Origin: Oceanospirillales bacterium
GTDB lineage: Bacteria; Pseudomonadota; Gammaproteobacteria; Pseudomonadales; Balneatricaceae
DNA length: 64,000 bases
Assembly (NCBI GenBank): GCA_018223185.1
Contig: JAAEYW010000008.1
Coordinates: 1-64,000, forward strand
Reading direction: 5' to 3'
The position numbers and the translations under genes are program-made. The notes beneath the pieces were generated by a model. The model saw only the letters and a list, made by a program, of their open reading frames with translations. It did not search any database and was not told the DNA's origin. This document shows, in pieces, positions 1 to 64,000 of this stretch. The stretch's first letter is position 1. Each line of letters begins with the position of its first letter.

Positions 1-91
1 CAGCGTATTCAGGGTTGATCGCATTCCAGGCAGAGCCGTAGGTCTCTTTCAGTGCAGCAACTGTTTCGATATCTTTAGTCAGAGTAGACAT
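1..91 (-). CDS. aceA: Isocitrate lyase, N-terminal fragment (cut by window edge)
   Basis: Only the first 30 codons are in the window. They read M-S-T-L-T-K-D-I-E-T, then V-A-A-L-K-E-T-Y-G-S, then A-W-N-A-I-N-P-E-Y-A. The A-INPEYA segment closely resembles the start of the long (about 530 residue) isocitrate lyase found in Pseudomonas and relatives, which cleaves isocitrate to glyoxylate and succinate in the glyoxylate shunt. The ATG is preceded by a good ribosome site (AAGGAA) at about 97-103. A LysR gene is divergent and shares the intergenic promoter region. The identification rests on a short stretch, so a different member of the family cannot be excluded. Confidence 0.8.
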   Translation of the reverse strand, partial: MSTLTKDIETVAALKETYGSAWNAINPEYA

Positions 92-255
92 GGCGTTTCC
101 TTCTCTCGTTCATTTGGCAGCTATGTGTGCTGCTCTGTTATTTGGTATGAAATCTATTCTATGCCTGTGATTAACATAAAGGAAATAAATGGCTATTATA
201 TAGAGTATTCATTTGATGAATATAGGTGTTGGATAACAGTAATGGCGGGCTATAT

Positions 256-1188
256 ATGAAACTTGATCAGATCGATCTTAACCTCCTGGTGTATCTTGAT
301 GTGCTATTGCGGGAGCGGAATGTCACCCGTTCGGCCAGTTTGTTGGGGATTACTCAGCCTGCCATGAGTAACGGCCTGCGTCGTTTAAGAGAAACTCTGG
401 GAGACCCGCTGTTGGTACGAACCAGTGAGGGGATGGCGCCAACCGAACGTGCTCAGACACTTCAGCCGCTGTTACGGCAGATACTTTCATCGCTGGAGCA
501 GGTTATTGAACCCAGCAGCGCTTTTGATGCCAGTACCAGTGACCGGGTATTCAGGATTATGACAAGTGATTATGGTGAATCGACTTTGCTGCCCAGGTTG
601 CTTAAACGGCTGCGCAAGCAGGCACCGAATATCGTTCTTGATATCATGACCCCCAGTGATATGAGTTTTGCCGAGGTAGAGCAGGGACTGGTTGATCTGG
701 TTATCAACCGGTTTGATACGATGCCCCAGTCGTTTCATCAGAAAAGCCTCTGGACCGACAGCTTTTCCTGTCTGTTTGCCGTTGATAATCCGATATCGCA
801 CGACTTTTGTCTGGAAACCTATCTTGAGGCAAAACATGTCTGGGTAAGTAAGACCGGTATGGGCGCAGGGATGGGAATTACACCCAAAGATATAAAACGT
901 CTTGGGTGGGTCGATGAAGCGCTGGAAAAAGAGGGGTATAAGCGGCAGATTACCGTCTTTACCCGGCATTATCAGTCAGCGGTATTGATGGCGCAGCAGA
1001 AGGGACTCATCGCTACCGTGCCGACCCGTGCCGCCACCGCTCAGTCTGATAATCCGCGGCTGATCATAAAAAAACCGCCGTTCCATATTCCTGATTTTGA
1101 GCTGAAGATGGCCTGGAGCCCTCTGCTGCAACACAATGTTGCCCATCAGTGGCTGCGTAATCTGATTGCTGAGGTGGCCGCGACTTGA
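256..1188 (+). CDS. LysR-family transcriptional regulator (NodD/PnbR-like subgroup)
   Basis: A 310-residue LysR-type regulator. The N-terminal winged helix-turn-helix (about residues 4-65) contains DLNLLVYLDVLLRERNVTR and TQPAMSNGLRRLRE. The latter is typical of the subgroup that includes NodD, NahR and PnbR. The rest is a periplasmic-binding-protein-like effector domain. I chose the ATG at 256 because it aligns with the usual M-x-L-x-x-x-DLNLL start; an in-frame GTG at 226 would add ten unconserved residues. It is divergent from aceA, so control of the glyoxylate shunt or of a linked two-carbon pathway is plausible but only inferred from position. The effector is unknown. Confidence 0.85.
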   Translation: MKLDQIDLNLLVYLDVLLRERNVTRSASLLGITQPAMSNGLRRLRETLGDPLLVRTSEGMAPTERAQTLQPLLRQILSSLEQVIEPSSAFDASTSDRVFRIMTSDYGESTLLPRLLKRLRKQAPNIVLDIMTPSDMSFAEVEQGLVDLVINRFDTMPQSFHQKSLWTDSFSCLFAVDNPISHDFCLETYLEAKHVWVSKTGMGAGMGITPKDIKRLGWVDEALEKEGYKRQITVFTRHYQSAVLMAQQKGLIATVPTRAATAQSDNPRLIIKKPPFHIPDFELKMAWSPLLQHNVAHQWLRNLIAEVAAT

Positions 1189-1400
1189 AGTCGTTTAGCA
1201 TTCGGCCTCAGGGGATGCGCAATGAACGTCCGGAGCAGACTCCTGACTAGATTATCCAGTCAGATACAAACCGCTTCTCAATCTGCGTATACCTTGGCCA
1301 GTGGTCGGTGTTGAGCGTATATTAACGGCGGGTTAGTCTATATAATTTTTTCACGGCTAATACTGGGTGTGTTATTCAGTTAAAAGAAAAGGAGATCAGA

Positions 1401-1715
1401 ATGCTTATCAGTAATATGGAAATACTACCGGGAAAAGAAGTTAAGACCCATCTCGGCCTGGTTCAGGGCAGTTCAGTCCGCGCCAAACATGTGGGTCGCG
1501 ATATTATGGCGGGGCTTAAAAATATCTTCGGCGGCGAGTTGAAAGGCTATACCGAGCTGTTGCAGGAATCCCGTGAAGAGGCGATGGAGCGGATGACGCA
1601 GCAGGCGCAGTCGATAGGTGCCAACGCGATACTCAATGTCCGTTTTTCCACCTCATCAGTGGCGCAGGGTGCTGCTGAAATCTATGTTTACGGTTCAGCG
1701 GTTATCCTGGAGTAA
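1401..1715 (+). CDS. YbjQ-family (UPF0145, heavy-metal-binding-like) protein
   Basis: A 104-residue protein of the YbjQ/UPF0145 family, a small pentamer-forming alpha/beta fold. The characteristic segments are present: an initial beta strand (LISNMEILPGKEV), the central FGGELKGYTELLQESREEAMERM helix region, and the GANAILNVRFSTSS block before a YVYGSAVIL end. A strong ribosome site (AAAGGAGAT) precedes the ATG. It is the first gene of a three-gene operon with another YbjQ-like protein and an M48 protease. The biochemical role of this family is not firmly known; the metal-binding label is historical. Assignment to the family is confident, function is not. Confidence 0.88.
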   Translation: MLISNMEILPGKEVKTHLGLVQGSSVRAKHVGRDIMAGLKNIFGGELKGYTELLQESREEAMERMTQQAQSIGANAILNVRFSTSSVAQGAAEIYVYGSAVILE

Positions 1716-1723
1716 TCCTCATA

Positions 1724-2191
1724 ATGACGAATCTGATCATATTTCTGGTGCTGATGACTCTGGGCTATCTGGCCGGTCAGATGGCAGAGAGAAAACATTA
1801 CAAGTCGATAATTCAACGCGAAAAGCGCTTCAGCGGTTTGCCGATCATTGCCAGTCGCTTTCCCCCAACCGATAAACTATTTAATCAGTGTCTGGTTACC
1901 GGTAATACGGTGATCTCGGTGGACTACTTTAAACGTTTTATCGCCGCGCTGCGTAACCTTCTGGGTGGCAGGGTTACCTCTTATGAGTCGCTGCTGGATC
2001 GTGCCCGGCGGGAATCCCTGTTGCGCATGCAAGCGCAGGCGTACGCGATGGGGGCTGAGTATGTGTTTAACGTTAAATACGAAACCGCCTCCATCTCTAA
2101 GGGACGAAAGAATGCCATCGGATCGGTAGAGGTGCTCGCCTACGGCACAGCGCTTATCGCCAGTGACAGCGGAACAGGTCGTGAAATTTGA
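1724..2191 (+). CDS. Membrane-anchored YbjQ-like protein
   Basis: This 155-residue protein has one hydrophobic N-terminal segment (residues 2-18) followed by a domain with the same pattern as the preceding gene: LLGGRVTSYESLLDRARRES and then GAEYVFNVKYETASIS before a VEVLAYGTALI strand. It therefore looks like a membrane-tethered paralogue of the YbjQ protein encoded 8 bp upstream. The downstream protease gene overlaps its 3' end by 29 bp, so the three are almost certainly co-transcribed and translationally coupled. The product is probably anchored in the inner membrane; the function is unknown. Confidence 0.8.
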   Translation: MTNLIIFLVLMTLGYLAGQMAERKHYKSIIQREKRFSGLPIIASRFPPTDKLFNQCLVTGNTVISVDYFKRFIAALRNLLGGRVTSYESLLDRARRESLLRMQAQAYAMGAEYVFNVKYETASISKGRKNAIGSVEVLAYGTALIASDSGTGREI

Positions 2192-3032
2192 ACACCGGGA
2201 TATTCCTGAAGGGATAAACGTCACGAATGTTCATCCCCTTCGGGAGTTGGCGGTTCTTTTGTGCGGGGCGGTTGTTCTGATAGTTGCCGGGGTCTATGTT
2301 CTGGGTCTGTCAGCAGGGTTTATGGCACCCTGTATCCCCTTCGAAATGGAGCGTAAACTGGCCTCCTCTTTTCCTGTTGAACAGGGGAGTGATGGTGAGG
2401 TGGAGGCCTACCTGCAGCAGGTGACTGATCGGGTCGTTAACGTGATGGCGTTGCCTGACGGTATTGATATAACCTTGCATTACTCGCAAGGGAATACAGT
2501 TAACGCATTCGCGACCCTGGGGGGCAATGTCATAGTGTTTCGGGGCCTGCTTGAAAAACTGCCCAATGAGAACGCACTGGCAATGTTGCTGGCCCATGAG
2601 ATTGCCCATGTAAAACACCGTGACCCGATTGTCAGCCTGACTCGCGGGGTGACAATCAGCAGCGCTTTAGGGTTGATACTGGGCTGGAGAGACCTCGATC
2701 TGATGGGCGAGGCGGGTGTCTATACCCTGCTGCATTTCAGTCGGACAATGGAGCAAGAGGCTGATAAAGAAGCACTGCAGGCGGTGTATCGACTCTATGG
2801 CCATACCCGTGGTGCCACCGATCTGTTCGACACTATCAGTGCCTGGCATAAAGCATCAGGGGCAGGCGATGGCATCGAGTTTATGCAATCTCATCCACTG
2901 GACCAGAACCGGATTGAAAGCCTCAATACCCTGACAACGTCTAACAACTGGCCGGAAGTGGGGCAGATTACGCCTCTGCCCCGGAGCGTTATTGAAGAGT
3001 TGAAAGGTCTGGGAAAAGAGACGTCGCTATGA
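2163..3032 (+). CDS. M48-family membrane metalloprotease
   Basis: A 289-residue zinc metalloprotease of peptidase family M48 (HtpX/BepA/LoiP superfamily). A membrane segment spans about residues 29-52, and the catalytic motif HEIAH lies at residues 145-149 with a third zinc ligand in MEQEAD at about residue 199. The start is a GTG inside the end of the preceding gene, giving a 29-bp overlap. The membrane segment points to the cell envelope, with the active domain most likely periplasmic. Co-expression with two YbjQ-like proteins suggests they work together, perhaps in envelope protein quality control; that is inference. The substrate is unknown. Confidence 0.87.
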   Translation: MTAEQVVKFEHRDIPEGINVTNVHPLRELAVLLCGAVVLIVAGVYVLGLSAGFMAPCIPFEMERKLASSFPVEQGSDGEVEAYLQQVTDRVVNVMALPDGIDITLHYSQGNTVNAFATLGGNVIVFRGLLEKLPNENALAMLLAHEIAHVKHRDPIVSLTRGVTISSALGLILGWRDLDLMGEAGVYTLLHFSRTMEQEADKEALQAVYRLYGHTRGATDLFDTISAWHKASGAGDGIEFMQSHPLDQNRIESLNTLTTSNNWPEVGQITPLPRSVIEELKGLGKETSL

Positions 3033-3495
3033 GCTCTGGATGACCACCATCTCAGTATTCACTGTGACCTTCTGGTAAGCACTTAACCAGAAGGTGCAAA
3101 CTCTGAGTCACGTGAGTGTGATTGATTAACCCCTTGATTTTATAAATATCAATTAGTATTTCATAAAGCATCCTGTGTTCAAACGCTACGACAGTCGATC
3201 CGGTGTGCGATATAGAGCTGTTCAATGGTTCACCGGAGCACCCCTGACGTAGTCTATAATTTTGCTTTAAGCCTGCTCAGCTTATGTTGTTAAGACCGTC
3301 CGGGCGGATATTCAGAATGAATAGTGTTAATCCGCTTTTCCTCTCTGGCTGTGGTTGTCTTAGCGTGCTCAATCAAAGGCGCCTGTCACTGACCGCTTCT
3401 CTGATACGCTTTTGGTTGTAGCTGTATTAGTAGCGTACTTTGCGGGGCTTGTTAATACATTGTTATATGCAACCTGTAGACAAGGAGATGACCTG
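3033..3495. other. Intergenic region with one strong inverted repeat
   Basis: There is no convincing gene in these 460 bases. Near the left end is an inverted repeat with ten-base arms (ACCTTCTGGT at 3067-3076 and ACCAGAAGGT at 3086-3095) that could end transcription of the protease operon, although no T-run follows. A reading frame entering the sulfotransferase from 3412 lacks a ribosome site and conserved residues, so I read it as upstream DNA. The promoter of the sulfotransferase should lie here, but I cannot pick one. Confidence 0.5.
3067..3095 (+). terminator. Inverted repeat, possible terminator of the M48 operon
   Basis: Ten-base perfect arms separated by nine bases, 35 bp after the protease stop codon. 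No T-tract follows, so it may be a processing or stability hairpin instead of an intrinsic terminator. Confidence 0.4.
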
Positions 3496-4398
3496 ATGAC
3501 TGAATCTAAGTTTCCTGTGAAGACGAGAGAGTTTCACAACCACCATTTTGATTCGACGGTCTGGAATGATTTTGTATTCCGCGACGACGATATTATCATT
3601 TCCACCTATGCAAAATCCGGCACGACCTGGATGCAGCAAATTGTGTCCCAGTTGCTGTTTTCCGGAGAGGAGGGGGTGGAGGTTGCTGAGATGTCACCCT
3701 GGATGGATTTGCGAGTTCCTCCGAAAGAAGTCAAGTTGCCGGCGGTTGAGGCGCAGACGCACCGTCGATTTTTAAAAACTCACTTACCTGTGGATGCGCT
3801 GGTCTTTTCAGAAAAAGCAAAGTACATCTACATCGGTCGGGACGGGCGTGATGTTGTCTGGAGTCTTTATAATCATCATCTTAATGCCAACGGAGCCTGG
3901 TATGATGCTCTCAACAATACGCCAGGCAGGGTTGGCCCGGAGATAGGGCCTCCCTGCGCGTCTGTCTCGCAGTATTTCGACGATTGGCTGGAAAAAGACG
4001 GCTATCCATTCTGGTCGCTGTGGGACAACGCCCGCACCTGGTGGGCGATTCGGCATTTGCCGAATGTGCACATGGTTCACTTTGCAAATCTGAAGTCAGA
4101 CATGCCTGGTGAGATTCGCCGCATTGCAGAATTCATTGGCACGCCCGTTGACGAATCGAAATGGGAGAGCGTATTAAAGCATTGTAGCTTCGACTATATG
4201 AAGGCCAATGCGACAAAGAGTGTTCCACTTGGTGGGGCGTTCTGGGATGGCGGCGCACAAACCTTTATTCATAAAGGCCAGAATGGCCGGTGGCGTGATG
4301 TGCTTTCAGCCGAACAGAATAAGCAGTATGAGCAGCGTGCGCAGTCAGAGCTTGGCTCCGACTGTGCCCATTGGTTTGCCACTGGTGAGCTCAGATAA
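3496..4398 (+). CDS. Sulfotransferase (PAPS-dependent, sulfotransferase family 1)
   Basis: A 300-residue cytosolic-type sulfotransferase, which transfers sulfate from PAPS to an alcohol, phenol or amine. The 5'-phosphosulfate loop YAKSGTTW sits at residues 38-45, the 3'-phosphate motif (YIGRDGRDVVWS, with the Arg and Ser ligands) at about 112-123, and the C-terminal KGQNGRW motif corresponds to the family RKGxxGxW signature. I chose the ATG at 3496 because AAGGAG lies eight bases upstream and the protein then begins at the normal family start. It stands alone between long gaps, so the acceptor substrate cannot be guessed from neighbours. Such genes are uncommon in bacteria and often horizontally acquired. 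Confidence 0.88.
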   Translation: MTESKFPVKTREFHNHHFDSTVWNDFVFRDDDIIISTYAKSGTTWMQQIVSQLLFSGEEGVEVAEMSPWMDLRVPPKEVKLPAVEAQTHRRFLKTHLPVDALVFSEKAKYIYIGRDGRDVVWSLYNHHLNANGAWYDALNNTPGRVGPEIGPPCASVSQYFDDWLEKDGYPFWSLWDNARTWWAIRHLPNVHMVHFANLKSDMPGEIRRIAEFIGTPVDESKWESVLKHCSFDYMKANATKSVPLGGAFWDGGAQTFIHKGQNGRWRDVLSAEQNKQYEQRAQSELGSDCAHWFATGELR

Positions 4399-5265
4399 TA
4401 TGTTTTCTGAGTGTCGCCGGATTGCGTATAACGAATTTTTTCTGGTGACGAGCGTTATCCGTTTTTGTCATAGCAAACAAGAACGGGCGCTGGTGTAAAT
4501 TAAAGGGCTTAGATTTTTTTAACCTTCGGTAAAAAATATTAGTGAGTATATTCTCAATAGAGAACACTGAGATAAACGCCACTACAAACGGAGCTGGACC
4601 TTTGAATTGGGGAAACGGCATTAATTGTATGGGGAAAGCCTTTCCGTCCATTGATACAGGCAATGAGTATGCCTTTTATGTTTTTATTCTGAAGCTTCGT
4701 GAGTACGTTTAATCAGAGCCAGATACCCTCATTTTCAGAAAGTCGCAGGCCTGGTAACTCTTATGTCCTTCCAGAATAACCCTGCGGTCAGGTAACCAGT
4801 TTTTGTTAATTATTTGTTTGTCGTGGCGGATTTTAACGGCAATACAGTCGAGAAAAGACTCGGATAAACTTCATCAAGATGTCGTTTCTGCTATTGAACT
4901 GACGGTGGTTATTACAGCACCGATGGGCGGATTTTCAATCGGCTGTAGGTTTTGTTACTGCAGTGCTTACAGGATTAGCTCATATTGCTTCTCTGTATCA
5001 TCGTCATGCACGAACTTCACTATACGCTAGTACTCTCTAAATTTAGTTTTGTTCTTAGATAAGATCTAATTGTCAAGATAGGTTTTTGTCTACAGTGTTG
5101 GGGGCGTGACTGGTAATAAAAATATCATCAAATCTTAATGTTTGATGTTTTTATGGTTTTGTAATGAATTGGTTTTGTTTATTAATAATTAAGTAATTTG
5201 TTTGTAATATTTGCCTACTATTATCGCTGCCAATGAATTCAGGGCAAGGTTTTTAGGTGGCGGTA
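4399..5265. other. Long gap without a recognisable gene
   Basis: About 870 bases between the sulfotransferase and the DUF2057 gene. Short frames exist on both strands (for example 4391-4663 minus and 4803-5030 plus), but they lack ribosome sites and family motifs, and codon use looks random. The right third is strongly A+T-rich and probably holds the promoter of the DUF2057 and porin genes. I see no insertion-sequence ends or RNA gene. The stretch could be eroded remains of lost genes. Confidence 0.4.
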
Positions 5266-5904
5266 ATGCGATTTAGTTCAAAATTATTTTTCTGTTCGAT
5301 ATTTTTATTTTCGGCTTCGGTCATGGCTTCTGTTAAGTTAACCGTTGACTCTGGTATTGAACTTATTTCAGTGAACGGAACTGAATTCAGTGGTGGTTTT
5401 TTTGGGGCAGGTAAAAATACTGTCGAACTACTGAATGGGGATAACCAGATTCTTGTTCGATATTCTGTAGAGATGAAATCAGCCGGTGATACTGAGATAG
5501 AGAGTAGTAATCCGCATGTGTTGTTATTTGGGGCTCACGATGATTTGGTCTTACTCTCGGCGCCTGAAATTGAAAAAATGGATGATTTGAAGGAATTCGA
5601 TAATGGTAAGTATTGGATTCTTACAGGTAGCTCTGGTGAATCTATTGATTACCAGGCACAGCCTCTTATCAGGGAAGGGTTTCAGCTCAGTCGGAATTAT
5701 GAGCAGGAACTTAAGGAGTTTAATCGTAAGGGTGGAGCTGTTTCTGTAAAAGCTGATAGTTATATTTCTGACGATAATATTTCTGCTGTGACTTCTGTTT
5801 TATCTGAAAATAATAATCTTCCCGAAGTCATGCTTCGCTACTGGTATTTTCAAGCTGATCATAAAACAAAAATGCGTTTTAAGTCCTGGGTGCTTGATAA
5901 ATAA
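5266..5904 (+). CDS. DUF2057 (YccT-like) secreted protein
   Basis: A 212-residue protein with an N-terminal signal peptide (hydrophobic run F-F-C-S-I-F-L-F-S-A-S, cleavage near VMASVK) followed by a YccT/DUF2057-type domain. The family landmarks seen are an early V-x-L-x-V-x-x-G-I-E-L strand region, HVLLFGAHDDLVLLSAPEI in the middle, and a C-terminal LRYWYFQADHKTKMRF motif. The protein should be periplasmic or surface-exposed; its role is not known. ATG 5266 follows AGGTGG at a good distance; a GTG at 5257 is the alternative. The gene is A+T-richer than most neighbours. It precedes the porin gene by about 100 bases in the same direction. Confidence 0.75.
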   Translation: MRFSSKLFFCSIFLFSASVMASVKLTVDSGIELISVNGTEFSGGFFGAGKNTVELLNGDNQILVRYSVEMKSAGDTEIESSNPHVLLFGAHDDLVLLSAPEIEKMDDLKEFDNGKYWILTGSSGESIDYQAQPLIREGFQLSRNYEQELKEFNRKGGAVSVKADSYISDDNISAVTSVLSENNNLPEVMLRYWYFQADHKTKMRFKSWVLDK

Positions 5905-6001
5905 TTTTATATTTTGGATGTTTGCCTTATTTCTTTATGAGGTGGCATGGAACGCCTTCAACTTAATTTTACTTTTTATATTTTCTAAACTGGAGAAAGA
6001 A

Positions 6002-6943
6002 ATGAAAAAGCTTATTCTGGCTGCTGCTATTGCAGCGACTACTGCAGGTTCTGCAAGTGCTGCGACTATTTACGAAGGCAAAGGTCTGACTTATAAATTG
6101 AAAGGTGATTTTCAAATACAGCTTCGCAAAGATGCTGGTGCGGATCAGAAACTGGATGTTGAGTTTGATGACCTTGAACTGAAAAACTCTGTTATCTACG
6201 ATCTTGGTGATGACATGAAAGCATTTGGTCAGCTGGACTTCGGTTATAAGAATTCTGCAGATGCTAAGTCTGGATATAATGGCAGCCAGCTGGAAGAGGC
6301 CTATGTTGGTCTGCAGTTTGGTAACGTTTCAGTTTCGATTGGTCAGCAGAACTTTGCTGTAGATAGCTTTGGTGTTGACGCTCAGATCGAAGACAAACTT
6401 AAGGAAGACCGGTTTGATGCAACAGCAACATCAGGTAATGATGTTGTGCGTGTAGACGTCAATATGGATAACTTTACACTTATTGCAACGACTGAACTTG
6501 AGGCTGCAAGTGAAGACAGTGCTGACGGTAAGGGATTTGATATCTTCTTGTCTACTTCTGTCGCGGGTGTGAATCTTGGTGCGGCTTACCAGAGCTTTGA
6601 TGAAGATCCAACCGTTTCCGGTGATGTTGATGTTTGGGGTGTAAGCGCTTCTTTTGATGCTGGCTTTGCAGAATTTGGTGTTGATTACAGTAAATCTGAT
6701 GATGGTACAACTGAGACTGATCAGTATAACCTGATGACTATTGTACCGGTTGCTGATACTACTGATCTGGGCTTGGGTCTGACTAAGGTTGATGATGGTT
6801 CAACTGACGAAACTGAGTGGTACGCTAACGTTGTGTACAAGTTCCCGGCTCAGAAGAACGTTTCTGTATTCGCTGAGGTCGCTGATACTGATAAAGACGG
6901 CGTTAAAATGGGCTATCTTGCAGGTATGCGCGTTAAGTTCTGA
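6002..6943 (+). CDS. Gram-negative trimeric-type porin
   Basis: A 313-residue outer-membrane porin. It has a classic signal peptide (MKKLILAAAIAATTAGSASA), alternating amphipathic beta-strand patterns throughout, many Asp/Gly-rich turns, and the outer-membrane assembly signature of a C-terminal phenylalanine (GMRVKF). ATG 6002 has a GGAG ribosome site six bases upstream; an earlier in-frame start would place a spurious extension before the signal peptide. The very acidic loops (many D and E) would fit a marine organism. A strong terminator follows directly, so the gene ends its transcription unit. Substrate selectivity cannot be read from sequence. Confidence 0.88.
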   Translation: MKKLILAAAIAATTAGSASAATIYEGKGLTYKLKGDFQIQLRKDAGADQKLDVEFDDLELKNSVIYDLGDDMKAFGQLDFGYKNSADAKSGYNGSQLEEAYVGLQFGNVSVSIGQQNFAVDSFGVDAQIEDKLKEDRFDATATSGNDVVRVDVNMDNFTLIATTELEAASEDSADGKGFDIFLSTSVAGVNLGAAYQSFDEDPTVSGDVDVWGVSASFDAGFAEFGVDYSKSDDGTTETDQYNLMTIVPVADTTDLGLGLTKVDDGSTDETEWYANVVYKFPAQKNVSVFAEVADTDKDGVKMGYLAGMRVKF

Positions 6944-7002
6944 AGTAAAAATCAGTATTCATTCTTAGTTCACCCCTTCGAGCTTTGAGTGAACATTTTT
7001 CA

Positions 7003-7029
7003 GGCCGGTTTTCTAACCGGCCTTTTTTT
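7003..7029 (+). terminator. Intrinsic terminator after the porin gene
   Basis: Perfect eight-base arms (GGCCGGTT / AACCGGCC) with a four-base loop followed by seven T residues. Confidence 0.92.
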
Positions 7030-7399
7030 GTTTATAACAGGGAGTAACTTAGATTAACCATATTGATGGTTAATAGATGGCCGGGGCCTATGTGATGAGC
7101 TGTGATGAGTCAGCTTTTTTATGTGGGCTCCGTTTCCGGTTATAAGGGGTTGAGTAGATAAGATGTTTTATTCCCTCAGGATGTGAACCGGTTATTAGAA
7201 CGATATTTGGGGGTACCCGCAGCACGTCATCAACCGAAGACAATGCACGCCAGGAGATGTGCATGCAAGGGGTGTTATGAGGTTAATGAATGATCTTATA
7301 GAGTTTTTCTGGCACTGCTCAAAGCATTGTCTTTAATAATAACGAAGGGCGCATTCAATAGTTGAATTTGCCCTTAGTAGTTTTTTTGATATTTACAGG
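7030..7399. other. Intergenic region, nothing identified
   Basis: About 370 bases between the porin terminator and the 3' end of katG. I find no open frame with a ribosome site, no RNA gene and no clear terminator for katG. Confidence 0.4.
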
Positions 7400-10115
<2,716 letters not shown>

Positions 10116-10985
10116 TTACTTTTCAATCTTATATGTATCAATTCGTTGTGAAAACATCATAGGCACATACAGCTGATCACCCTTAACCGTGATGTCCGCT
10201 GCATATTTGCCAGCATTGAAGAGCAACTGAACTGTTTTATCTTTGTATCCAAAAATATTGCCATTCATCCAGTCGCTGATCAGCAGGGAATCACCTGCAG
10301 CAGCAAGGCCATCCAGATTGCCAAACTGCTGAGCATCCTTATAGGGAGTCAGCGTTGCTGTCGCTCTGTTGACTGCATACAGTCCACCCAGTGTCTCTGT
10401 GGTGAAGTCGTCTTTGATCCCTGTTCCCCAGGACGCGACAATCAGTTCGTCATCTTTAAATATCAGGCCATTAGGGTGGGGTATTTGTTCGCCAGTGACC
10501 CACTGCTGCAGAGTATCATTTTGATAACGGTACAGGCCTCCTCCGAGCAGGTCGCTGATGTAGACAACGCCTGTGTCATCAATGGCGACATCATTTAGCA
10601 TCACACTGCTGTCTGCTTTAACCGATTTAACCAATACGCCCCGGTCAATATCAATAATGTGCAGTTGCTGCATATCCGCTACATATAGATGCTTCGAGTC
10701 TGTGGCCATGCCTTTTGGGGCATCCATACCGGTAGCCCAGACATGGCGGATTATTCTGCCTTCACTGGATAGTAAGCTGATATAGCCTTTGCCATTGAGT
10801 TCTGTCGGACTACCGTTGATATTCGAGACGTACAGTAATGGTTTGGTCGGATGGGCTAAAACCGATTCCGGTTCGTCGAAGCCTTCCAGGCTCCAGGATA
10901 TTTCCGGTGCTGAAATTGCAGCCTGGGACGATAGTGACAGCACTGCTAACGTGCTGCGTAAGACGGTTTGAATTGTTGTGTGCAT
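10116..10985 (-). CDS. Periplasmic SMP-30/gluconolactonase-like beta-propeller protein
   Basis: A 289-residue protein with a signal peptide (cleavage near SSQAAISA-PE) and a six-bladed beta-propeller of the SMP-30/strictosidine-synthase-like type. Blade-like repeats are visible: KPLLYVSNINGSP, SKHLYVADMQQLHIIDI, DTGVVYISDLLGGGLYRY, LIVASWGTG and DSLLISDWMNGNIFGY. Asp and Asn residues at blade ends (for example in LNDVAIDDTG and HPNGL) match metal-binding positions of lactonases in this group. It may hydrolyse a lactone or simply bind a ligand in the periplasm. The divergent XRE-like regulator gene at 11098 shares a 112-base promoter region and may control it. The substrate is unknown. Confidence 0.72.
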   Translation of the reverse strand: MHTTIQTVLRSTLAVLSLSSQAAISAPEISWSLEGFDEPESVLAHPTKPLLYVSNINGSPTELNGKGYISLLSSEGRIIRHVWATGMDAPKGMATDSKHLYVADMQQLHIIDIDRGVLVKSVKADSSVMLNDVAIDDTGVVYISDLLGGGLYRYQNDTLQQWVTGEQIPHPNGLIFKDDELIVASWGTGIKDDFTTETLGGLYAVNRATATLTPYKDAQQFGNLDGLAAAGDSLLISDWMNGNIFGYKDKTVQLLFNAGKYAADITVKGDQLYVPMMFSQRIDTYKIEK

Positions 10986-11097
10986 GAGGTGCTCCCTGAG
11001 TTGATAGCGCTCGATTGTGTTATATTTGATCCCTATTTCTATTCAATTAATTCCAGGTGTCTTTTTTTGATACTTTATTGGCGAATCAGGTAGCTAA

Positions 11098-11889
11098 ATG
11101 ATAGATCTTGCTCGTGGTGATATAAAACCATCCAGTGTCCCTGCTGATGACGATCAGCAGCGTGAGAATCTGTTTACGCTGCTCAGGCAAGCGTTAAAAG
11201 CAAAGGGGTACACCTACGCCAGGCTCGCTGCAGAGATGGATATGAGTGAGTTATCAATTAAACGGCTGTTCAAAGAGAAAGACTGCAAAATGAGCAGGCT
11301 TTTTGAAATTTGTACCATTATCGGTTTGAGCATCGATGAGCTGATACAGATGCAGCAGCGCTTCAGGCAGATACCGGAGTTTTTGCCCGAGTCTGTTGAA
11401 ACGGCACTGGCTGAAGATAAGCACCTGTTTCTGATTCTTATTCTGCTGGTGTCTCAGTTGGATATAGCTTCAGTGCAAACGCTGATGGCGATTGATAAGG
11501 CCCGCCTTTATCTGCATCTGAGAGCGCTGGAGAAGCTGGGTCTTATTGAGCTGAAGGCGGGGGATCGGTTTCGTTTTTGTGTGCCCTTACCGATCCGCTG
11601 GCGAATGGGTGGGGCGCTGTCAGACCTGATTAAAGGGGTTAACCGACGCTACATCGCGCACTGTATAGATAATGAGAAAGAGCCGGAATATGCATTTACA
11701 ACCGCCAGTCGGCTGATAAGCAAAAGCAGCGCGCTGCAGATACAAAATAATCTTCGCAGAATACGCGAAGAGTTTGATTATCTGAGTAGTCAGGATCAAC
11801 TGTTTTTCAAAGCGGAAGAGTTGCAGTTTTATAAGCTGGTGTTTGGTATGGGGCCGTTCTCAGTGGATGTGATTCTGGCGGATGATTAG
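11098..11889 (+). CDS. XRE-like helix-turn-helix transcriptional regulator
   Basis: A 263-residue regulator with an N-terminal Cro/CI-type helix-turn-helix at about residues 24-82 (LLRQALKAKGYTYARLAAEM, then SELSIKRLF as the recognition helix) and a long C-terminal domain without a known ligand signature. A second protein with the same architecture is encoded at 47403-48137; the helix region and overall length agree well, so they are paralogues. The gene is divergent from the beta-propeller gene, which makes that gene the likeliest target. It ends at a bidirectional terminator shared with the P450 electron-transfer operon. Family assignment is firm for the DNA-binding part only. Confidence 0.78.
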   Translation: MIDLARGDIKPSSVPADDDQQRENLFTLLRQALKAKGYTYARLAAEMDMSELSIKRLFKEKDCKMSRLFEICTIIGLSIDELIQMQQRFRQIPEFLPESVETALAEDKHLFLILILLVSQLDIASVQTLMAIDKARLYLHLRALEKLGLIELKAGDRFRFCVPLPIRWRMGGALSDLIKGVNRRYIAHCIDNEKEPEYAFTTASRLISKSSALQIQNNLRRIREEFDYLSSQDQLFFKAEELQFYKLVFGMGPFSVDVILADD

Positions 11890-11908
11890 CGCTAAGGCAT
11901 TGAATAAA

Positions 11909-11926
11909 AACCCGCCAAAACGGGTT
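11909..11926. terminator. Bidirectional terminator between convergent genes
   Basis: Six-base arms AACCCG/CGGGTT with a six-base loop, flanked by A-rich sequence on the left and T-rich on the right, lying between the stop codons of the regulator and the ferredoxin reductase. Confidence 0.7.
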
Positions 11927-11944
11927 TCTCTTGTCGGTCAGCGG

Positions 11945-13168
11945 CTATTTTTTCAGCAAGCTGTTCAGTTTAAAACCGGCATCTTCTATCTGTGTCTGAG
12001 TCGGTGATATACCGGCAGTGATCAGCTTGCGACCGGCCATATGATCGGCAGGCCGGTTAACCGTGTGAATCGCAATCAGTTGCTCATCACGAAAGAAAAA
12101 CAGTGAGAACTTGTCCTCTTCCTGTTCGCCCCGCTGATAGAAATGGGTGTAACCCTCGTGGATGCCCACCATCTGCAGCTTGATATCGTACTGATCGGAC
12201 CAGAACCAGGGCACTGAGTGGTATTCAGCCTCCTGTCCCGTGATCACCTGAGCGATCACCTTCGCCTGATCAACCGCATTCTGAACTGACTCCAGACGGA
12301 TCTCAGTGCCGCTGAATGGGTTGTCATAGCGGGCTGAGTCACCGGCAGCAAAGATATCCGGATCGTTGGTGCGACACTGAGCATCAACCACCACACCATC
12401 GTGGCACTGCAGTTTAGCTGAAACCGCCAGTTCGGTATCTGCCGTTACACCGATACCGGCCAGCACCAGTTGAGCGGGCAGTAGCGTACCATCTTTCAGA
12501 CGCACCGCCTCAACATTGCCGTTGCCATCATCGGCGATATGGTCAACCTCAGCGCCAAAGCGGATATCGACGCCATGCTGGTGGTGGATGTCGAGCATAT
12601 ACTGAGACAGTTCAGGGGTGACAGCGTTCGCGAGAATGCGCTGACCCCTCACCAGTACCGTAACCTTTTTGCCCAGTTTTGCTGCTGTGGCGGCAAACTC
12701 CAGCGCAATAAAGCCTCCGCCGATGATAACCGCCTCGTCGGTCTGATTGAGGTGTGTCTGGATGTAACGGATATCATCCAGGCTTTTAATATAGCCGACG
12801 CCATTGAGGTGCGAACCGGGCATGTCCAGCTGGCGCAGTTTTGCGCCGGTAGCGATGACCAGTTTGTCATAGCCAAGGGTTTCACCGTTATCCAGCTTAA
12901 CCTGCTTTTCAGCACGACTGATCGCTGTGACCCGATGGGCCAGCTTCAGCCTGATAGCGTGATCATCATAATAAGCTTGAGTGCGAAACAGCAGCGCTTC
13001 TTCGCCGGTATCGCTGAGCAGATGGCTCTTTGACAGTGGTGGGCGCTGGTAAGGCAGATGACCTTCACCATCAACCAGAGTAATTGCACCTTCGTAGCCC
13101 GAACGTCTGAGTGAGTCAGCGCATTGGTAGCCAGCGTGACCGCCGCCAACAATGATAACGCCGCTCAT
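11945..13168 (-). CDS. Ferredoxin reductase (FAD/NADH, putidaredoxin-reductase type)
   Basis: A 407-residue flavoprotein that passes electrons from NAD(P)H to the neighbouring [2Fe-2S] ferredoxin. It has the N-terminal FAD-binding Rossmann motif IIVGGGHAGYQCADSLR, the RPPLSK segment typical of the putidaredoxin/terpredoxin reductase group, the second nucleotide-binding motif VIIGGGFIALEFA, and the FAD-contact motif FAAGDSARYDNP. The start codon overlaps the ferredoxin stop codon (TAATG), so the two are translationally coupled. Together with the upstream P450 it completes a class I three-component monooxygenase. The physiological pyridine nucleotide is probably NADH by analogy. Confidence 0.92.
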   Translation of the reverse strand: MSGVIIVGGGHAGYQCADSLRRSGYEGAITLVDGEGHLPYQRPPLSKSHLLSDTGEEALLFRTQAYYDDHAIRLKLAHRVTAISRAEKQVKLDNGETLGYDKLVIATGAKLRQLDMPGSHLNGVGYIKSLDDIRYIQTHLNQTDEAVIIGGGFIALEFAATAAKLGKKVTVLVRGQRILANAVTPELSQYMLDIHHQHGVDIRFGAEVDHIADDGNGNVEAVRLKDGTLLPAQLVLAGIGVTADTELAVSAKLQCHDGVVVDAQCRTNDPDIFAAGDSARYDNPFSGTEIRLESVQNAVDQAKVIAQVITGQEAEYHSVPWFWSDQYDIKLQMVGIHEGYTHFYQRGEQEEDKFSLFFFRDEQLIAIHTVNRPADHMAGRKLITAGISPTQTQIEDAGFKLNSLLKK

Positions 13169-13491
13169 TACTCCTGTTCCTCAGGCATATGGATGACGAT
13201 GCCATCCAGCTCAGCGGTGGCTTTGATCTGGCAGCTCAGACGGCTGTTAGGTTTACGTTCAGAGGCGGTATCGTCGAGCATCTCATCTTCGTTCTCAGAC
13301 ATCTCTGGAAGTTTGGCCAGCCATGCATCATCTACATAGCAATGACAGGTCGCGCAGGCGCAGGAGCCGCTGCATTCACCCTCGATACCTTCAATGCCAT
13401 TCATAACGGCGCCCTGCATAATTGTCATACCCTCGGCCAGCTCAAGCTGGGTAGGCTGACCATCGAAACTTATATAATTAACGGTTGGCAT
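13168..13491 (-). CDS. [2Fe-2S] ferredoxin (putidaredoxin/adrenodoxin type)
   Basis: A 107-residue ferredoxin. The cluster ligands are visible as C-x5-C-x2-C in GECSGSCACATC and a fourth Cys in SRLSCQI, the spacing of the adrenodoxin/putidaredoxin class rather than the plant class. It shuttles single electrons from the reductase encoded next to it to the P450. It has an acidic stretch (PEMSENEDEMLDD) suited to docking with basic partner surfaces. It overlaps the reductase gene by one base and lies 71 bases downstream of the P450 gene, with a hairpin in that gap. Confidence 0.94.
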   Translation of the reverse strand: MPTVNYISFDGQPTQLELAEGMTIMQGAVMNGIEGIEGECSGSCACATCHCYVDDAWLAKLPEMSENEDEMLDDTASERKPNSRLSCQIKATAELDGIVIHMPEEQE

Positions 13492-13513
13492 AGATACAGT
13501 CCTTAAAATACCA

Positions 13514-13538
13514 CCAGCCTCTGAACTCCAGAGGCTGG
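13514..13538 (-). terminator. Hairpin between P450 and ferredoxin genes
   Basis: Ten-base perfect arms (CCAGCCTCTG / CAGAGGCTGG) with a five-base loop, followed on the minus strand by a short AT-rich stretch. It lies inside the operon, so it is more likely a partial terminator or RNA-stability element than a full stop. Confidence 0.5.
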
Positions 13539-13562
13539 CATTTTTTATGATTATATAAAGGT

Positions 13563-14723
13563 TTAAATTTTTACCTGTAGTTCCAGCGGGCTGCGAAAGT
13601 TTGTGGAAGACATCCAGCGCAGTTCCTGCTCAACTTTAGATATATTTGGGAATGCTATCAGAAGCTCTTCCAAAAGTACTTTGCAGGCCAGACGTGCAAT
13701 AGCAGTGCCCAGGCATGCGTGTACACCACCACCAAAGCCAAGATGGCCTTTGGGTTTGCGGCTCAGGTCGTATACATCCGCATTGGGGAATACTTCCTCA
13801 TCGCGGTTGGCTGAACCATAGGCGAGGATAACAAAGTCACCGGGTTTCATTGTCTGACCGTGCAGGGTCGTCTCCTTCATGACGCAACGACGGAAGCGCT
13901 GCGCAGAGGTATTAAAGCGCAGACTCTCTTCGATCGCATCAGGGATAAGGGAGGGATCAGCTACCAGTGCATCCCGCACTTCAGGGTGGTCAGTAATATT
14001 CTTAACCAGCATCGTCAGAAAGCCTGAGAGTGATTCAATGCCTGCCATGATCAGGGTCGTTACTGTCAGTAGGATCTCCTTGTCAGTCAGTTTTTCTCCA
14101 TCAATTTCAGACAGAATGAACTGACTCAGCAGATCTTCGCCGGGGTTTTTCTTACGATCCTCTACCAGCCTGGCTGCATAATCCTGCATCCACTCAAAGG
14201 CTTCGATATGCTCAGGGCCTTTTTGCTTGGTTTTCGGATCGGTCTGCACCATCAGCACCGCTTTATCACGTACGGTTTGCAGATTTTCGTCCGGCAGATC
14301 AAACAGGTAGACGATCAGGTCGACCGTATACCTGGAAGACAGTTCGCTCACATAATCAAACTGGTCGCGACCTTTCAGTGCCTCAAGGTGCTTATGCATT
14401 GTAGCCCGGGCAGGTTCCAGGATATGAGTCAGAGCACGTTTGGTCACCGCTTTTTGAATCAGTGCGCGCAGACGGTCGTGACGGGGTGGATCTGTCGTGC
14501 CCAGCGTTGAGCCCTGGCGTCCTGGCAGTTCACTCACCAGATTGCCTTTGGCAGAAGAGAAGGTCTCCCAGTCGTTAAGCGCCATGACAATATCTTTATG
14601 GCGGGATAGCACCCACATTTCAATGTCTTCGCTCCAAAAGCAGGGGTATTCAGCTCTTAGTGTGGCGTATGCCGGAAATGGGTCAGCATCAATCTCGGGT
14701 GAGTAAGGATCAAATCTAAACAT
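13563..14723 (-). CDS. Cytochrome P450 (class I, bacterial)
   Basis: A 386-residue soluble P450 that would hydroxylate an unidentified small molecule. The ExxR motif of helix K is EESLR (about 265-269) and the heme-thiolate signature is HLGFGGGVHACLGTAIA with Cys at about 337. The I-helix reads LIMAGIESLSG, so the usual acid-Thr pair is Glu-Ser, a conservative but notable change at the oxygen-activation site. ATG 14723 follows GAGGAG five bases upstream. Its ferredoxin and reductase are the next two genes and a divergent AraC-type regulator is next door, an arrangement seen in catabolic P450 operons such as those for camphor and terpineol. The substrate cannot be inferred. Confidence 0.93.
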   Translation of the reverse strand: MFRFDPYSPEIDADPFPAYATLRAEYPCFWSEDIEMWVLSRHKDIVMALNDWETFSSAKGNLVSELPGRQGSTLGTTDPPRHDRLRALIQKAVTKRALTHILEPARATMHKHLEALKGRDQFDYVSELSSRYTVDLIVYLFDLPDENLQTVRDKAVLMVQTDPKTKQKGPEHIEAFEWMQDYAARLVEDRKKNPGEDLLSQFILSEIDGEKLTDKEILLTVTTLIMAGIESLSGFLTMLVKNITDHPEVRDALVADPSLIPDAIEESLRFNTSAQRFRRCVMKETTLHGQTMKPGDFVILAYGSANRDEEVFPNADVYDLSRKPKGHLGFGGGVHACLGTAIARLACKVLLEELLIAFPNISKVEQELRWMSSTNFRSPLELQVKI

Positions 14724-14869
14724 TCGCACTCCTCAGACTTATGTTCGTTCTTGTTATTGGATCTGTAGTCAGTGTAGGTGTAATAACATACATAAAAAAT
14801 GGATATACAGAGCAAAGCATTGTACTTTTAGAACAGTTAAGCTATCTAAAAATGCGGTTGGCGATAGAA

Positions 14870-15784
14870 ATGATGAATAAAACTAACAGTGATGCCGGGA
14901 CTGAACGGCTAATATCAACCTATTCCCTCTACAGTGAAGAGCAATCCCTGGGTGATCCGGAGTTTATTCATATTGAGGATATCCGTACCCGGGCAGAACT
15001 GTTTGACTGGACCATCAATATCCATACCCATCCGAAGATGTTTCAGATCATCTACGTGCGTAAGGGCAGTGCCAGAATTCATATAGATGGACTGGAACAG
15101 ACGGAAACTGGCCCTTGTCTGATCACTATTCCTGCAGGTGTTGTGCATGGCTTTGAGTTTGATCAGGATGCCACCGAAGGGGCGGTGGTGACAGTGTCAC
15201 AGTTGCTGATGCTGGATGAGCAGTTCCAGCGGCGTTTTCCTTTTAAAGAGGAGCTGTTGAGTAAAGCGCTGATTATTCCGCTGTCAGCAAATGATCCTGA
15301 TCAGGCCCTTATCGATCAGCAGATTAAGGATCTGAGACGGGAATATTTTGATAATCAGCCTGCTAAAGCGCTGATGTTTGAGTGGTTGCTGTTCTCGCTG
15401 CTGATCCGTATCGGGCGTAAGTTACATTCAGCCTACAGTCGTTCTGATGCAGGCAGTCGTTATGAGCAGCGCTATAAAGAGTTATGTCAGTTGATTGAGA
15501 TGCACTACCGGGATCATCTGTCGGCGAATCAGTATGCAGAGATGCTGAATACAACTCCAATTGGTTTAAATCGGGCCTGTGCTGCGGTGGCAGGAAAAAA
15601 TGTCAGTGAGTTGTTGCAGGACCGGCTGATCCTGGAAGCGCAGCGGTTTCTTATCTACACGGCCGCTCCGGCTTCACTGATCGCGTATGATCTGGGCTTT
15701 AAAGACCCGGCTTATTTCTCACGTTTTTTTAAACGACGGGTTGGGCTGAGTCCGGGGGCATTTCGTAGTCAGCGGGATAACTGA
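14870..15784 (+). CDS. AraC-family transcriptional regulator (PobR-like layout)
   Basis: A regulator of roughly 300 residues. It has an N-terminal cupin-like sensing domain (HTHPKMFQIIYVRKGSARIHI, then GPCLITIPAGVVHGFEF) and a C-terminal pair of helix-turn-helix units ending in DLGFKDPAYFSRFFKRRVGLSPGAFR, the AraC signature. The open frame extends upstream to 14741, but those residues are not family-like and would fill the divergent promoter region. I picked the tandem ATGs at 14870/14873, with 14852 also possible. Divergent transcription from the P450 operon makes it the probable substrate-responsive activator of that operon. Confidence 0.85.
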   Translation: MMNKTNSDAGTERLISTYSLYSEEQSLGDPEFIHIEDIRTRAELFDWTINIHTHPKMFQIIYVRKGSARIHIDGLEQTETGPCLITIPAGVVHGFEFDQDATEGAVVTVSQLLMLDEQFQRRFPFKEELLSKALIIPLSANDPDQALIDQQIKDLRREYFDNQPAKALMFEWLLFSLLIRIGRKLHSAYSRSDAGSRYEQRYKELCQLIEMHYRDHLSANQYAEMLNTTPIGLNRACAAVAGKNVSELLQDRLILEAQRFLIYTAAPASLIAYDLGFKDPAYFSRFFKRRVGLSPGAFRSQRDN

Positions 15785-15792
15785 TCCCGCTG
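15770..15792. terminator. Hairpin between convergent araC-type and nhaD genes
   Basis: Nine-base perfect arms CAGCGGGAT/ATCCCGCTG around a five-base loop that includes the end of the regulator gene. There is no long T-run, so activity as a terminator is uncertain. Confidence 0.45.
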
Positions 15793-15824
15793 ACGACTTT
15801 GTAGGGCTGGTTTCTGTCGCTTTG

Positions 15825-17060
15825 TCAGAGAACCAGCTTAGTCAGCGCCATCACTGCCAGATAGCCGCAGGTATAGGCGACCAGTAGCCAGTGAATGAAC
15901 CGCAGGTAGGAGATAAAAGAGAGTTCTTCCAGCTTGCTCAAAGCGATTACACCGGCTGCCGAGCCGACAATCAGAATCGATCCGCCAACACCCACTGCGT
16001 AGGTCAGGCCAAGCCATTCCCCCTTGGTCATCGGAATATCGGATTGCAGGATCGCTGCCGTCAGCGGCACGTTATCCACGAAAGCAGACAGAATACCAAT
16101 AATATAGTTGGCCACTACTGCTGGCATCAGCGTGTAGAGTTGCGGCAGAAGCTCGAGTACAGACAGCTCTTTAAGCATACCCACTAAGAGCAGAACACCA
16201 AGGAAGAACAGCAGGGTATCAAACTCAATTTCACGAACATATTCCAGCACGTTAGGGTTTTGTTCTTTCCTGAAAATAATCCGGTGGACGATGAACATCA
16301 GCGCCAGACCAAACAGGAAGGTCAGCACCGGTGGTACCGCAAACAGCACACTCATCGCCAGAGTGCTGATAATAGTCAGCAAAAACAGTCCTGCGATCAG
16401 TTTATCGCCGGCAGCGATTGGTCGTTTGAATTTCGGCAGGGTGATCACCTCATTGCAGCCCTGCATCAGAATCAGAGCCAGAACCGCAACACCCGTTATT
16501 GCCGGAAGGATCAGAAGCAGCAGATTCAGAATCGATACTTTACCGTTCAGGAAGATCATCAGGGTGGTTACATCGCCGGTAATCAGCGATACACCACCGG
16601 AGTTAACCGCAAATACAATCAGAGCTGCAAATTTCAGCGTGTCCCTGGTTTGCAGCTTCAGGGAAGCCAGCAGCGATAACATAATCAGCGATGCGGTGAT
16701 GTTGTCTGCCAGGGAGGAGAACATCAGACCCAGAAGGGCGATCAGAATCATCAGCGTGCTGAGCTTCAGCTCGCTCGGCAATAGTCGGTATACCAGCTGG
16801 GTAATCAGACCTTTTTCGTTGAGGTAGGCTACAAAGGTCATAGCGGCCATCAGGAACAGCCACAGAATAGCAATATCGAGGAGTTGCTCATTGAGCGCTT
16901 CCTGTATTGCCTGAGGTGATTTTTCGGGGAAAACGAAGGCTAAAATCCAGACCAGAGTACCGATAAACAGTGTCGACTTTGCTTTATTCAGATGAACAAC
17001 ATCCTCAAAGACGATCAGTACAAAGGCGAGGATAATCAGGCCCAGTAACAGATAATGCAT
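15825..17060 (-). CDS. nhaD: Na+/H+ antiporter, NhaD type
   Basis: A 411-residue polytopic inner-membrane protein of the NhaD family, which exchanges Na+ (or Li+) for protons at alkaline pH and is common in marine and halophilic bacteria. About a dozen hydrophobic segments are visible, with conserved polar helix motifs SSLADNITASL, FAVNSGGVSLITGDVTT and SAFVDNVPLTAAI, which carry the paired ion-binding residues of the ion-transporter superfamily. ATG 17060 is preferred over an upstream TTG at 17078. It lies between the P450 cluster and an aldehyde dehydrogenase but is transcribed towards the AraC gene, so a functional tie to that cluster is not evident. Confidence 0.93.
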   Translation of the reverse strand: MHYLLLGLIILAFVLIVFEDVVHLNKAKSTLFIGTLVWILAFVFPEKSPQAIQEALNEQLLDIAILWLFLMAAMTFVAYLNEKGLITQLVYRLLPSELKLSTLMILIALLGLMFSSLADNITASLIMLSLLASLKLQTRDTLKFAALIVFAVNSGGVSLITGDVTTLMIFLNGKVSILNLLLLILPAITGVAVLALILMQGCNEVITLPKFKRPIAAGDKLIAGLFLLTIISTLAMSVLFAVPPVLTFLFGLALMFIVHRIIFRKEQNPNVLEYVREIEFDTLLFFLGVLLLVGMLKELSVLELLPQLYTLMPAVVANYIIGILSAFVDNVPLTAAILQSDIPMTKGEWLGLTYAVGVGGSILIVGSAAGVIALSKLEELSFISYLRFIHWLLVAYTCGYLAVMALTKLVL

Positions 17061-17492
17061 TGTTATTCTCGTTATCAAAATTTTATAAGGCGGCTATTTT
17101 CTACTTTTGTATAAGCTCTTTACAATAGATATAACGGTTTATGGGATAAGAAATTTAGGATTACGACTATTTAACAGTCCGTGCGAATGTATTCGCTTAT
17201 TCCGGATGCAAAGCGTGTGGTTTTTAAGGAGGTTTTTTTGTTTTCGGTGTGGCGATGACGTGATATCGGTGAGGAAGCAGAACGTCAGCATCCCGGCCAT
17301 TGTGTTCGGGGTGGCTGATATCTCCTGCATGGAAAAAGCGCTGTCGTGAATTAAGTCAGTAACCTTGCGCCTGAATGACAGTAACAGACGTCATTTTTTA
17401 TTGTTATTGGTGTTGCCGCTTGCACTATGATGTTTATCAGGGCTATACCTGTCTCTGTGTTTTTGAAATTAGTACAAAAAGGAAAAGCAAAG
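17061..17492. other. Divergent promoter region of nhaD and aldehyde dehydrogenase
   Basis: About 430 bases without a supported gene; overlapping short frames on both strands (17107-17349, 17139-17330) look like chance. Promoters for both flanking genes must lie here. I see no clear operator or riboswitch. Confidence 0.4.
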
Positions 17493-18926
17493 ATGTCTGA
17501 TAAACGTCAGTTTTATATTGATGGCCGGTGGACTGCCCCGGCTCAAAGTAACGACTTTGAGGTGATTGACCCATCGACTGAGGAAGTTTGCGCTGTCATC
17601 TCTCTGGGCAGTGAAGCAGATGCTGAAGCGGCAGTGGCCGCGGCACGACGTGCCTTTGATCAGTGGAGCCAAACGTCAAAAGAGGAGCGTCTGACGCTGC
17701 TTGAAAAATTACAGGAAATCTACAATGAGCGTTCAGAGGAGATGGCTACGGCGATCTCTTCTGAGATGGGGGCGCCGGTTGCGCTGGCGCGCACGGCACA
17801 ATGTGGCAGCGGCTCTGCGCATATCAAAAGCCTGATCCGCACTCTGAAAAACTATGAGTTTGAGAAGCCGTTAGGTCCCCACGCGCCGGATAATCGTATT
17901 CTGCATGAACCGGTTGGCGTTTGCGCACTGATTACTCCATGGAACTGGCCGATGAATCAGGTCACTCTGAAAGTGGTTGCTGCGCTGGCCGCGGGCTGCA
18001 CCATGGTGTTGAAACCCTCGGAGATTGCGCCACTTTCATCAATGCTGTTTGCTGAGATGATCGATCAGGCGGGCTTTCCAGCGGGTGTGTTTAACCTGGT
18101 AAATGGTGATGGTATGGGTGTCGGGTCTGCACTGACAGGTCATCCTGAAGTGGATATGGTCTCCTTTACGGGGTCTACCCGTGCCGGCATTGCTATCTCT
18201 AAGAATGCCGCAGATACCGTTAAGCGAGTGGCACTGGAACTGGGCGGTAAAGGGGCTAATATCGTCTTTGCCGACGCCGATGATAAGGCGGTGGTTCGGG
18301 GTGTGCGTCATTGCTTCAATAACAGCGGTCAGTCCTGTAATGCGCCCACCCGTATGCTGGTGGAGCGCAGCCTCTATGAACAGGCGGTTGCGACTGCCGC
18401 TGAGGTTGCCAGTCAAACCACGGTTGATCGTGCAGGGGAAGAGGGCCGGCATATCGGTCCGGTGGTGTCCCGGATGCAGTTTGACAAGATTCAGGCGCTG
18501 ATCGAAAAAGGTATCCAGGAGGGCGGTCGTCTGGTGGCGGGCGGTCTGGGTAAGCCGGAAGGGCTTGAAACGGGTTATTTTGTGAAGCCTACCGTGTTTG
18601 CGGATATTAATAATCAGATGACGATCGCCCGGGAGGAGATTTTTGGCCCGGTGCTGACCATTATCCCGTTTGATACTGAAGAGGAAGCGATCGCCATTGC
18701 CAACGACACGCCCTATGGTCTGACGGACTATATTCAGACTCAGGATAGCGCTAAAGCCGCCCGGGTCGCCCGCCGTTTGCGTGCGGGGATGGTGCAGATC
18801 AATGGTGCGAGTTTAGGTGCGGGCGCACCTTTCGGGGGGTATAAACAGTCGGGTAATGGTCGTGAAGGCGGTGTCTGGGGGCTGGAGGACTTTCTGGAGG
18901 TAAAAGCAGTCTCTGGCTGGAGCTGA
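17493..18926 (+). CDS. Aldehyde dehydrogenase (NAD(P)+-dependent)
   Basis: A 477-residue aldehyde dehydrogenase that oxidises an aldehyde to the acid. Key parts are ITPWNWPMNQ in the cofactor domain, FTGSTRAG, the catalytic base in LELGGKGANIV (Glu about 249), the nucleophile in NSGQSCNAPTR (Cys about 282), and EEIFGPVLTI. ATG 17493 has a GGA-type ribosome site; upstream in-frame codons add a non-conserved hydrophobic leader. Its closeness to the P450 system suggests it could oxidise the aldehyde formed after hydroxylation and alcohol oxidation, as in terpene operons, but no alcohol dehydrogenase is present and it is transcribed separately. The specific substrate is unknown. Confidence 0.93.
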   Translation: MSDKRQFYIDGRWTAPAQSNDFEVIDPSTEEVCAVISLGSEADAEAAVAAARRAFDQWSQTSKEERLTLLEKLQEIYNERSEEMATAISSEMGAPVALARTAQCGSGSAHIKSLIRTLKNYEFEKPLGPHAPDNRILHEPVGVCALITPWNWPMNQVTLKVVAALAAGCTMVLKPSEIAPLSSMLFAEMIDQAGFPAGVFNLVNGDGMGVGSALTGHPEVDMVSFTGSTRAGIAISKNAADTVKRVALELGGKGANIVFADADDKAVVRGVRHCFNNSGQSCNAPTRMLVERSLYEQAVATAAEVASQTTVDRAGEEGRHIGPVVSRMQFDKIQALIEKGIQEGGRLVAGGLGKPEGLETGYFVKPTVFADINNQMTIAREEIFGPVLTIIPFDTEEEAIAIANDTPYGLTDYIQTQDSAKAARVARRLRAGMVQINGASLGAGAPFGGYKQSGNGREGGVWGLEDFLEVKAVSGWS

Positions 18927-18961
18927 TTGTGATCTGAATAGCTCAATTAAGAGCTTAAATA

Positions 18962-18993
18962 AAGGGGCTGCCGTTAAGGTGAGCCCCTTTTTT
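18962..18993 (+). terminator. Intrinsic terminator after aldehyde dehydrogenase
   Basis: Eight-base arms AAGGGGCT/AGCCCCTT with a 12-base loop and a run of T residues. Confidence 0.85.
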
Positions 18994-19038
18994 GCTGACA
19001 TTTATCAGGTTTCTAACACATTTACCGTGCCGGGTTGT

Positions 19039-20115
19039 CTACTGCTTTGATAACTGTTTATTCACTAATCTGACAAATTCAGGGTGATGTATTACCCAGC
19101 CGCCAACCAAACCTATAAAACAGCCCAGGATGATGTCCAGCAGGCGTGAAAGCATCAGATGGCTTGTGTCTGTTCCGGTAATGGTTATATCTGCAAATAT
19201 TACCGTAAGTGGAGTGATAAATAACACCGCCAGACCGTAGTTGCGGGTTATCAGAATCTCGATAAAAAAACTCAGGACAAAAATCAGTAATGCCAGCTCC
19301 CATGGGCCGGGTGCCAGTGAAAAGATAACCCAGGCGATCGCCATACCAATGGTTGTTCCAATAATTCTGTGAACATTCCGGTGCCATACCGCACGGAAAG
19401 TAGCCCCCTGCATAATTGCAGCAGTGGAGATGGGCACCCAGTATGGGTTGTCAAGATTGGCCATGATAGCGAGGAGATAACCGCCTCCGACAAACAAACT
19501 GATCACCAGTGATTCAATAGTGATAACGACTATGTTGTTGTCCACCTCTTCGGTCGGCCGGTTGACATAATCTTTAGAAATATACACCTGGTAGATGCTG
19601 TAAGTGAGGGCGAGCAGGCAGGCGCTCATGGCTCCGAACATCAGAATACCGGTGCGTTCTGCGGCCAGTGACAGGTCAAATGGCAGGGTTCTGGCAAGGC
19701 AGGCGACCACGATAAAAAACAACGTGCCGGGTGGCGGTAAAGCGTAAAAACGGCAAATAGCTGTTGCCAGAAAAACGGTCAGGGTGAGGGTTGCTGCAGA
19801 AAGGTACTGGTCGAAGCTTGTTAACACGCCCAGCGCAAAACTCAGTGCAAAACCGAAGGCGCAGGTAGATAGTATCATCATCCGTCGGGAGAGGTTTGTC
19901 TGACGCATGTACAGAATCACCAGTCCTCCCATGCAGGCCAGAATAGTTGTTGAAAACTGATCTATCCAGGCGCCAACGAGTGCGGGCAGGGTTACAGAAA
20001 ATGCTGATACCGCCAGAAACCCCAGTGGGCGTTTATGATCGCTCAGTTCAAACAGGGGCTTAATTTTTTTCCAGAGCCGCAATCTGAGCGTTAACGAGAC
20101 AGAGGTGTTGCTCAC
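19039..20115 (-). CDS. FUSC-family inner-membrane protein
   Basis: A 358-residue polytopic membrane protein resembling the FUSC (fusaric acid resistance-like, AaeB/YccS) superfamily, which are efflux-associated or hypothetical proteins. About ten hydrophobic segments occur in two halves. The second half has the family-like NPYWVPISTAAIMQGATFRAVWHRNVHRIIGT region, where the Arg/His-rich loop is characteristic. I chose the GTG at 20115 because AAGGA lies five bases upstream; the longer frame to 20214 has no ribosome site. It converges on the aldehyde dehydrogenase terminator. The substrate is unknown. Confidence 0.72.
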   Translation of the reverse strand: MSNTSVSLTLRLRLWKKIKPLFELSDHKRPLGFLAVSAFSVTLPALVGAWIDQFSTTILACMGGLVILYMRQTNLSRRMMILSTCAFGFALSFALGVLTSFDQYLSAATLTLTVFLATAICRFYALPPPGTLFFIVVACLARTLPFDLSLAAERTGILMFGAMSACLLALTYSIYQVYISKDYVNRPTEEVDNNIVVITIESLVISLFVGGGYLLAIMANLDNPYWVPISTAAIMQGATFRAVWHRNVHRIIGTTIGMAIAWVIFSLAPGPWELALLIFVLSFFIEILITRNYGLAVLFITPLTVIFADITITGTDTSHLMLSRLLDIILGCFIGLVGGWVIHHPEFVRLVNKQLSKQ

Positions 20116-20334
20116 AAGAGTCCTTAATATAGAAAATGGGTTGTAACAGGATAAATAAACGATCTGAATTACAGATCGTACAATATTCTGGCTGAGGGAG
20201 TCAGCGTAAATCAATTATATGAGAAATAAATAGCAACCTTGTTGGCTTGACTCATGATGGACCATGTTATTCACTGCGTAATGCTTTGAAAGTAAAGCAC
20301 TCTATGGATCTATCATTTAATAAGGAAGACTAAG

Positions 20335-21168
20335 ATGTCGAATCTGCTTGATGAAATTGATATCAACCAATACTTTCCAGCGGCGCTTGACTGGGCCAGT
20401 AATATTCTGCTTGCAATTCTTATTTTGCTGTTGGGTCTGTGGTTTGCGGGTAAGGTCAATAAGCTTATTGTCGGGGCTAGTAAAAAGAATAAACATCTGG
20501 ACGATACACTGTTTCGATTTCTGGGTAGTGTGGCGCGTTATCTGATTATCGCTTTCGTTGTGATTGCCGTTCTGAATCGTTTCGGTGTGCAAACCGCTTC
20601 CATTGTCGCGTTGTTGGGAGCTGCAGGTCTGGCGGTTGGTTTGGCGCTTCAGGGGGCAATGTCGAATCTGGCTGCTGGTGTGATGTTGTTGATCTTCCGT
20701 CCTTATAAAGTGAATGACTTCATCGATGCGGCAGGGCGATTCGGTAAAGTGACCGAGATAGATATGTTTACCACGGTTCTGCAGACATTTGATAATCAGC
20801 AAGTTATCGTTCCCAATAGTCAGATATGGGGTGATCAGATTGTCAATCACTCCCACTATGATGTGCGTGGTGTCGATATGCATTTTGGTGTGGCATATGA
20901 TGAGAGCACAGATGAAGCACGGGCTGTTATTCAGTCGGTGCTGGATAACCATCCATATGTGCTGAAAACCCCAGCGCCATTTGTTGAAGTTGAAACGCTG
21001 AATAACAGCTCAGTTGATTTTCTGGTCAGGCCTTTCTGTAAGGGGGAGCATTATTTCGATCTGCTTTACTCTGTTCCAGAACAGGTTAAGAAAGCGCTGG
21101 GTGAAAACAATATTGAGATACCATTCCCGCATCGTAAGGTTATTCTGGTTAATCAAAAATCGGAATAG
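20335..21168 (+). CDS. mscS: Small-conductance mechanosensitive channel
   Basis: A 277-residue MscS channel, opened by membrane tension to protect against hypo-osmotic shock. Three N-terminal membrane helices are visible. The pore helix TM3 carries the Ala/Gly packing pattern LLGAAGLAVGLALQGAMSNLAAGVMLL, followed by the beta domain (RPYKVNDFIDAAGRFGKVTEI, then VIVPNSQIWGDQIVN) typical of the family. The length is close to the E. coli protein (286). AAGGAAG lies just upstream of the ATG. It is monocistronic, ending in a strong terminator. Confidence 0.95.
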   Translation: MSNLLDEIDINQYFPAALDWASNILLAILILLLGLWFAGKVNKLIVGASKKNKHLDDTLFRFLGSVARYLIIAFVVIAVLNRFGVQTASIVALLGAAGLAVGLALQGAMSNLAAGVMLLIFRPYKVNDFIDAAGRFGKVTEIDMFTTVLQTFDNQQVIVPNSQIWGDQIVNHSHYDVRGVDMHFGVAYDESTDEARAVIQSVLDNHPYVLKTPAPFVEVETLNNSSVDFLVRPFCKGEHYFDLLYSVPEQVKKALGENNIEIPFPHRKVILVNQKSE

Positions 21169-21176
21169 TGGTATTG

Positions 21177-21200
21177 CTAAGCTTTAAGTTTAAAGCTTAG
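21177..21200. repeat. Near-perfect 24-bp inverted repeat after mscS
   Basis: Eleven-base arms CTAAGCTTTAA / TTAAAGCTTAG separated by two bases, nine bases past the mscS stop. With so short a loop it would make a cruciform or a small hairpin; it sits just before the real terminator. Confidence 0.7.
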
Positions 21201-21219
21201 ATTGTTGTTTTTAAATTAA

Positions 21220-21245
21220 AAGCCCGGATTTTCCGGGCTTTTTTT
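21220..21245. terminator. Terminator between mscS and the DedA-reductase gene
   Basis: Eight-base arms AAGCCCGG/CCGGGCTT with a five-base loop and T-runs on both strands, between converging genes. Confidence 0.88.
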
Positions 21246-21276
21246 AGTTCAGTTTCGTGTGTATCTGATGTGCAGT

Positions 21277-23412
21277 CTAACCGCGTTTCCAGCGGTGAAA
21301 CTTCTCCAGCCAGCCGAGTATTTTTTGCGGTGCGTGTTTCTTTTTCCACTCTCCGGCCACGAAACGATTCGCTTCATTCAGAGTTGGGTAGGCATGCAGG
21401 GTGCCGAGGATCTTGTTTAAGCCCAGCTTGTTTTTCATCGCCAGGGCAAACTCGGGCAGCATCTCTGCGGCGTGTTCCCCCACCAGAGTGACGCCAATAA
21501 TTTTATCGCTGCCCGGTTTTAACAGTACCTTCACAAAGCCATAGGCCGCTTCATCGGTGATCGCCCGGTCCAGCTCTTCAAGGTTGTAACGGACCGCTTC
21601 ATAGGCAATGCCCTTATCAATAGCCTGTTTCTCATTCAGCCCGATACGTGCAACTTCAGGGCTGGTGTAGATGGTAAACGGGATTAAGCGGTAGTCGACT
21701 CTGAACTTTTTGAACTGACCAAACAGAGCGTTGACAGCCGCATACCAGGCCTGATGGCTGGCGGCATGGGTAAACTGATAGGGGCCGATAACATCTCCAC
21801 AGGCGAGAATATTGGGTAACCGTGTTCGCAGGTAGTTATCGACCTCAATGGTGCCACCTGGCTTAGCCGTAATGCCCAGCGCTTCCAGACCAAAACCGGT
21901 GACATTGGCTGTACGGCCCGTAGCCACCAGAAGTTTATCGAAGCCGATACGTTTTTCCTGGTCATTATGGCGGCACACCAGTTCATAGCCCTTGGCGGTG
22001 ACCTGAAATCGCAGCGGAATATGACCCGAACAGATATGGATACCATCCTGTCGTAACCTTTTTTCGACAACAGCGGCGGCATCCTGATCTTCCCGGGTAA
22101 GCACCTGATTACCGCGAAAGAGTATTGAAACCTCGCTGCCAAGTCGGGCGAAACACTGCCCGAGTTCGCAGCCGATAGCGCCGGCCCCCAGTACCAGCAG
22201 GCGTTCAGGGCGCTGCCGAAGTCCCCAGACTGTATCTGAGGTCAGAGGATCAACCAGTTCAATGCCAGCGATGTCAGGCATTGCAGGGCGCGCTCCGGTT
22301 GCGATGACAATGTTGCGGGTTGTGATGGTTTTGCCATTAACCTCGACTGTCCAGGGATTACGGATAAACGCATCACCGGTGATGCAATCGACCCCAAGTG
22401 ATTCATAGCGCGCGATGGAATCATGAGGTTCAATGGTTTTTATGACCCTCTGTACCCGTTCCATAATCTCTGCGAACTCGTATTCAACAGCGGCCTTGCG
22501 GATGCCAAGTTGTTCAGCGTCACGAATATCTGCCAGAAAGTGAGTGGTGCGGATCAGTGCTTTGGAGGGAACACAGCCGGTATTCAGACAGTCACCGCCC
22601 ATTTTATGGCGTTCGATCAGGGTGACTTTCGCTTTGGTTGCCGCAGCGATATAGGAAGTTACCAGACCGCCGGCGCCGGCACCGATGACCACCATGTTGG
22701 TATCAAACGTGCGTGGTTTTGTGTATCCCGAGTAGGCTTTGTGTTGCCTGAGCTGATCGGCTATCAGGCGGGCTATCCATGGGAAGACTCCGAGCAGACA
22801 AAAAGAGAGAATCACGGCAGGAGAGAGAATGTCTCCGGGCTGTTCGATAGCCGCGAGCTGGGTGCCGGCGTTGACGAAAACAACGGTGCCCGGAAGCATG
22901 CCCAACTGGCTGACCCAGTAAAATGTCCGCCCGTTCATACGGGTCAGCCCCATCACGGCATTGATAACAAAAAACGGGAATAGCGGTACAAGGCGCAAAG
23001 TAAACAGAAAGGAGATGCCGTCTTTCTCAATACCCCGGTTGATGGGGGTGATATATCTCGAAAATTTACGGGTCAGAGGCTCGCGTAACAGGTAACGGGA
23101 GATCAGAAATGCCAGGGTGGCGCCAATGGTGCTGGCAAAAGAGACCAGCAGTAATCCGCTGAACAGCCCGAACACAGCGCCCCCCATCAGGGTCATAACC
23201 GTCGCACCGGGGAGGGAGAGGGCGGTTACCGCGATATAGATCAGCATAAACGCTGCCACGGCTGTAAAGATGTTGTCGGTTACCCAGCTTTGTAAGCTAT
23301 CCTGTTGTGACTTTATATATTCAAGATTCAGGTAACTGCCTGCGTCCAGCAGGAAAAACGCACTGATCAGGGCTGCAATGATAACGATCAGAGTGATTTT
23401 GTTTCTATTCAT
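21277..23412 (-). CDS. TVP38/TMEM64 (DedA-like) - flavin disulfide reductase fusion
   Basis: A 711-residue two-part protein. Residues 1-225 form a polytopic DedA/VTT-type membrane domain (for example SLPGATVMTLMGGAVFG and FTLRLVPLFPFFVINAVMG). Residues 238-711 are a pyridine nucleotide-disulfide oxidoreductase related to mercuric reductase and dihydrolipoamide dehydrogenase: FAD motif VVIGAGAGGLVT, redox-active GGDCLNTGCVPSK (Cys 275 and 280), NAD motif LVLGAGAIGCELGQ, and ACGDVIG. The C-terminal dimer domain carries a HAYPTLNE motif with the active-site His-Glu neighbourhood. Such fusions exist in other proteobacteria; the substrate is not known. There is no N-terminal heavy-metal domain, so mercuric reductase is unlikely. 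Promoter region is 23413-23690. Confidence 0.9.
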   Translation of the reverse strand: MNRNKITLIVIIAALISAFFLLDAGSYLNLEYIKSQQDSLQSWVTDNIFTAVAAFMLIYIAVTALSLPGATVMTLMGGAVFGLFSGLLLVSFASTIGATLAFLISRYLLREPLTRKFSRYITPINRGIEKDGISFLFTLRLVPLFPFFVINAVMGLTRMNGRTFYWVSQLGMLPGTVVFVNAGTQLAAIEQPGDILSPAVILSFCLLGVFPWIARLIADQLRQHKAYSGYTKPRTFDTNMVVIGAGAGGLVTSYIAAATKAKVTLIERHKMGGDCLNTGCVPSKALIRTTHFLADIRDAEQLGIRKAAVEYEFAEIMERVQRVIKTIEPHDSIARYESLGVDCITGDAFIRNPWTVEVNGKTITTRNIVIATGARPAMPDIAGIELVDPLTSDTVWGLRQRPERLLVLGAGAIGCELGQCFARLGSEVSILFRGNQVLTREDQDAAAVVEKRLRQDGIHICSGHIPLRFQVTAKGYELVCRHNDQEKRIGFDKLLVATGRTANVTGFGLEALGITAKPGGTIEVDNYLRTRLPNILACGDVIGPYQFTHAASHQAWYAAVNALFGQFKKFRVDYRLIPFTIYTSPEVARIGLNEKQAIDKGIAYEAVRYNLEELDRAITDEAAYGFVKVLLKPGSDKIIGVTLVGEHAAEMLPEFALAMKNKLGLNKILGTLHAYPTLNEANRFVAGEWKKKHAPQKILGWLEKFHRWKRG

Positions 23413-23690
23413 AACAGGTTTGCTCAGCAGATGATGACTGTCGGTTTCGTTCTACAGTTTAAAAATTTTCAGTTTCAGCGATGAGTCTGCGTTCTTATGT
23501 TTCTGCGCTGAGTGCTGATTTGTATAGGTTAAGCGTCAGATGATAGTCCCATAGTAACCTGAAACGATCCTGAAATAGTGATATTAACTCCCTCAAAAGG
23601 TTCCGTTTTTATTTGATTGGCCGGCGATAATGTTTAAATCCGGGTGAGGAATGTGATGCTGGTGGGGTGAGCAGGGAGATTGTAGCCAAT
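23413..23690. promoter_or_regulatory. Upstream region of the DedA-reductase gene
   Basis: About 280 bases between the reductase start and the folD terminator, with no gene visible. It should hold the reductase promoter, but I cannot assign boxes with confidence. Confidence 0.35.
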
Positions 23691-23736
23691 AAAAAAGGCC
23701 TTTTATTCTCAGCGGATGAGGGATAAAAGGCCTTTT
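23691..23736 (-). terminator. folD terminator
   Basis: Fourteen-base perfect arms containing AAAAGGCCTTTT, separated by 16 bases, followed on the minus strand by six T residues, just past the folD stop codon. Confidence 0.85.
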
Positions 23737-23751
23737 AAAAAACAGCTAATC

Positions 23752-24603
23752 TCAGTTGAGGTTGTTAGCCGCTTCCAGAGTGTTTTCCATCAGTGTTGCA
23801 ACGGTCATGGGGCCAACTCCGCCAGGCACCGGAGTGATCCATCCAGCCCGCTGTGCGGCCACATCGTAGTCGACATCGCCAACCAGACGTCCATCCTCAA
23901 GGCGATTGATGCCCACATCGATAACAATAGCCCCGGGTTTAATCCATTCGCCTTTGACAAGGCCCGGCTTACCAACGCCCACAACGACAATATCAGCACG
24001 TTGTACATGGCTGGCAAGGTCCTTTGTGAAGCGATGGGTTGTCGTGGTTGTGCAGCCCGCCAGCAACAATTCAAGCGTCATGGGCCGGCCGACAATGTTG
24101 GACGCACCTACAATCACGGCATCTTTGCCGCGAATCTGTTCGCCGGTTGATTGCAGCAGGGTCATGACGCCTTTAGGAGTACAGGGGCGCAGTGCCGGAA
24201 GTCGCTGTGCAAGACGGCCCAGATTAAATGGATGGAAACCATCGACATCTTTCTCCGGACGGATTCGCTCAAGGATTTCATTCGCCTCCAGATGACCTGG
24301 CAGCGGTAGCTGAACCAGTATGCCATCAATATTGGCATCACCGTTCAGTTCATCGACCAGATCCAGCAGTTGCTGTTGAGTGGTTTCAGCCGGAAGATCG
24401 TAAGAGACTGACTCGATGCCCACCTCTTTACACGCGTTCTTCTTGTTTCTGACATATACCTGAGAGGCCGGATCGAAGCCAACCAGTACCACCGCCAGGC
24501 GAGGTGCACGTTTGCCCTCGTCAATTCGGGCTTTCACACCCACGGCAACCTTTTCGCGAACATTTTGGGCAATTTGTTTGCCGTCAATTATCTGAGCGCT
24601 CAT
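23752..24603 (-). CDS. folD: Methylenetetrahydrofolate dehydrogenase / methenyl-THF cyclohydrolase
   Basis: A 283-residue bifunctional one-carbon enzyme that interconverts 5,10-methylene-, methenyl- and 10-formyl-tetrahydrofolate in the cytosol. Conserved motifs are the substrate/catalytic region [14 protein letters not shown] with its Lys, [12 protein letters not shown], the NADP site [13 protein letters not shown], and the closing [20 protein letters not shown] prefer the ATG at 24603 (M-S-A-Q-I-I-D-G-K), the family's usual start; an upstream ATG at 24627 lacks a ribosome site. A run of eight TATG units lies about 70-120 bases upstream and could affect its promoter. Confidence 0.96.
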
Positions 24604-24694
24604 CTTCCGAATGTTTTCCTCAGTCATTTTTTGATGGCGCGGATTGTCTCACGGTTGCACTTATCCTCCAAGGGGAAATGCGTCAGGAACTCTT

Positions 24695-24726
24695 TATGTA
24701 TGTATGTATGTATGTATGTATGTATG
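24695..24726. repeat. Tetranucleotide microsatellite, eight TATG units
   Basis: Exactly eight uninterrupted TATG repeats (32 bp), lying upstream of folD and upstream of the tRNA promoter. Repeats of this kind change length by slippage and, near a promoter, can vary expression. Confidence 0.97.
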
Positions 24727-24944
24727 CGTCTGTCTATCTATAAGCTTTAAGGCACTGCCCATGCAGCGTGTGGTAAAACTGCGGTGTAAAACCGCGTTGT
24801 AAAAAGAGACGCCACATTTTCATTCGCGCGACTATTACGATTATTATTCATTAGCACTACTTACTAACCGGTAAGTAACTAACGGGTAAGCCGTAACAGA
24901 AGATTGCTAAGTGTCTTATTTTGTTAAAATTTTAAAAAAGGGTG

Positions 24945-24973
24945 TTGACGGAGTATGAAGCGATATATATTAT
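24945..24973 (+). promoter_or_regulatory. Sigma-70 promoter of the tRNA cluster
   Basis: TTGACG at 24945-24950 and TATTAT at 24968-24973, separated by 17 bases and followed by a GC-rich GCGCACC discriminator as expected for stable-RNA promoters under stringent control. The first tRNA begins about 70 bases downstream. Confidence 0.82.
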
Positions 24974-25048
24974 GCGCACCACCTTGAAGGGAGGGCCATG
25001 ACGCACCTCGTTGCAGATAGTGCTTCTGACAAGGTCGGGCAGTGTCAG

Positions 25049-25124
25049 GCGCCCGTAGCTCAATGGATAGAGCACTCGCCTTCTAAGCGAGCGGTTGCAG
25101 GTTCGACCCCTGCCGGGCGCGCCA
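25049..25124 (+). tRNA. tRNA-Arg (anticodon TCT)
   Basis: 76 bases with an encoded CCA. The acceptor arms GCGCCCG/CGGGCGC pair perfectly, the anticodon loop reads CTTCTAA (TCT), and the T-arm contains GGTTCGACC. It is the first tRNA of a four-tRNA operon. Confidence 0.97.
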
Positions 25125-25154
25125 AAAAGGTCTGACAAAAGATGTATTGCTACG

Positions 25155-25230
25155 GTGGGCGTAGCTCAGTTGGTAGAGCTCCGGATTGTGATTCCGGCGG
25201 TCGTGGGTTCAAACCCCATCGTCCACCCCA
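25155..25230 (+). tRNA. tRNA-His (anticodon GTG), copy 1
   Basis: 76 bases with encoded CCA; the acceptor arms are GTGGGCG/CGTCCAC, and the anticodon stem CCGGA/TCCGG encloses TTGTGAT (GTG). The base before it is G, which can pair with C73 as the extra G-1 required by histidyl-tRNA synthetase. Confidence 0.97.
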
Positions 25231-25290
25231 ATACATAGTCATCAGTATCGTGGTACTCTGTGCCATGTGATGTGACAAAAGAAAGTTTAT

Positions 25291-25375
25291 GCGAGTGTGG
25301 CGGAATTGGTAGACGCGCTGGTTTTAGGTACCAGTATCTTACGGTGTGGGAGTTCGAGTCTCCCCACTCGCACCA
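25291..25375 (+). tRNA. tRNA-Leu (anticodon TAG)
   Basis: 85 bases with a long variable arm as in class II tRNAs and encoded CCA. The acceptor arms are GCGAGTG/CACTCGC, and the anticodon stem CTGGT/ACCAG encloses TTTAGGT-type loop with TAG. Confidence 0.96.
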
Positions 25376-25402
25376 TTTACTTTCTCAGAAAGTATGCCTG
25401 TG

Positions 25403-25478
25403 GTGGGCGTAGCTCAGTTGGTAGAGCTCCGGATTGTGATTCCGGCGGTCGTGGGTTCAAGCCCCATCGTCCACCCCA
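25403..25478 (+). tRNA. tRNA-His (anticodon GTG), copy 2
   Basis: 76 bases, identical to the tRNA-His at 25155 except for one base in the T-arm region (A to G). The G-1/C73 pair is also present. In many gammaproteobacteria this fourth slot of the Arg-His-Leu cluster is a tRNA-Pro, so the second His copy is noteworthy. Confidence 0.96.
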
Positions 25479-25725
25479 TTTCCCTCTGTTATATATTCTC
25501 TTTTTTATTTTCTGATATTAATTCATCTGAATGCGATCTGTATGTTTGCTCTGTATACGTTGATATTCAACGCTTTTCACTTGACTAATAGTGCCGCTTC
25601 CCGGACAATTTCCGCCTTTAGAAATTCTGGCACCTGTTGTGACGGGCTCTGTGTTCATACATAAGGGTAAACAGCGGGTCAATTTTCAGATTTGTAACGA
25701 TACAAATAATTTTGTGAGGAATTCC

Positions 25726-27063
25726 ATGCAAGTATCCGTAGAAACCACTACTGGTCTTGAGCGTCAGCTGACTGTTGTAGTACCTGCTGACCGTGTAGAC
25801 GGCGACGTAGCTAAGCGTGTTCAGCAGACCGCCCGTACTGTTCGACTGGACGGTTTCCGTCCTGGTAAAGTGCCGGTGACAGTGGTTAAAAAACGCTACG
25901 GCCAGGGCATCCGTCAGGAAGTGATCGGTGAAGTTGTACAGCAGAGCTTCTACGAAGCTATCCAGCAGGAAAACCTGACGCCTGCAGGCGGCCCTAATGT
26001 CGAGTTTAAAAACGACAAAGAGGGTGAGGATTTCTCTTACACCGCAACTTTTGAAGTATACCCAGAGATCGCACTGGCTGACTTCTCCAGCGTTGAGATT
26101 GTTAAGAACTCCGCTGAGGTTAAAGATGCTGACCTGGATCAGATGATTGAAACTCTGCAGAAGCAGCAGGCTGCTTTTGAAGAAGCCGATAAAGCTGCCG
26201 CTGAAGGCGATCAGCTGAACATCGACTTCGAAGGTTTCGTTGATGGTGAGGCGTTTGATGGTGGCACGGCTACCGGTATGGATCTGGTGCTGGGTTCCAA
26301 CACAATGATCCCGGGCTTTGAAGCTCAGCTGGAAGGCGCTAAAGCCGGTGATGAGAAAGAGGTTAACGTCACTTTCCCTGAGGAATATCACGCTGAAAAC
26401 CTGAAAGGTAAAGATGCTAAGTTCAATGTTAAAGTGAACAAGGTATCTGCTCAGGTATTACCAGAACTGAACGAAGAGTTTTTCGCTAAGTTCGGTATCG
26501 AAGAGAAGACCGTTGATAGCTTCAAAGTTGAAGTTCGCAAAAACATGGAGCGTGAGCTGACTCAGGCTCTTAAATCCAAGCTGAAAGAAGCAGTATTCGG
26601 CAAGCTGGTAGAGATTAACGCAATTGACGTGCCTGCGGCTCTGATTGATGGCGAGATCGACGCAATGCGTCGTCAGGCTATCCAGCAGTTTGGTGGTGCA
26701 AACGCTAATATCGATCCTAATATGCTGCCTAAAGAGATGTTCTCTGAACAGGCTGAAAAGCGTGTGAAAGTAGGCCTGCTGGTTGCTGAGGTTATTAAAG
26801 CGAACGAGCTGAAAGTAGACGAAGATCGTGTACGCACGACTGTTGAAGAACTGGCTGCCACTTATCAGGAGCCTCAGGAAGTTATCGACTGGTACTACAG
26901 TAACCAGGAGATGCTGAACCAGATTAAGAATCTTGTTCTGGAAGATCAGGTTATGGATCAGCTGCTGAGTTCTGCTAAGGTAAGCGAAACTGAGTTGAGC
27001 TATGAAGACGCAATCAAGCCTGCAGCACCTGCACCTGCAGCTGAAGAATCAGAAGAGGCATAA
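25726..27063 (+). CDS. tig: Trigger factor (ribosome-bound chaperone, peptidyl-prolyl isomerase)
   Basis: A 445-residue trigger factor, which binds ribosomal protein L23 at the tunnel exit and shelters nascent chains. The N-terminal ribosome-binding domain has the loop signature GFRPGKVP, the middle FKBP-type domain covers roughly residues 155-245 (GDQLNIDFEGFVDGEAFDGG ... GFEAQLEGAKAGDEKEV), and a helical C-terminal domain follows with an Ala/Pro/Glu-rich end. ATG 25726 has GAGGA five bases upstream; upstream in-frame codons from 25591 are not family-like. The order tRNAs-tig-clpP-clpX is conserved in many gammaproteobacteria. Confidence 0.97.
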   Translation: MQVSVETTTGLERQLTVVVPADRVDGDVAKRVQQTARTVRLDGFRPGKVPVTVVKKRYGQGIRQEVIGEVVQQSFYEAIQQENLTPAGGPNVEFKNDKEGEDFSYTATFEVYPEIALADFSSVEIVKNSAEVKDADLDQMIETLQKQQAAFEEADKAAAEGDQLNIDFEGFVDGEAFDGGTATGMDLVLGSNTMIPGFEAQLEGAKAGDEKEVNVTFPEEYHAENLKGKDAKFNVKVNKVSAQVLPELNEEFFAKFGIEEKTVDSFKVEVRKNMERELTQALKSKLKEAVFGKLVEINAIDVPAALIDGEIDAMRRQAIQQFGGANANIDPNMLPKEMFSEQAEKRVKVGLLVAEVIKANELKVDEDRVRTTVEELAATYQEPQEVIDWYYSNQEMLNQIKNLVLEDQVMDQLLSSAKVSETELSYEDAIKPAAPAPAAEESEEA

Positions 27064-27094
27064 TTGCCCTTTGCCTTAATTGCGTTTATAAAAG

Positions 27095-27131
27095 AACGGC
27101 TGTCGGCTTAGGTCGGCCGCCGTTTTTTTTT
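27095..27131 (+). terminator. Intrinsic terminator after tig
   Basis: Outer arms AACGGC/GCCGTT enclosing a GC-rich interior, followed by nine T residues. Confidence 0.85.
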
Positions 27132-27177
27132 CTGGACGTGTCGTAAACACGTTGTTTAGGATTTAGGAGAGAATTCT

Positions 27178-27798
27178 ATGTCGGATTTTTATAATGGCCC
27201 TACAGTAATTACTAGCAGTGGTCTGGTACCCATGGTTGTTGAACAAACAGCGCGTGGTGAGCGTTCTTACGACATCTACTCTCGATTGCTGAAAGAGCGG
27301 GTTATTTTCATGGTTGGCCAGGTAGAAGATCATATGGCTAACCTGGTTGTTGCCCAGTTACTGTTTCTTGAGTCGGAAAACCCGGACAAAGATATTCACC
27401 TGTACATAAACTCACCCGGTGGTTCGGTTACTGCCGGACTGTCTATCTATGACACCATGCAGTTTATCAAGCCTGATGTCAGCACTATGTGTATTGGTCA
27501 GGCGGCCAGCATGGGCGCATTGTTGCTAACCGGCGGTGCCGAGGGTAAACGTTACTGTCTGCCGCATTCCCGGATGATGATTCACCAGCCTTTGGGCGGC
27601 TATCAGGGGCAGGCAACCGATATCGAGATCCACACTCAGGAAATTCTGACGATTCGTGATAAATTGAACACAATTATGTCTCACCACACGGGTCAGGATA
27701 TGGCGACTATCAGCAAAGATACCGACCGGGATAATTTTATGTCTCCTGAGCAGGCAGTTGCTTACGGTCTGATCGATCAGGTGATGAGCAGCCGTTAA
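27178..27798 (+). CDS. clpP: ATP-dependent Clp protease proteolytic subunit
   Basis: A 206-residue ClpP, the serine protease barrel of the ClpXP and ClpAP machines. The catalytic triad is visible: Ser111 in [11 protein letters not shown], His136 in MMIHQPLGG and Asp185 in TDRDNF. The N-terminal propeptide is short. The oxyanion-side motif INSPGGSV is intact. A strong ribosome site (TTAGGAGAG) precedes the ATG. It has its unfoldase gene clpX 166 bases downstream. Confidence 0.98.
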
Positions 27799-27846
27799 TA
27801 CTGCTTTGACTGAGTGTGGCTAAGGGTTCTGTCGTGTCTGTACAGA

Positions 27847-27897
27847 GCGCACCGCACTTGTCGTTTGATTCAAGCGGTGCGCATTATCCGCTATAAT
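27847..27897 (+). promoter_or_regulatory. clpP-clpX intergenic hairpin and probable clpX promoter
   Basis: A hairpin with nine-base perfect arms (GCGCACCGC at 27847-27855, GCGGTGCGC at 27874-27882) is followed without a T-run by TATAAT at 27892-27897, with a weak -35 (TTCAAG) 17 bases before it. The arrangement suggests partial termination after clpP plus a separate clpX promoter. Confidence 0.5.
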
Positions 27898-27964
27898 GTG
27901 CTTGATATGAGAAAGAAATCAGAGGTCCGGGCCGGGCATGGCCGGGACAAACAGAGGTAGTTGA

Positions 27965-29260
27965 ATGTCCGACGATATCAACGGTAAAGGAGGAAGTGAT
28001 GACAGCAAACTGCTGTATTGCTCTTTCTGTGGTAAAAGCCAGGACGAAGTTAAAAAACTGATTGCAGGCCCGTCTGTCTTTATCTGCGATGAATGTGTTG
28101 ATCTGTGTAATGACATCATCAAAGAAGAGATTCAGGACGCGGAAGAGACCCTGGAAGAGGGTGATCGCCTGCCGACTCCGGCTGAAATTAAAGAGAATCT
28201 GGATGCGTACGTTATTGGTCAGGAACGGGCCAAAAAAGTACTGTCTGTTGCGGTATATAACCACTATAAGCGACTCCGTTTTCAGCAGAGTGCCGGTGAT
28301 ACCGATGTTGAGCTGGGCAAGAGTAACATTCTGTTGATCGGCCCGACCGGTAGCGGTAAAACCCTGCTGGCTCAGACCCTGGCAAGAATGCTCAATGTTC
28401 CGTTTACCATTGCGGATGCAACCACGCTGACCGAAGCCGGTTATGTGGGTGAAGATGTTGAGAACATCATTCAGAAGCTGTTGCAGAAGTGTGATTACGA
28501 TGTAGAGAAAGCCCAGCTGGGTATTGTTTACATTGATGAGATCGATAAGATCTCCCGTAAGTCAGATAACCCGTCTATCACGCGAGACGTGAGTGGTGAA
28601 GGTGTGCAGCAGGCTTTGCTGAAACTGATCGAGGGTACTGTTGCTTCAGTTCCGCCTCAGGGTGGCCGTAAGCATCCACAGCAGGAATTTTTGCAGGTTG
28701 ATACCTCCAATATTCTGTTTATCTGTGGTGGTGCATTCGCCGGTCTTGATCAGGTGATCAAGCATCGTAGCGAGAAAAGCTCTATCGGTTTCAACGCGGC
28801 TGTTATCAGCAAGGAAGAGACCCGTAAAATCACCGACGTTCTGGCAGACCTTGAGTCTGAGGACCTGGTTAAATATGGTCTGATTCCTGAGTTTGTTGGC
28901 CGTCTGCCGATGATCGCTACGCTGACTGAACTGGATGAAGACGCTCTGATTCAGATCCTGACTGAGCCAAAGAACTCGCTGACCAAGCAATATTCAGCGC
29001 TGTTCGGTATGGAAGGGGCTGAGCTGGACTTCCGTGAGGATGCGCTTAAAGCGGTTGCTACCAAGGCGCTTGAAAGAAAGACAGGTGCCCGTGGTCTGCG
29101 CTCCATTCTGGAAGAGAATCTGCTGGATATTATGTACAGCCTGCCGTCTCAGAAGGGGATTTCCAAGGTTGTTATCGATGAGGGTGTGATCAATGGTGAT
29201 TCTGATCCAATCCTTATCTATGAAAATCTGGACGCTCCGAAAGCGGCGGCTGAAGACTGA
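27965..29260 (+). CDS. clpX: ATP-dependent Clp protease ATP-binding subunit
   Basis: A 431-residue AAA+ unfoldase that feeds substrates to ClpP. The N-terminal zinc-binding domain has four cysteines at 19, 22, 41 and 44 (C-S-F-C ... C-D-E-C). The Walker A motif GPTGSGKT lies at 126-133, Walker B is in [10 protein letters not shown], and a pore-loop GYVGEDVE follows the first strand region. The GARGLRSI sensor-2 motif and C-terminal AAA lid are present. Length matches the family. It ends in a strong terminator. Confidence 0.98.
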
Positions 29261-29282
29261 TATATATCAATGATATGTAAAG

Positions 29283-29304
29283 ACGCGCCCACGGCGCGTT
29301 TTTT
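29283..29304 (+). terminator. Intrinsic terminator after clpX
   Basis: Seven-base arms ACGCGCC/GGCGCGT, three-base loop, then a run of T residues. Confidence 0.92.
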
Positions 29305-29430
29305 GTATTCTGATCAAACAATCCTCTGTTAACTGATCCATTTGTTAACAATTTGGATGCACACACTAGAGCTTAGGCGGGTGAGCGTTTAGAATGAGCC
29401 CCTGCCTTAATGTAAGAAAGAGATTTTCCA

Positions 29431-30153
29431 ATGGGAAGAAAGTTTGAAGTACGTAAGGCTTCCATGGCTAAGACTCAGGGAGCTAAATCCAAGGTATATG
29501 CCAAGTACGGCAAAGAGATCTATGTTGTTGCCAAAAACGGTGGTGTCGACCCAGAGGGTAACCTGTCGCTGCGTCGTCTCATCGAAAAAGCCAAGAAAGA
29601 TCAGGTACCAGCCCACGTTATTGAAAAAGCGATCGACAAGGCCGCAGGCGGCGGTGGTGAGGATTTCCTGCCAACACGTTATGAGGGCTTTGGACCCGGT
29701 GGCTGTATGGTTATCGCCGATTGCCTGACCGATAACAATAACCGTACTTTCGGTGATGTCCGGGTGGCTTTCAATAAAGGTAAAGCAAAGCTGGGCGGTC
29801 AGGGCACTGTTGCACATATGTTTGATCATCGTGCCGTGTTTGTTTTCCCCCATGACGATGAGGATGAAATTCTTGAGTTGCTGATGGAAGCGGATGTCGA
29901 TGTTGCGGAGATCGAGAGTGAAGATGGCAACATTACCGTCTACGCGCCGAATACAGACTTCTTCAAGGCTAAAACCGCGCTACATGAAGCGTATCCGGAT
30001 CTTGAGGTTGAGGTAGAAGAGATTACCTTCATCCCTCAAACCTACGTCGAACTGGCCGGTGAAGATTTGGAGCAGTTTGAGAAGTTTATGGAACTGCTGA
30101 ATGATGTGGAAGATGTCCAGGATATCTACCACAACGTTGAGATGCCTGATTGA
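29431..30153 (+). CDS. YebC/PmpR-family protein, YeeN-like
   Basis: A 240-residue member of the YebC/PmpR family (TACO1-related), whose members act as translation factors for stalling sequences or as DNA-binding regulators. It looks closer to the YeeN branch than to YebC proper: it starts MGRKFEV rather than with the usual AGHSKW motif, and contains [41 protein letters not shown] and a C-terminal VQDIYHNVE end. AGAGA precedes the ATG. It is the last gene before the accessory island. The precise role in this organism is not known. Confidence 0.9.
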
Positions 30154-30181
30154 TTTCAGGTTTTACTTCGTTAGATAAAAG

Positions 30182-30208
30182 GCCGGTGCGGAAGCATCGG
30201 CTTTTTTT
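30182..30208 (+). terminator. Intrinsic terminator after the YebC-family gene
   Basis: Eight-base arms GCCGGTGC/GCATCGGC (one G-T wobble) followed by seven T residues. This marks the left edge of conserved chromosome. Confidence 0.85.
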
Positions 30209-30230
30209 ATGGGGCTAAGAAAAGAATAAG

Positions 30231-30300
30231 TGGCTAGATCGCGGCTACGCCGCTGGCTAGTGGTTAGAACGTCGCTGCGCGACTGGCTAGAAAAGGCAAA
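30231..30300. repeat. REP-like double hairpin, left of the DRT island
   Basis: Two small perfect hairpins, GCGGC-TAC-GCCGC (30241-30253) and GTCGC-TGC-GCGAC (30271-30283), embedded in GGCTAG/CTAG-containing sequence. The reverse complement matches the layout of the elements at 34406 and 35356 (CTTTTCTAGC, hairpin, AACCACT/AGCCACT, second hairpin). It lies in inverted orientation relative to those and thus brackets the island. Confidence 0.75.
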
Positions 30301-30362
30301 GCGCGTGACTGGCTCATAGTGCGAAAAAACAATAAAACTTTGAGTATGAAGGTAACTCAAGC

Positions 30363-30690
30363 TGTACAGGTTTTGGGATGCAGTCGATACCTGTGAGAAA
30401 ATGTTTAATGCAATGTCTTTAGATATAAATAATGAATTTAGCTACAAATAAGGAGGAGGACCTCGGATGTCTCATAAGGTGTGTGCGCCGTAGCGCCGCT
30501 GTAATATCAACAACAATTCTAACTTCACCTGTACATCATCTACTGTCTTAGGACATTAGCTGACCATCATGTGCTATTAGAGGCCATGGATACGTAGGAA
30601 GAATAGGGTTGATACTCAAGTAGTAACCTTATTCTGCGACATAAATGCCTGAAATGAGACTGTCCGAGTTCCAAGTGATATACCTTAAGC
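30363..30690 (-). ncRNA. Candidate DRT3-associated non-coding RNA
   Basis: About 330 bases downstream of drt3b on the same strand, with no coding capacity but clear structure. Reading along the minus strand there are: a hairpin with GAATA..GGTT / AACC..TATTC arms (30634-30601); a hairpin TGTC-CTAA-GACA with flanking pairs (30559-30540); a GCGC-TACG-GCGC hairpin with a stable tetraloop (about 30498-30487); and directly after it the tract CACACAC (30485-30479). TGTACAGGT (30535-30527) can pair perfectly with ACCTGTACA (30371-30363), closing the CA tract in a large loop. DRT type 3 systems are reported to use an ncRNA, and I recall an ACACAC template in it. The boundaries and the link are inference. 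Confidence 0.5.
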
Positions 30691-30692
30691 AT

Positions 30693-32714
30693 CTAATATT
30701 CGAAAATCAACTCTTTTTTTTCTAAAGTATTCCATAAATCCAAATAGTTCCAAGAAATAAACCATTGTTCGTCTGATAAGGCAGATAGTAATTCTTGTAA
30801 ATTGGATTCTGAAATATCTTTTTTATATAGGATTTTGCTGAATGTTTTTGTCCAGTTTTTCTTGTCTTTTGAGTCAATATAAGGGCATGACATTGAATCG
30901 AGGAAAAGTAAACATAGCTTTGTGTCTTTAGCTATATTGTTCAAATTTTTCAATCTTTGGTTGATTAATTTTATAGCTTCTTTCTTGATGCTCTCATAGT
31001 TGGGTTCATCACCTATGTAATACAAGAGAGAAGTTAACTGAAAGTAGTCTGAGTTTTCTTCCTGCTGTAGGAAGTCTGAAGATCTTTTTTTTATGTTTTC
31101 TAAATTAAAAATATCTTTTACTTGTTTTTGGGTTAATAGATAGTCGCTACCCATAACTCTTGAAATGAAGAGTAAGTTTGCTAATTCTACAGGAAAGTAT
31201 GTGTCATCTTTAGATAATAGTTGCTGGCATTTTCCGCTTTCAAAGAACTCTCTTATTAAATTGTTTATCATTAATTTAATTGTCTTTTCTTCGTTTTTAA
31301 AATGTTTTTCAAAAAAAACGAAAGATGTGTAGCATAACGTGCTTAATTTAAAGCTGTTTGCAAATGAAGGAGTAACGCTAAATAAGTGGAAAGCTATTCT
31401 TAGTAAAATAAGAAATGCGTCTCTGTAGGTTATAAATGCGTAAGATGTAATTTCTTTAGGAGTAGTTGAAGATAGCTCAATGGATTTGTTTGCGAGTGCA
31501 GAAATAATATAACCTGTCATTACATTATAAGCATCACTATCTTGATAGCTAGATGACTTGATACTATTAACGAACTTATTAATAACGAGGTGTTTGTTTC
31601 TTATGATGTCTTTTTTTGAACTTTTAACGAACGTGTTTATTTTATCTTCATCAACTACTCTATAAAATAATAAATCATAAAGATTTGTTAAGGCCGTTGA
31701 TGTATCAAGCTTTGCTCTTGTAATGCCTGTAACAAATGGTTTGGTTTGTTTCTTTGTTTTGGATTTATTTATATATAACTTGAATTTTCTTAAGCTGTCT
31801 TCTATTGCATTATAAACTTTCTGAGCGATTATGTTTGATGAAGCAAATATAAAGTAATCATCTACGTATCTTCTAACTTCATAGTCAACGCCGATGATGG
31901 TGGATTTTTTTTCTAAAGATTGCACTGATTCTTTATCAACAGCTTGAAGTATTACTTCAGCAAATATTCGACTAACTTCATTTCCAATTATTATTCCATT
32001 TGTTTCATTGAAGTTTGATCGTTGCATCAGCTTGTCAAATGCATCACCAAAAGCATCATTAGTAATATGTTTCTTTGCGTTATGTTTTCGTTTAGTTGCC
32101 CATGATATAGAGTGAGTGTAAATGCTATCGAAGCATTTTGAGATATCGATGGACCAAAAGTCTGTGAATTTTTCTTCTAGTTTGAAAAACTCTTCATCTT
32201 CAAAAAATTGATATAGTTTCGTATAGCGGTCGTATGAATAGTAAGAGGTTGCATGTCGAAATTTTTTCTCGTCTGATATTCTTTGTGCACTACTTCCTTT
32301 AGGCGCCTTAAGGTGGCCACGTCGATTTTTAAGGTAATACGATGATGCGATTTTTGCAGGCCTTCTAATGGAAAATGGGCTTGCATCACAATAATATAGT
32401 ATTTGCGGAGAGTATTTCTTATAGAACTCAATGAAATTTACTTGACTTGATGGGTGAATTATTCCCATATGTCTATAAGAGGTTTCATCTTTTCGTATTT
32501 TGTATCGCATTGGCATTGTGTCAGGCTCAATGCTCAATTTTTCAAATAAGAACCCTATGCAGTCTTGAATGCATTTTTTCTTTTTAGATTTGTTTTTTAT
32601 GTTTTGATATAGCCAGTTGTTTGTGAATATTATGGGTGTATCAACTGGAGAGGTTTCAGAAACTAATATTCTATAAAAATCGCTTAGTTTTATGCTTTGT
32701 TTTTTTATAGCCAT
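30693..32714 (-). CDS. drt3b: Reverse transcriptase Drt3b, anti-phage DRT type 3
   Basis: A 673-residue reverse transcriptase of the unknown-group type. The polymerase core covers roughly residues 110-330: motif A DFWSIDISKCFDSIY with the catalytic Asp at about 190, motif B-like NGIIIGNEVSRIFAE, and motif C RRYVDDYFIFAS with YVDD at 283-286. All metal-binding aspartates are present, so it should be active. The C-terminal ~340 residues are an alpha-helical extension without known motifs. The length, tail and pairing with a second, shorter RT upstream match drt3b (UG8) of DRT3. It overlaps drt3a by ten bases (ATGGCTATAA). The gene is strongly A+T-rich relative to flanking housekeeping genes, indicating transfer. 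A retron or group II intron is unlikely. Confidence 0.86.
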   Translation of the reverse strand: MAIKKQSIKLSDFYRILVSETSPVDTPIIFTNNWLYQNIKNKSKKKKCIQDCIGFLFEKLSIEPDTMPMRYKIRKDETSYRHMGIIHPSSQVNFIEFYKKYSPQILYYCDASPFSIRRPAKIASSYYLKNRRGHLKAPKGSSAQRISDEKKFRHATSYYSYDRYTKLYQFFEDEEFFKLEEKFTDFWSIDISKCFDSIYTHSISWATKRKHNAKKHITNDAFGDAFDKLMQRSNFNETNGIIIGNEVSRIFAEVILQAVDKESVQSLEKKSTIIGVDYEVRRYVDDYFIFASSNIIAQKVYNAIEDSLRKFKLYINKSKTKKQTKPFVTGITRAKLDTSTALTNLYDLLFYRVVDEDKINTFVKSSKKDIIRNKHLVINKFVNSIKSSSYQDSDAYNVMTGYIISALANKSIELSSTTPKEITSYAFITYRDAFLILLRIAFHLFSVTPSFANSFKLSTLCYTSFVFFEKHFKNEEKTIKLMINNLIREFFESGKCQQLLSKDDTYFPVELANLLFISRVMGSDYLLTQKQVKDIFNLENIKKRSSDFLQQEENSDYFQLTSLLYYIGDEPNYESIKKEAIKLINQRLKNLNNIAKDTKLCLLFLDSMSCPYIDSKDKKNWTKTFSKILYKKDISESNLQELLSALSDEQWFISWNYLDLWNTLEKKELIFEY

Positions 32715-33973
32715 GCTTTTTTGACTTCCTGAAAATCCATGTAAGAAAATTTATGATGTGTGCGTTCTTCAAATCCTTTTTTAAAGCTAAAGTGTGAAAG
32801 CTCTCTTCTGCTTGATATGGGTATGTTTGTTTGTATTCTTTTCGAAAGGTTGCTGTTTTTGTTAAATAATAAGCTTTTTATTAATCTATCTAAGGATTCG
32901 AGCTGTTTATTTTGGTTTATGTTAGGGAAGTTGTAGTATATTCCAGATTTAATGCTTGGTGAACTTATTGGGGTTGCATTAACTAAATTATAGTTTCCAG
33001 TTATAAATTTTAACCGTTTGATTAATAGTTCGTAATCTAGAGTTGTTTTACTAGAATTGATGTAATGTACAAAGCTTTTTATAAGTCGTTGCTTTATCTT
33101 TTCTGATTTGCTTTGGGAAATATCTATGTCTACTCGTCGCCTTGCAATATCTAAAATCTTATCGGTACAACAAAGGCTGTTGTATAGAGTATAATCATAT
33201 CCAAGATAGTCGAAAGTCTTTAGTGGAATAGGCTTTTCCTCAAGCTTTTTTGATTTGCTTATATTCCCAAAATGTCTCTTATTTCCGATTTTATGCAGTT
33301 CTAAATTTGGTGGTAGGTTTTCTGAAATTAATGTAAAAATATTTGAGTTTGTTAATGAAGAGGAGGTTATTACTACGATGTCATCTACAAATCTAGAATA
33401 AAAGAAAACCTCGTCGTTTTCGGTTATTTTTTTGTCTACTTCTGTTAATGTTAATTCTGATAATACTGCGCTTATACTAAGGCCTCTAGGTAGTCCTTGA
33501 GAATTTATTTTCTCTAGCTCCTTAAAAAAAAGATCTAAAAGGGTAGTGCTTTTTTTAGATAGTATTCCGTCTGATTTTATTTTGTTTTTTATCTTTTGTC
33601 TGTCTACGTTTTCATAGAAAGATTTTATATCTAGTCGATGGATGTTATATGAAGATGTTTCTTTTAAAAAAGTTATGAGAGTTGAGGTTATAGACTCTCT
33701 GCTTTTTACCCTGATGTTATATGCGTCTCTGATATTTTTTGATAGGAGTCGAATTATAAGGTTGTGAGGTATTGTTTTGGGTGCAAAAGCTTTTTTATTA
33801 TTAACAGTTATTTCGGTGATAGAATTTATAAAAACTTTATTGTCATCAACAAGATCAGCAGCCTCTTGTGAAACGTTAAGGCATTTCTCGGGAGTGTTTA
33901 ACAGTGGTTGGTTGATAAGGTCTTCATAAGTGATACATTTCCTCAAATTACGAGCTACAAAACTACGTTCCAT
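32705..33973 (-). CDS. drt3a: Reverse transcriptase Drt3a, anti-phage DRT type 3
   Basis: A 422-residue reverse transcriptase, the first gene of the two-RT operon. Motif A is NIHRLDIKSFYENVD (Asp about 115), motif B QGLPRGLSISAVLSE (159-173), and motif C FYSRFVDDIVVIT with FVDD at 195-198; a GNKRHFGN region and a thumb-like C-terminus follow. The sequence pattern and partner fit drt3a (UG3). In DRT3 both RTs are needed for phage defence together with an ncRNA; my recollection is that one strand of an alternating GT/AC DNA is made from the RNA and the other without a nucleic-acid template. AAAGGGA precedes the ATG and an A+T-rich promoter region lies upstream. Codon use is very A+T-rich. Confidence 0.85.
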   Translation of the reverse strand: MERSFVARNLRKCITYEDLINQPLLNTPEKCLNVSQEAADLVDDNKVFINSITEITVNNKKAFAPKTIPHNLIIRLLSKNIRDAYNIRVKSRESITSTLITFLKETSSYNIHRLDIKSFYENVDRQKIKNKIKSDGILSKKSTTLLDLFFKELEKINSQGLPRGLSISAVLSELTLTEVDKKITENDEVFFYSRFVDDIVVITSSSLTNSNIFTLISENLPPNLELHKIGNKRHFGNISKSKKLEEKPIPLKTFDYLGYDYTLYNSLCCTDKILDIARRRVDIDISQSKSEKIKQRLIKSFVHYINSSKTTLDYELLIKRLKFITGNYNLVNATPISSPSIKSGIYYNFPNINQNKQLESLDRLIKSLLFNKNSNLSKRIQTNIPISSRRELSHFSFKKGFEERTHHKFSYMDFQEVKKAWL

Positions 33974-34047
33974 GTTTATATCCCTTTATATCAACTGTAT
34001 ATGATCAAATTAGTATATAGGTATTTATGGTCGCTTGGAATAATCAG

Positions 34048-34080
34048 AATTAAAGGAGCAGAGCCCTTTTCATAGCTCAT
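34048..34080. repeat. Junction motif, copy 1
   Basis: A stem-loop motif of about 30 bases (AATTAAAGG ... GCCCTTTTCATAGCTC) found three times in this island. This copy separates the DRT3 promoter region from the first lysE fragment. Confidence 0.75.
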
Positions 34081-34145
34081 ACGCCCTATCAAACCGCGCC
34101 AGGTAGAGTGGTTGTATCGGGTTAACAGTCACAGGTAATCACAGT

Positions 34146-34357
34146 GTCACAACTCTGGCAGCCAGAACAATAAGAATCCCTACGGTCAGTCTGTTAACCA
34201 ACTGGCTGCGGTGTTGCAGGGTTTTAGTACCGGCCATGTTAAAGCAGAAACACCATGATGCTGTACCAGAGGCTATCGACCGGCGCCGCAGAGTTGGTCA
34301 TAATCAACTGGTCGGTCATGGTGGCATAGGGATTGACAAAACTGAAACAAAAGAGGG
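34146..34357 (-). pseudogene. LysE-family gene fragment 1 (3' end, degraded)
   Basis: About 210 bases that align without large gaps to the last third of the intact LysE-family gene at 35426-36037. The shared segments include GCAGCCAGAACAAT, AACCAACTGGCTGCGGTGTT-like sequence and CACCATGATGCTGTACCAGA. The copy has many substitutions and at least one single-base deletion, so it is not functional. It breaks off where the homologous sequence reaches AAAAGAGGG, exactly where the next repeat begins. It has the same orientation as the intact gene. Confidence 0.85.
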
Positions 34358-34405
34358 GGCAGATTTATTTCTTTCCCCTTATCTCATCCCAATCCACTGA
34401 ACTAT

Positions 34406-34480
34406 GGCTTTTTCTAGCAAGCGACGAAGTCGCGTCGAGCCACTGCTAGCCGCGTAGCGGCGGTCTGGCTTGCGTTAGAG
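34406..34480. repeat. REP-like double hairpin, copy 2
   Basis: Two perfect hairpins, GCGAC-GAA-GTCGC (34421-34433) and GCCGC-GTA-GCGGC (34449-34461), within a 75-base unit that starts GGCTTTTTCTAGC and ends GCGTTAGAG. Nearly identical to 35356-35430. Confidence 0.88.
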
Positions 34481-34536
34481 AGTCACAACCCGGGCTGCCA
34501 GAACAATGAGAATTCCTCCGGTCAGCCGATTAACCA
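34480..34536 (-). pseudogene. LysE-family gene fragment 2 (last 57 bases)
   Basis: Matches the final 57 bases of the intact LysE gene at 35426 with a single mismatch, then stops abruptly at the next junction motif. Being far less diverged than fragment 1, it is a more recent duplication. Confidence 0.88.
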
Positions 34537-34567
34537 AATTAAAGGGGGCAAGCCCTTTTCATAGCTC
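34537..34567. repeat. Junction motif, copy 2
   Basis: AATTAAAGGG ... AGCCCTTTTCATAGCTC, matching copy 1 at 34048 closely. It lies at the seam between lysE fragment 2 and the cargo LysE-type gene, 20 bases before that gene's start codon. Confidence 0.78.
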
Positions 34568-34586
34568 TTTTTTCGGAGAAAACGAA

Positions 34587-35225
34587 ATGGATTTGAATAA
34601 TATTCTTACCTTCATCGCAGTGGCAACATTACTTGTCGTTTCCCCTGGCCCGAATGGTTTTCTTATTGCTAAAACAGTTCCTTTGTCGGGGCATCGAGCT
34701 GGTTTTGCTAATATTGCGGGCTTTGTCGGAGCTTTCTATGTGCATGGCACTCTGTCAATTTTTGGCATATCCATCCTCTTAGTACAATCAGCGAACGCCT
34801 TTTTCGTTTTTAAAATGCTGGGAGCAGCCTACTTAATTTGGCTAGGTATAAAAGCGCTCAGAAACGCTTTAAGTCAAAGTTCAGCAGAAACTAATGTAGT
34901 TGTAGAGCACCCGAAAAATCCAATTTCATTGAAAAACGCTTTTTATGAAGGATTTTTAACGAACACTCTTAATCCCAAAGTTTCAGTTTTTTATCTTGCT
35001 GCTTTTCCGCAATTTATGCCTGTAGACGGCAGTGCTCTAAGTGCATATTCGCTTGTAACTGCGCATTCATTAGTCAATGTCGTATGGTTTTCAGCTATGG
35101 TGTTCACTTTAACCAAAGTAAAAAGCGCAACACAGCACCCTAAATTTAAAGTATGGCTAAACTCAATAACGGGTGTTGTATTTATTGGCTTTGGCGCAAA
35201 ATTAGCCTTGGCGAAAAACAGCTAG
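34587..35225 (+). CDS. LysE-family translocator (island cargo)
   Basis: A 212-residue inner-membrane exporter of the LysE/RhtB family, which pump out amino acids or related metabolites. It has the family N-terminus with SPGPNGFLIAKT, six hydrophobic segments, and the mid-protein NTLNPKVSVFYLAAFPQF motif. ATG 34587 has GGAG eight bases upstream. It differs clearly from the intact LysE-type protein at 35426 and is A+T-richer than the chromosome, consistent with recent arrival. It sits between two copies of a 187-bp direct repeat. The substrate is unknown. Confidence 0.88.
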   Translation: MDLNNILTFIAVATLLVVSPGPNGFLIAKTVPLSGHRAGFANIAGFVGAFYVHGTLSIFGISILLVQSANAFFVFKMLGAAYLIWLGIKALRNALSQSSAETNVVVEHPKNPISLKNAFYEGFLTNTLNPKVSVFYLAAFPQFMPVDGSALSAYSLVTAHSLVNVVWFSAMVFTLTKVKSATQHPKFKVWLNSITGVVFIGFGAKLALAKNS

Positions 35226-35236
35226 CAAACCAAGGC

Positions 35237-35265
35237 AACGGGACAATAACATGCAGGCTCCCGTT
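35237..35265 (+). terminator. Hairpin after the cargo LysE gene
   Basis: Seven-base arms AACGGGA/TCCCGTT with a 15-base loop, 12 bases after the stop codon; the following T content is weak, so termination is only probable. Confidence 0.5.
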
Positions 35266-35270
35266 ACTTC

Positions 35271-35295
35271 ATTAAAGGGTCAAAGCCCTTTTCAT
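35271..35295. repeat. Junction motif, copy 3
   Basis: ATTAAAGGG ... AGCCCTTTTCAT, a shorter match to copies 1 and 2, placed at the right end of the cargo LysE gene just before the second 187-bp repeat. Confidence 0.7.
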
Positions 35296-35300
35296 CACAA

Positions 35301-35487
35301 AAAAGAGGACAGATTTATTTCTTTCCCCTTATCTCATCCCAACCCATGGAGACATGGCTTTTTCTAGCAAGCGACGAAGTCGCGTCGAGCCACTCGCTAG
35401 CCGCGTAGCGGCGGTCTGGCTTGCGTTAGAGAGTCACAACCCGGGCTGCCAGAACAATGAGAATCCCTCCGGTCAGCCGATTAACCA
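35301..35487. repeat. 187-bp direct repeat, copy 2
   Basis: The partner of 34350-34536. Its right part is the 3' end of the intact LysE-family gene, so this copy probably marks the original chromosomal site. The leading AGAGGACAGATTTATTTC segment resembles sequence found beside REP-associated tyrosine transposase genes in other bacteria; that link is from memory. Confidence 0.9.
35356..35430. repeat. REP-like double hairpin, copy 3
   Basis: The same 75-base unit as at 34406, with hairpins GCGAC-GAA-GTCGC and GCCGC-GTA-GCGGC. Its right end coincides with the stop codon of the intact LysE gene (35426-35428). Confidence 0.88.
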
Positions 35488-36037
35488 ACTGACTGCGGTG
35501 TTGCAGGGTTTTCAGTACCGGCCCGTGGGAAAGCAGAAACACCATGATGCTGTACCAGAGGCCGTCGATAAGTGCTGCGGTCGCGGTCATAATCAGCTGG
35601 TCTGACAAGGTTGCATCCGGGCTGACAAATTGTGAAAAGAGGGCGATGAAGAAGATTGCCAGCTTTGGATTGAGGAGTGAGATGGCTGCCCCTTCAATAC
35701 CCGCTGTTATGACAGACACGCTTTTGCCTGTGTTTACCCTGAACGCGGACGCTTTTCCGGCGCGGATCGCTTTAAGCCCTATCCATGCAAGGTAGCCTGC
35801 GCCCAGCCAGGTTATGGCCTTGAAAGCCGCTTCCGATTCTGCCACCAGTATGGCTAAGCCTGAAATCGTTGCAAAGGCCCACAGGCCAACTCCCGCGGCA
35901 TGAAACCAGCTGGCTGCCAGACCATGGCTTCGGGTATTGGTAACGGTGTGCTTAAGCACCACGGCTAAACTGGGGCCGGGTGACATCGCTCCCAGACAGC
36001 AGACGGCAAGCAGAGAGAGCCAGGCGGTAAAGGTCAT
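35426..36037 (-). CDS. LysE-family translocator (intact, host copy)
   Basis: A 203-residue LysE/RhtB-type exporter with the SPGPSLAVVLKHT motif near the N-terminus, six membrane segments and SLLNPKLAIFFIALFSQF in the middle. The start (MTFTAWLSL) is in the usual place. This gene's 3' end is duplicated twice to its left (34146-34357 and 34480-34536), so its tail has been used as an insertion or recombination site. The stop codon itself overlaps the REP-like element. The exported compound is unknown; amino-acid or homoserine-lactone-type substrates are typical of the family. Confidence 0.9.
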   Translation of the reverse strand: MTFTAWLSLLAVCCLGAMSPGPSLAVVLKHTVTNTRSHGLAASWFHAAGVGLWAFATISGLAILVAESEAAFKAITWLGAGYLAWIGLKAIRAGKASAFRVNTGKSVSVITAGIEGAAISLLNPKLAIFFIALFSQFVSPDATLSDQLIMTATAALIDGLWYSIMVFLLSHGPVLKTLQHRSQLVNRLTGGILIVLAARVVTL

Positions 36038-36187
36038 AACGTATCCATGTACATAAACAGTCAGTTAACGGGGTGATCTCAGGCCAGCGTGATCGGGAAA
36101 ATCCGGCTAAGCTGAAGGATGATTATATTGCAGGGGGCTGAGGAGTCATAGTCGGACATGTTGTCATAGGCGATTGGCGGGGCTTAT

Positions 36188-36241
36188 TATCAGAGCTTCT
36201 TATTAGAACTTAGCTATCAGAGTTTCTTATTAGAACTTAGC
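36188..36241. repeat. 27-bp tandem repeat, two copies
   Basis: TATCAGAG-C/T-TTCTTATTAG-AACTTAGC repeated twice head to tail with one mismatch, followed by a partial third start. It lies upstream of the CPXCG gene in a 320-base region (36038-36356) that otherwise holds nothing I can identify. Confidence 0.92.
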
Positions 36242-36356
36242 TATCTATCAGCTCTGACTGTCAGAGCCTGTTAGTCCGAATGCGTAGCCTTCTGAACACT
36301 GTTGCTGGCATTAAAAATGTCTGCAGCAATACACTTTAGTGAGTGAGGTGCCGATC

Positions 36357-36548
36357 ATGCAAAGCCTGGAAACTATTTCACGAAACTGCCCCTATTGTGG
36401 CGAGCCGATTGAGCTGTTAGTGGACTGTACCGCTGGCGATCAGCAGTATTTTGAAGATTGTCAGGTGTGCTGTAAGCCGATCTCGGTTGAGCTGAGAGTT
36501 GACGGTGCTGAGCCGGTTGTCTGTTTAAGAGATGAAAATGAGGCATAA
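36357..36548 (+). CDS. CPXCG motif-containing cysteine-rich small protein
   Basis: A 63-residue protein with two cysteine pairs, CPYCG near residue 11 and CQVCCK near residue 37, the layout of the CPXCG family of small zinc-ribbon-like proteins. ATG 36357 gives the family's usual length; an earlier GTG at 36339 is possible. It probably binds zinc. The role is not known. A shared bidirectional terminator separates it from purC. Confidence 0.85.
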   Translation: MQSLETISRNCPYCGEPIELLVDCTAGDQQYFEDCQVCCKPISVELRVDGAEPVVCLRDENEA

Positions 36549-36550
36549 AA

Positions 36551-36580
36551 AAACGCCGTATAGGGTTATACGGCGTTTTT
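36551..36580. terminator. Bidirectional terminator between the CPXCG gene and purC
   Basis: Eleven-base perfect arms AACGCCGTATA/TATACGGCGTT with a short loop, flanked by an A-run and a T-run. Confidence 0.94.
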
Positions 36581-36605
36581 ACGAAACTGATGAGCCGGGC
36601 TGTCG

Positions 36606-37709
36606 TTAGTCGATCAGTCCGTAATCGTTACGCAGGATCTCGATAATTTCTGCTTTCGGATTATCAGAAAGGGTTAGCTTCTCACCGATAATTTTTTCAG
36701 CAATACCGACATAGGTGTCAGATACTTTCTGCAGCAGGGCCGCTGGCAGGGCGTTGTCTTTTGCCAGTGCGTAACGCTCTTCCATGCGATCTTTATTGAT
36801 CAGAATGTCGGGGTCAGGGAAGTAGTTCAGCAGTTCCTGACGGAAGACCTCTTTCGAGTTTTCGATCACTTTGCCTTCGCGGTAAGAGGGGCCATCCCAG
36901 ATACGGGATGAATCCGGTGTACCGACTTCGTCCATATAGATAAGCTTTTCATTGCCAGATGCATCAGTGACATAACCAAATTCGAATTTGGTATCGACAA
37001 ACACCTGATCAATTTTTTCAAGTTCTGCACTGATCACGTCAAAACCCTCTTTGAGGAGTTTTTCGTATACAGCGATATCGTCTTTACTGCGGAAGTGGAA
37101 CGCTTCGTGATTATTGATGATGTCATCACGGGTGATATTCACATCGTCAACTTCAGGTACACCGGGAATGCCTTTGAGGATTCCTTTGGTTGACGGGGTG
37201 ATCAGCAGTTCAGGTAGTTTCTGGTCTTTCTGCAGATCATCGGCAATCTGAATGCCACAGAATTCACGTTCACCTTTGGCATAGGCACGCCACATAGAAC
37301 CCGTGATGTACTGACGGCAGATCGCTTCAATCATAACCGGTTTAGCTTTCTGAACGATCCAGACAAACGGATGTGGGATATCCAGAATATGGCTGTCAGC
37401 CAGGCCGTGTTCACGGAACAGTTTGAACCAGTGATTGGAGATGGCGTTCAGAGCGGCACCTTTACCGGGTACGCCGTTCATACCGCCTTCGCCATGCCAG
37501 ATGCATTCGAACGCCGAAATGCGATCACTGATTACCATGATTGCCAGTGGCGCATCTTCAGCGACATCATAACCTTTTTCATTGATCAGGCGGCGACTGT
37601 CGGCTTCGGTAAGCCAGTAAACGGAACGTACTTTACCACTGTGTACCGGCAGGTCGGTACGGATCGGCAGATCATTGTTTACTGCCAACACCTTTTCAGC
37701 AAGACTCAT
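36606..37709 (-). CDS. purC: Phosphoribosylaminoimidazole-succinocarboxamide synthase
   Basis: A 367-residue SAICAR synthetase, the ligase joining CAIR and aspartate in de novo purine synthesis. It is the long form found in Vibrio and relatives rather than the 237-residue E. coli form. Motifs include SGKVRSVYW (nucleotide loop), [26 protein letters not shown], and [29 protein letters not shown] in the catalytic centre. The ATG is unambiguous. It is transcribed alone, facing the CPXCG gene. Confidence 0.96.
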
Positions 37710-38078
37710 TGCATACTGTCCTGTATTTCTAAATTCGATTAATAATAACGTTCCAGAGTGTCAGCGTTTGCCTGATTACGGCAGTGCAGTTCTGACAGAT
37801 GATCAAATGAAAATTCGTTCAATATATCCGCCTGATTCTGGAACAGGGATATTACACAGATTTGTAATATCCCGCTACATTTGACCGGAGCGTTTTTCTC
37901 TCCTGTTTTTTCTCCCGTTGCTCTCGAAAAAAGGCCCGGATCGTCATTTTTCATTGCAACTATGTGATAAGCAGCAATACGGCGAAAACCGGTTTTTTCT
38001 TATATGCTTAAGGGTGGCTGGGTAGTATGTAATTCATTCATGTTCCTCTATCAAAATAACAATAGCTGGAGGCCGCCA
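37710..38078. promoter_or_regulatory. Divergent promoter region of purC and the SDR gene
   Basis: About 370 bases with promoters for both flanking genes. A segment GCAAACGCTG on the minus strand at about 37764-37773 weakly resembles half of a PurR operator, but the match is too poor to call. No small gene is evident. Confidence 0.35.
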
Positions 38079-38831
38079 TTGGATATTCAAAAAATTGCGC
38101 TGGTTACCGGTTCCGGTCGTGGGATCGGTGCAGCAACCGCACTAACGCTCGGACGGTTGGGGTATGCCGTCTGCGTTAACTACCGGAACAACCGGCGAGC
38201 CGCCGAAGCGGTGGTCGATCAGCTGCATAGCGAAGGGGTTAACGCTATCGCTGTTGCCGCCGATGTGTCACAGGAGAAGGAGGTATACGAACTTTTTCAT
38301 CGGGTGGATCACGATCTGGGTCGGATTACTGCACTGGTTAATAATGCCGGTATTCTGATGCCGCAGTGCAGACTGGATGAGATGGATGCGCAAAGGATCA
38401 ACCATCTGCTAATCAGCAATATAACCGGTTATTTTCTCTGTTGTCGCGAGGCGGTGAAGCGTATGTCTGCCCGTCATGGAGGTGACGGCGGGGGGATTGT
38501 AAATGTCTCCTCCGTTGCAGCACGCACCGGGTCGCCGGGGGAGTACATTGATTATGCGGCCACCAAAGGTGCGATAGATACGCTGACACGGGGGCTGGCT
38601 TCAGAAGTTGCGGCTGAAGGCATCCGGGTGAACGCAGTTCGTCCGGGATTTATTTATACGGACATGCATGCCTCTGGCGGTGAACCTAACCGGATTGAAC
38701 GGTTGAAAAGTTCTATTCCCATGCGTCGGGGTGGTAAGCCGGAAGAGGTCGCTGAGGCGATTGCCTGGCTGTTGTCGGAGGCGGCTTCTTATACGACCGG
38801 AAGCTTTATTGATCTGGCCGGGGGGCGTTAA
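38079..38831 (+). CDS. Short-chain dehydrogenase/reductase (SDR, glucose-1-dehydrogenase-like)
   Basis: A 250-residue classical SDR oxidoreductase. It has the NAD(P) motif TGSGRGIGAA, the NNAG motif in ALVNNAGILMP, and the catalytic Ser-Tyr-Lys set (NVSSVAARTG, then YIDYAATKGAI). NYRNNRRAAE at the second strand suggests NADP(H) preference. I chose the TTG at 38079 because GGAGG lies six bases upstream and it gives the standard length; a longer ATG frame from 38004 adds an odd leader. The MFS transporter begins about 100 bases later in the same direction. The substrate is unknown. Confidence 0.88.
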   Translation: MDIQKIALVTGSGRGIGAATALTLGRLGYAVCVNYRNNRRAAEAVVDQLHSEGVNAIAVAADVSQEKEVYELFHRVDHDLGRITALVNNAGILMPQCRLDEMDAQRINHLLISNITGYFLCCREAVKRMSARHGGDGGGIVNVSSVAARTGSPGEYIDYAATKGAIDTLTRGLASEVAAEGIRVNAVRPGFIYTDMHASGGEPNRIERLKSSIPMRRGGKPEEVAEAIAWLLSEAASYTTGSFIDLAGGR

Positions 38832-38935
38832 CCGGATGAACCGGTACCCGGGAGTTGAATTCGCGCTGCTCTGAATTTAATGAATATATAAATTATCACC
38901 TGCTATACTTCTTTGCCTTACGTAAAGGTGTCTTT

Positions 38936-40351
38936 GTGATCGCATATTCAGATAATTCGTTCTATCAGGAAAATCCCCGGGCCCGCTGGTTCGTACTCAT
39001 CAGTATCTGTATCGCTCTGTTTCTGGTGCCGATGTCGTTGTCTTCGGTCAATATGGCTCTGCCGGCTATTGCGGATGCATTGCATGCCGATGCTGTGCTG
39101 CTCAGCTGGATACCCACTGCCACTTTGTGGGGGAGTATTGTGCTTCTGTTGCCAGCGGGCCGGGTGGCCGACGCCGTTGGCAGGAAACCGATCTATCTCA
39201 TCGGCGTGTTGGGCTTCTCGCTCGCATCACTGGTTATTTTTGCGGTTAATTCTGTTGAGTTCTTACTGCTGGTGCGGGTGCTGCAGGGATTATTCAGCAG
39301 TCTGGTATTCGCAACCGCGATGGCAATTATTGCCGCAGTCTTCAGTGGGACTAACCGCGGCACCGCACTCGGTCTGACCGCAACCTCTGTGTATCTTGGA
39401 CTCACCTGTGGTCCTCTTTTCGGTGGCTGGCTGACCGAACATCTTGGCTGGCGCAGTGTGTTCTGGGGGCCGGTGATCCTGGCTCTGGTTGCTCTGGTGC
39501 TGGCATTTGTCTATATCAGGAATGATCGCAACGCTGAAAGAAAGTCTGATCCGCTGGACTGGTTCGGGTCTTTGCTGTTTATTGCCCTGGCCACACTACT
39601 GTTGTTTGGTTTATCGGGCCTGCCAAGCCTCTATAACTGGCTGATGCTGATAGCGGGTATAGCGCTGGTGTTTGTGTTTGTGCGGCAACAGAATCGTTGT
39701 GAGTTTCCACTGGTGCGCTTCAGTGTGCTGGCGGCGAACAGGGTGATGAACCGTTCTCTGCTGGCCAGTTTTCTGATGTATGCGGCGCACTATCCTGTAC
39801 TGTTTCTGCTGAGTCTTTATCTGCAATATCTGCAAGGCCTGTCTCCCAGCGAAACGGGGCAGATGATTCTGTTACAAGCGCTCATTATGGCTTGTCTGGC
39901 ACCGCTTGCCGGACGTTTGTCTGACCGTTTTGAGCCCCGCCTGATTGCCACGATTGGGTGTTTGTTCTTCAGTGCGGGCTTTGCTGTACTGGTATTTCTT
40001 CAGGCCGATAGCTCACTCAACCATGTCATTGTTGCACTGGTGCTGCTTGGATTGGGCTTTGGTCTGTTCTCGACCCCGAATAATAATGCGGCGCTGGGTT
40101 CAGTCGCCACAGAACGGCTGAGTATTGCCTCCGCGTTGCTGAATCTGGCGCGTACCAGTGGCAATATGTTCAGTATGGCGATCATTATGCTGTTGATGAG
40201 TGTTTTGCTGGGCAGTGAGCAGATCAGGCCAGAGCGCTATCCGGATCTTCTCGTGGTGGTGAAGTTAGGTTTTGTCAGTGCCTGTGGCTACAGTTTTATG
40301 GCTGCCTGGTTCTCTTATAGCCGCGGCAGGGTCAGCCGTGATGTGACTTAA
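38936..40351 (+). CDS. MFS transporter, 14-helix DHA2-like drug exporter
   Basis: A 471-residue major-facilitator protein with about fourteen hydrophobic segments, as in the EmrB/QacA (DHA2) group. Motif A is [16 protein letters not shown] in the loop after helix 2, and motif C-like [21 protein letters not shown] lies in helix 5-6. I prefer the GTG at 38936 (AAAGG seven bases upstream); the frame is open from an ATG at 38855, which adds 27 polar, unconserved residues. It overlaps the convergent ppsR by four bases. The substrate is unknown. Confidence 0.85.
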
Positions 40352-41166
40352 CTGATGCGGCGCTTAAGCCCCATCTGAGCGATAATGCGGGTGGCTATCT
40401 CTTCTATCGAGAAGCGGGTGGTGTTGATGTAGGGCAGTTTCTGTATGCGAAACATCCGCTCGACCATCCTTACCTCATCCTCGCACTGGTCAAGTGACGC
40501 GTAACGACTATTTGGGCGACGTTCATGACGGATCGACGCCAGCTGAAACGGGTCGATAGTCAGCCCGAAAAGTTTATCTCTGAAGGGCATCAGGACTTCA
40601 GGCAGGGTTGTCTGGGTGAGGTCTGCATCGGTTAATGGGTAGTTGGCTGCACGGATGCCAAACTGCAGTGCCATATAGAGGCAGGACGGTGTCTTACCGC
40701 AGCGGGAGACTCCGGTCAGAATAATATCGGCTTTATCGTAATGCTGAGTCCGGGCGCCATCGTCGTTATCAATGGCAAAGTTTACCGATTCAATGCGATC
40801 CATATATCGGTTAATTTCATTGATTGAGTGAGACTTACCGACACTGTATGAAGAGTGACTGCCGAGTTCCAGCTCCAATGGTTTCAGAAACGCCGAAAAT
40901 ACATCAATTTTATAGGCGGTGCTGGTGGCGATGATTTCACGGGTGGCTTCATCCACGACCGTATCAAATACAATGGGTCGCTGCCCATCGTCTATACCCG
41001 TCTGATCGATGGTTTCGACCGCTTTAACGGCTTTGTCGATGGTGTCGATATAGGGCAGGGTAACCTTATTGAATTCAATCGAACCAAACTGTGCCAGCAG
41101 ACTGTTGCCCAGAGCTTCCGCTGTGATGCCTGTGCCATCAGATATAAAAAAAGCTGTTCTTTTCAT
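40348..41166 (-). CDS. ppsR: PEP synthase regulatory protein (bifunctional kinase/pyrophosphorylase)
   Basis: A 272-residue DUF299 protein that inactivates PEP synthase by ADP-dependent phosphorylation and reactivates it by Pi-dependent dephosphorylation. The N-terminus [19 protein letters not shown] and the P-loop [15 protein letters not shown] (about 152-166) are characteristic. It is divergent from ppsA, its target, with which it shares a 176-base promoter region; this pairing supports the PpsR rather than the pyruvate-phosphate-dikinase specificity. Confidence 0.96.
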
Positions 41167-41342
41167 AAGGTTAAGCTGTCTCGCGTCATGAAATTGTATT
41201 TATCAGCGACTATTATTACGGGATGTGCGCGTGCTGTATAGCCAACTATTGAATAAAGCCGGATATTCGTTAACACACTGACCTTGGCAAAGAATTACAG
41301 TATGATGCGGCTTATAACGACAATTTTAAGGAGTGCGCGGCT

Positions 41343-43718
41343 TTGCAGGATTATATCGTTCGTCTGGATCAGGTGGGTATGGATGATATTGAGCAGGTGG
41401 GTGGAAAAAATGCCTCACTTGGCGAGATGATCTCAGAACTGTCCGGTGCCGGCGTTAAGGTACCCGGTGGGTTTGCGACCACAGCGTCTGCATTCCGTGA
41501 TTTTTTAAAACACAATAAGCTGGACCAGAAGATCAATGAAACGCTGGCTCAGCTTGACCCTGAAGACGTTAATGCTCTGGCGGCTACCGGTAGTCAGGTA
41601 CGCCAGTGGATTCTTGAAACGCCATTTCCTGCCGCACTCGACAAGGCTATTGAAAAGGCCTATTCCGACATGGGCGGGCATGATGATCTGGCCGTTGCTA
41701 TCCGCTCATCGGCCACCGCTGAAGACCTCCCTGATGCATCCTTTGCAGGACAGCAGGAAACCTTTCTGAATATCCGTGGACTGGACAATATTAAAGCGGC
41801 CATTCATGAGGTATTCGCGTCGCTTTACAATGACCGGGCGATCTCCTACCGGGTGCATCATGGTTTTGAACACCATGAAGTCGCATTGTCTGCTGGTGTT
41901 CAGCGCATGGTTCGCAGTGAAACCGGAGCCAGTGGCGTTATGTTCACGCTGGATACTGAATCCGGTTTTCAGCATGTGGTGTTTATCACCTCAGCCTATG
42001 GCCTGGGTGAAACCGTGGTGCAGGGTGCGGTTAACCCGGACGAATTCTATGTATACAAACCGACCCTGAGACAGGGTGCGCCTGCCATCTTGCGCCGCAG
42101 TATGGGCAGTAAAGCGATCAAGATGGTCTACGGTGCGGAAGGGACAACACACCGTGCTGTTGAAACCGTCAGTGTCCCGGTCGAAGAGCGGATGAAGTTT
42201 TCCATTAATGACGATGATGTGCAGTCGCTGGCAAAAATAGCGATGATTATCGAACAGCATTATGGCCGCCCGATGGATATCGAGTGGGCTAAAGATGGTG
42301 ATGATGGTGAGCTGTATATTGTTCAGGCACGCCCTGAAACAGTTAAAAGCCGTGATAAAACAACCGTTATTGAGCGCTACCTGTTAACTGAAACCGGTAA
42401 CGTTTTGCTGGAAGGTCGTTCAATCGGACACCGTATCGGCAGCGGGCCGGTACGTATCGTCGAAAACCTCAGCGATATGGATAAAATTCAGCCCGGTGAT
42501 GTGCTGGTAACGGATATGACCGACCCTGACTGGGAACCGGTTATGAAGCGTTCTTCTGCCATTATCACCAATCGCGGGGGGCGTACCTGCCATGCTGCAA
42601 TTATTGCCCGTGAACTGGGAATACCCGCGATTGTGGGTTGTGGTGATGCCACCGAACGACTGTCGGACGGGCAGGAGGTCACAGTATCCTGCGCCGAAGG
42701 TGACACGGGACGTGCCTATGAAGGCCGGCTTGATTTTGAGCATCAGACCAATAAGGTCGACTCAATGCCACCACTGCCATTCGATATCATGATGAACGTG
42801 GGTAACCCTGACCGGGCATTCGATTTTCAGTCATTGCCGAATGCCGGTGTGGGTCTTGCCCGTCTGGAGTTCATTATTAACCGTATGATCGGTATCCACC
42901 CTAAAGCACTGATTGAGTTTGATCAGCAGGAAGATGGCCTTAAGCGCACAATCGAACGGCGTATTGCCGGTTATGCCAACCCGATTGAATTCTATGTGGC
43001 GAAGCTGGTGGAGGGCATATCTACGCTGGCAGCAGCGTTCTATCCCAAGAAAGTGATTGTGCGGATGTCTGATTTTAAATCCAATGAGTATGGACACCTC
43101 ATCGGTGGAGCCGCCTATGAAGCACATGAAGAAAACCCGATGCTGGGCTTCCGTGGCGCCAGTCGCTATATCGCTGAATCGTTCCGCCAGTGTTTTGAGC
43201 TTGAATGCCGGGCACTGAAACAGGTTCGCGATGAGATGAAACTCACCAATGTGGAAGTGATGATACCTTTCGTGCGTACCGTCGGCGAAGCTAAACAGGT
43301 CGTCGATCTGCTGGCAGAAAATGGCCTGAATCGTGGTGAGAACGGCCTGCGTGTCATCATGATGTGTGAGATCCCTTCAAATGCGCTGCTGGCCGATGAG
43401 TTCCTGGAATATTTTGATGGTTTTTCCATCGGCTCCAACGATCTGACTCAGCTGACCCTTGGTTTAGATCGTGATTCTGGCGTTATTGCTCATCTGTTCG
43501 ATGAGCGTAACGATGCGGTACGTAAGTTGTTAGCGATGGCGATTGAAGCCTGCAAAGCGCAGGGTAAGTATGTCGGTATCTGTGGTCAGGGGCCTTCTGA
43601 TCATCCTGATCTGGCGAAATGGCTCATGGAGCAGGGCATCAGTTCAGTATCACTGAATCCTGATTCAGTTCTCGACACCTGGTTCTTCCTGGCGAATGAA
43701 GATAATTCTGCCCATTAA
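41343..43718 (+). CDS. ppsA: Phosphoenolpyruvate synthase
   Basis: A 791-residue PEP synthase, converting pyruvate and ATP to PEP, AMP and phosphate for gluconeogenesis. The N-terminal ATP-grasp domain starts with [12 protein letters not shown]. The phospho-histidine swivel domain has [22 protein letters not shown] (His at about 416), and the C-terminal TIM barrel carries [19 protein letters not shown] and [12 protein letters not shown] with the catalytic Cys. The start is a TTG with AAGGAG nine bases upstream; no better start exists. Together with the glyoxylate-shunt gene at the left edge it points to growth on two- and three-carbon acids. Confidence 0.97.
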
Positions 43719-43808
43719 ATTTATACCGTTATCTATGTGGGTGGTGGTGACTCAGCAAAACGGGCCGGAGTGTGAACAGGCTGATTCCGGTGTTTGCAGC
43801 ACAGTGCG

Positions 43809-44498
43809 ATGCGGCTGAGTCGCTTTATTCAGATCAACTCCTCCTATGGCCGGCAGCAGGTGAAACTGCTGCTGGCACAGGGGCGCATCCGTGTTGCCGG
43901 TGACGTTACCACCGAGGCAAACCTTGAGATCGACCGGTTCGTCAGGGTGGAACTTGACGGGCAGCTGCTGCAAGAATCACAGAGCCATTATCTGATGCTT
44001 AATAAACCCGCCGGTGTGGTCAGTTCTACAGAGCATCCTGAGCACCAGACTGTGATCGATCTGTTACCGGAACGGCTGCGTCAGGGACTTCATCTGGCGG
44101 GCCGTCTGGACCTTAAAACCACGGGCCTGATGCTGCTGACAAACGATGGCAACTGGTCGCGCCGGGTGACACAGCCTGAATCGCGAATTGCCAAGGTCTA
44201 CCGGGTTACCACCAAGGATCCTGTCGCAACTGAAGCGGAAGAGGTGTTTCGTAAGGGGATCTATTTTCGTTACGAGGATATCACCACGCGCCCGGCAGCG
44301 CTGGAGCGAATAGATTGTTATAACTCCCGTCTGACGATCCATGAGGGGCGCTATCATCAGGTGAAGCGGATGTTTGGCTATTTTGATAACGAGGTCACGG
44401 CACTGCACCGTGAAAGCATCGGTGAAATAATGCTGGACCCCGACCTCAGGCCGGGTGAGTTTCGTCCACTCACCGCTGCTGAAGTTGCGTTGTTTTAA
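43809..44498 (+). CDS. rsuA: RsuA-family pseudouridine synthase
   Basis: A 229-residue pseudouridine synthase of the RsuA/RluB/E/F group, most like RsuA, which modifies position 516 of 16S rRNA. An S4 RNA-binding domain occupies the first ~60 residues (MRLSRFIQ, QVKLLLAQGRIRVAG), followed by the catalytic domain with YLMLNKPAGVVSS, the catalytic Asp in AGRLDLKTTGLMLLTND, and EGRYHQVKRMFG. The ATG at 43809 matches the RsuA start; a TTG at 43794 is the alternative. It overlaps the convergent rhombosortase by 29 bases. The choice of RsuA over a paralogue is probable, not proven. Confidence 0.85.
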   Translation: MRLSRFIQINSSYGRQQVKLLLAQGRIRVAGDVTTEANLEIDRFVRVELDGQLLQESQSHYLMLNKPAGVVSSTEHPEHQTVIDLLPERLRQGLHLAGRLDLKTTGLMLLTNDGNWSRRVTQPESRIAKVYRVTTKDPVATEAEEVFRKGIYFRYEDITTRPAALERIDCYNSRLTIHEGRYHQVKRMFGYFDNEVTALHRESIGEIMLDPDLRPGEFRPLTAAEVALF

Positions 44499-45138
44499 TG
44501 CTGTAATCGTCTCCGTTTTGTCTAAGATTCAATATTCTAAGATACAATATCACCGTTAGTAAGCCTGCGAGAGCCCCTGCAATATGCGCTGCAGGATAGG
44601 GTGGCCAGGGACTCTGGCTTAACAGTGCCTGCTGACTCAGCTGTTCCCAGATCAGCTTTCCCAGGCAGATCAGCATCGGTAACCAGCCACTTAATGCGTG
44701 TTGTTTTTTCGCAAACAGATACAGGCTGATAACCAGCGGGGCAAACAGCAGTCCTGATAATCCGGCGTAGCTGTGAACGCCCGACCAGGGGGACAGAAGC
44801 AGTGCATCAAGGATGATCAGGCCGGTCAGCAGCGACCCCAGTAACACGCTTCGGGAGTGCAACTCCAGATAACCGGCGGCAACCAAAAATGCCAGCAGAT
44901 CCCAGCTCAGATGACTGACTGAGGTGTGACAAAGGTGCCCGCTAATCAGCCGCCACCACTGCCCCTGTTCTATCATTGTCCGGTCGAAATAGCCCAGTTG
45001 AAACAGCTCAGCAGACAGACTTAGCGGCAGACTCAATAACAGTATGCTGAGTGTTATCAGCGGTAGCCGGCGGATTCCTCCCGCAGTTGCGGGAGGTGTT
45101 AACCGGTTATCGCGAGCGTTTATGCGGATTGCGTTCAT
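44470..45138 (-). CDS. rrtA: Rhombosortase (rhomboid-type intramembrane protease)
   Basis: A 222-residue rhomboid-like protease with about six membrane helices. It has the catalytic Ser in YAGLSGLL (Ser128), the catalytic His in AAHIAGALAG (His185), and the loop motif SGHLCHTSVSHLSWDLLAF. This short form with the H-x3-H-x3-H-x2-W pattern is the rhombosortase class, which cleaves proteins carrying a C-terminal GlyGly-CTERM signal so they can be moved to the cell surface or secreted. The gene 7 bases upstream encodes a protein with just such a tail, giving a dedicated enzyme-substrate pair. Confidence 0.88.
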   Translation of the reverse strand: MNAIRINARDNRLTPPATAGGIRRLPLITLSILLLSLPLSLSAELFQLGYFDRTMIEQGQWWRLISGHLCHTSVSHLSWDLLAFLVAAGYLELHSRSVLLGSLLTGLIILDALLLSPWSGVHSYAGLSGLLFAPLVISLYLFAKKQHALSGWLPMLICLGKLIWEQLSQQALLSQSPWPPYPAAHIAGALAGLLTVILYLRILNLRQNGDDYSIKTTQLQQR

Positions 45139-45145
45139 CTGCGTC

Positions 45146-47266
45146 TCACGACTTTTTGCGATTGTGGCGGTTGCTGTACTGAACCATCAGCAAAACGCCG
45201 ATCAGCAGTAAAATCCAGTGTCCCACAGCGCCTGAGCCGCTGCCACCGAGGGTGGCTCTGTGTTGTGACGGATTAAACATCGGTTTCTGGCTGTCAGCAC
45301 GCTGACTGCTATTTGGTTGTTGCAGTCGCTGCTGCCTGGCACTGTTCTCTTTTTCGGTTCGCAGCTGATTGTTTCGTTCGATATTCAGTTGCTTAAAAAC
45401 CTCCTCCCTGACTACCAGCATCGAGGTGTAGTCGGTCACCAGATCATATTGAATAGCAAGATCAGTAATCGCCTGTTTGATATCAGCATTGCTGCTTTCA
45501 TCAGCGCCTAAGTAATCCATTTTAGCCTGCATATTTTCGATACTGGCAAAGGCCCAGATCCGTTCCAGTTCCGGGTGCAGCAGGCTTTGTTGGGGCAGAT
45601 TAACCTCTGTGTGATAGCTGCGGATCTGCTCGCCGGCTTTACCCGTCAGGGTGACCTGAACGGGTCCCGGTTTATGGTAACGTCCCAGTATCGTGAGTTG
45701 TTCGCCCCGGTAGAGTGTGTTGATCTGTTCCGGTGTCAGGTCTGTTACTCTGCCACCATCAATTTTCAGTTCAACCTGTCGCAGTGCCTGGTGGGTCATC
45801 TTGCTGGTGGCCTGCATCAGCTGGCCGACAATATCGTCGGCATTGGATACGCTGATGGCAAATCCGTTAGACACCTCTGTCATGCTGTTCAGCAGAGGGC
45901 GGTTGGCGCTATTGCCCATGACGAAGGTAAACAGGCGGATATCGGCTTTTTCCATCAGATCAAGAAAACGCTTCTTCTCAGTTACGCCTAAATTTGCAAC
46001 CCCATCGGTGACCAGAATCATCGCTGTACTGCGATCAGCATCGAGTCCTTTCAACCCCTGTGTAAGTCCCGAATACAGGTCAGTACCATTGCCCGGCTGA
46101 TATTGAACAAGCTGATTCAGCAGGGGGGTAATCACCTCGACAGTCGCGGGTTGAAATCCATGAGAGAAATCGGTGGCCGAGTTGTTAAACAAAACAACTT
46201 TAAAGCGGTCATCGGGACGTAGCTTGGCTAAGCCCTGGCGAACACCCTCAACCAGTGTTGTGTACTTTCCCTGCATCGATCCTGACACATCCAGCACAAA
46301 CACCCAGTCGCGGCCCCCCTGCAAAGCGCCAAGATCGTCACCGGGGGTCACCGTCATCATGAACGTGCCGGGAGTCGCCTCTGATTCACGGTAGCTGATC
46401 AGGTCGACACTGCCCGGCAGGTTCTGACTGTGGCGCCAGTAAACGACAATATCTTTGTCCAGACTCGCTGCGGGGACGATGCCCGCATTATTAATCTGTT
46501 CAGTAGGTGGCTGTTGGCCGGACAGGGCGGGCTGATCATCCGTGAGCACCACCTGCGACAGCGCACCGGCCTGGCTGGCCATATTGATCTGCCACTGGTC
46601 AGGGCTGACCTGCTGGATTGCTGCCTGTGTATGCTGGGGAAGGCGGACAGAATCGATGGAGTAACCCGAGGCAAGTCGCATATCGAAGCTGAACTTTTCA
46701 TCGACCACTTCATTCCGGCTCCAGAAGGCATTTTTCTGCACATCGACACCGCCATCTTCCAGCGGATAGACATATCTACCGACACCGGAATCCAGATGGG
46801 CTGGCTGTATATACACCAGTTTTATGCGTACATCGCTGTTCGGTTGTACCGGCGTAACGCTGATATCGAAGGTTTTATAGCTGTCTTTCTCAACCAGTGC
46901 CGCTTCTCGTCCGGCTTGTTTCTCCTGTTCATAAATCTGTCGGGCCTGTTGCTTCTTAACCACCTCACCGGTTACCGGTTGCCCATTAATCCAGTAGGTA
47001 AATTCACCCACGGCTGCATGTTCAGGTACCGGAAAACTGTATATTGCTTCTAATGCCTGCGTCGACGGATTGTGAAATACCTGTTCAACGGTTGTCACGG
47101 CATAACTGTGCTCAACGACTACATTGACATGATGTTCACGGATGCTGAGCTCAGGGATAGTTGAGTTGACCGGTTTCAGCAGTCCTGCGGCATTAGCCGG
47201 TGGGGCTGCTGCCAGAGTCAGCAGGGTGCTCAGGGCCAGGGTGCCCGAGAGTGTTTTGATGTTCAT
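45146..47266 (-). CDS. VIT and von Willebrand A domain surface protein with GlyGly-CTERM-like tail
   Basis: A 706-residue exported protein. After a signal peptide (cleavage near PPANA-AG) come a VIT domain (about 36-165, with VFHNPSTQALEAIYSFPVPE) and a vWA domain (about 318-490) with the metal-ion site DVSGSM at 326-331. A helical region and Gln/Asn/Ser-rich linker follow, then a C-terminal sorting signal: GGSGSG (674-679), a hydrophobic helix, and the basic end NRHNRKKS. Proteins of this VIT/vWA type in marine bacteria are usually targets of a dedicated sortase; here a rhombosortase is next door instead. It is likely surface-attached; its ligand is unknown. Confidence 0.9.
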   Translation of the reverse strand: MNIKTLSGTLALSTLLTLAAAPPANAAGLLKPVNSTIPELSIREHHVNVVVEHSYAVTTVEQVFHNPSTQALEAIYSFPVPEHAAVGEFTYWINGQPVTGEVVKKQQARQIYEQEKQAGREAALVEKDSYKTFDISVTPVQPNSDVRIKLVYIQPAHLDSGVGRYVYPLEDGGVDVQKNAFWSRNEVVDEKFSFDMRLASGYSIDSVRLPQHTQAAIQQVSPDQWQINMASQAGALSQVVLTDDQPALSGQQPPTEQINNAGIVPAASLDKDIVVYWRHSQNLPGSVDLISYRESEATPGTFMMTVTPGDDLGALQGGRDWVFVLDVSGSMQGKYTTLVEGVRQGLAKLRPDDRFKVVLFNNSATDFSHGFQPATVEVITPLLNQLVQYQPGNGTDLYSGLTQGLKGLDADRSTAMILVTDGVANLGVTEKKRFLDLMEKADIRLFTFVMGNSANRPLLNSMTEVSNGFAISVSNADDIVGQLMQATSKMTHQALRQVELKIDGGRVTDLTPEQINTLYRGEQLTILGRYHKPGPVQVTLTGKAGEQIRSYHTEVNLPQQSLLHPELERIWAFASIENMQAKMDYLGADESSNADIKQAITDLAIQYDLVTDYTSMLVVREEVFKQLNIERNNQLRTEKENSARQQRLQQPNSSQRADSQKPMFNPSQHRATLGGSGSGAVGHWILLLIGVLLMVQYSNRHNRKKS

Positions 47267-47402
47267 AACAGTCCTCTGAATAGCGTTTGTTGAAAGTCAG
47301 AGGGATCATGGGGTCTGAGTGGTGCCGGGGGGAGTTAAATTCCGAAGGTAGCGGATAATGATACGTATGGTTGAATAAGATAAGCCGGGTATCGGCGTCA
47401 GG

Positions 47403-48137
47403 TTAGTTTTTACGGTAGTTCTTGAACAGGCTGTATTGCCACTGCCGGATTGCCAGGACCATGGTATTGCCATGCTTCTGATCCATCGGCAGGGGAGAAT
47501 CGTCGCGGATCAGGCTGTTGAACTCTTCAGCAATTCGTTCCATTTTTTTCTGCATTGCGAGATTGGCTTCAGGGGTCAGTACACCGTTGAGTACGATCAG
47601 CTTCTCATGCTTTTTATCAAACCGGGACTGAAAGAAATCCTGTTCTACTTTCTGTTGGAAAAATTGCTGAATGGGACCATTGGGACACCAGGTAAAGTTT
47701 GGATCAATCAGCAGTTTTATTCTGTTGTTTGGCTGCAGTTCGATAATCCGCAGGCGATCGAGCTGTGCCAGCTTACGGATACACTGGTGTTCGGAAATAT
47801 CGTAATGGGCGATGATATCTTTGAAGGCGAAACCGTTAATCACACTGACCGCCACCAGTAACAGTTCAAGATCCGATGCGATCTCCTGTTCCTGCTCACG
47901 GGTCAGTTGGGTCAGACGCTGTTGTTCCTGCGCCATCAGCCGGAACAGTCCGGTTAACTCCAGCCCCGCAATTTCTGCGATAAGCTCAAGCCTGTGAAGA
48001 GTGAAGTTTTGTTCAGAAAAAAGTCGTTTGACGGATGCCTCACTCAGATCCAGTGCCTGAGCAACATCGAGGTAGGTCTTTCCCTGTGCTTTGAGCTGTT
48101 TTTTCAGGGTTTGTACCAGTGCTGCTGTCTGAGCCAT
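47403..48137 (-). CDS. XRE-like helix-turn-helix transcriptional regulator, paralogue of 11098
   Basis: A 244-residue regulator with an N-terminal helix-turn-helix (LKKQLKAQGKTYLDVAQALD, then SEASVKRLFSE) and a C-terminal helical domain. It has the same layout as the protein at 11098-11889, including QQRL-type heptads after the DNA-binding part and a winged-helix-like section in the middle (CIRKLAQLDRLRIIEL). ATG 48137 matches the paralogue's start best. It lies upstream of the VIT/vWA-rhombosortase pair on the same strand with a 136-base gap, so it could regulate that pair, but this is only positional. Confidence 0.75.
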   Translation of the reverse strand: MAQTAALVQTLKKQLKAQGKTYLDVAQALDLSEASVKRLFSEQNFTLHRLELIAEIAGLELTGLFRLMAQEQQRLTQLTREQEQEIASDLELLLVAVSVINGFAFKDIIAHYDISEHQCIRKLAQLDRLRIIELQPNNRIKLLIDPNFTWCPNGPIQQFFQQKVEQDFFQSRFDKKHEKLIVLNGVLTPEANLAMQKKMERIAEEFNSLIRDDSPLPMDQKHGNTMVLAIRQWQYSLFKNYRKN

Positions 48138-48333
48138 AACGCTATCTCTAATTCTGTGAAGGTGTTTTTTTAGCATATAACGTCGGTAAAATCTGTGATG
48201 ATTCGTCTGGTGGTCGCAGATAATAATATTTATACCGTTATCTGTTCGTAGTTTGTTCAACTTCTATTCGTATCAACTCATTGTATTCAATAGAATAGGA
48301 TGTAAATCCAATCGTCAGCATCAGGGATAAAGT

Positions 48334-48906
48334 GTGGCATATAAAATTCCGGAATTAATCAGTACCCGTCGTTTAGATCTGGCCAGGGTGTCAATTCAAG
48401 ACTGGCCCTCGTTGCATCATTTTTATAAAGATGTTGAAGCGACCCGCTATACAACAGGGCATCCCCTGACTGAGGGTGAAAGCTGGCGAATCGTGGCCGC
48501 GCTGATCGGTCACTGGGAAATTCACGGTTATGGCCCCTATACGCTGAAACTGAAAGACAGCGGCACCGTGGTTGGAATAGTCGGGCTCTGGTATCCCGGA
48601 GACTGGCCCGAACCTGAGATTATGTGGTCTCTGATACCCGGGCATTCAGGAAAAGGGTATGCGTATGAGGCTGCGTTAGCGGTCAGAGAGATGGCTGCTG
48701 AATTTCTGCCGCAGTTGCATCTGATCAGTCTGATTTTTGAGCAAAACATGCCGTCACGAAAACTTGCTGAAGCACTGGGTGCTTCGGTGGAGAAGCGTTT
48801 TCTGTTCCGGGATAAAGAGGCGTTAATTTATCGCCACCGGTCACCGGACAACACGGGTCAGACCGATTCCAGTGAGAATTCCGACAAGCGCGATCAGGCT
48901 GTTTGA
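48334..48906 (+). CDS. GNAT-family N-acetyltransferase (RimJ/RimL-like)
   Basis: A 190-residue acetyltransferase of the type that modifies ribosomal-protein N-termini or small amines. The N-terminal TRRLDLARVSIQDWPSLHHFY segment, the YTLKLKDSGTVVGIVGLWY strand pair and the acetyl-CoA loop (HSGKGYAYEAALAVREMA) are typical. The start is a GTG preceded by AGGGA. Its last 66 bases overlap the convergent DMT transporter, so the polar C-terminal tail is probably not essential. The substrate is unknown. Confidence 0.85.
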   Translation: MAYKIPELISTRRLDLARVSIQDWPSLHHFYKDVEATRYTTGHPLTEGESWRIVAALIGHWEIHGYGPYTLKLKDSGTVVGIVGLWYPGDWPEPEIMWSLIPGHSGKGYAYEAALAVREMAAEFLPQLHLISLIFEQNMPSRKLAEALGASVEKRFLFRDKEALIYRHRSPDNTGQTDSSENSDKRDQAV

Positions 48907-49728
48907 TGTGACCGTTTCTCCGAGAATAAGGGTTCCGGCAAAATAGGCTACCACCGGAATCAGGAAGTTACAGTTAGACAGAAAGCTGGGGCCCGCCCGG
49001 TTGACGACAACAAAGTAGACGATCGAAGCGACACCTGCCGGCATGCATCCGAGCCAGATAACCGCGATAACTGCACTGGGTTGGGCGTTATAACGCAACT
49101 CATCAGCGATAGCTGTTGCGTCAGATAAAACAAAAGGGGATATCAGAAGCAGAGCGCAAAGCAACATGCCTGAGCCGGCGATTAACGGATTGAATTTCGG
49201 TAGTAGTCGTATCAGCACGGTATTGAGCGCATAGCTACTGGCTGCCGCGAGTATTGCCAGTGCTCCGGCCAGATCCACACTGCCTGCGGCAAAGGGGTTG
49301 AGTATAAAAGTGACCCCTGAAAAGGCGAAAATAAGGCCCGCCATTTTATAGCGGTTAAATTTTTCGCCCTCAACGAAGTAGTGGGCAATAAGCATGGTTA
49401 CAAAGGGCATAATCGCCATCAGTACGCCCGTTGTTGCTGATGTGACTGATTGCTGTCCCCAGGATATCAGCAGAAATGGCAGTGCACTGCCAAACAATCC
49501 CAGTATCATGAAGCTCCCCCAACTTTTAGCGCAGAGGGGTAAGCGTAAGCCTCTTGAATAGGTAAATAACGTTATTACCGCTGCGCCCAGTGATATCCTC
49601 AACAGCGTTATGGTGAGGGCCGACAAGCCTCCCTCAATCGCGATTGAGGTCACCATAAATGAGGTACCCCAGGTGATTATCAGGAAACTCAGTAGAAGCC
49701 AGTTGATCAGTTGAGGGCTGAGCACCAT
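48841..49728 (-). CDS. EamA-family (DMT) transporter
   Basis: A 295-residue inner-membrane protein with ten hydrophobic segments formed by two EamA repeats. The first starts LLLSFLIITWGTSFMVT and the second has ALAILAAASSYALNTVLIR. These are metabolite exporters of the drug/metabolite transporter superfamily. It overlaps the 3' end of the acetyltransferase by 66 bases. A second EamA protein is encoded at 55660. The substrate is unknown. Confidence 0.88.
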   Translation of the reverse strand: MVLSPQLINWLLLSFLIITWGTSFMVTSIAIEGGLSALTITLLRISLGAAVITLFTYSRGLRLPLCAKSWGSFMILGLFGSALPFLLISWGQQSVTSATTGVLMAIMPFVTMLIAHYFVEGEKFNRYKMAGLIFAFSGVTFILNPFAAGSVDLAGALAILAAASSYALNTVLIRLLPKFNPLIAGSGMLLCALLLISPFVLSDATAIADELRYNAQPSAVIAVIWLGCMPAGVASIVYFVVVNRAGPSFLSNCNFLIPVVAYFAGTLILGETVTSNSLIALVGILTGIGLTRVVR

Positions 49729-49887
49729 TCATGACTCGTTTAGTATTTAGAAAGCGGGCTAGTTTATACTACTCTGGATTTTATTACCCTATGTGGTTAT
49801 CAGGGTTATTTGGTGTTAGTTTTAGCTCACTATTTTCAGACTAACTGTATACGTTTCCAGCATTTATCGTAATCGACCCGGGGGTTT

Positions 49888-50340
49888 ATGAAACAGCTTA
49901 TTTACATCGGTGTGGCACTGGTTCTGGTGGTGACTGGCTACTTCGCTTTTCAGGGTTATTTGTCGCGTAGCCAGAAAGCTCCGGGGCTGATCGATGGACG
50001 ATTAGCACCCTGCGGACCTAAGCCGAATGCCGTCTGTAGTGATAATTTCACTAATAGAGAACACTATATAAAACCGATAGCGCTACGTGTCAGTAGTTTA
50101 TCCGCTGTAACCGCCGGGGTAGAGCGTTCAGGCGGAAAGATCATCACGGTTGATCAGGACTATCTCGCTGCCGAGTTCAGCTCCTCTGTGTTTGGGTTCG
50201 TGGATGACCTGGAGCTGCTGCGGGATGCCAATGCAGGGGTTATTCATGTCCGTTCCTCATCCCGGGTGGGGTATTCAGATCTGGGAGTGAATCGTAAGCG
50301 GGTGGAGGCGTTACGTAAACTTTTGGAGAATGGCCAATGA
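49888..50340 (+). CDS. DUF1499-family protein
   Basis: A 150-residue protein with an N-terminal membrane segment or signal (residues 3-22) and a DUF1499 domain. The family motifs are LAPCGPKPNAVCS near the start of the domain and the very conserved FVDDLELLRDANAGVIHVRSSSRVGYSDLGVNRKRVE block. It is probably periplasmic or membrane-anchored. Function is unknown. Its stop codon overlaps the next gene's start (ATGA), so the two are co-translated. Confidence 0.9.
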   Translation: MKQLIYIGVALVLVVTGYFAFQGYLSRSQKAPGLIDGRLAPCGPKPNAVCSDNFTNREHYIKPIALRVSSLSAVTAGVERSGGKIITVDQDYLAAEFSSSVFGFVDDLELLRDANAGVIHVRSSSRVGYSDLGVNRKRVEALRKLLENGQ

Positions 50341-50849
50341 GCCGCAGCGACAAAAGCAATTTTCTGGCCGGGTATCCGGCTGAGCTGCAACAGCAGGCGC
50401 AAAACCTGATCGACTCAGGGAAACTGCCTGACTATCTGCGTAAGCGTTATGCGCCAGGCCATAGTGTTTCAAACTCGAAAGCGCTCTACCAATACACACA
50501 GGAAATAAAAAACAGTTACCTGCGACAATCAGCGCCTCTCAGCAAGGTTGAATATGATGACCGCATTGATGTGATCCACAATGCCCTGGGGTTACATACC
50601 CATGTATCCCGTGTTCAGGGTAATAAGTTGCGGGCAAAAAAAGAGATTCGTATCGCTTCGTTGTTTAAGCAGACCCCGGAACCTTTTTTAAAAATGATCG
50701 TGGTTCATGAGCTTGCGCATATCCGTGAGAAAGAGCATAACCGGTCTTTTTATAAATTGTGCCAGCATATGGAGCCGGACTATCATCAGCTTGAATTAGA
50801 CCTCCGGCTTTATCTTACCTGTGTGAATCGGTTTGGTCCGGTCTATTGA
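50337..50849 (+). CDS. YgjP-like metallopeptidase-domain protein
   Basis: A 170-residue protein of the YgjP (DUF45, M48-like) family. It has the zinc motif HELAH in VVHELAHIREKEHNRSFY (about residues 123-127) followed by YKLCQHMEPDYH, where the Glu may serve as an additional ligand. The N-terminal ~50 residues are polar. It overlaps the DUF1499 gene by four bases. Family members have been described as putative proteases or metal-dependent hydrolases, so I keep the function open. Confidence 0.85.
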   Translation: MSRSDKSNFLAGYPAELQQQAQNLIDSGKLPDYLRKRYAPGHSVSNSKALYQYTQEIKNSYLRQSAPLSKVEYDDRIDVIHNALGLHTHVSRVQGNKLRAKKEIRIASLFKQTPEPFLKMIVVHELAHIREKEHNRSFYKLCQHMEPDYHQLELDLRLYLTCVNRFGPVY

Positions 50850-50923
50850 TGACCAACACGTGATGACCGACACGTTTTCCGTCCTTTGCGGATGATTTTT
50901 CTTCCACTGTCTAAGATATCCTG

Positions 50924-51706
50924 ATGTCTGATCTGCAGCTTTATCAATATATATTAATCGCTTTATTGTTTATCTGGAGTGGCTTCGTTCGCTCCGGGCT
51001 TGGTTTTGGCGGGGCCGTTCTTACCTTGCCGTTTCTGCTTTTGGTGGTCGATAACCCGCTGGTATTTCTGCCCATCATCGGTGTGCATCTGATGTTTTTT
51101 TCGTGTCTGATTACCTGGCAGAACCGTCAGCGGGTTAAAAGGGCCGTGCCGGACACAGGAGGAAGCGTCTCTACCATAGACTGGACGTATCTGCGTTTTG
51201 CTTTATTGGTGATGATTGTACCTAAGCTGATCGGTATTTTCGGACTGCTGACCCTGCCTGCGTCGCTGATGAGCAGTATCATCTACTGCATCGTTATTGC
51301 ATATGCGCTCAGCTATATTTTCAACCGGCCTTTTACGAGTAATAGTCGTGGGCTGGATATACTGTTTTTAATATTAGGCGGCTATGTCAGTGGAACCTCT
51401 CTGATCGGTGCTCCGCTGATTGCAGCGGTATTTGCCTCTCATGTAAGCCGGGAGAAGCTCCGGGATACACTGTTTGTGCTCTGGTTTATTCTGGTGCTTA
51501 TCAAGATGGTGTCTTTCATTATCGCGGGTGTTGATCTGCAACTGATACATCATCTGTGGCTGTTGCCCTGCGCATTTATGGGCCACCTGCTTGGCGAACG
51601 GCTGCACAAAAAGCTGGTTGGTGCTGAAAGCAAAGTGTTTTTCCGGGCGCTGGGCAGTGTGCTTATTGTTGTCAGTACGCTGGGGCTTATCCGAACGGTT
51701 ATCTGA
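50924..51706 (+). CDS. TSUP-family (TauE/SafE) membrane transporter
   Basis: A 260-residue polytopic membrane protein of the sulfite exporter TauE/SafE family. The first-half motif WSGFVRSGLGFGGAVLTLPFLL and the second-half counterpart GGYVSGTSLIGAPLIAAVFASH are the family's duplicated signature. About eight hydrophobic segments are present. Members move sulfur-containing or other organic anions. The specific substrate is not evident from neighbours. Confidence 0.88.
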   Translation: MSDLQLYQYILIALLFIWSGFVRSGLGFGGAVLTLPFLLLVVDNPLVFLPIIGVHLMFFSCLITWQNRQRVKRAVPDTGGSVSTIDWTYLRFALLVMIVPKLIGIFGLLTLPASLMSSIIYCIVIAYALSYIFNRPFTSNSRGLDILFLILGGYVSGTSLIGAPLIAAVFASHVSREKLRDTLFVLWFILVLIKMVSFIIAGVDLQLIHHLWLLPCAFMGHLLGERLHKKLVGAESKVFFRALGSVLIVVSTLGLIRTVI

Positions 51707-51817
51707 CACTGGTTTTGTGACGGGTGTGTGAGCTGTTCTGATATTAAACTGACCCTAAATGTTATTTTCCGGTGGTGAGTGAGGTGATAGTTTAGTCGCT
51801 TTGCATAGGAGGCATTT

Positions 51818-52237
51818 ATGTCAATCTGGAAAACAGAAAAGAGTGTTGATGAGTTGCAGGTGTTCGCCAGAAACACGCTCATTGATCACCTGGGAATTAA
51901 AATCACCGAGATCGGCCCTGACTATATCAGAGCTTCAATGCCGGTTGATTGCAGAACACATCAACCGATGGGGCTTCTGCATGGGGGAGCATCAGTCGTA
52001 CTGGCTGAAACACTTGGCAGCGTTGCGGCACAACTGGCTGCAGAACCCGGCCAGAAGTGTGTCGGTCTTGAGATAAATGCAAATCATCTGGCCGGAATCC
52101 GCACAGGGCATGTTTACGGTACCGCATCACCCGTACATATTGGTCGTTCAACTCAGGTATGGGATATCCGCATCGTCGACGAAAAGGAAAATGCGATTTG
52201 CGTTTCCCGGTTAACAGTCGCTGTATTAGGGGCGTAG
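51818..52237 (+). CDS. Hotdog-fold thioesterase (MenI/YdiI-like)
   Basis: A 139-residue PaaI/MenI-type acyl-CoA thioesterase. It has the HQPMGLLHGGASVVLAETLGS segment carrying the active-site region and the following GLEINANHLAGIRTG strand. An excellent ribosome site (AGGAGG) precedes the ATG. YdiI-like enzymes hydrolyse 1,4-dihydroxy-2-naphthoyl-CoA or other aromatic acyl-CoAs. A second stretch, AAAAGGCCTTTT, sits after the stop and a proper terminator follows at 52330. The true substrate is unknown. Confidence 0.9.
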   Translation: MSIWKTEKSVDELQVFARNTLIDHLGIKITEIGPDYIRASMPVDCRTHQPMGLLHGGASVVLAETLGSVAAQLAAEPGQKCVGLEINANHLAGIRTGHVYGTASPVHIGRSTQVWDIRIVDEKENAICVSRLTVAVLGA

Positions 52238-52329
52238 CCATATTTAGAGAAAAGGCCTTTTATTCTGATCTGAATCGTCACTTTAGGGCTGTATATGACC
52301 GATTTTGGGTGTTAGACTGATACATTAAC

Positions 52330-52356
52330 AAGCCGGCCTATTAAGCCGGCTTTTTT
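52330..52356 (+). terminator. Intrinsic terminator after the thioesterase
   Basis: Eight-base arms AAGCCGGC/GCCGGCTT with a seven-base loop and a T-run. Confidence 0.9.
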
Positions 52357-52426
52357 ATTTTTTCAGGCGGGTTAATGCTCGTTTTTTTTATCTGTTTAAT
52401 CATATTTGTTGAAGAGAGAAATCTTC

Positions 52427-55015
52427 GTGCGTAAAGCTCTGTTGTCACTAATTGCCCTGTTTAGCAGCTGCATCATCCTCTACCTGGGTATCGGCCTGAT
52501 GAATATTCTGGTTCCGTCACGGATGGGACTGGAGGGTATCTCTACCGATACCATCGGTATGGTGCTGTCGATGTATTTTGTGGGGATGCTGACTGGCGCT
52601 GTCTACAGTAAGCAGTTGGTTAAACGGGTCGGACATATCAGAGTGTTTGCCGGCAGTCTTGCGATAGAAGCGATCTGTATTCTGGCTTTCACACTGGATG
52701 CCAATGCACTGCTATGGGGAATCCTGAGAGTTTTTCTGGGTTTCAGCCACGCCTGCCTGCTGACAGCGATGGAAAGCTGGCTCAGTGACAGCGCCACCGA
52801 AGAAACCCGGGGTAAAATCCTTGCTGTCTATAACGCTTGTATTATGGGTGGTTTGTTTGGCGGACAATTCCTGATGGGGGTTGCTGAGCCTTCTGATGAT
52901 ATGCTCTTTGTCCTGGTGGGCATTCTGTTCTGCATGGCGACACTTCCGGTGCTTTTCAGCCGTTCGAAAGGTCCGGTTATCGAGACCGTCGCGCCTATGT
53001 CTATTCTCTCTTTGTACCGGATATCACCTCTGGGTGTCGTGACCTGCTTAACATCAGGCGCGGTGTATTCTGCACTGTTCAACCTGTTACCCGTATTCGC
53101 AGCCGAATATCATATCAGCGGTTTTAATCTATCGCTGTTTATGGGGTGCGCTATCTTAGGCGCGTTTAGTTTGCAGTTTCCGGTCGGGGCACTTTCCGAT
53201 CGCTTCGACCGGCGGACAATCCTGTTAGGACTATTGTTGCTTTCATCTGTGCTGGGGATTGCGATTGTGCCATTAGCGGCGATGGAAAAGATGACCAGCA
53301 TATTTATTCTGTGTGGACTGACATCGGGTATGGTGGCCTGTTATTACCCTCTGAGTGTGGCTGAGGCGTTCGATAAGCTGAAAAAATCTGAAATGGTTTC
53401 GGCTATGGGAAGTATGCTGCTGGCATTTGGTATCGGAGGCGCTATTGGTCCCTATACTGCGTCTCTGGTTATGTCAGCCTTTGGCAGCTCGAGTCTGTTT
53501 TATTTTCTCGCGGTTACACAGACCTTCCTGGCGCTGTTTACGATCTATCGTATGACTGTCAGTAAGGCATTGCCAGTGGCCGATCAGGAAGGGTTCGTTA
53601 TGCAGGGTGAGGCGCTGACAACGTCAGTACATCTTGACCCACGAACTGAATATACAGAGCCTGAACCCCAGTTGAGCTCAGAAGCCGAAATTGCGATCAG
53701 CATTGCTGAGTCTGACCCTGCTGCTGCGGTTAAACTGGCGCGTGCGCTGACTCTTACGAATCCGGAGAGAGGTACTGAAGTGGCTGCAGCCGTGGCTAAA
53801 GTTCCGGGCATTGATGTCATGCGCCTGTATGAGGTTATGAAGGAAGCGGCGCCGTATCAGATACTGGAGATTACTCAGGCCATTGTAAAAGCCAAACCTG
53901 AACTTGCCGCAGACCTGGTTTCACGACTGGCTGAATGGTATCCCCAGCAGGTGGTGCCGGTTGCCATCGAAGTTGGCCGGGTTTTTCCTGAGATGCGCAT
54001 CGAAATGGCACGTATTGCTGCCGCATCAGCGCCTGAATCAGCCACTCAGGTTGCCGAATACTATGCCCGCCTGATTGCTGAAGAGCGCGAATCCATGCGC
54101 CCGGCCGACCGTGAAGATGATACCAGTGAGTCCGATGCGCTGAATATGGCGACTGAACTCTGGGATGCTAATCCGGATCAGGCACTTGATATTGCAGTGA
54201 CGGTTGCTGAGTCAGTTCCGGAATCGGCTGTGGCAATGACGGAAGAGTACATGTCTCACTACGAGCATGAGACCGGTAATGAACGTTCTGTTGCGGCCTC
54301 AGGCGAAACGTCTGAAAAAGAGGAGAGTGATTATCATGATGCGGTTGAGTGGGTCTCCAGGCTTTCTGAAGCGGCGCCTGATCAGGCGATGGATGTCGCT
54401 GCAACCGTTGTAGAAGCGGTACCTGAGTCTATGTTTGAGGTGACTGAAGAGTATCTTTCTGCGGCTGAAGATGAACCTGAAACGGCGGCTGACAGCGACG
54501 AGGTTAAGAGTGTCGTTGACGATTCTACTGCTGATAAACCCGAAGAGATGGTGGATGAGCATGAGAAAGCGATTGAGTGGCTGACCCGTATGTCTGAGTT
54601 ATCGCCGGAGATGTCACTCAATCTGGCGGTGAAAATTGTCGAAGCCGTGCCGGAAAGCGCCCGCTATGTTGCTGCAGAGGTTGCCCGGCTATTGCATGAG
54701 AGTTATCAGGCAGACAATACCGGTCTGAATGCTGAGCCAGCGAGCGAGATTCAGGATGCTGTTGAACTGGTTAACCGTCTCAGAGAGGTCTCTCCTGAGA
54801 GCGCTGAAGACGTTGCCGTTGCAGTGGTTGAAAACATCCCTGAAGCTGCCTCAGAGGTTGTCGATGCAATCAGTAGCGGTGATCAGTCCCGGGAGGGGGA
54901 GTGGGTAGACTCAATCGACAGGCACAGTGAAAGGCCGGTTGATAATCGCAATGCTGAAACAGCTGATAACAGCCCCGATGTCGATGCCGGTAAGCCGGAT
55001 AACGAAAGTCGCTGA
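52427..55015 (+). CDS. MFS transporter (YcaD-like) with long acidic repeat tail
   Basis: An 862-residue protein. The first ~390 residues are a twelve-helix major-facilitator transporter of the YcaD/UMF2 kind (motif A-like regions and GALSDRFDRRTILLG between the halves). The remaining ~470 residues are hydrophilic, very acidic and built from repeats of about 40 residues with the pattern DAxEWxxRxSExxPDxAxDVAxxVVExVPES. Clear copies begin near residues 568, 634, 711 and 774, and more diverged ones near 424 and 480-540. Such a tail is not part of the normal transporter and should lie in the cytoplasm or periplasm as a helical-repeat scaffold. I prefer the GTG at 52427 over a TTG at 52406. The substrate and the tail's role are unknown. 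Confidence 0.83.
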   Translation: MRKALLSLIALFSSCIILYLGIGLMNILVPSRMGLEGISTDTIGMVLSMYFVGMLTGAVYSKQLVKRVGHIRVFAGSLAIEAICILAFTLDANALLWGILRVFLGFSHACLLTAMESWLSDSATEETRGKILAVYNACIMGGLFGGQFLMGVAEPSDDMLFVLVGILFCMATLPVLFSRSKGPVIETVAPMSILSLYRISPLGVVTCLTSGAVYSALFNLLPVFAAEYHISGFNLSLFMGCAILGAFSLQFPVGALSDRFDRRTILLGLLLLSSVLGIAIVPLAAMEKMTSIFILCGLTSGMVACYYPLSVAEAFDKLKKSEMVSAMGSMLLAFGIGGAIGPYTASLVMSAFGSSSLFYFLAVTQTFLALFTIYRMTVSKALPVADQEGFVMQGEALTTSVHLDPRTEYTEPEPQLSSEAEIAISIAESDPAAAVKLARALTLTNPERGTEVAAAVAKVPGIDVMRLYEVMKEAAPYQILEITQAIVKAKPELAADLVSRLAEWYPQQVVPVAIEVGRVFPEMRIEMARIAAASAPESATQVAEYYARLIAEERESMRPADREDDTSESDALNMATELWDANPDQALDIAVTVAESVPESAVAMTEEYMSHYEHETGNERSVAASGETSEKEESDYHDAVEWVSRLSEAAPDQAMDVAATVVEAVPESMFEVTEEYLSAAEDEPETAADSDEVKSVVDDSTADKPEEMVDEHEKAIEWLTRMSELSPEMSLNLAVKIVEAVPESARYVAAEVARLLHESYQADNTGLNAEPASEIQDAVELVNRLREVSPESAEDVAVAVVENIPEAASEVVDAISSGDQSREGEWVDSIDRHSERPVDNRNAETADNSPDVDAGKPDNESR

Positions 55016-55027
55016 TTTCATAAAACT

Positions 55028-55069
55028 GATTACGTGAAAATGATTACGTAAAAATGGTCACGTGAAAAA
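55028..55069. repeat. 14-bp imperfect tandem repeat, three copies
   Basis: GATTACGTGAAAAT, GATTACGTAAAAAT and GGTCACGTGAAAAA in a row between the transporter stop codon and its terminator. Confidence 0.85.
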
Positions 55070-55104
55070 GAACAGCCGAACTCAGGTTCGGCTGTTCTTT
55101 TTTT
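55068..55104 (+). terminator. Intrinsic terminator after the MFS-repeat gene
   Basis: Thirteen-base perfect arms AAGAACAGCCGAA/TTCGGCTGTTCTT with a six-base loop, then T residues. Confidence 0.95.
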
Positions 55105-55182
55105 AGCCAGGCTATTCTATTCTTTTGAGCTGATCTTAATCTTTCAGTAATAAGCCGTTAATAAAGGATTTTTTAAGTGCAT

Positions 55183-55593
55183 ATGGAAAATACAGAGATA
55201 AGTGTCAGTGACACGCTTCAGGAAGATGAGGTGATTAAGCTGTACCGTGATAATGCCTGGTCTGCAGCAGAGAAACCTCAGCAGTTGCTGGCTGCGTTAC
55301 TGGGCTCCCATACGCTTGTCACGGCAAGGCGTCAGGGGAAACTGATTGGTTTAGGTAACGCGATCTCCGATGGCCATCTGGTGGTCTACTACCCGCATCT
55401 GCTGGTTTCCCCTGAATATCAGGGGCAGGGGGTTGGTAAACAGTTGATGCAGGTGATGCAGCAGCGATACCAGGGCTTTCATCAGCAGATGCTGACCGCT
55501 GATGGTGATGCGATAGGCTTCTATGAGGCGCTTGGTTTTAGCCGGGCAGGAAAAACCGAGCCGATGTGGATCTATGATGGCAACGATCACTAA
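55183..55593 (+). CDS. GNAT-family N-acetyltransferase
   Basis: A 136-residue acetyltransferase with the acetyl-CoA-binding loop SPEYQGQGVGKQLMQVMQQRY and the following AIGFYEALGF strand-helix of GNAT enzymes. HLVVYYPHLLVSPEYQ precedes it in the usual beta-4 position. ATG 55183 is preferred; a GTG two codons earlier is possible. The acceptor is unknown. Confidence 0.88.
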   Translation: MENTEISVSDTLQEDEVIKLYRDNAWSAAEKPQQLLAALLGSHTLVTARRQGKLIGLGNAISDGHLVVYYPHLLVSPEYQGQGVGKQLMQVMQQRYQGFHQQMLTADGDAIGFYEALGFSRAGKTEPMWIYDGNDH

Positions 55594-55659
55594 CCGCAGT
55601 TGTCTTTAAACATTAGAATTTCAACCAGACAACAAGTACAGTAACGTTTTTTAAGATCG

Positions 55660-56556
55660 GTGACCTGTGTGAGCCATTCCCGTTTTACCCAATGGGTTCC
55701 TGTTCTGTTCGTGTTGCTCTGGAGCACAGGCTTTATCGGGGCGAAGTACGCTTTGCCCTATATCGAGCCTTTCTATCTCCTCTTTATCCGGATGCTGCTG
55801 ACGCTGGCAGTATTTACCCTGTTAGCGCTGATCTATCGTTCCCGCTGGCCGACTTTGCGGCAGGGCGGTCATCAGGCCGTGACCGGGTTTTTGGTGCATG
55901 CCTGCTATCTCGGCGGTGTATTTGCGGCTATCAAGTGGCAGATGCCTGCCGGAATCGCTGCCATTGTTGTCGGACTACAGCCCCTGCTGACGTCACTGAT
56001 AGGCTGGCAGTGGCTTGGCGAACGTTTGCGCACAGTGCAATGGGCAGGTCTGGTTATGGGGCTTGTCGGCGTGGTCGTCATTCTTCTCAATGGCCATAAT
56101 AGTGAGATAGCTGTTTTCAGACCTGAAGCGGTTGTCTCGATCATTATTGCGCTGTTTGCGATCTCGTTTGGCACACTGTATCAGAAGCGATTTGGTGGCA
56201 AGGTCGATCTGTTAACCGGGTCGATCTGGCAATATCTTTCAACGGCTGTGGCGATGGCGCTGTTGGCGTTTTTGTTTGAAGAACGTCAGGTTGAGTGGAA
56301 TATGACGCTGCTCTTGTCACTGGGCTGGCTGGTCTTTGGCTTATCGGTTTCGGCAATTCTGTTGCTGATGTTTATGATTCGGGAGGGTGAGGCAGCCCGG
56401 GTAGCCAGTTACTTCTACCTCGTCCCCCCCGTGACCTCTCTGGAAGCCTGGGTTCTCCTGGGTGAGGGGCTGAGCTTAATACAGGTGGTCGCTATCGGTG
56501 TGACTGTTGCCGGCGTGTACTTAGTGCTCAGACCTGCAGCTAAACAGCTGATATAA
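55660..56556 (+). CDS. EamA-family (DMT) transporter
   Basis: A 298-residue ten-helix metabolite exporter. The opening VLLWSTGFIGAKYALPYIEPF and the first-repeat end GIAAIVVGLQPLLTSLIGWQWLGERL are typical. The second repeat ends similarly with SYFYLVPPVTSLEAWVLLGEGL. The start is a GTG (55660, or 55669) with a poor ribosome site, so the exact N-terminus is uncertain. It is followed after one base by a leftover permease fragment. The substrate is unknown. Confidence 0.88.
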   Translation: MTCVSHSRFTQWVPVLFVLLWSTGFIGAKYALPYIEPFYLLFIRMLLTLAVFTLLALIYRSRWPTLRQGGHQAVTGFLVHACYLGGVFAAIKWQMPAGIAAIVVGLQPLLTSLIGWQWLGERLRTVQWAGLVMGLVGVVVILLNGHNSEIAVFRPEAVVSIIIALFAISFGTLYQKRFGGKVDLLTGSIWQYLSTAVAMALLAFLFEERQVEWNMTLLLSLGWLVFGLSVSAILLLMFMIREGEAARVASYFYLVPPVTSLEAWVLLGEGLSLIQVVAIGVTVAGVYLVLRPAAKQLI

Positions 56557-56557
56557 A

Positions 56558-56737
56558 ATGACTGTCGTAATTGCTGCATCTACAGCGTTTTCGACCCCGA
56601 TAGCTTCACCGGTGAATATGCGGGTGCTGGTGCCGGGTAGCTACCGCTTTATCGATTTTGTTAAAGTGGGTCTGCCGCTACACATTATATCAATGCTGAT
56701 AACTTTGACGGTTACACCGCTAATTTTTCCTTTTTAG
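56558..56737 (+). pseudogene. C-terminal remnant of an SLC13/DASS-type permease
   Basis: An ATG-led frame of 59 codons whose product (beginning MTVVIAASTAFSTPIASPVN and continuing RVLVPGSYRFIDFVKVGLPL) looks like the last helix hairpin and helix of an SLC13-family (divalent anion:Na+ symporter) permease. The ST-P...SPVN motif and the G-x-YRFxDFVKVG-PL end are characteristic. The rest of the gene is absent, because the EamA gene ends one base before it. It is probably a deletion remnant rather than a working small protein. The rest of the 56557-56804 gap shows nothing else. Confidence 0.65.
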
Positions 56738-56804
56738 TCTGAATTGTTGCGCTAAAAATGTATTATCTGAAATCAATAACATAATAATCTGATAGGTTTA
56801 AATA

Positions 56805-57365
56805 ATGAGTGATCGCGAATACCGGACAGTGAAGTCATCGCAAACGGTTCTGAAAGAACTGATGGTTCCTTCCTACGCTAATTTCGGTGGAAAGGTTCAT
56901 GGTGGTGTAATTCTGTCGCTGATGGATAAGATCGCTTATACCTGCGCAGCTTCACATGTTAAAGGCTACTGTGTAACCGCATCGGTTGATTCAGTCAATT
57001 TTCTTAACCCGGTTGAGGTGGGAGAGTTGCTGACGCTGTCGGCATCGGTCAATTATGTTGGCAACTCTTCACTGGAGATCGGTATTAAAGTTATTTCGGA
57101 AGACTTCCGGCTGGGTATTGTGAAACATACCAATACCTCCTATTTCACGATGGTGGCGATGGATGAGGAGAGCCGTAAGCCGGTGCCGGTACCCGGACTG
57201 ATTCTTGAGGATGAGCGGGAGATTAAGCGCTTTATCGAAGGCAAGATCCGTAAGCAGCTTAAATCGGAACACCGTTCTGAGATGAAAAAAATTCGCGGCA
57301 ATCTCGATCTGATCAGAGAGATTAATGCGCTGGACGGTGAAAACTGTCGTCTTTATCAATCCTGA
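56805..57365 (+). CDS. Acyl-CoA thioesterase (YciA/ACOT-like hotdog protein)
   Basis: A 186-residue thioesterase of the cytosolic acyl-CoA hydrolase group. It has LMVPSYANFGGKVHGGVILSLMDKIAYTCA with the conserved N-x-x-G-x-x-HGG segment and SVDSVNFLNPVEVGELLTL; the last ~50 residues are a charged, coiled helix (KIRKQLKSEHRSEMKKIRGN). It would hydrolyse fatty or short-chain acyl-CoA esters. Its 3' end overlaps the convergent LysR gene by ten bases. The substrate range is unknown. Confidence 0.9.
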   Translation: MSDREYRTVKSSQTVLKELMVPSYANFGGKVHGGVILSLMDKIAYTCAASHVKGYCVTASVDSVNFLNPVEVGELLTLSASVNYVGNSSLEIGIKVISEDFRLGIVKHTNTSYFTMVAMDEESRKPVPVPGLILEDEREIKRFIEGKIRKQLKSEHRSEMKKIRGNLDLIREINALDGENCRLYQS

Positions 57366-58318
57366 CCGGATAACGGTTGCTGGCCTGTGCTTTCCAGATA
57401 GGCTGGCAATGTCATTGTGACGAAGTGTTGCCGGGCAAAACTTAAAAGGGTCGCCGCGGCAGGGCTCAGTGACCGTCCTTTACGGCTGACCAGGCAGATC
57501 TCACGGTGCATCTGCGGTTCAACCAGTGGGATAAACACCAGCTCTTTGAACGACTCTGTGCTGGAGGCCAGGGCTGGCAGTACTGATATTCCAATTCTCT
57601 GACGAATGAGCGCGGCGATGCCGGCCGGATTCGAAACCTCCAGTATCGCTTTCTGATCAGACAGCTGAAGCTGTCCCGCCTGACGAAACTGGTTCAATTG
57701 CGCCCGAATACCGGTATCGGCCGAGAGAAACAGTAACTCTTCTTCTATCAGTGCCTGCCACTGAACTGACTCCGATCCACAAAAGCGGTGCCCGCCCGGA
57801 ACAACCACGCCATAACGGTCAGTCAGAACCGGTTGATAGTTAAGCTCGGGATGCGCTGAGTGGTTTGCGCCAATACCGAAGTCCACATCATTGTTTAACA
57901 CCCGTTGTTCAATCTGTCCGGCACTGTCATCCCGCAGGGAGATCGCAATCTCAGGAAACTGTTTACGGTAATCATCAATAACGGGGGGCAGCAGACGACT
58001 GATTGTGGAGGGTGACGCTGCGATCGCTACCTGTCCCAGTTGCTGTCCGGCGATCGCCTGAAGGTCGCTTATGGCCGTATCGAAATCAGAGATCAGTTTT
58101 TCAGCAACCGGACGAAACTGCTCTCCCTGAAGGGTTAGTAATACCCGGCGGGTTGTCCGGTCAAAAAGGGTCAGCCCAACTGATTGTTCCAGCTGTTTAA
58201 CCGTTGCCGTGAGGCTTGACTGGGTCAGGTGCAGCCGGTTGGCCGCCTGAGTGAAGCTACCGCAACAGGCTACCTCGGTGAAGGCACGCAGGTGTCTGAT
58301 AGAAAGGTTTGTATTCAT
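57356..58318 (-). CDS. LysR-family transcriptional regulator
   Basis: A 320-residue LysR regulator with an N-terminal winged helix-turn-helix (LSIRHLRAFTEVACCGSFTQAA, TQSSLTATVKQLEQ) and a type 2 periplasmic-binding effector domain (GQVAIAASPSTISRLLPPVI, DDSAGQIEQRVLNNDVDFGIG). It is divergent from the large YdiJ-like dehydrogenase with a 106-base A+T-rich shared region containing an imperfect palindrome around ATTAATTGTTAATTAAT, so regulation of that gene is plausible. The effector is unknown. Confidence 0.92.
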   Translation of the reverse strand: MNTNLSIRHLRAFTEVACCGSFTQAANRLHLTQSSLTATVKQLEQSVGLTLFDRTTRRVLLTLQGEQFRPVAEKLISDFDTAISDLQAIAGQQLGQVAIAASPSTISRLLPPVIDDYRKQFPEIAISLRDDSAGQIEQRVLNNDVDFGIGANHSAHPELNYQPVLTDRYGVVVPGGHRFCGSESVQWQALIEEELLFLSADTGIRAQLNQFRQAGQLQLSDQKAILEVSNPAGIAALIRQRIGISVLPALASSTESFKELVFIPLVEPQMHREICLVSRKGRSLSPAAATLLSFARQHFVTMTLPAYLESTGQQPLSGQD

Positions 58319-58424
58319 TTATCGTTATTAATTGTTAATTAATAATATTTTATCGTTTGAATGATAAATGATATTTCTGCATTATGACACCGTATATAAC
58401 CGCCAAGATCCCATAGGTTGAACG

Positions 58425-61400
58425 ATGATCCCACGTATTGCCGAAATTAACGTCACCCAGAAACTCTATCTGGACTTTATAGAGTCTCTGAAAAATAGTC
58501 ATTTTGAGGGTGAAGTTAATCCTGATTATGCAAGCCGGGTTGTACTGTCTACAGACAACAGTATCTATCAGGTGTTGCCTCAGGGTGTGGTATTTCCAAA
58601 ATCAGTCGAAGATCTGGTGTTGCTGGCAGGCCTTGCTGTGGAGCCGCGTTTTAAAGACGTGGTACTCAGTGCCCGTGGCGGCGGTACCGGTACTAATGGT
58701 CAGTCGCTGACGGATGGGTTGATTGTTGATATTTCCCGGCATATGAACCAGGTTCTTGAAATCAACGCTGAGGAACGCTGGGTGCGGGTACAAGGGGGAG
58801 TGGTAAAAGATCAGCTGAACGCTGCACTGAAGCCCTATGGATTATTTTTTGCCCCTGAGCTTTCGACCAGCAACCGGGCAACGGTGGGTGGCATGATTAA
58901 TACTGATGCCAGCGGTCAGGGCTCATGTATGTACGGTAAGACCCGAGACCATGTGCTTGAGCTGAAGTCGGTTTTTCTGGATGGCACGTTGTGGAGCTCA
59001 GCACCCCTGAGTGACGAGGAGCTGGAAGAGATAAAGCGCCGGGATGACCGGGTAGGCGAAGTTCACCGAACCGTTGATCAGGTTTTTAATGAGCATCGTG
59101 ATCTGATTGACGCAAAGTTTCCTAAACTGAACCGCTGTCTCACGGGTTACGATCTGGCCCATATCCGTGACGAAGAGGGGCGTTTTAATCTCAATTCAGT
59201 ACTCTGTGGTGCCGAGGGGTCGCTGGCTTTTATCGCGGAAGCAAAACTGAATGTCCTGCCGATTCCGAAATACTCGGCGCTGGTCAACCTCAAGTATGCT
59301 GGTTTTCAGGATTCTCTTGAAGATGCCGCTGAACTGATGGCCTGGGGGCCTACCTCAATCGAAACCGTTGATTCTAAAGTTCTGAATCTGGCGATGAACG
59401 ATATTATCTGGGACAGCGTTAAAGATTACTTTCCTCATAATGAGGGGGAACCGGCTATTCAGGGGATCAACCTGATTGAATACACTGGCGATGATGAAGA
59501 GGAGCTGAGAGACAAAGTTGCGAAGCTGACCGCACATCTGGACAGCGTATCTGGCCAGCCGGGCAGATCATTCGGTTATACGGTTACCTTCGGTGCGGCT
59601 GAAGTTAATAAGATCTGGGCGATGCGGAAGAAATCCGTTGGTCTGCTGGGTAATGGTGTCGGTGAGCAACGTCCCATCCCGTTTGTTGAGGATACCGCAG
59701 TACCACCCGAAAATCTGGCTGCCTATATCAAGGAGTTTCGTCAGCTGCTGGACAGCCACAATCTGGCCTACGGCATGTTTGGTCATGTGGATGCGGGAGT
59801 GCTGCATGTACGTCCCGCAATCGACATGAAAAATGAGGCGGAAGAGGGGCTGGTCCGGGTTATCTCCGATGGTGTGGTGGCCCTGACGCAGAAATACCAT
59901 GGCCTGATCTGGGGAGAGCATGGTAAAGGAGTCCGTTCTGAATACGCGCCTGCTTTCTTTGGTGAACTCTACCCTCAGCTGCAGATCATTAAGGGGGCTT
60001 TTGATCCCGCTAACCAGCTCAATCCAGGGAAGATCTGTACCCCGTTGATTGATGGCGCCGAACTGCTGAAAATTGATGAAGTGCCTACCCGCGGTCAGTA
60101 TGATCGCCAGATTCCGGCAGCGGCCCGGGAAGAATACAGCCAGGCGATGTTCTGTAATGGTAACGGTGCCTGCTATAACTATGATCCGAACGATGCGATG
60201 TGTCCCTCATGGAAGGCCACTCGCGAGCGTAAACATTCGCCAAAAGGACGTTCATCGCTGATTCGTGAATGGTTGCGATTGATGTCTCTGCAGGGCGTTG
60301 ATGTCGTCAGTGAGGGCCAAAAAGCCCGTTATGGGTCCTTCATCACCAGCTTGCCCGGGCGCATAAAGAACAGCTGGAATAAGAAACAGGGAGAGTACGA
60401 TTTTAACAACGAGGTACATGAGGCGATGATGGGCTGCCTGGCCTGTAAGTCATGTGTCGCGCAGTGTCCGATTAAAGTGAATGTGCCAGACTTTCGTTCG
60501 CGTTTTCTTGAGGCTTACTATAGTCGTTATCTGCGTCCGGCGAAGGACTATATGATCGGTGGCCTTGAATATATGATTCCCTATCTGTCGCGTTTTCCGG
60601 CGCCCTATAACTGGATGATGAATAATACCCTGATGCGCACGGCTTTACGGCGCTGGGTAGGGATGGTGGATAGCCCGGCGATCTGTACCAATACCCTGAA
60701 ACAGGGGATGGAGCAGCGGGGAATAAAATTTGCCACGCCGGACAATTTATCTGCGATTCTGCCTGAGCAACGCGAACACTCGGTGATTATTGTTCAGGAT
60801 GCCTTTACCTGCTTCTTCGAAACTCAGCTGGTGCTGGATATCATCGATCTGCTGCGTAAAACAGGTTTTAATGTCCTGATAGCACCGTTTAAACCAAACG
60901 GTAAGCCGCTACATGTGCATGGCTTTAAGGCGGCCTTCAATAAAGCTGCGGACGCGAATACTCAGATGCTACAGGCACTGGCAACCAGCGGTATATCGAT
61001 GGTTGGTGTTGACCCATCAATGACCCTGACCTACCGGCAGGAATATGTCGACGATGGGATTCGCCAGCAGATCCGGGTTGAGCTGATTCAGGAATGGCTG
61101 GCCAGACACTGTGATCTGTTAAATCAGAAAGCCGAGGGCTTGCCGAAACATGATTATAAGCTGATGGCGCATTGCTCTGAAAAGACTTCAGCAGCTGCGT
61201 CCATTGCCGACTGGAAAAAAATCTTTCAGGCGCTGGGGCAGACTCTCGAACTGCAGGCAACCGGATGTTGTGGCATGGCAGGCACCTATGGTCACGAGAC
61301 TGAAAACTATGATACCTCCAGAAAGATCTATGATCTGAGCTGGTCAGAGGTGGTTAACGATCCTGCGAATGAGGGGCGGCTGGTTGCGACCGGGTATTCC

Positions 61401-61484
61401 TGTCGCAGTCAGGTTAAACGGCTGGATGAACAGCAGTTGCAGCATCCCTTGCAGGTATTGCTGCAGTTGCTGAAAACGGCTTAG
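58425..61484 (+). CDS. ydiJ: FAD-binding and Fe-S oxidoreductase, YdiJ/D-2-hydroxyglutarate dehydrogenase type
   Basis: A 1019-residue single-chain dehydrogenase. Domains in order: a PCMH-type FAD-binding domain (VFPKSVEDLV, SARGGGTGTNGQSL, ATVGGMINTDASGQGS), a FAD-linked oxidase C-terminal domain (up to about 560, with EHGKGVRSE and NPGKIC), a 4Fe-4S region with CLACKSCVAQCP at about 670-680, and a heterodisulfide-reductase-like CCG domain with ATGCCGMAGTYGHE at about 945. Length and order match E. coli YdiJ, which oxidises D-2-hydroxyglutarate. The electron acceptor is probably the quinone pool. The divergent LysR may control it; a strong terminator follows. Confidence 0.93.
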   Translation: MIPRIAEINVTQKLYLDFIESLKNSHFEGEVNPDYASRVVLSTDNSIYQVLPQGVVFPKSVEDLVLLAGLAVEPRFKDVVLSARGGGTGTNGQSLTDGLIVDISRHMNQVLEINAEERWVRVQGGVVKDQLNAALKPYGLFFAPELSTSNRATVGGMINTDASGQGSCMYGKTRDHVLELKSVFLDGTLWSSAPLSDEELEEIKRRDDRVGEVHRTVDQVFNEHRDLIDAKFPKLNRCLTGYDLAHIRDEEGRFNLNSVLCGAEGSLAFIAEAKLNVLPIPKYSALVNLKYAGFQDSLEDAAELMAWGPTSIETVDSKVLNLAMNDIIWDSVKDYFPHNEGEPAIQGINLIEYTGDDEEELRDKVAKLTAHLDSVSGQPGRSFGYTVTFGAAEVNKIWAMRKKSVGLLGNGVGEQRPIPFVEDTAVPPENLAAYIKEFRQLLDSHNLAYGMFGHVDAGVLHVRPAIDMKNEAEEGLVRVISDGVVALTQKYHGLIWGEHGKGVRSEYAPAFFGELYPQLQIIKGAFDPANQLNPGKICTPLIDGAELLKIDEVPTRGQYDRQIPAAAREEYSQAMFCNGNGACYNYDPNDAMCPSWKATRERKHSPKGRSSLIREWLRLMSLQGVDVVSEGQKARYGSFITSLPGRIKNSWNKKQGEYDFNNEVHEAMMGCLACKSCVAQCPIKVNVPDFRSRFLEAYYSRYLRPAKDYMIGGLEYMIPYLSRFPAPYNWMMNNTLMRTALRRWVGMVDSPAICTNTLKQGMEQRGIKFATPDNLSAILPEQREHSVIIVQDAFTCFFETQLVLDIIDLLRKTGFNVLIAPFKPNGKPLHVHGFKAAFNKAADANTQMLQALATSGISMVGVDPSMTLTYRQEYVDDGIRQQIRVELIQEWLARHCDLLNQKAEGLPKHDYKLMAHCSEKTSAAASIADWKKIFQALGQTLELQATGCCGMAGTYGHETENYDTSRKIYDLSWSEVVNDPANEGRLVATGYSCRSQVKRLDEQQLQHPLQVLLQLLKTA

Positions 61485-61515
61485 CCTGAAGATACTGACA
61501 GGTGTGGGTTCAGAG

Positions 61516-61546
61516 CCGGATTACTGATCAGTAATCCGGTTTTTTT
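61516..61546 (+). terminator. Terminator after ydiJ, overlapping the next gene's end
   Basis: A perfect 24-base palindrome (CCGGATTACTGA/TCAGTAATCCGG) followed by seven T residues. The palindrome contains the last codons and the stop of the minus-strand small gene. Confidence 0.93.
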
Positions 61547-61754
61547 CGTGTTGAGCCTGCAGGTATTTACGATCCATTTCACCGTACTGCCGTTCATACG
61601 AAAGTGGGTCTGACCGCCATAGGCGATAAAGTTTACGATCATTGCGGGCCATCGGCGGAGGATTAAGTTTACGTCTTCTTATCGCCTGCCATGTGACGGG
61701 TGCGAACACCAATACGACAAACAGAGTCACAATGATTAGTTTATATTGTTCCAT
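61521..61754 (-). CDS. Small single-pass membrane protein, uncharacterised
   Basis: A 77-residue hypothetical protein: one N-terminal membrane segment (KLIIVTLFVVLVFAPVTW) followed by a basic, polar cytoplasmic tail (RRRKLNPPP, RKLYRLWRSDPLSYERQYGEMDRKYLQ). ATG 61754 places the hydrophobic run at the N-terminus; the longer frame to 61790 adds unlikely residues. I do not recognise a family. Coding is supported by the membrane pattern and by clean fit between the two flanking genes, but it remains moderate. Its 3' end lies inside the ydiJ terminator. Confidence 0.55.
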   Translation of the reverse strand: MEQYKLIIVTLFVVLVFAPVTWQAIRRRKLNPPPMARNDRKLYRLWRSDPLSYERQYGEMDRKYLQAQHEKNRITDQ

Positions 61755-61844
61755 TTTCAGTCCGGGTTCTGGATAAAGGCCGTTTAACAAAGATATAGTA
61801 ACGCGTTATCAGTATCTCTTTATACATTTTTGGGGAGTCATTCA

Positions 61845-62399
61845 ATGAGTCGGGCCGACCACTGGAACAGCCGATATATTGACAAGGCCGATACGGCACC
61901 GGCATTACCCGCTGAACTGCAGCAGGCTCTGGGTTGTTTGTCCCCTGGGCGAACGCTTGATCTGGCCTGTGGTGATGGTGCCGCAACGCTGCATCTGGCA
62001 TCTGCAGGGCATCATCTGGTTGCGGTAGATTTTGCTGTTGAAGGGCTCAGGCGCCTGCAACAGTTTGCTGCTGACTTGAATGTTGAGGTGGAAACCCAGG
62101 CGCTTGACCTGAACGACAGTGATGCCCTTAGCGAGCTGGGCCGCTTTGATAATATTGTTATAGTGCGTTATCTGCCAGATCAGACGCTGCTGGGCACGCT
62201 TCCTGAGCTGATGAAACCCGGTGCCCGCCTGTTGATTATCACCTTCAATCCGGACCATCACCGGCAAACAGGGTTTCCCGGACGGTTTTGCTTACAACCG
62301 GAAGAACTGATAGACAAGTTGCCCCAGCTTACCCTGATCAGCTATGACAACGGCAGTTTAAAGGGCAGTGTATTTGATAGTTATCTTTTTACTATTTAA
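61845..62399 (+). CDS. Class I SAM-dependent methyltransferase
   Basis: A 184-residue methyltransferase with the glycine-rich SAM motif TLDLACGDGAATLHLA (motif I), followed by the VAVDFAVEGLRRL acidic-loop strand and FDNIVIVRYLPDQTLL (motif IV position). WNSRYIDK at the N-terminus is seen in tellurite-resistance/TehB-like and related small methyltransferases. GGGGAG precedes the ATG at 61845. The acceptor is unknown; a TehB-like role is one possibility. Confidence 0.85.
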   Translation: MSRADHWNSRYIDKADTAPALPAELQQALGCLSPGRTLDLACGDGAATLHLASAGHHLVAVDFAVEGLRRLQQFAADLNVEVETQALDLNDSDALSELGRFDNIVIVRYLPDQTLLGTLPELMKPGARLLIITFNPDHHRQTGFPGRFCLQPEELIDKLPQLTLISYDNGSLKGSVFDSYLFTI

Positions 62400-62491
62400 T
62401 GTCATCTTTTCCGCCTATGGTGCAAGTGCAAAAACACGTAAGATAAGTGATTATACAGACCCGTTAACGGTTTAATTTAAGGAGCATACTC

Positions 62492-62983
62492 GTGGACGAT
62501 TTATTACCTGAACTTTGTGACCAGTTTCCCGATCTGGTACAGGTTGTAGAGCCGATGTTTGGTAACTTTGGTGGTCGTGAACGTTTTGGTGGCGAAATTG
62601 TCACGCTGAAAGCGTTTGAAGACAACTCTCTGGTCCGTGAACAGGTTGCTTTGCCTGGTGAAGGGCGTGTTCTGGTTGTTGACAGTGGCGGCTCTATGCG
62701 ACGCGCAATGCTGGGTGATATGCTGGCTGAAAAGGCGGTTCTTAATGGCTGGTCAGGGATTATCATTTATGGTTGTATACGTGATGTGAATGCGATCGGA
62801 GAACTCGATCTTGGCGTTCAGGCGCTGGGGGCAAACCCGATGAAAACCGATAAGAAAGGCATTGGGGAGCTGAATGTAGACCTGACGTTTGGAGGTGTGA
62901 CCTTCAAGCCAGGCCATTATGTTTACGCCGATAACAATGGCATTCTTGTCTCGCCTGAAAAGCTTGAGCTGAGTGAAAGCTGA
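62492..62983 (+). CDS. rraA: RraA family: RNase E activity regulator / HMG aldolase-like
   Basis: A 163-residue RraA protein. E. coli RraA binds RNase E and inhibits it, and the same fold in other bacteria acts as a 4-hydroxy-4-methyl-2-oxoglutarate aldolase. Visible conserved blocks are [32 protein letters not shown] at the N-terminus, [27 protein letters not shown] and [10 protein letters not shown]. The start is a GTG with AAGGAG at a normal distance. Which activity applies cannot be told from sequence alone. Confidence 0.92.
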
Positions 62984-63014
62984 TTTTAAGTATTGAACGA
63001 CTTACCTGATAAAA

Positions 63015-63036
63015 AAAGGCCGCAAACGCGGCCTTT
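63015..63036. terminator. Bidirectional terminator between rraA and paaI
   Basis: Nine-base arms AAAGGCCGC/GCGGCCTTT around a four-base loop, with A- and T-runs, between converging genes. Confidence 0.9.
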
Positions 63037-63054
63037 ATGCTGTTGAATAAAGAC

Positions 63055-63498
63055 TCAGTCTTCCGGTATTAATGTGCCTTTGATCTGATAGCTCTTGCCG
63101 CGAAAGAAGGCGAGCTCATCACCCTTCTGGTTGTAGAGGGTTATATCATAAACGCCGGTACGACCGCTGCGGCTGCGTTCCTGTGCAACCGCGGTCAGAA
63201 CGTCACCCTCGAAGCCGGGGGCGATATATTCAATGCTGCAGCCGCTGGCAACGGTTGACCGGTTGTAGGTGTTGCACGAATGTGCAAATGCCGTGTCGCA
63301 CAAGGTGAACATACAACCGCCATGACTGATCGCATGCCCATTGAGCATATCTTTTCGCACTGGCATCGATAGTTTGGCATAACCCGGTGCGATCTCTTCA
63401 ATGGTCATCCCCATCGCCTGAGCCGCCTGGTCACCACTGTGCAGTGCCTCACTACAGGCTTCAGCCAGCTGTTGCGGTGTCATTTCACTGGTTTTCAT
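63055..63498 (-). CDS. paaI: Phenylacetic-acid-type thioesterase PaaI
   Basis: A 147-residue hotdog thioesterase of the PaaI type, which rescues dead-end CoA thioesters during phenylacetate degradation. It has the active-site segment LNGHAISHGGCMFTLCDTAFAHSCNT (Asn, His-Gly-Gly and Asp positions as in PaaI) and SIEYIAPGFEGD. ATG 63498 follows GGAGG at eight bases. It begins one base after the stop codon of the PaaH-like gene, so the two are in one operon that continues beyond the right edge. Confidence 0.9.
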   Translation of the reverse strand: MKTSEMTPQQLAEACSEALHSGDQAAQAMGMTIEEIAPGYAKLSMPVRKDMLNGHAISHGGCMFTLCDTAFAHSCNTYNRSTVASGCSIEYIAPGFEGDVLTAVAQERSRSGRTGVYDITLYNQKGDELAFFRGKSYQIKGTLIPED

Positions 63499-63499
63499 C

Positions 63500-64000
63500 T
63501 CAGGCACCTCCGGCCACTTTTCTTAATAACAGGGGCGATGCCCGGTAACGGTCTTCACCGTAAGCATCCATCAGATTATCCAGAACATCCAGCGCATAGC
63601 TCAGCTCGAGATTATTTACCCATTCAATCGGGCCGCAGGGGTAGTTCACGCCACCTTTCATTGCGATATCAACCGCCTGTTCATCACAGACCTGTTGGTT
63701 TACGGCATCGAATCCCTCATTGGCCAGCATACAGACCGTACGCATTACCACCATGCCGGGGATATCATCAATAATGCTGACAGACTTGCCGATCGCCTGA
63801 AACAGACCAACGGCCGCCTGAACGGCTTCGGCTGATGCCTGATCTGCAGGCGCCAGTGCTATGCGGGATGCACTGTTATAATCCAGAGCCAGATCAAAAT
63901 TGATCAGATCCGGACGGAGGGTTTCACCGGCTCTCATCGTGGTGAACTGACCGTTTGTCAGCATTACCGTGGCGTCGCCTACAGTGATCATCCCTTCCAC
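63500..64000 (-). CDS. paaH: 3-hydroxyacyl-CoA dehydrogenase PaaH-like, C-terminal part (cut by edge)
   Basis: The last 166 codons of a gene running off the right edge. They match the C-terminal part of PaaH/PaaC-type 3-hydroxyacyl-CoA dehydrogenases: an IGKSVSIIDDIPGMVVMRTVCMLANEGFDAV segment, then GGVNYPCGPIEWVNNL and a helical end. The preceding ~60 residues would belong to the region before the duplicated C-terminal domain. The stop codon is followed directly by paaI. With only a fragment visible, the exact substrate (phenylacetate or another acyl-CoA pathway) is inferred from the neighbour. Confidence 0.85.
   Translation of the reverse strand: MEGMITVGDATVMLTNGQFTTMRAGETLRPDLINFDLALDYNSASRIALAPADQASAEAVQAAVGLFQAIGKSVSIIDDIPGMVVMRTVCMLANEGFDAVNQQVCDEQAVDIAMKGGVNYPCGPIEWVNNLELSYALDVLDNLMDAYGEDRYRASPLLLRKVAGGA

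Follow-up and report, generated by a model that had tools for sequence, protein, structure and literature searches.

The window, the whole stretch of 64,000 nucleotides of gammaproteobacterial DNA analysed here, very probably carries a complete and working DRT3 anti-phage system, composed of the reverse transcriptases (RTs) Drt3a and Drt3b and of a predicted non-coding RNA (ncRNA) encoded downstream of them. Judged from the predicted protein sequences, the identification of the locus as a Drt3a and Drt3b pair of the known system type DRT3 is confirmed. The type was already described and the window provides a further member: according to the preprint PMC13174585, Escherichia coli DRT3 consists of UG3 and UG8 RTs plus an ncRNA, and it is also the subject of Deng et al. 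2026 (via PMC13314766). The original prediction of a complete system holds for both RTs but overlooked the third part, the predicted ncRNA at 30458-30672. Since the ncRNA is also present, the claim is stronger than that prediction knew.

Gene layout and family assignment

The two RT genes and the codons of two key Drt3b residues are positioned as follows.

32705-33973, minus strand: drt3a, 422 aa, RNA-templated RT with an FVDD active site
30693-32714, minus strand: drt3b, 673 aa, with YVDD and the terminal Tyr673; protein-primed, protein-templated RT by homology
32640-32642, minus strand: codon of Drt3b Asp25, the aligned counterpart of Glu22, which is the dATP gate in E. coli
30696-30698, minus strand: codon of Drt3b Tyr673, the last residue, which aligns with the priming Tyr666 of E. 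coli

Much of the first description is borne out: the RT frames of 422 and 673 aa overlap (by 10 nt), their catalytic motifs are intact (FVDD at residues 195-198 of Drt3a, YVDD at 283-286 of Drt3b) and the genes are A+T-rich, with a G+C content of 31.1% across drt3a and drt3b versus 48.5% for the window. They follow each other in one operon in the order drt3a-drt3b that DRT3 requires. The interval 30231-33973 initially given for the system does contain the genes, but drt3b ends at 30693 and the segment 30231-30692 codes for neither RT. Likewise, the operon had been placed next to clpX. This gene is nearby (ORF 27965-29260, named by eye from the ORF list and presumably clpX), but the gene directly adjoining the operon belongs to the YebC/TACO1 family (29431-30153), with clpX one gene beyond.

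The search against defence-system profiles proposed with the original prediction gave Drt3b (644.9 bits, E 4.1e-194; next family 139.2 bits) and Drt3a (386.5 bits, E 4.5e-116; next family 106.5 bits) as best PADLOC matches. The NCBIfam equivalogs NF041748 (Drt3b; 617.4 bits, cut-off 350) and NF041747 (Drt3a; 351 bits, cut-off 200) agree, and the wide margins of both collections support the assignment to DRT3. Drt3a corresponds to UG3 and Drt3b to UG8 in the Figure 1A legend of PMC13174585. The best solved-structure matches, nearly full length, are 9z6y_H for Drt3b (E 1.1e-109) and 9z6y_A for Drt3a (E 2.4e-51); 9z6y differs from the window in having Glu at the residue aligned with the A-gate.

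Relatives were the best 80 of 352, so that the counts below apply to the closer relatives within the family, near-copies included. From a set of 103 loci, L117 and L118, whose matches cover only part of the RT, were left out. The remaining 101 plus the window were reduced to 98 by dropping L093, L109, L113 and L115, whose frames are broken or contain stops; each of these four has a downstream ACACAC. Among the matches listed, 97 of 102 loci have Drt3a upstream of Drt3b (three of them just a piece of at most 300 aa), and the other 5 have less than 400 nt of sequence upstream of drt3b.

Drt3b positions were mapped by aligning the sequences to L106. This protein is equated with the E. coli enzyme of PMC13174585 because it has 667 aa and the published residues 22, 71, 182, 183, 187, 241, 276-278 and 666. 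Drt3b of the window is 33% identical to L106 and keeps R81, D190, F195, R249, YVDD 283-286 and Y673, with equivalents of the E. coli R71, R241 and Y666. The C-gate Arg249 (E. coli R241) is Arg in 98/98 Drt3b among the matches listed and the priming position is Tyr in 96/98, gapped in the other two. In the same set, 61 Drt3b positions (98 sequences) and 29 Drt3a positions (94 sequences) are at least 90% conserved, and the window deviates at two (M83, Y159) and one (I324) of them, respectively. The FVDD motif of Drt3a is a difference from E. coli DRT3; F rather than Y precedes VDD in 28/94 aligned sequences among the matches listed.

DRT3 has been observed with predicted membrane proteins (PMC12632851), and the divergent LysE-family gene at 34506-35225 in the window is noted against completeness with three parts. 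A recurring third protein was sought among 837 neighbouring ORFs of at least 80 aa within 2.5 kb at 97 loci of the matches listed. The largest cluster, by eye a phage-type integrase, occurs at 9 loci and was rejected as a partner; the others of the 14 clusters shown occur at no more than 3 loci each, and ORFs of the window belong to none of the 14.

The predicted ncRNA downstream of drt3b

A downstream ncRNA with 5'-ACACAC-3' in a structured context, as expected of DRT3, is predicted from the following elements.

30458-30672, minus strand: core of the predicted DRT3 ncRNA, roughly 215 nt, bounded by the 5' and 3' arms of the closing stem
30654-30672, minus strand: 5' arm of the closing stem (RNA fold)
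30485-30500, minus strand: small hairpin adjoining the template on its 5' side; in the full fold it reads GCGC-UACG-GCGC
30479-30484, minus strand: ACACAC, predicted Drt3a template, a motif after drt3b
30458-30475, minus strand: 3' arm of the closing stem (RNA fold), with 3 nt between arm and template

The order drt3a-drt3b-ncRNA, both catalytic motifs and the ACACAC of the downstream RNA are shared with E. coli DRT3, whereas the template lies 208 nt past the stop codon in the window and 128 nt in L106. The fold of 30392-30692 (minus strand) has a z of -2.27, equalled by 3/100 shuffles. The closing stem (-24.9 kcal/mol) is matched in strength by 0/100 shuffles; stem and hairpin shuffles preserve base content, not dinucleotides. 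The Rfam scan of 30100-34600 matched nothing up to E 1.

The motif recurs: ACACAC is present within 400 nt after drt3b in 93/98 loci among the matches listed (of the five loci lacking it, two lie on contigs that break off) and appears by chance in 334 of 4800 shuffled downstream stretches. A MAFFT alignment of three downstream regions placed the L017 template out of register and the stem was therefore tested locus by locus. Among the listed loci in which 60 nt or more separate the stop codon and the template, the closing stem is significant in 62/77, compared with 8/77 and 4/76 in shifted controls; its failure in the other 15 weighs against the three-part reading. When 88 non-identical template regions from these matches were kept, 85 were testable and 63 had at most 5/100 shuffles as strong. 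The stem of the E. coli-type reference L106 fails this test (36/100), which also weighs against. In 11 loci the template follows the stop by only 24-44 nt (L070, L074, L083-L086, L094, L095, L111, L112 and L116); these had no significant stem, either downstream of the stop or reaching into drt3b; two of the three loci untestable in the 88-region run, as well as L111, belong to them.

The nearest relatives among the matches listed come from other genera than the window, namely Marinobacterium halophilum (L016, NZ_PYGI01000012.1; Drt3b 61% identical) and a Methylophaga MAG (L017; 54%). Like the window, both combine an Asp gate and Asn245 with ACACAC and a closing stem; they differ in having the template 180 and 108 nt past the stop codon, respectively. 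In L016 a hairpin GCAC-UUCG-GUGC can form at the position of the template-adjacent hairpin. Folded alone, the hairpin segment of the window favours a different pairing and falls short of significance (26/200 shuffles as stable). Judged by energy, the hairpin is significant in 35/86 loci among the matches listed, with the window not among them, and it is described here without being claimed as a feature.

The A-gate and the product of Drt3b

The A-gate of the window is acidic but is Asp25 instead of Glu. Among the matches listed, the 93 readable Drt3b, window included, have 70 Glu and 23 Asp, in keeping with the "substantial fraction" of homologs with Asp mentioned in PMC13174585. The same source, in its account of the E. 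coli E22D mutant, reports only partial poly-(dCdA) synthesis, a result that weighs against full function of the window's system. An Asp-gated Drt3b could yield a product unlike that of E. coli DRT3, for example poorly alternating DNA. Besides Asp25, the residue at 245, which precedes the C-gate Arg249 by four positions, speaks for such a change: it is Asn in the window and is not Pro in 19/23 Asp-gated versus 3/70 Glu-gated sequences among the matches listed. However, this link is not significant once relatedness is counted (5 independent pairs, median p 1), E22D did make some poly-(dCdA) (PMC13174585, same account), and ACACAC is retained downstream in 23/23 Asp-gated loci among the matches listed, which is most sensible if the partner strand is still a CA repeat. 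An altered product is considered very improbable.

It is possible, though doubtful, that the window belongs to a Drt3b lineage with a rebuilt protein template, combining the Asp A-gate with Asn for Pro at 245. The gate tree, a quick build whose only support values are SH-aLRT and whose several long branches include the Asp sequences L089 and L096, needs 6 Glu/Asp changes. If the template has been rebuilt, the gate would have been swapped between Glu and Asp at least 5 times in the sampled family with the RNA template fixed as ACACAC, accompanied by second-site changes missing from the published E22D single mutant. Gate switches with a constant ACACAC would then mean that there are several amino-acid ways to spell the same CA repeat.

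State of the system in its host and proposed mechanism

A DRT3 system intact in sequence might still be a silent or non-functional relic in a variable slot. The operon is present in a single copy in the host genome and gave no hit in 16 further genomes from its genus, which points to frequent gain or loss, and the slot beside yebC is variable. Against a relic, the open frames, key residues, RNA template and closing stem are all preserved, whereas a decaying locus should have lost one or more of these, and this reading is considered very improbable. Megablast of 29400-35300 against an E. coli collection (20,395 records) gave zero matches, and tblastn of Drt3b against phage records matched 9, with 0 covering more than 80% of the query. 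No integrase was seen by eye beside the operon among the ORFs of 26000-40000. Locus L141 carries an integrase at the same site, which the window's genome matches only in part, at best with 56% over 70 residues.

The chance adjacency of two retron or group II intron type RT genes, compatible with generic RVT_1 as sole Pfam domain of both proteins, is refuted at the family level by the PADLOC and NCBIfam scores and is extremely improbable: best matches of that kind were looked for and did not emerge, the group II intron model TIGR04416 reached only 45.1 and 52.1 bits (cut-off 300), far less than the Drt3a and Drt3b models, and the pair stands together in 97/102 loci among the matches listed, the others being cut off.

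For a working DRT3 system, the enzymology, trigger and outcome are inferred from the published E. coli work. In DRT10, an RT makes tandem repeats from a short template in its ncRNA, the mode of action that PMC13174585 assigns to Drt3a; unlike DRT3, DRT10 is not known to be paired with a protein-templated RT. Drt3a of the window would copy the ACACAC of the ncRNA repeatedly into a (dTdG)n strand, and Drt3b would prime on its own C-terminal Tyr673 with no need for a nucleic-acid template. Drt3b would alternate C and A, Arg249 picking C and the acidic residue, here Asp25 and not Glu, picking A. The (dTdG)n and CA-repeat strands would pair into GT/AC duplex DNA that host RecBCD would normally degrade; a phage disabling RecBCD would let this DNA accumulate, leading to growth arrest (abortive infection). 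RecB, RecC and RecD score above cut-off in the host genome, adjacent on contig C23, as does GreA. The presence of recBCD is no more than consistent with the toxicity expected of DRT3 in cells without RecBCD.

Drt3b of DRT3 writes a DNA sequence by means of amino acids. A natural Asp-gated system that seems complete offers a ready test of how variable such a protein template may be, because the RNA template of the same operon states the pairing partner. With a variable gate and a nearly invariant RNA template, the product that Drt3b should make is cleanly predicted.

The DRT3 operon and its predicted ncRNA

The operon consists of two genes on the minus strand whose reading frames share 10 nt:

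32705-33973, minus strand: drt3a, 422 aa (PADLOC Drt3a, NCBIfam equivalog, 9z6y match)
30693-32714, minus strand: drt3b, 673 aa (PADLOC Drt3b, NCBIfam equivalog, 9z6y match)

Their G+C content is 31.1%, against 48.5% for the window, in agreement with the original prediction of two overlapping reverse transcriptase (RT) genes forming an A+T-rich operon. Its assignment to DRT3 is borne out by profile searches: PADLOC identifies the two proteins as Drt3a (E 4.5e-116) and Drt3b (E 4.1e-194), and both exceed the NCBIfam equivalog cut-offs (351 bits for a cut-off of 200 and 617.4 bits for a cut-off of 350, respectively). The top solved-structure matches are the Drt3a (E 2.4e-51) and Drt3b (E 1.1e-109) chains of 9z6y, while Pfam reports a generic RT domain alone in each protein. 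The accessible parts of the DRT3 literature (PMC13174585, PMC13314766, PMC13213688) do not describe this locus.

For the E. coli system, the available portion of PMC13174585 also describes an ncRNA that lies downstream of drt3b and contains the template 5'-ACACAC-3'. The original prediction, which considered the system complete with two RTs, was right about both enzymes and overlooked this third part, for which the window has a candidate:

30479-30484, minus strand: ACACAC template, 208 nt past the drt3b stop
30672-30654 paired with 30475-30458, minus strand: closing stem of the predicted ncRNA, its 3' arm 3 nt past the template

The 301-nt stretch downstream of drt3b folds with a z-score of -2.27, equalled by 3 of 100 shuffles, and the closing stem is stronger than in all 100 shuffles. 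The operon is a new DRT3 member that looks complete and is of an ordinary kind.

Recurrence was assessed in 101 relatives' loci, the best 80 of 352 from genome contigs and 21 of 23 from viral contigs; adding the window and removing four loci with frame breaks or stops left 98, partly non-independent in the template and stem counts. ACACAC lies within 400 nt past drt3b in 93 of the 98, window included, compared to 334 of 4800 shuffled downstream stretches. Of the five exceptions, L059 and L065 lie on contigs that stop at that point; the others are L027, L045 and L081. Where the template lies 60 nt or more past the stop, a stem spanning it is matched by at most 5 of 100 shuffles in 62 of 77 loci; with the 3' side displaced by 40 nt this holds in 8 of 77, and by 80 nt in 4 of 76. 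The E. coli-type reference locus L106 is among those failing this test (36 of 100 shuffles equally strong). Pairing rather than arm sequence seems to be kept across loci, because the stem arms vary widely in sequence from one to another.

Some loci depart from this organization. L027 and L045, from Snodgrassella, have intact gate residues (Glu, Arg) yet lack the downstream ACACAC, which is absent throughout the L027 coding strand; their RNA may have moved, decayed or have another template. L081 has just CACAC downstream of drt3b. In 11 loci (L070, L074, L083-L086, L094, L095, L111, L112, L116) the template is 24-44 nt past the stop, between short complementary stretches seen by eye that are not significant against shuffles, perhaps a miniature ncRNA. 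The Drt3b frames of viral contigs L109 and L115 have 1 and 32 internal stops and are probably broken copies, with ACACAC still present downstream.

Genomic slot and relatives

Among the loci examined, Drt3b groups with those of Marinobacterium halophilum (61% identical; Oceanospirillaceae in NCBI taxonomy) and a Methylophaga MAG (54%), which are also the two top relatives of Drt3a. Drt3b has no match in the other 16 genomes of the genus, two of which are only 75-78% complete. In the seven where the site was compared, similarity to the window extends through yebC to 30149-30301; it restarts at the LysE gene 35426-36037 in four and does not restart within the stretch compared in three. The gap is filled by differing genes, including a tyrosine integrase in two genomes (G009 and G016; Pfam on the G009 copy alone). 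This comparison therefore places the operon in a variable slot, where it was probably gained by transfer. Homologues of Drt3b occur on plasmids too: of 202 plasmid records with a match, seven span 80% or more of the query.

In two congeneric genomes, L141 and L144, the slot that DRT3 occupies in the window, just past yebC, carries a tyrosine integrase and then small genes. Two of the L141 genes encode similar N-terminal peptides (MAGTVSPLLR and MAGTAFPLLR), reminiscent of a cassette array. The side of the operon opposite yebC has these features:

34506-35225, plus strand: LysE-family gene beside the operon
35426-36037, minus strand: second LysE-family gene, to the right of the first
34143-34340, 34347-34444, 34445-34537 and 35297-35394: repeat segments around the first LysE-family gene

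Two further copies of the second gene's 3' end lie to the left of that gene (78-99% identity), together with a 98-nt repeat (91%), a pattern suggestive of repeated insertion or duplication at that end. A TGGCTAGAAAAGGC-like repeat at 30284-30297, 34407-34420 and 35357-35370 flanks the operon in opposite orientations (three window matches for 0.54 expected; 4 of 100 shuffles have as many). A membrane protein is mentioned alongside DRT3 as a possible fourth part in the accessible text of PMC12632851; none recurs near drt3 loci among the neighbour-ORF clusters listed.

Proposed mechanism and the Asp gate

In E. coli, according to the available text of PMC13174585, Drt3a copies the ACACAC template into (dTdG)n and Drt3b synthesizes (dCdA)n from its C-terminal tyrosine, using amino acids as template. 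The strands pair and RecBCD holds the product down until phage Gam inhibits RecBCD, when product builds up and growth stops; defence requires GreA. By analogy, the window system most likely works likewise: Drt3a would make (dTdG)n on ACACAC, Drt3b would extend (dCdA)n from its terminal tyrosine on an amino-acid template, and the paired duplex would be kept low by RecBCD, accumulating to stop growth upon Gam inhibition, with GreA needed for defence. In this genome recC, recB and recD adjoin one another on contig C23 and greA scores above cut-off.

Drt3b residues were mapped by alignment to L106, whose numbering is consistent with the E. coli enzyme in the accessible part of PMC13174585. The window protein has R81 (R71 in E. 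coli), D190 (D182), F195 (F187), R249 (R241), YVDD 283-286 (276-279) and Tyr673 (Y666). The gate selecting A is Asp25 where the E. coli enzyme has Glu22. Across 93 readable sequences this gate is Glu in 70 and Asp in 23 (gapped in 5 of 98). Mapped onto a quick 88-sequence tree, built after masking column 245 and the gate column, it requires six changes between Glu and Asp, five of them forced by starred branches. Position 245 (window numbering) is other than Pro in 19 of 23 Asp-gated versus 3 of 70 Glu-gated sequences, a link not significant on this tree once relatedness is counted.

Asp is most likely a working A-gate, since in E. coli the E22D enzyme still synthesizes poly-(dCdA) in part, and Asp occupies this position in a substantial share of homologs (PMC13174585, available portion). 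ACACAC is present in all 23 Asp-gated loci and in 65 of 70 Glu-gated ones, two of the remaining five being cut off. An Asp-gated natural system that carries its own RNA record of the expected product adds interest to this DRT3 member.
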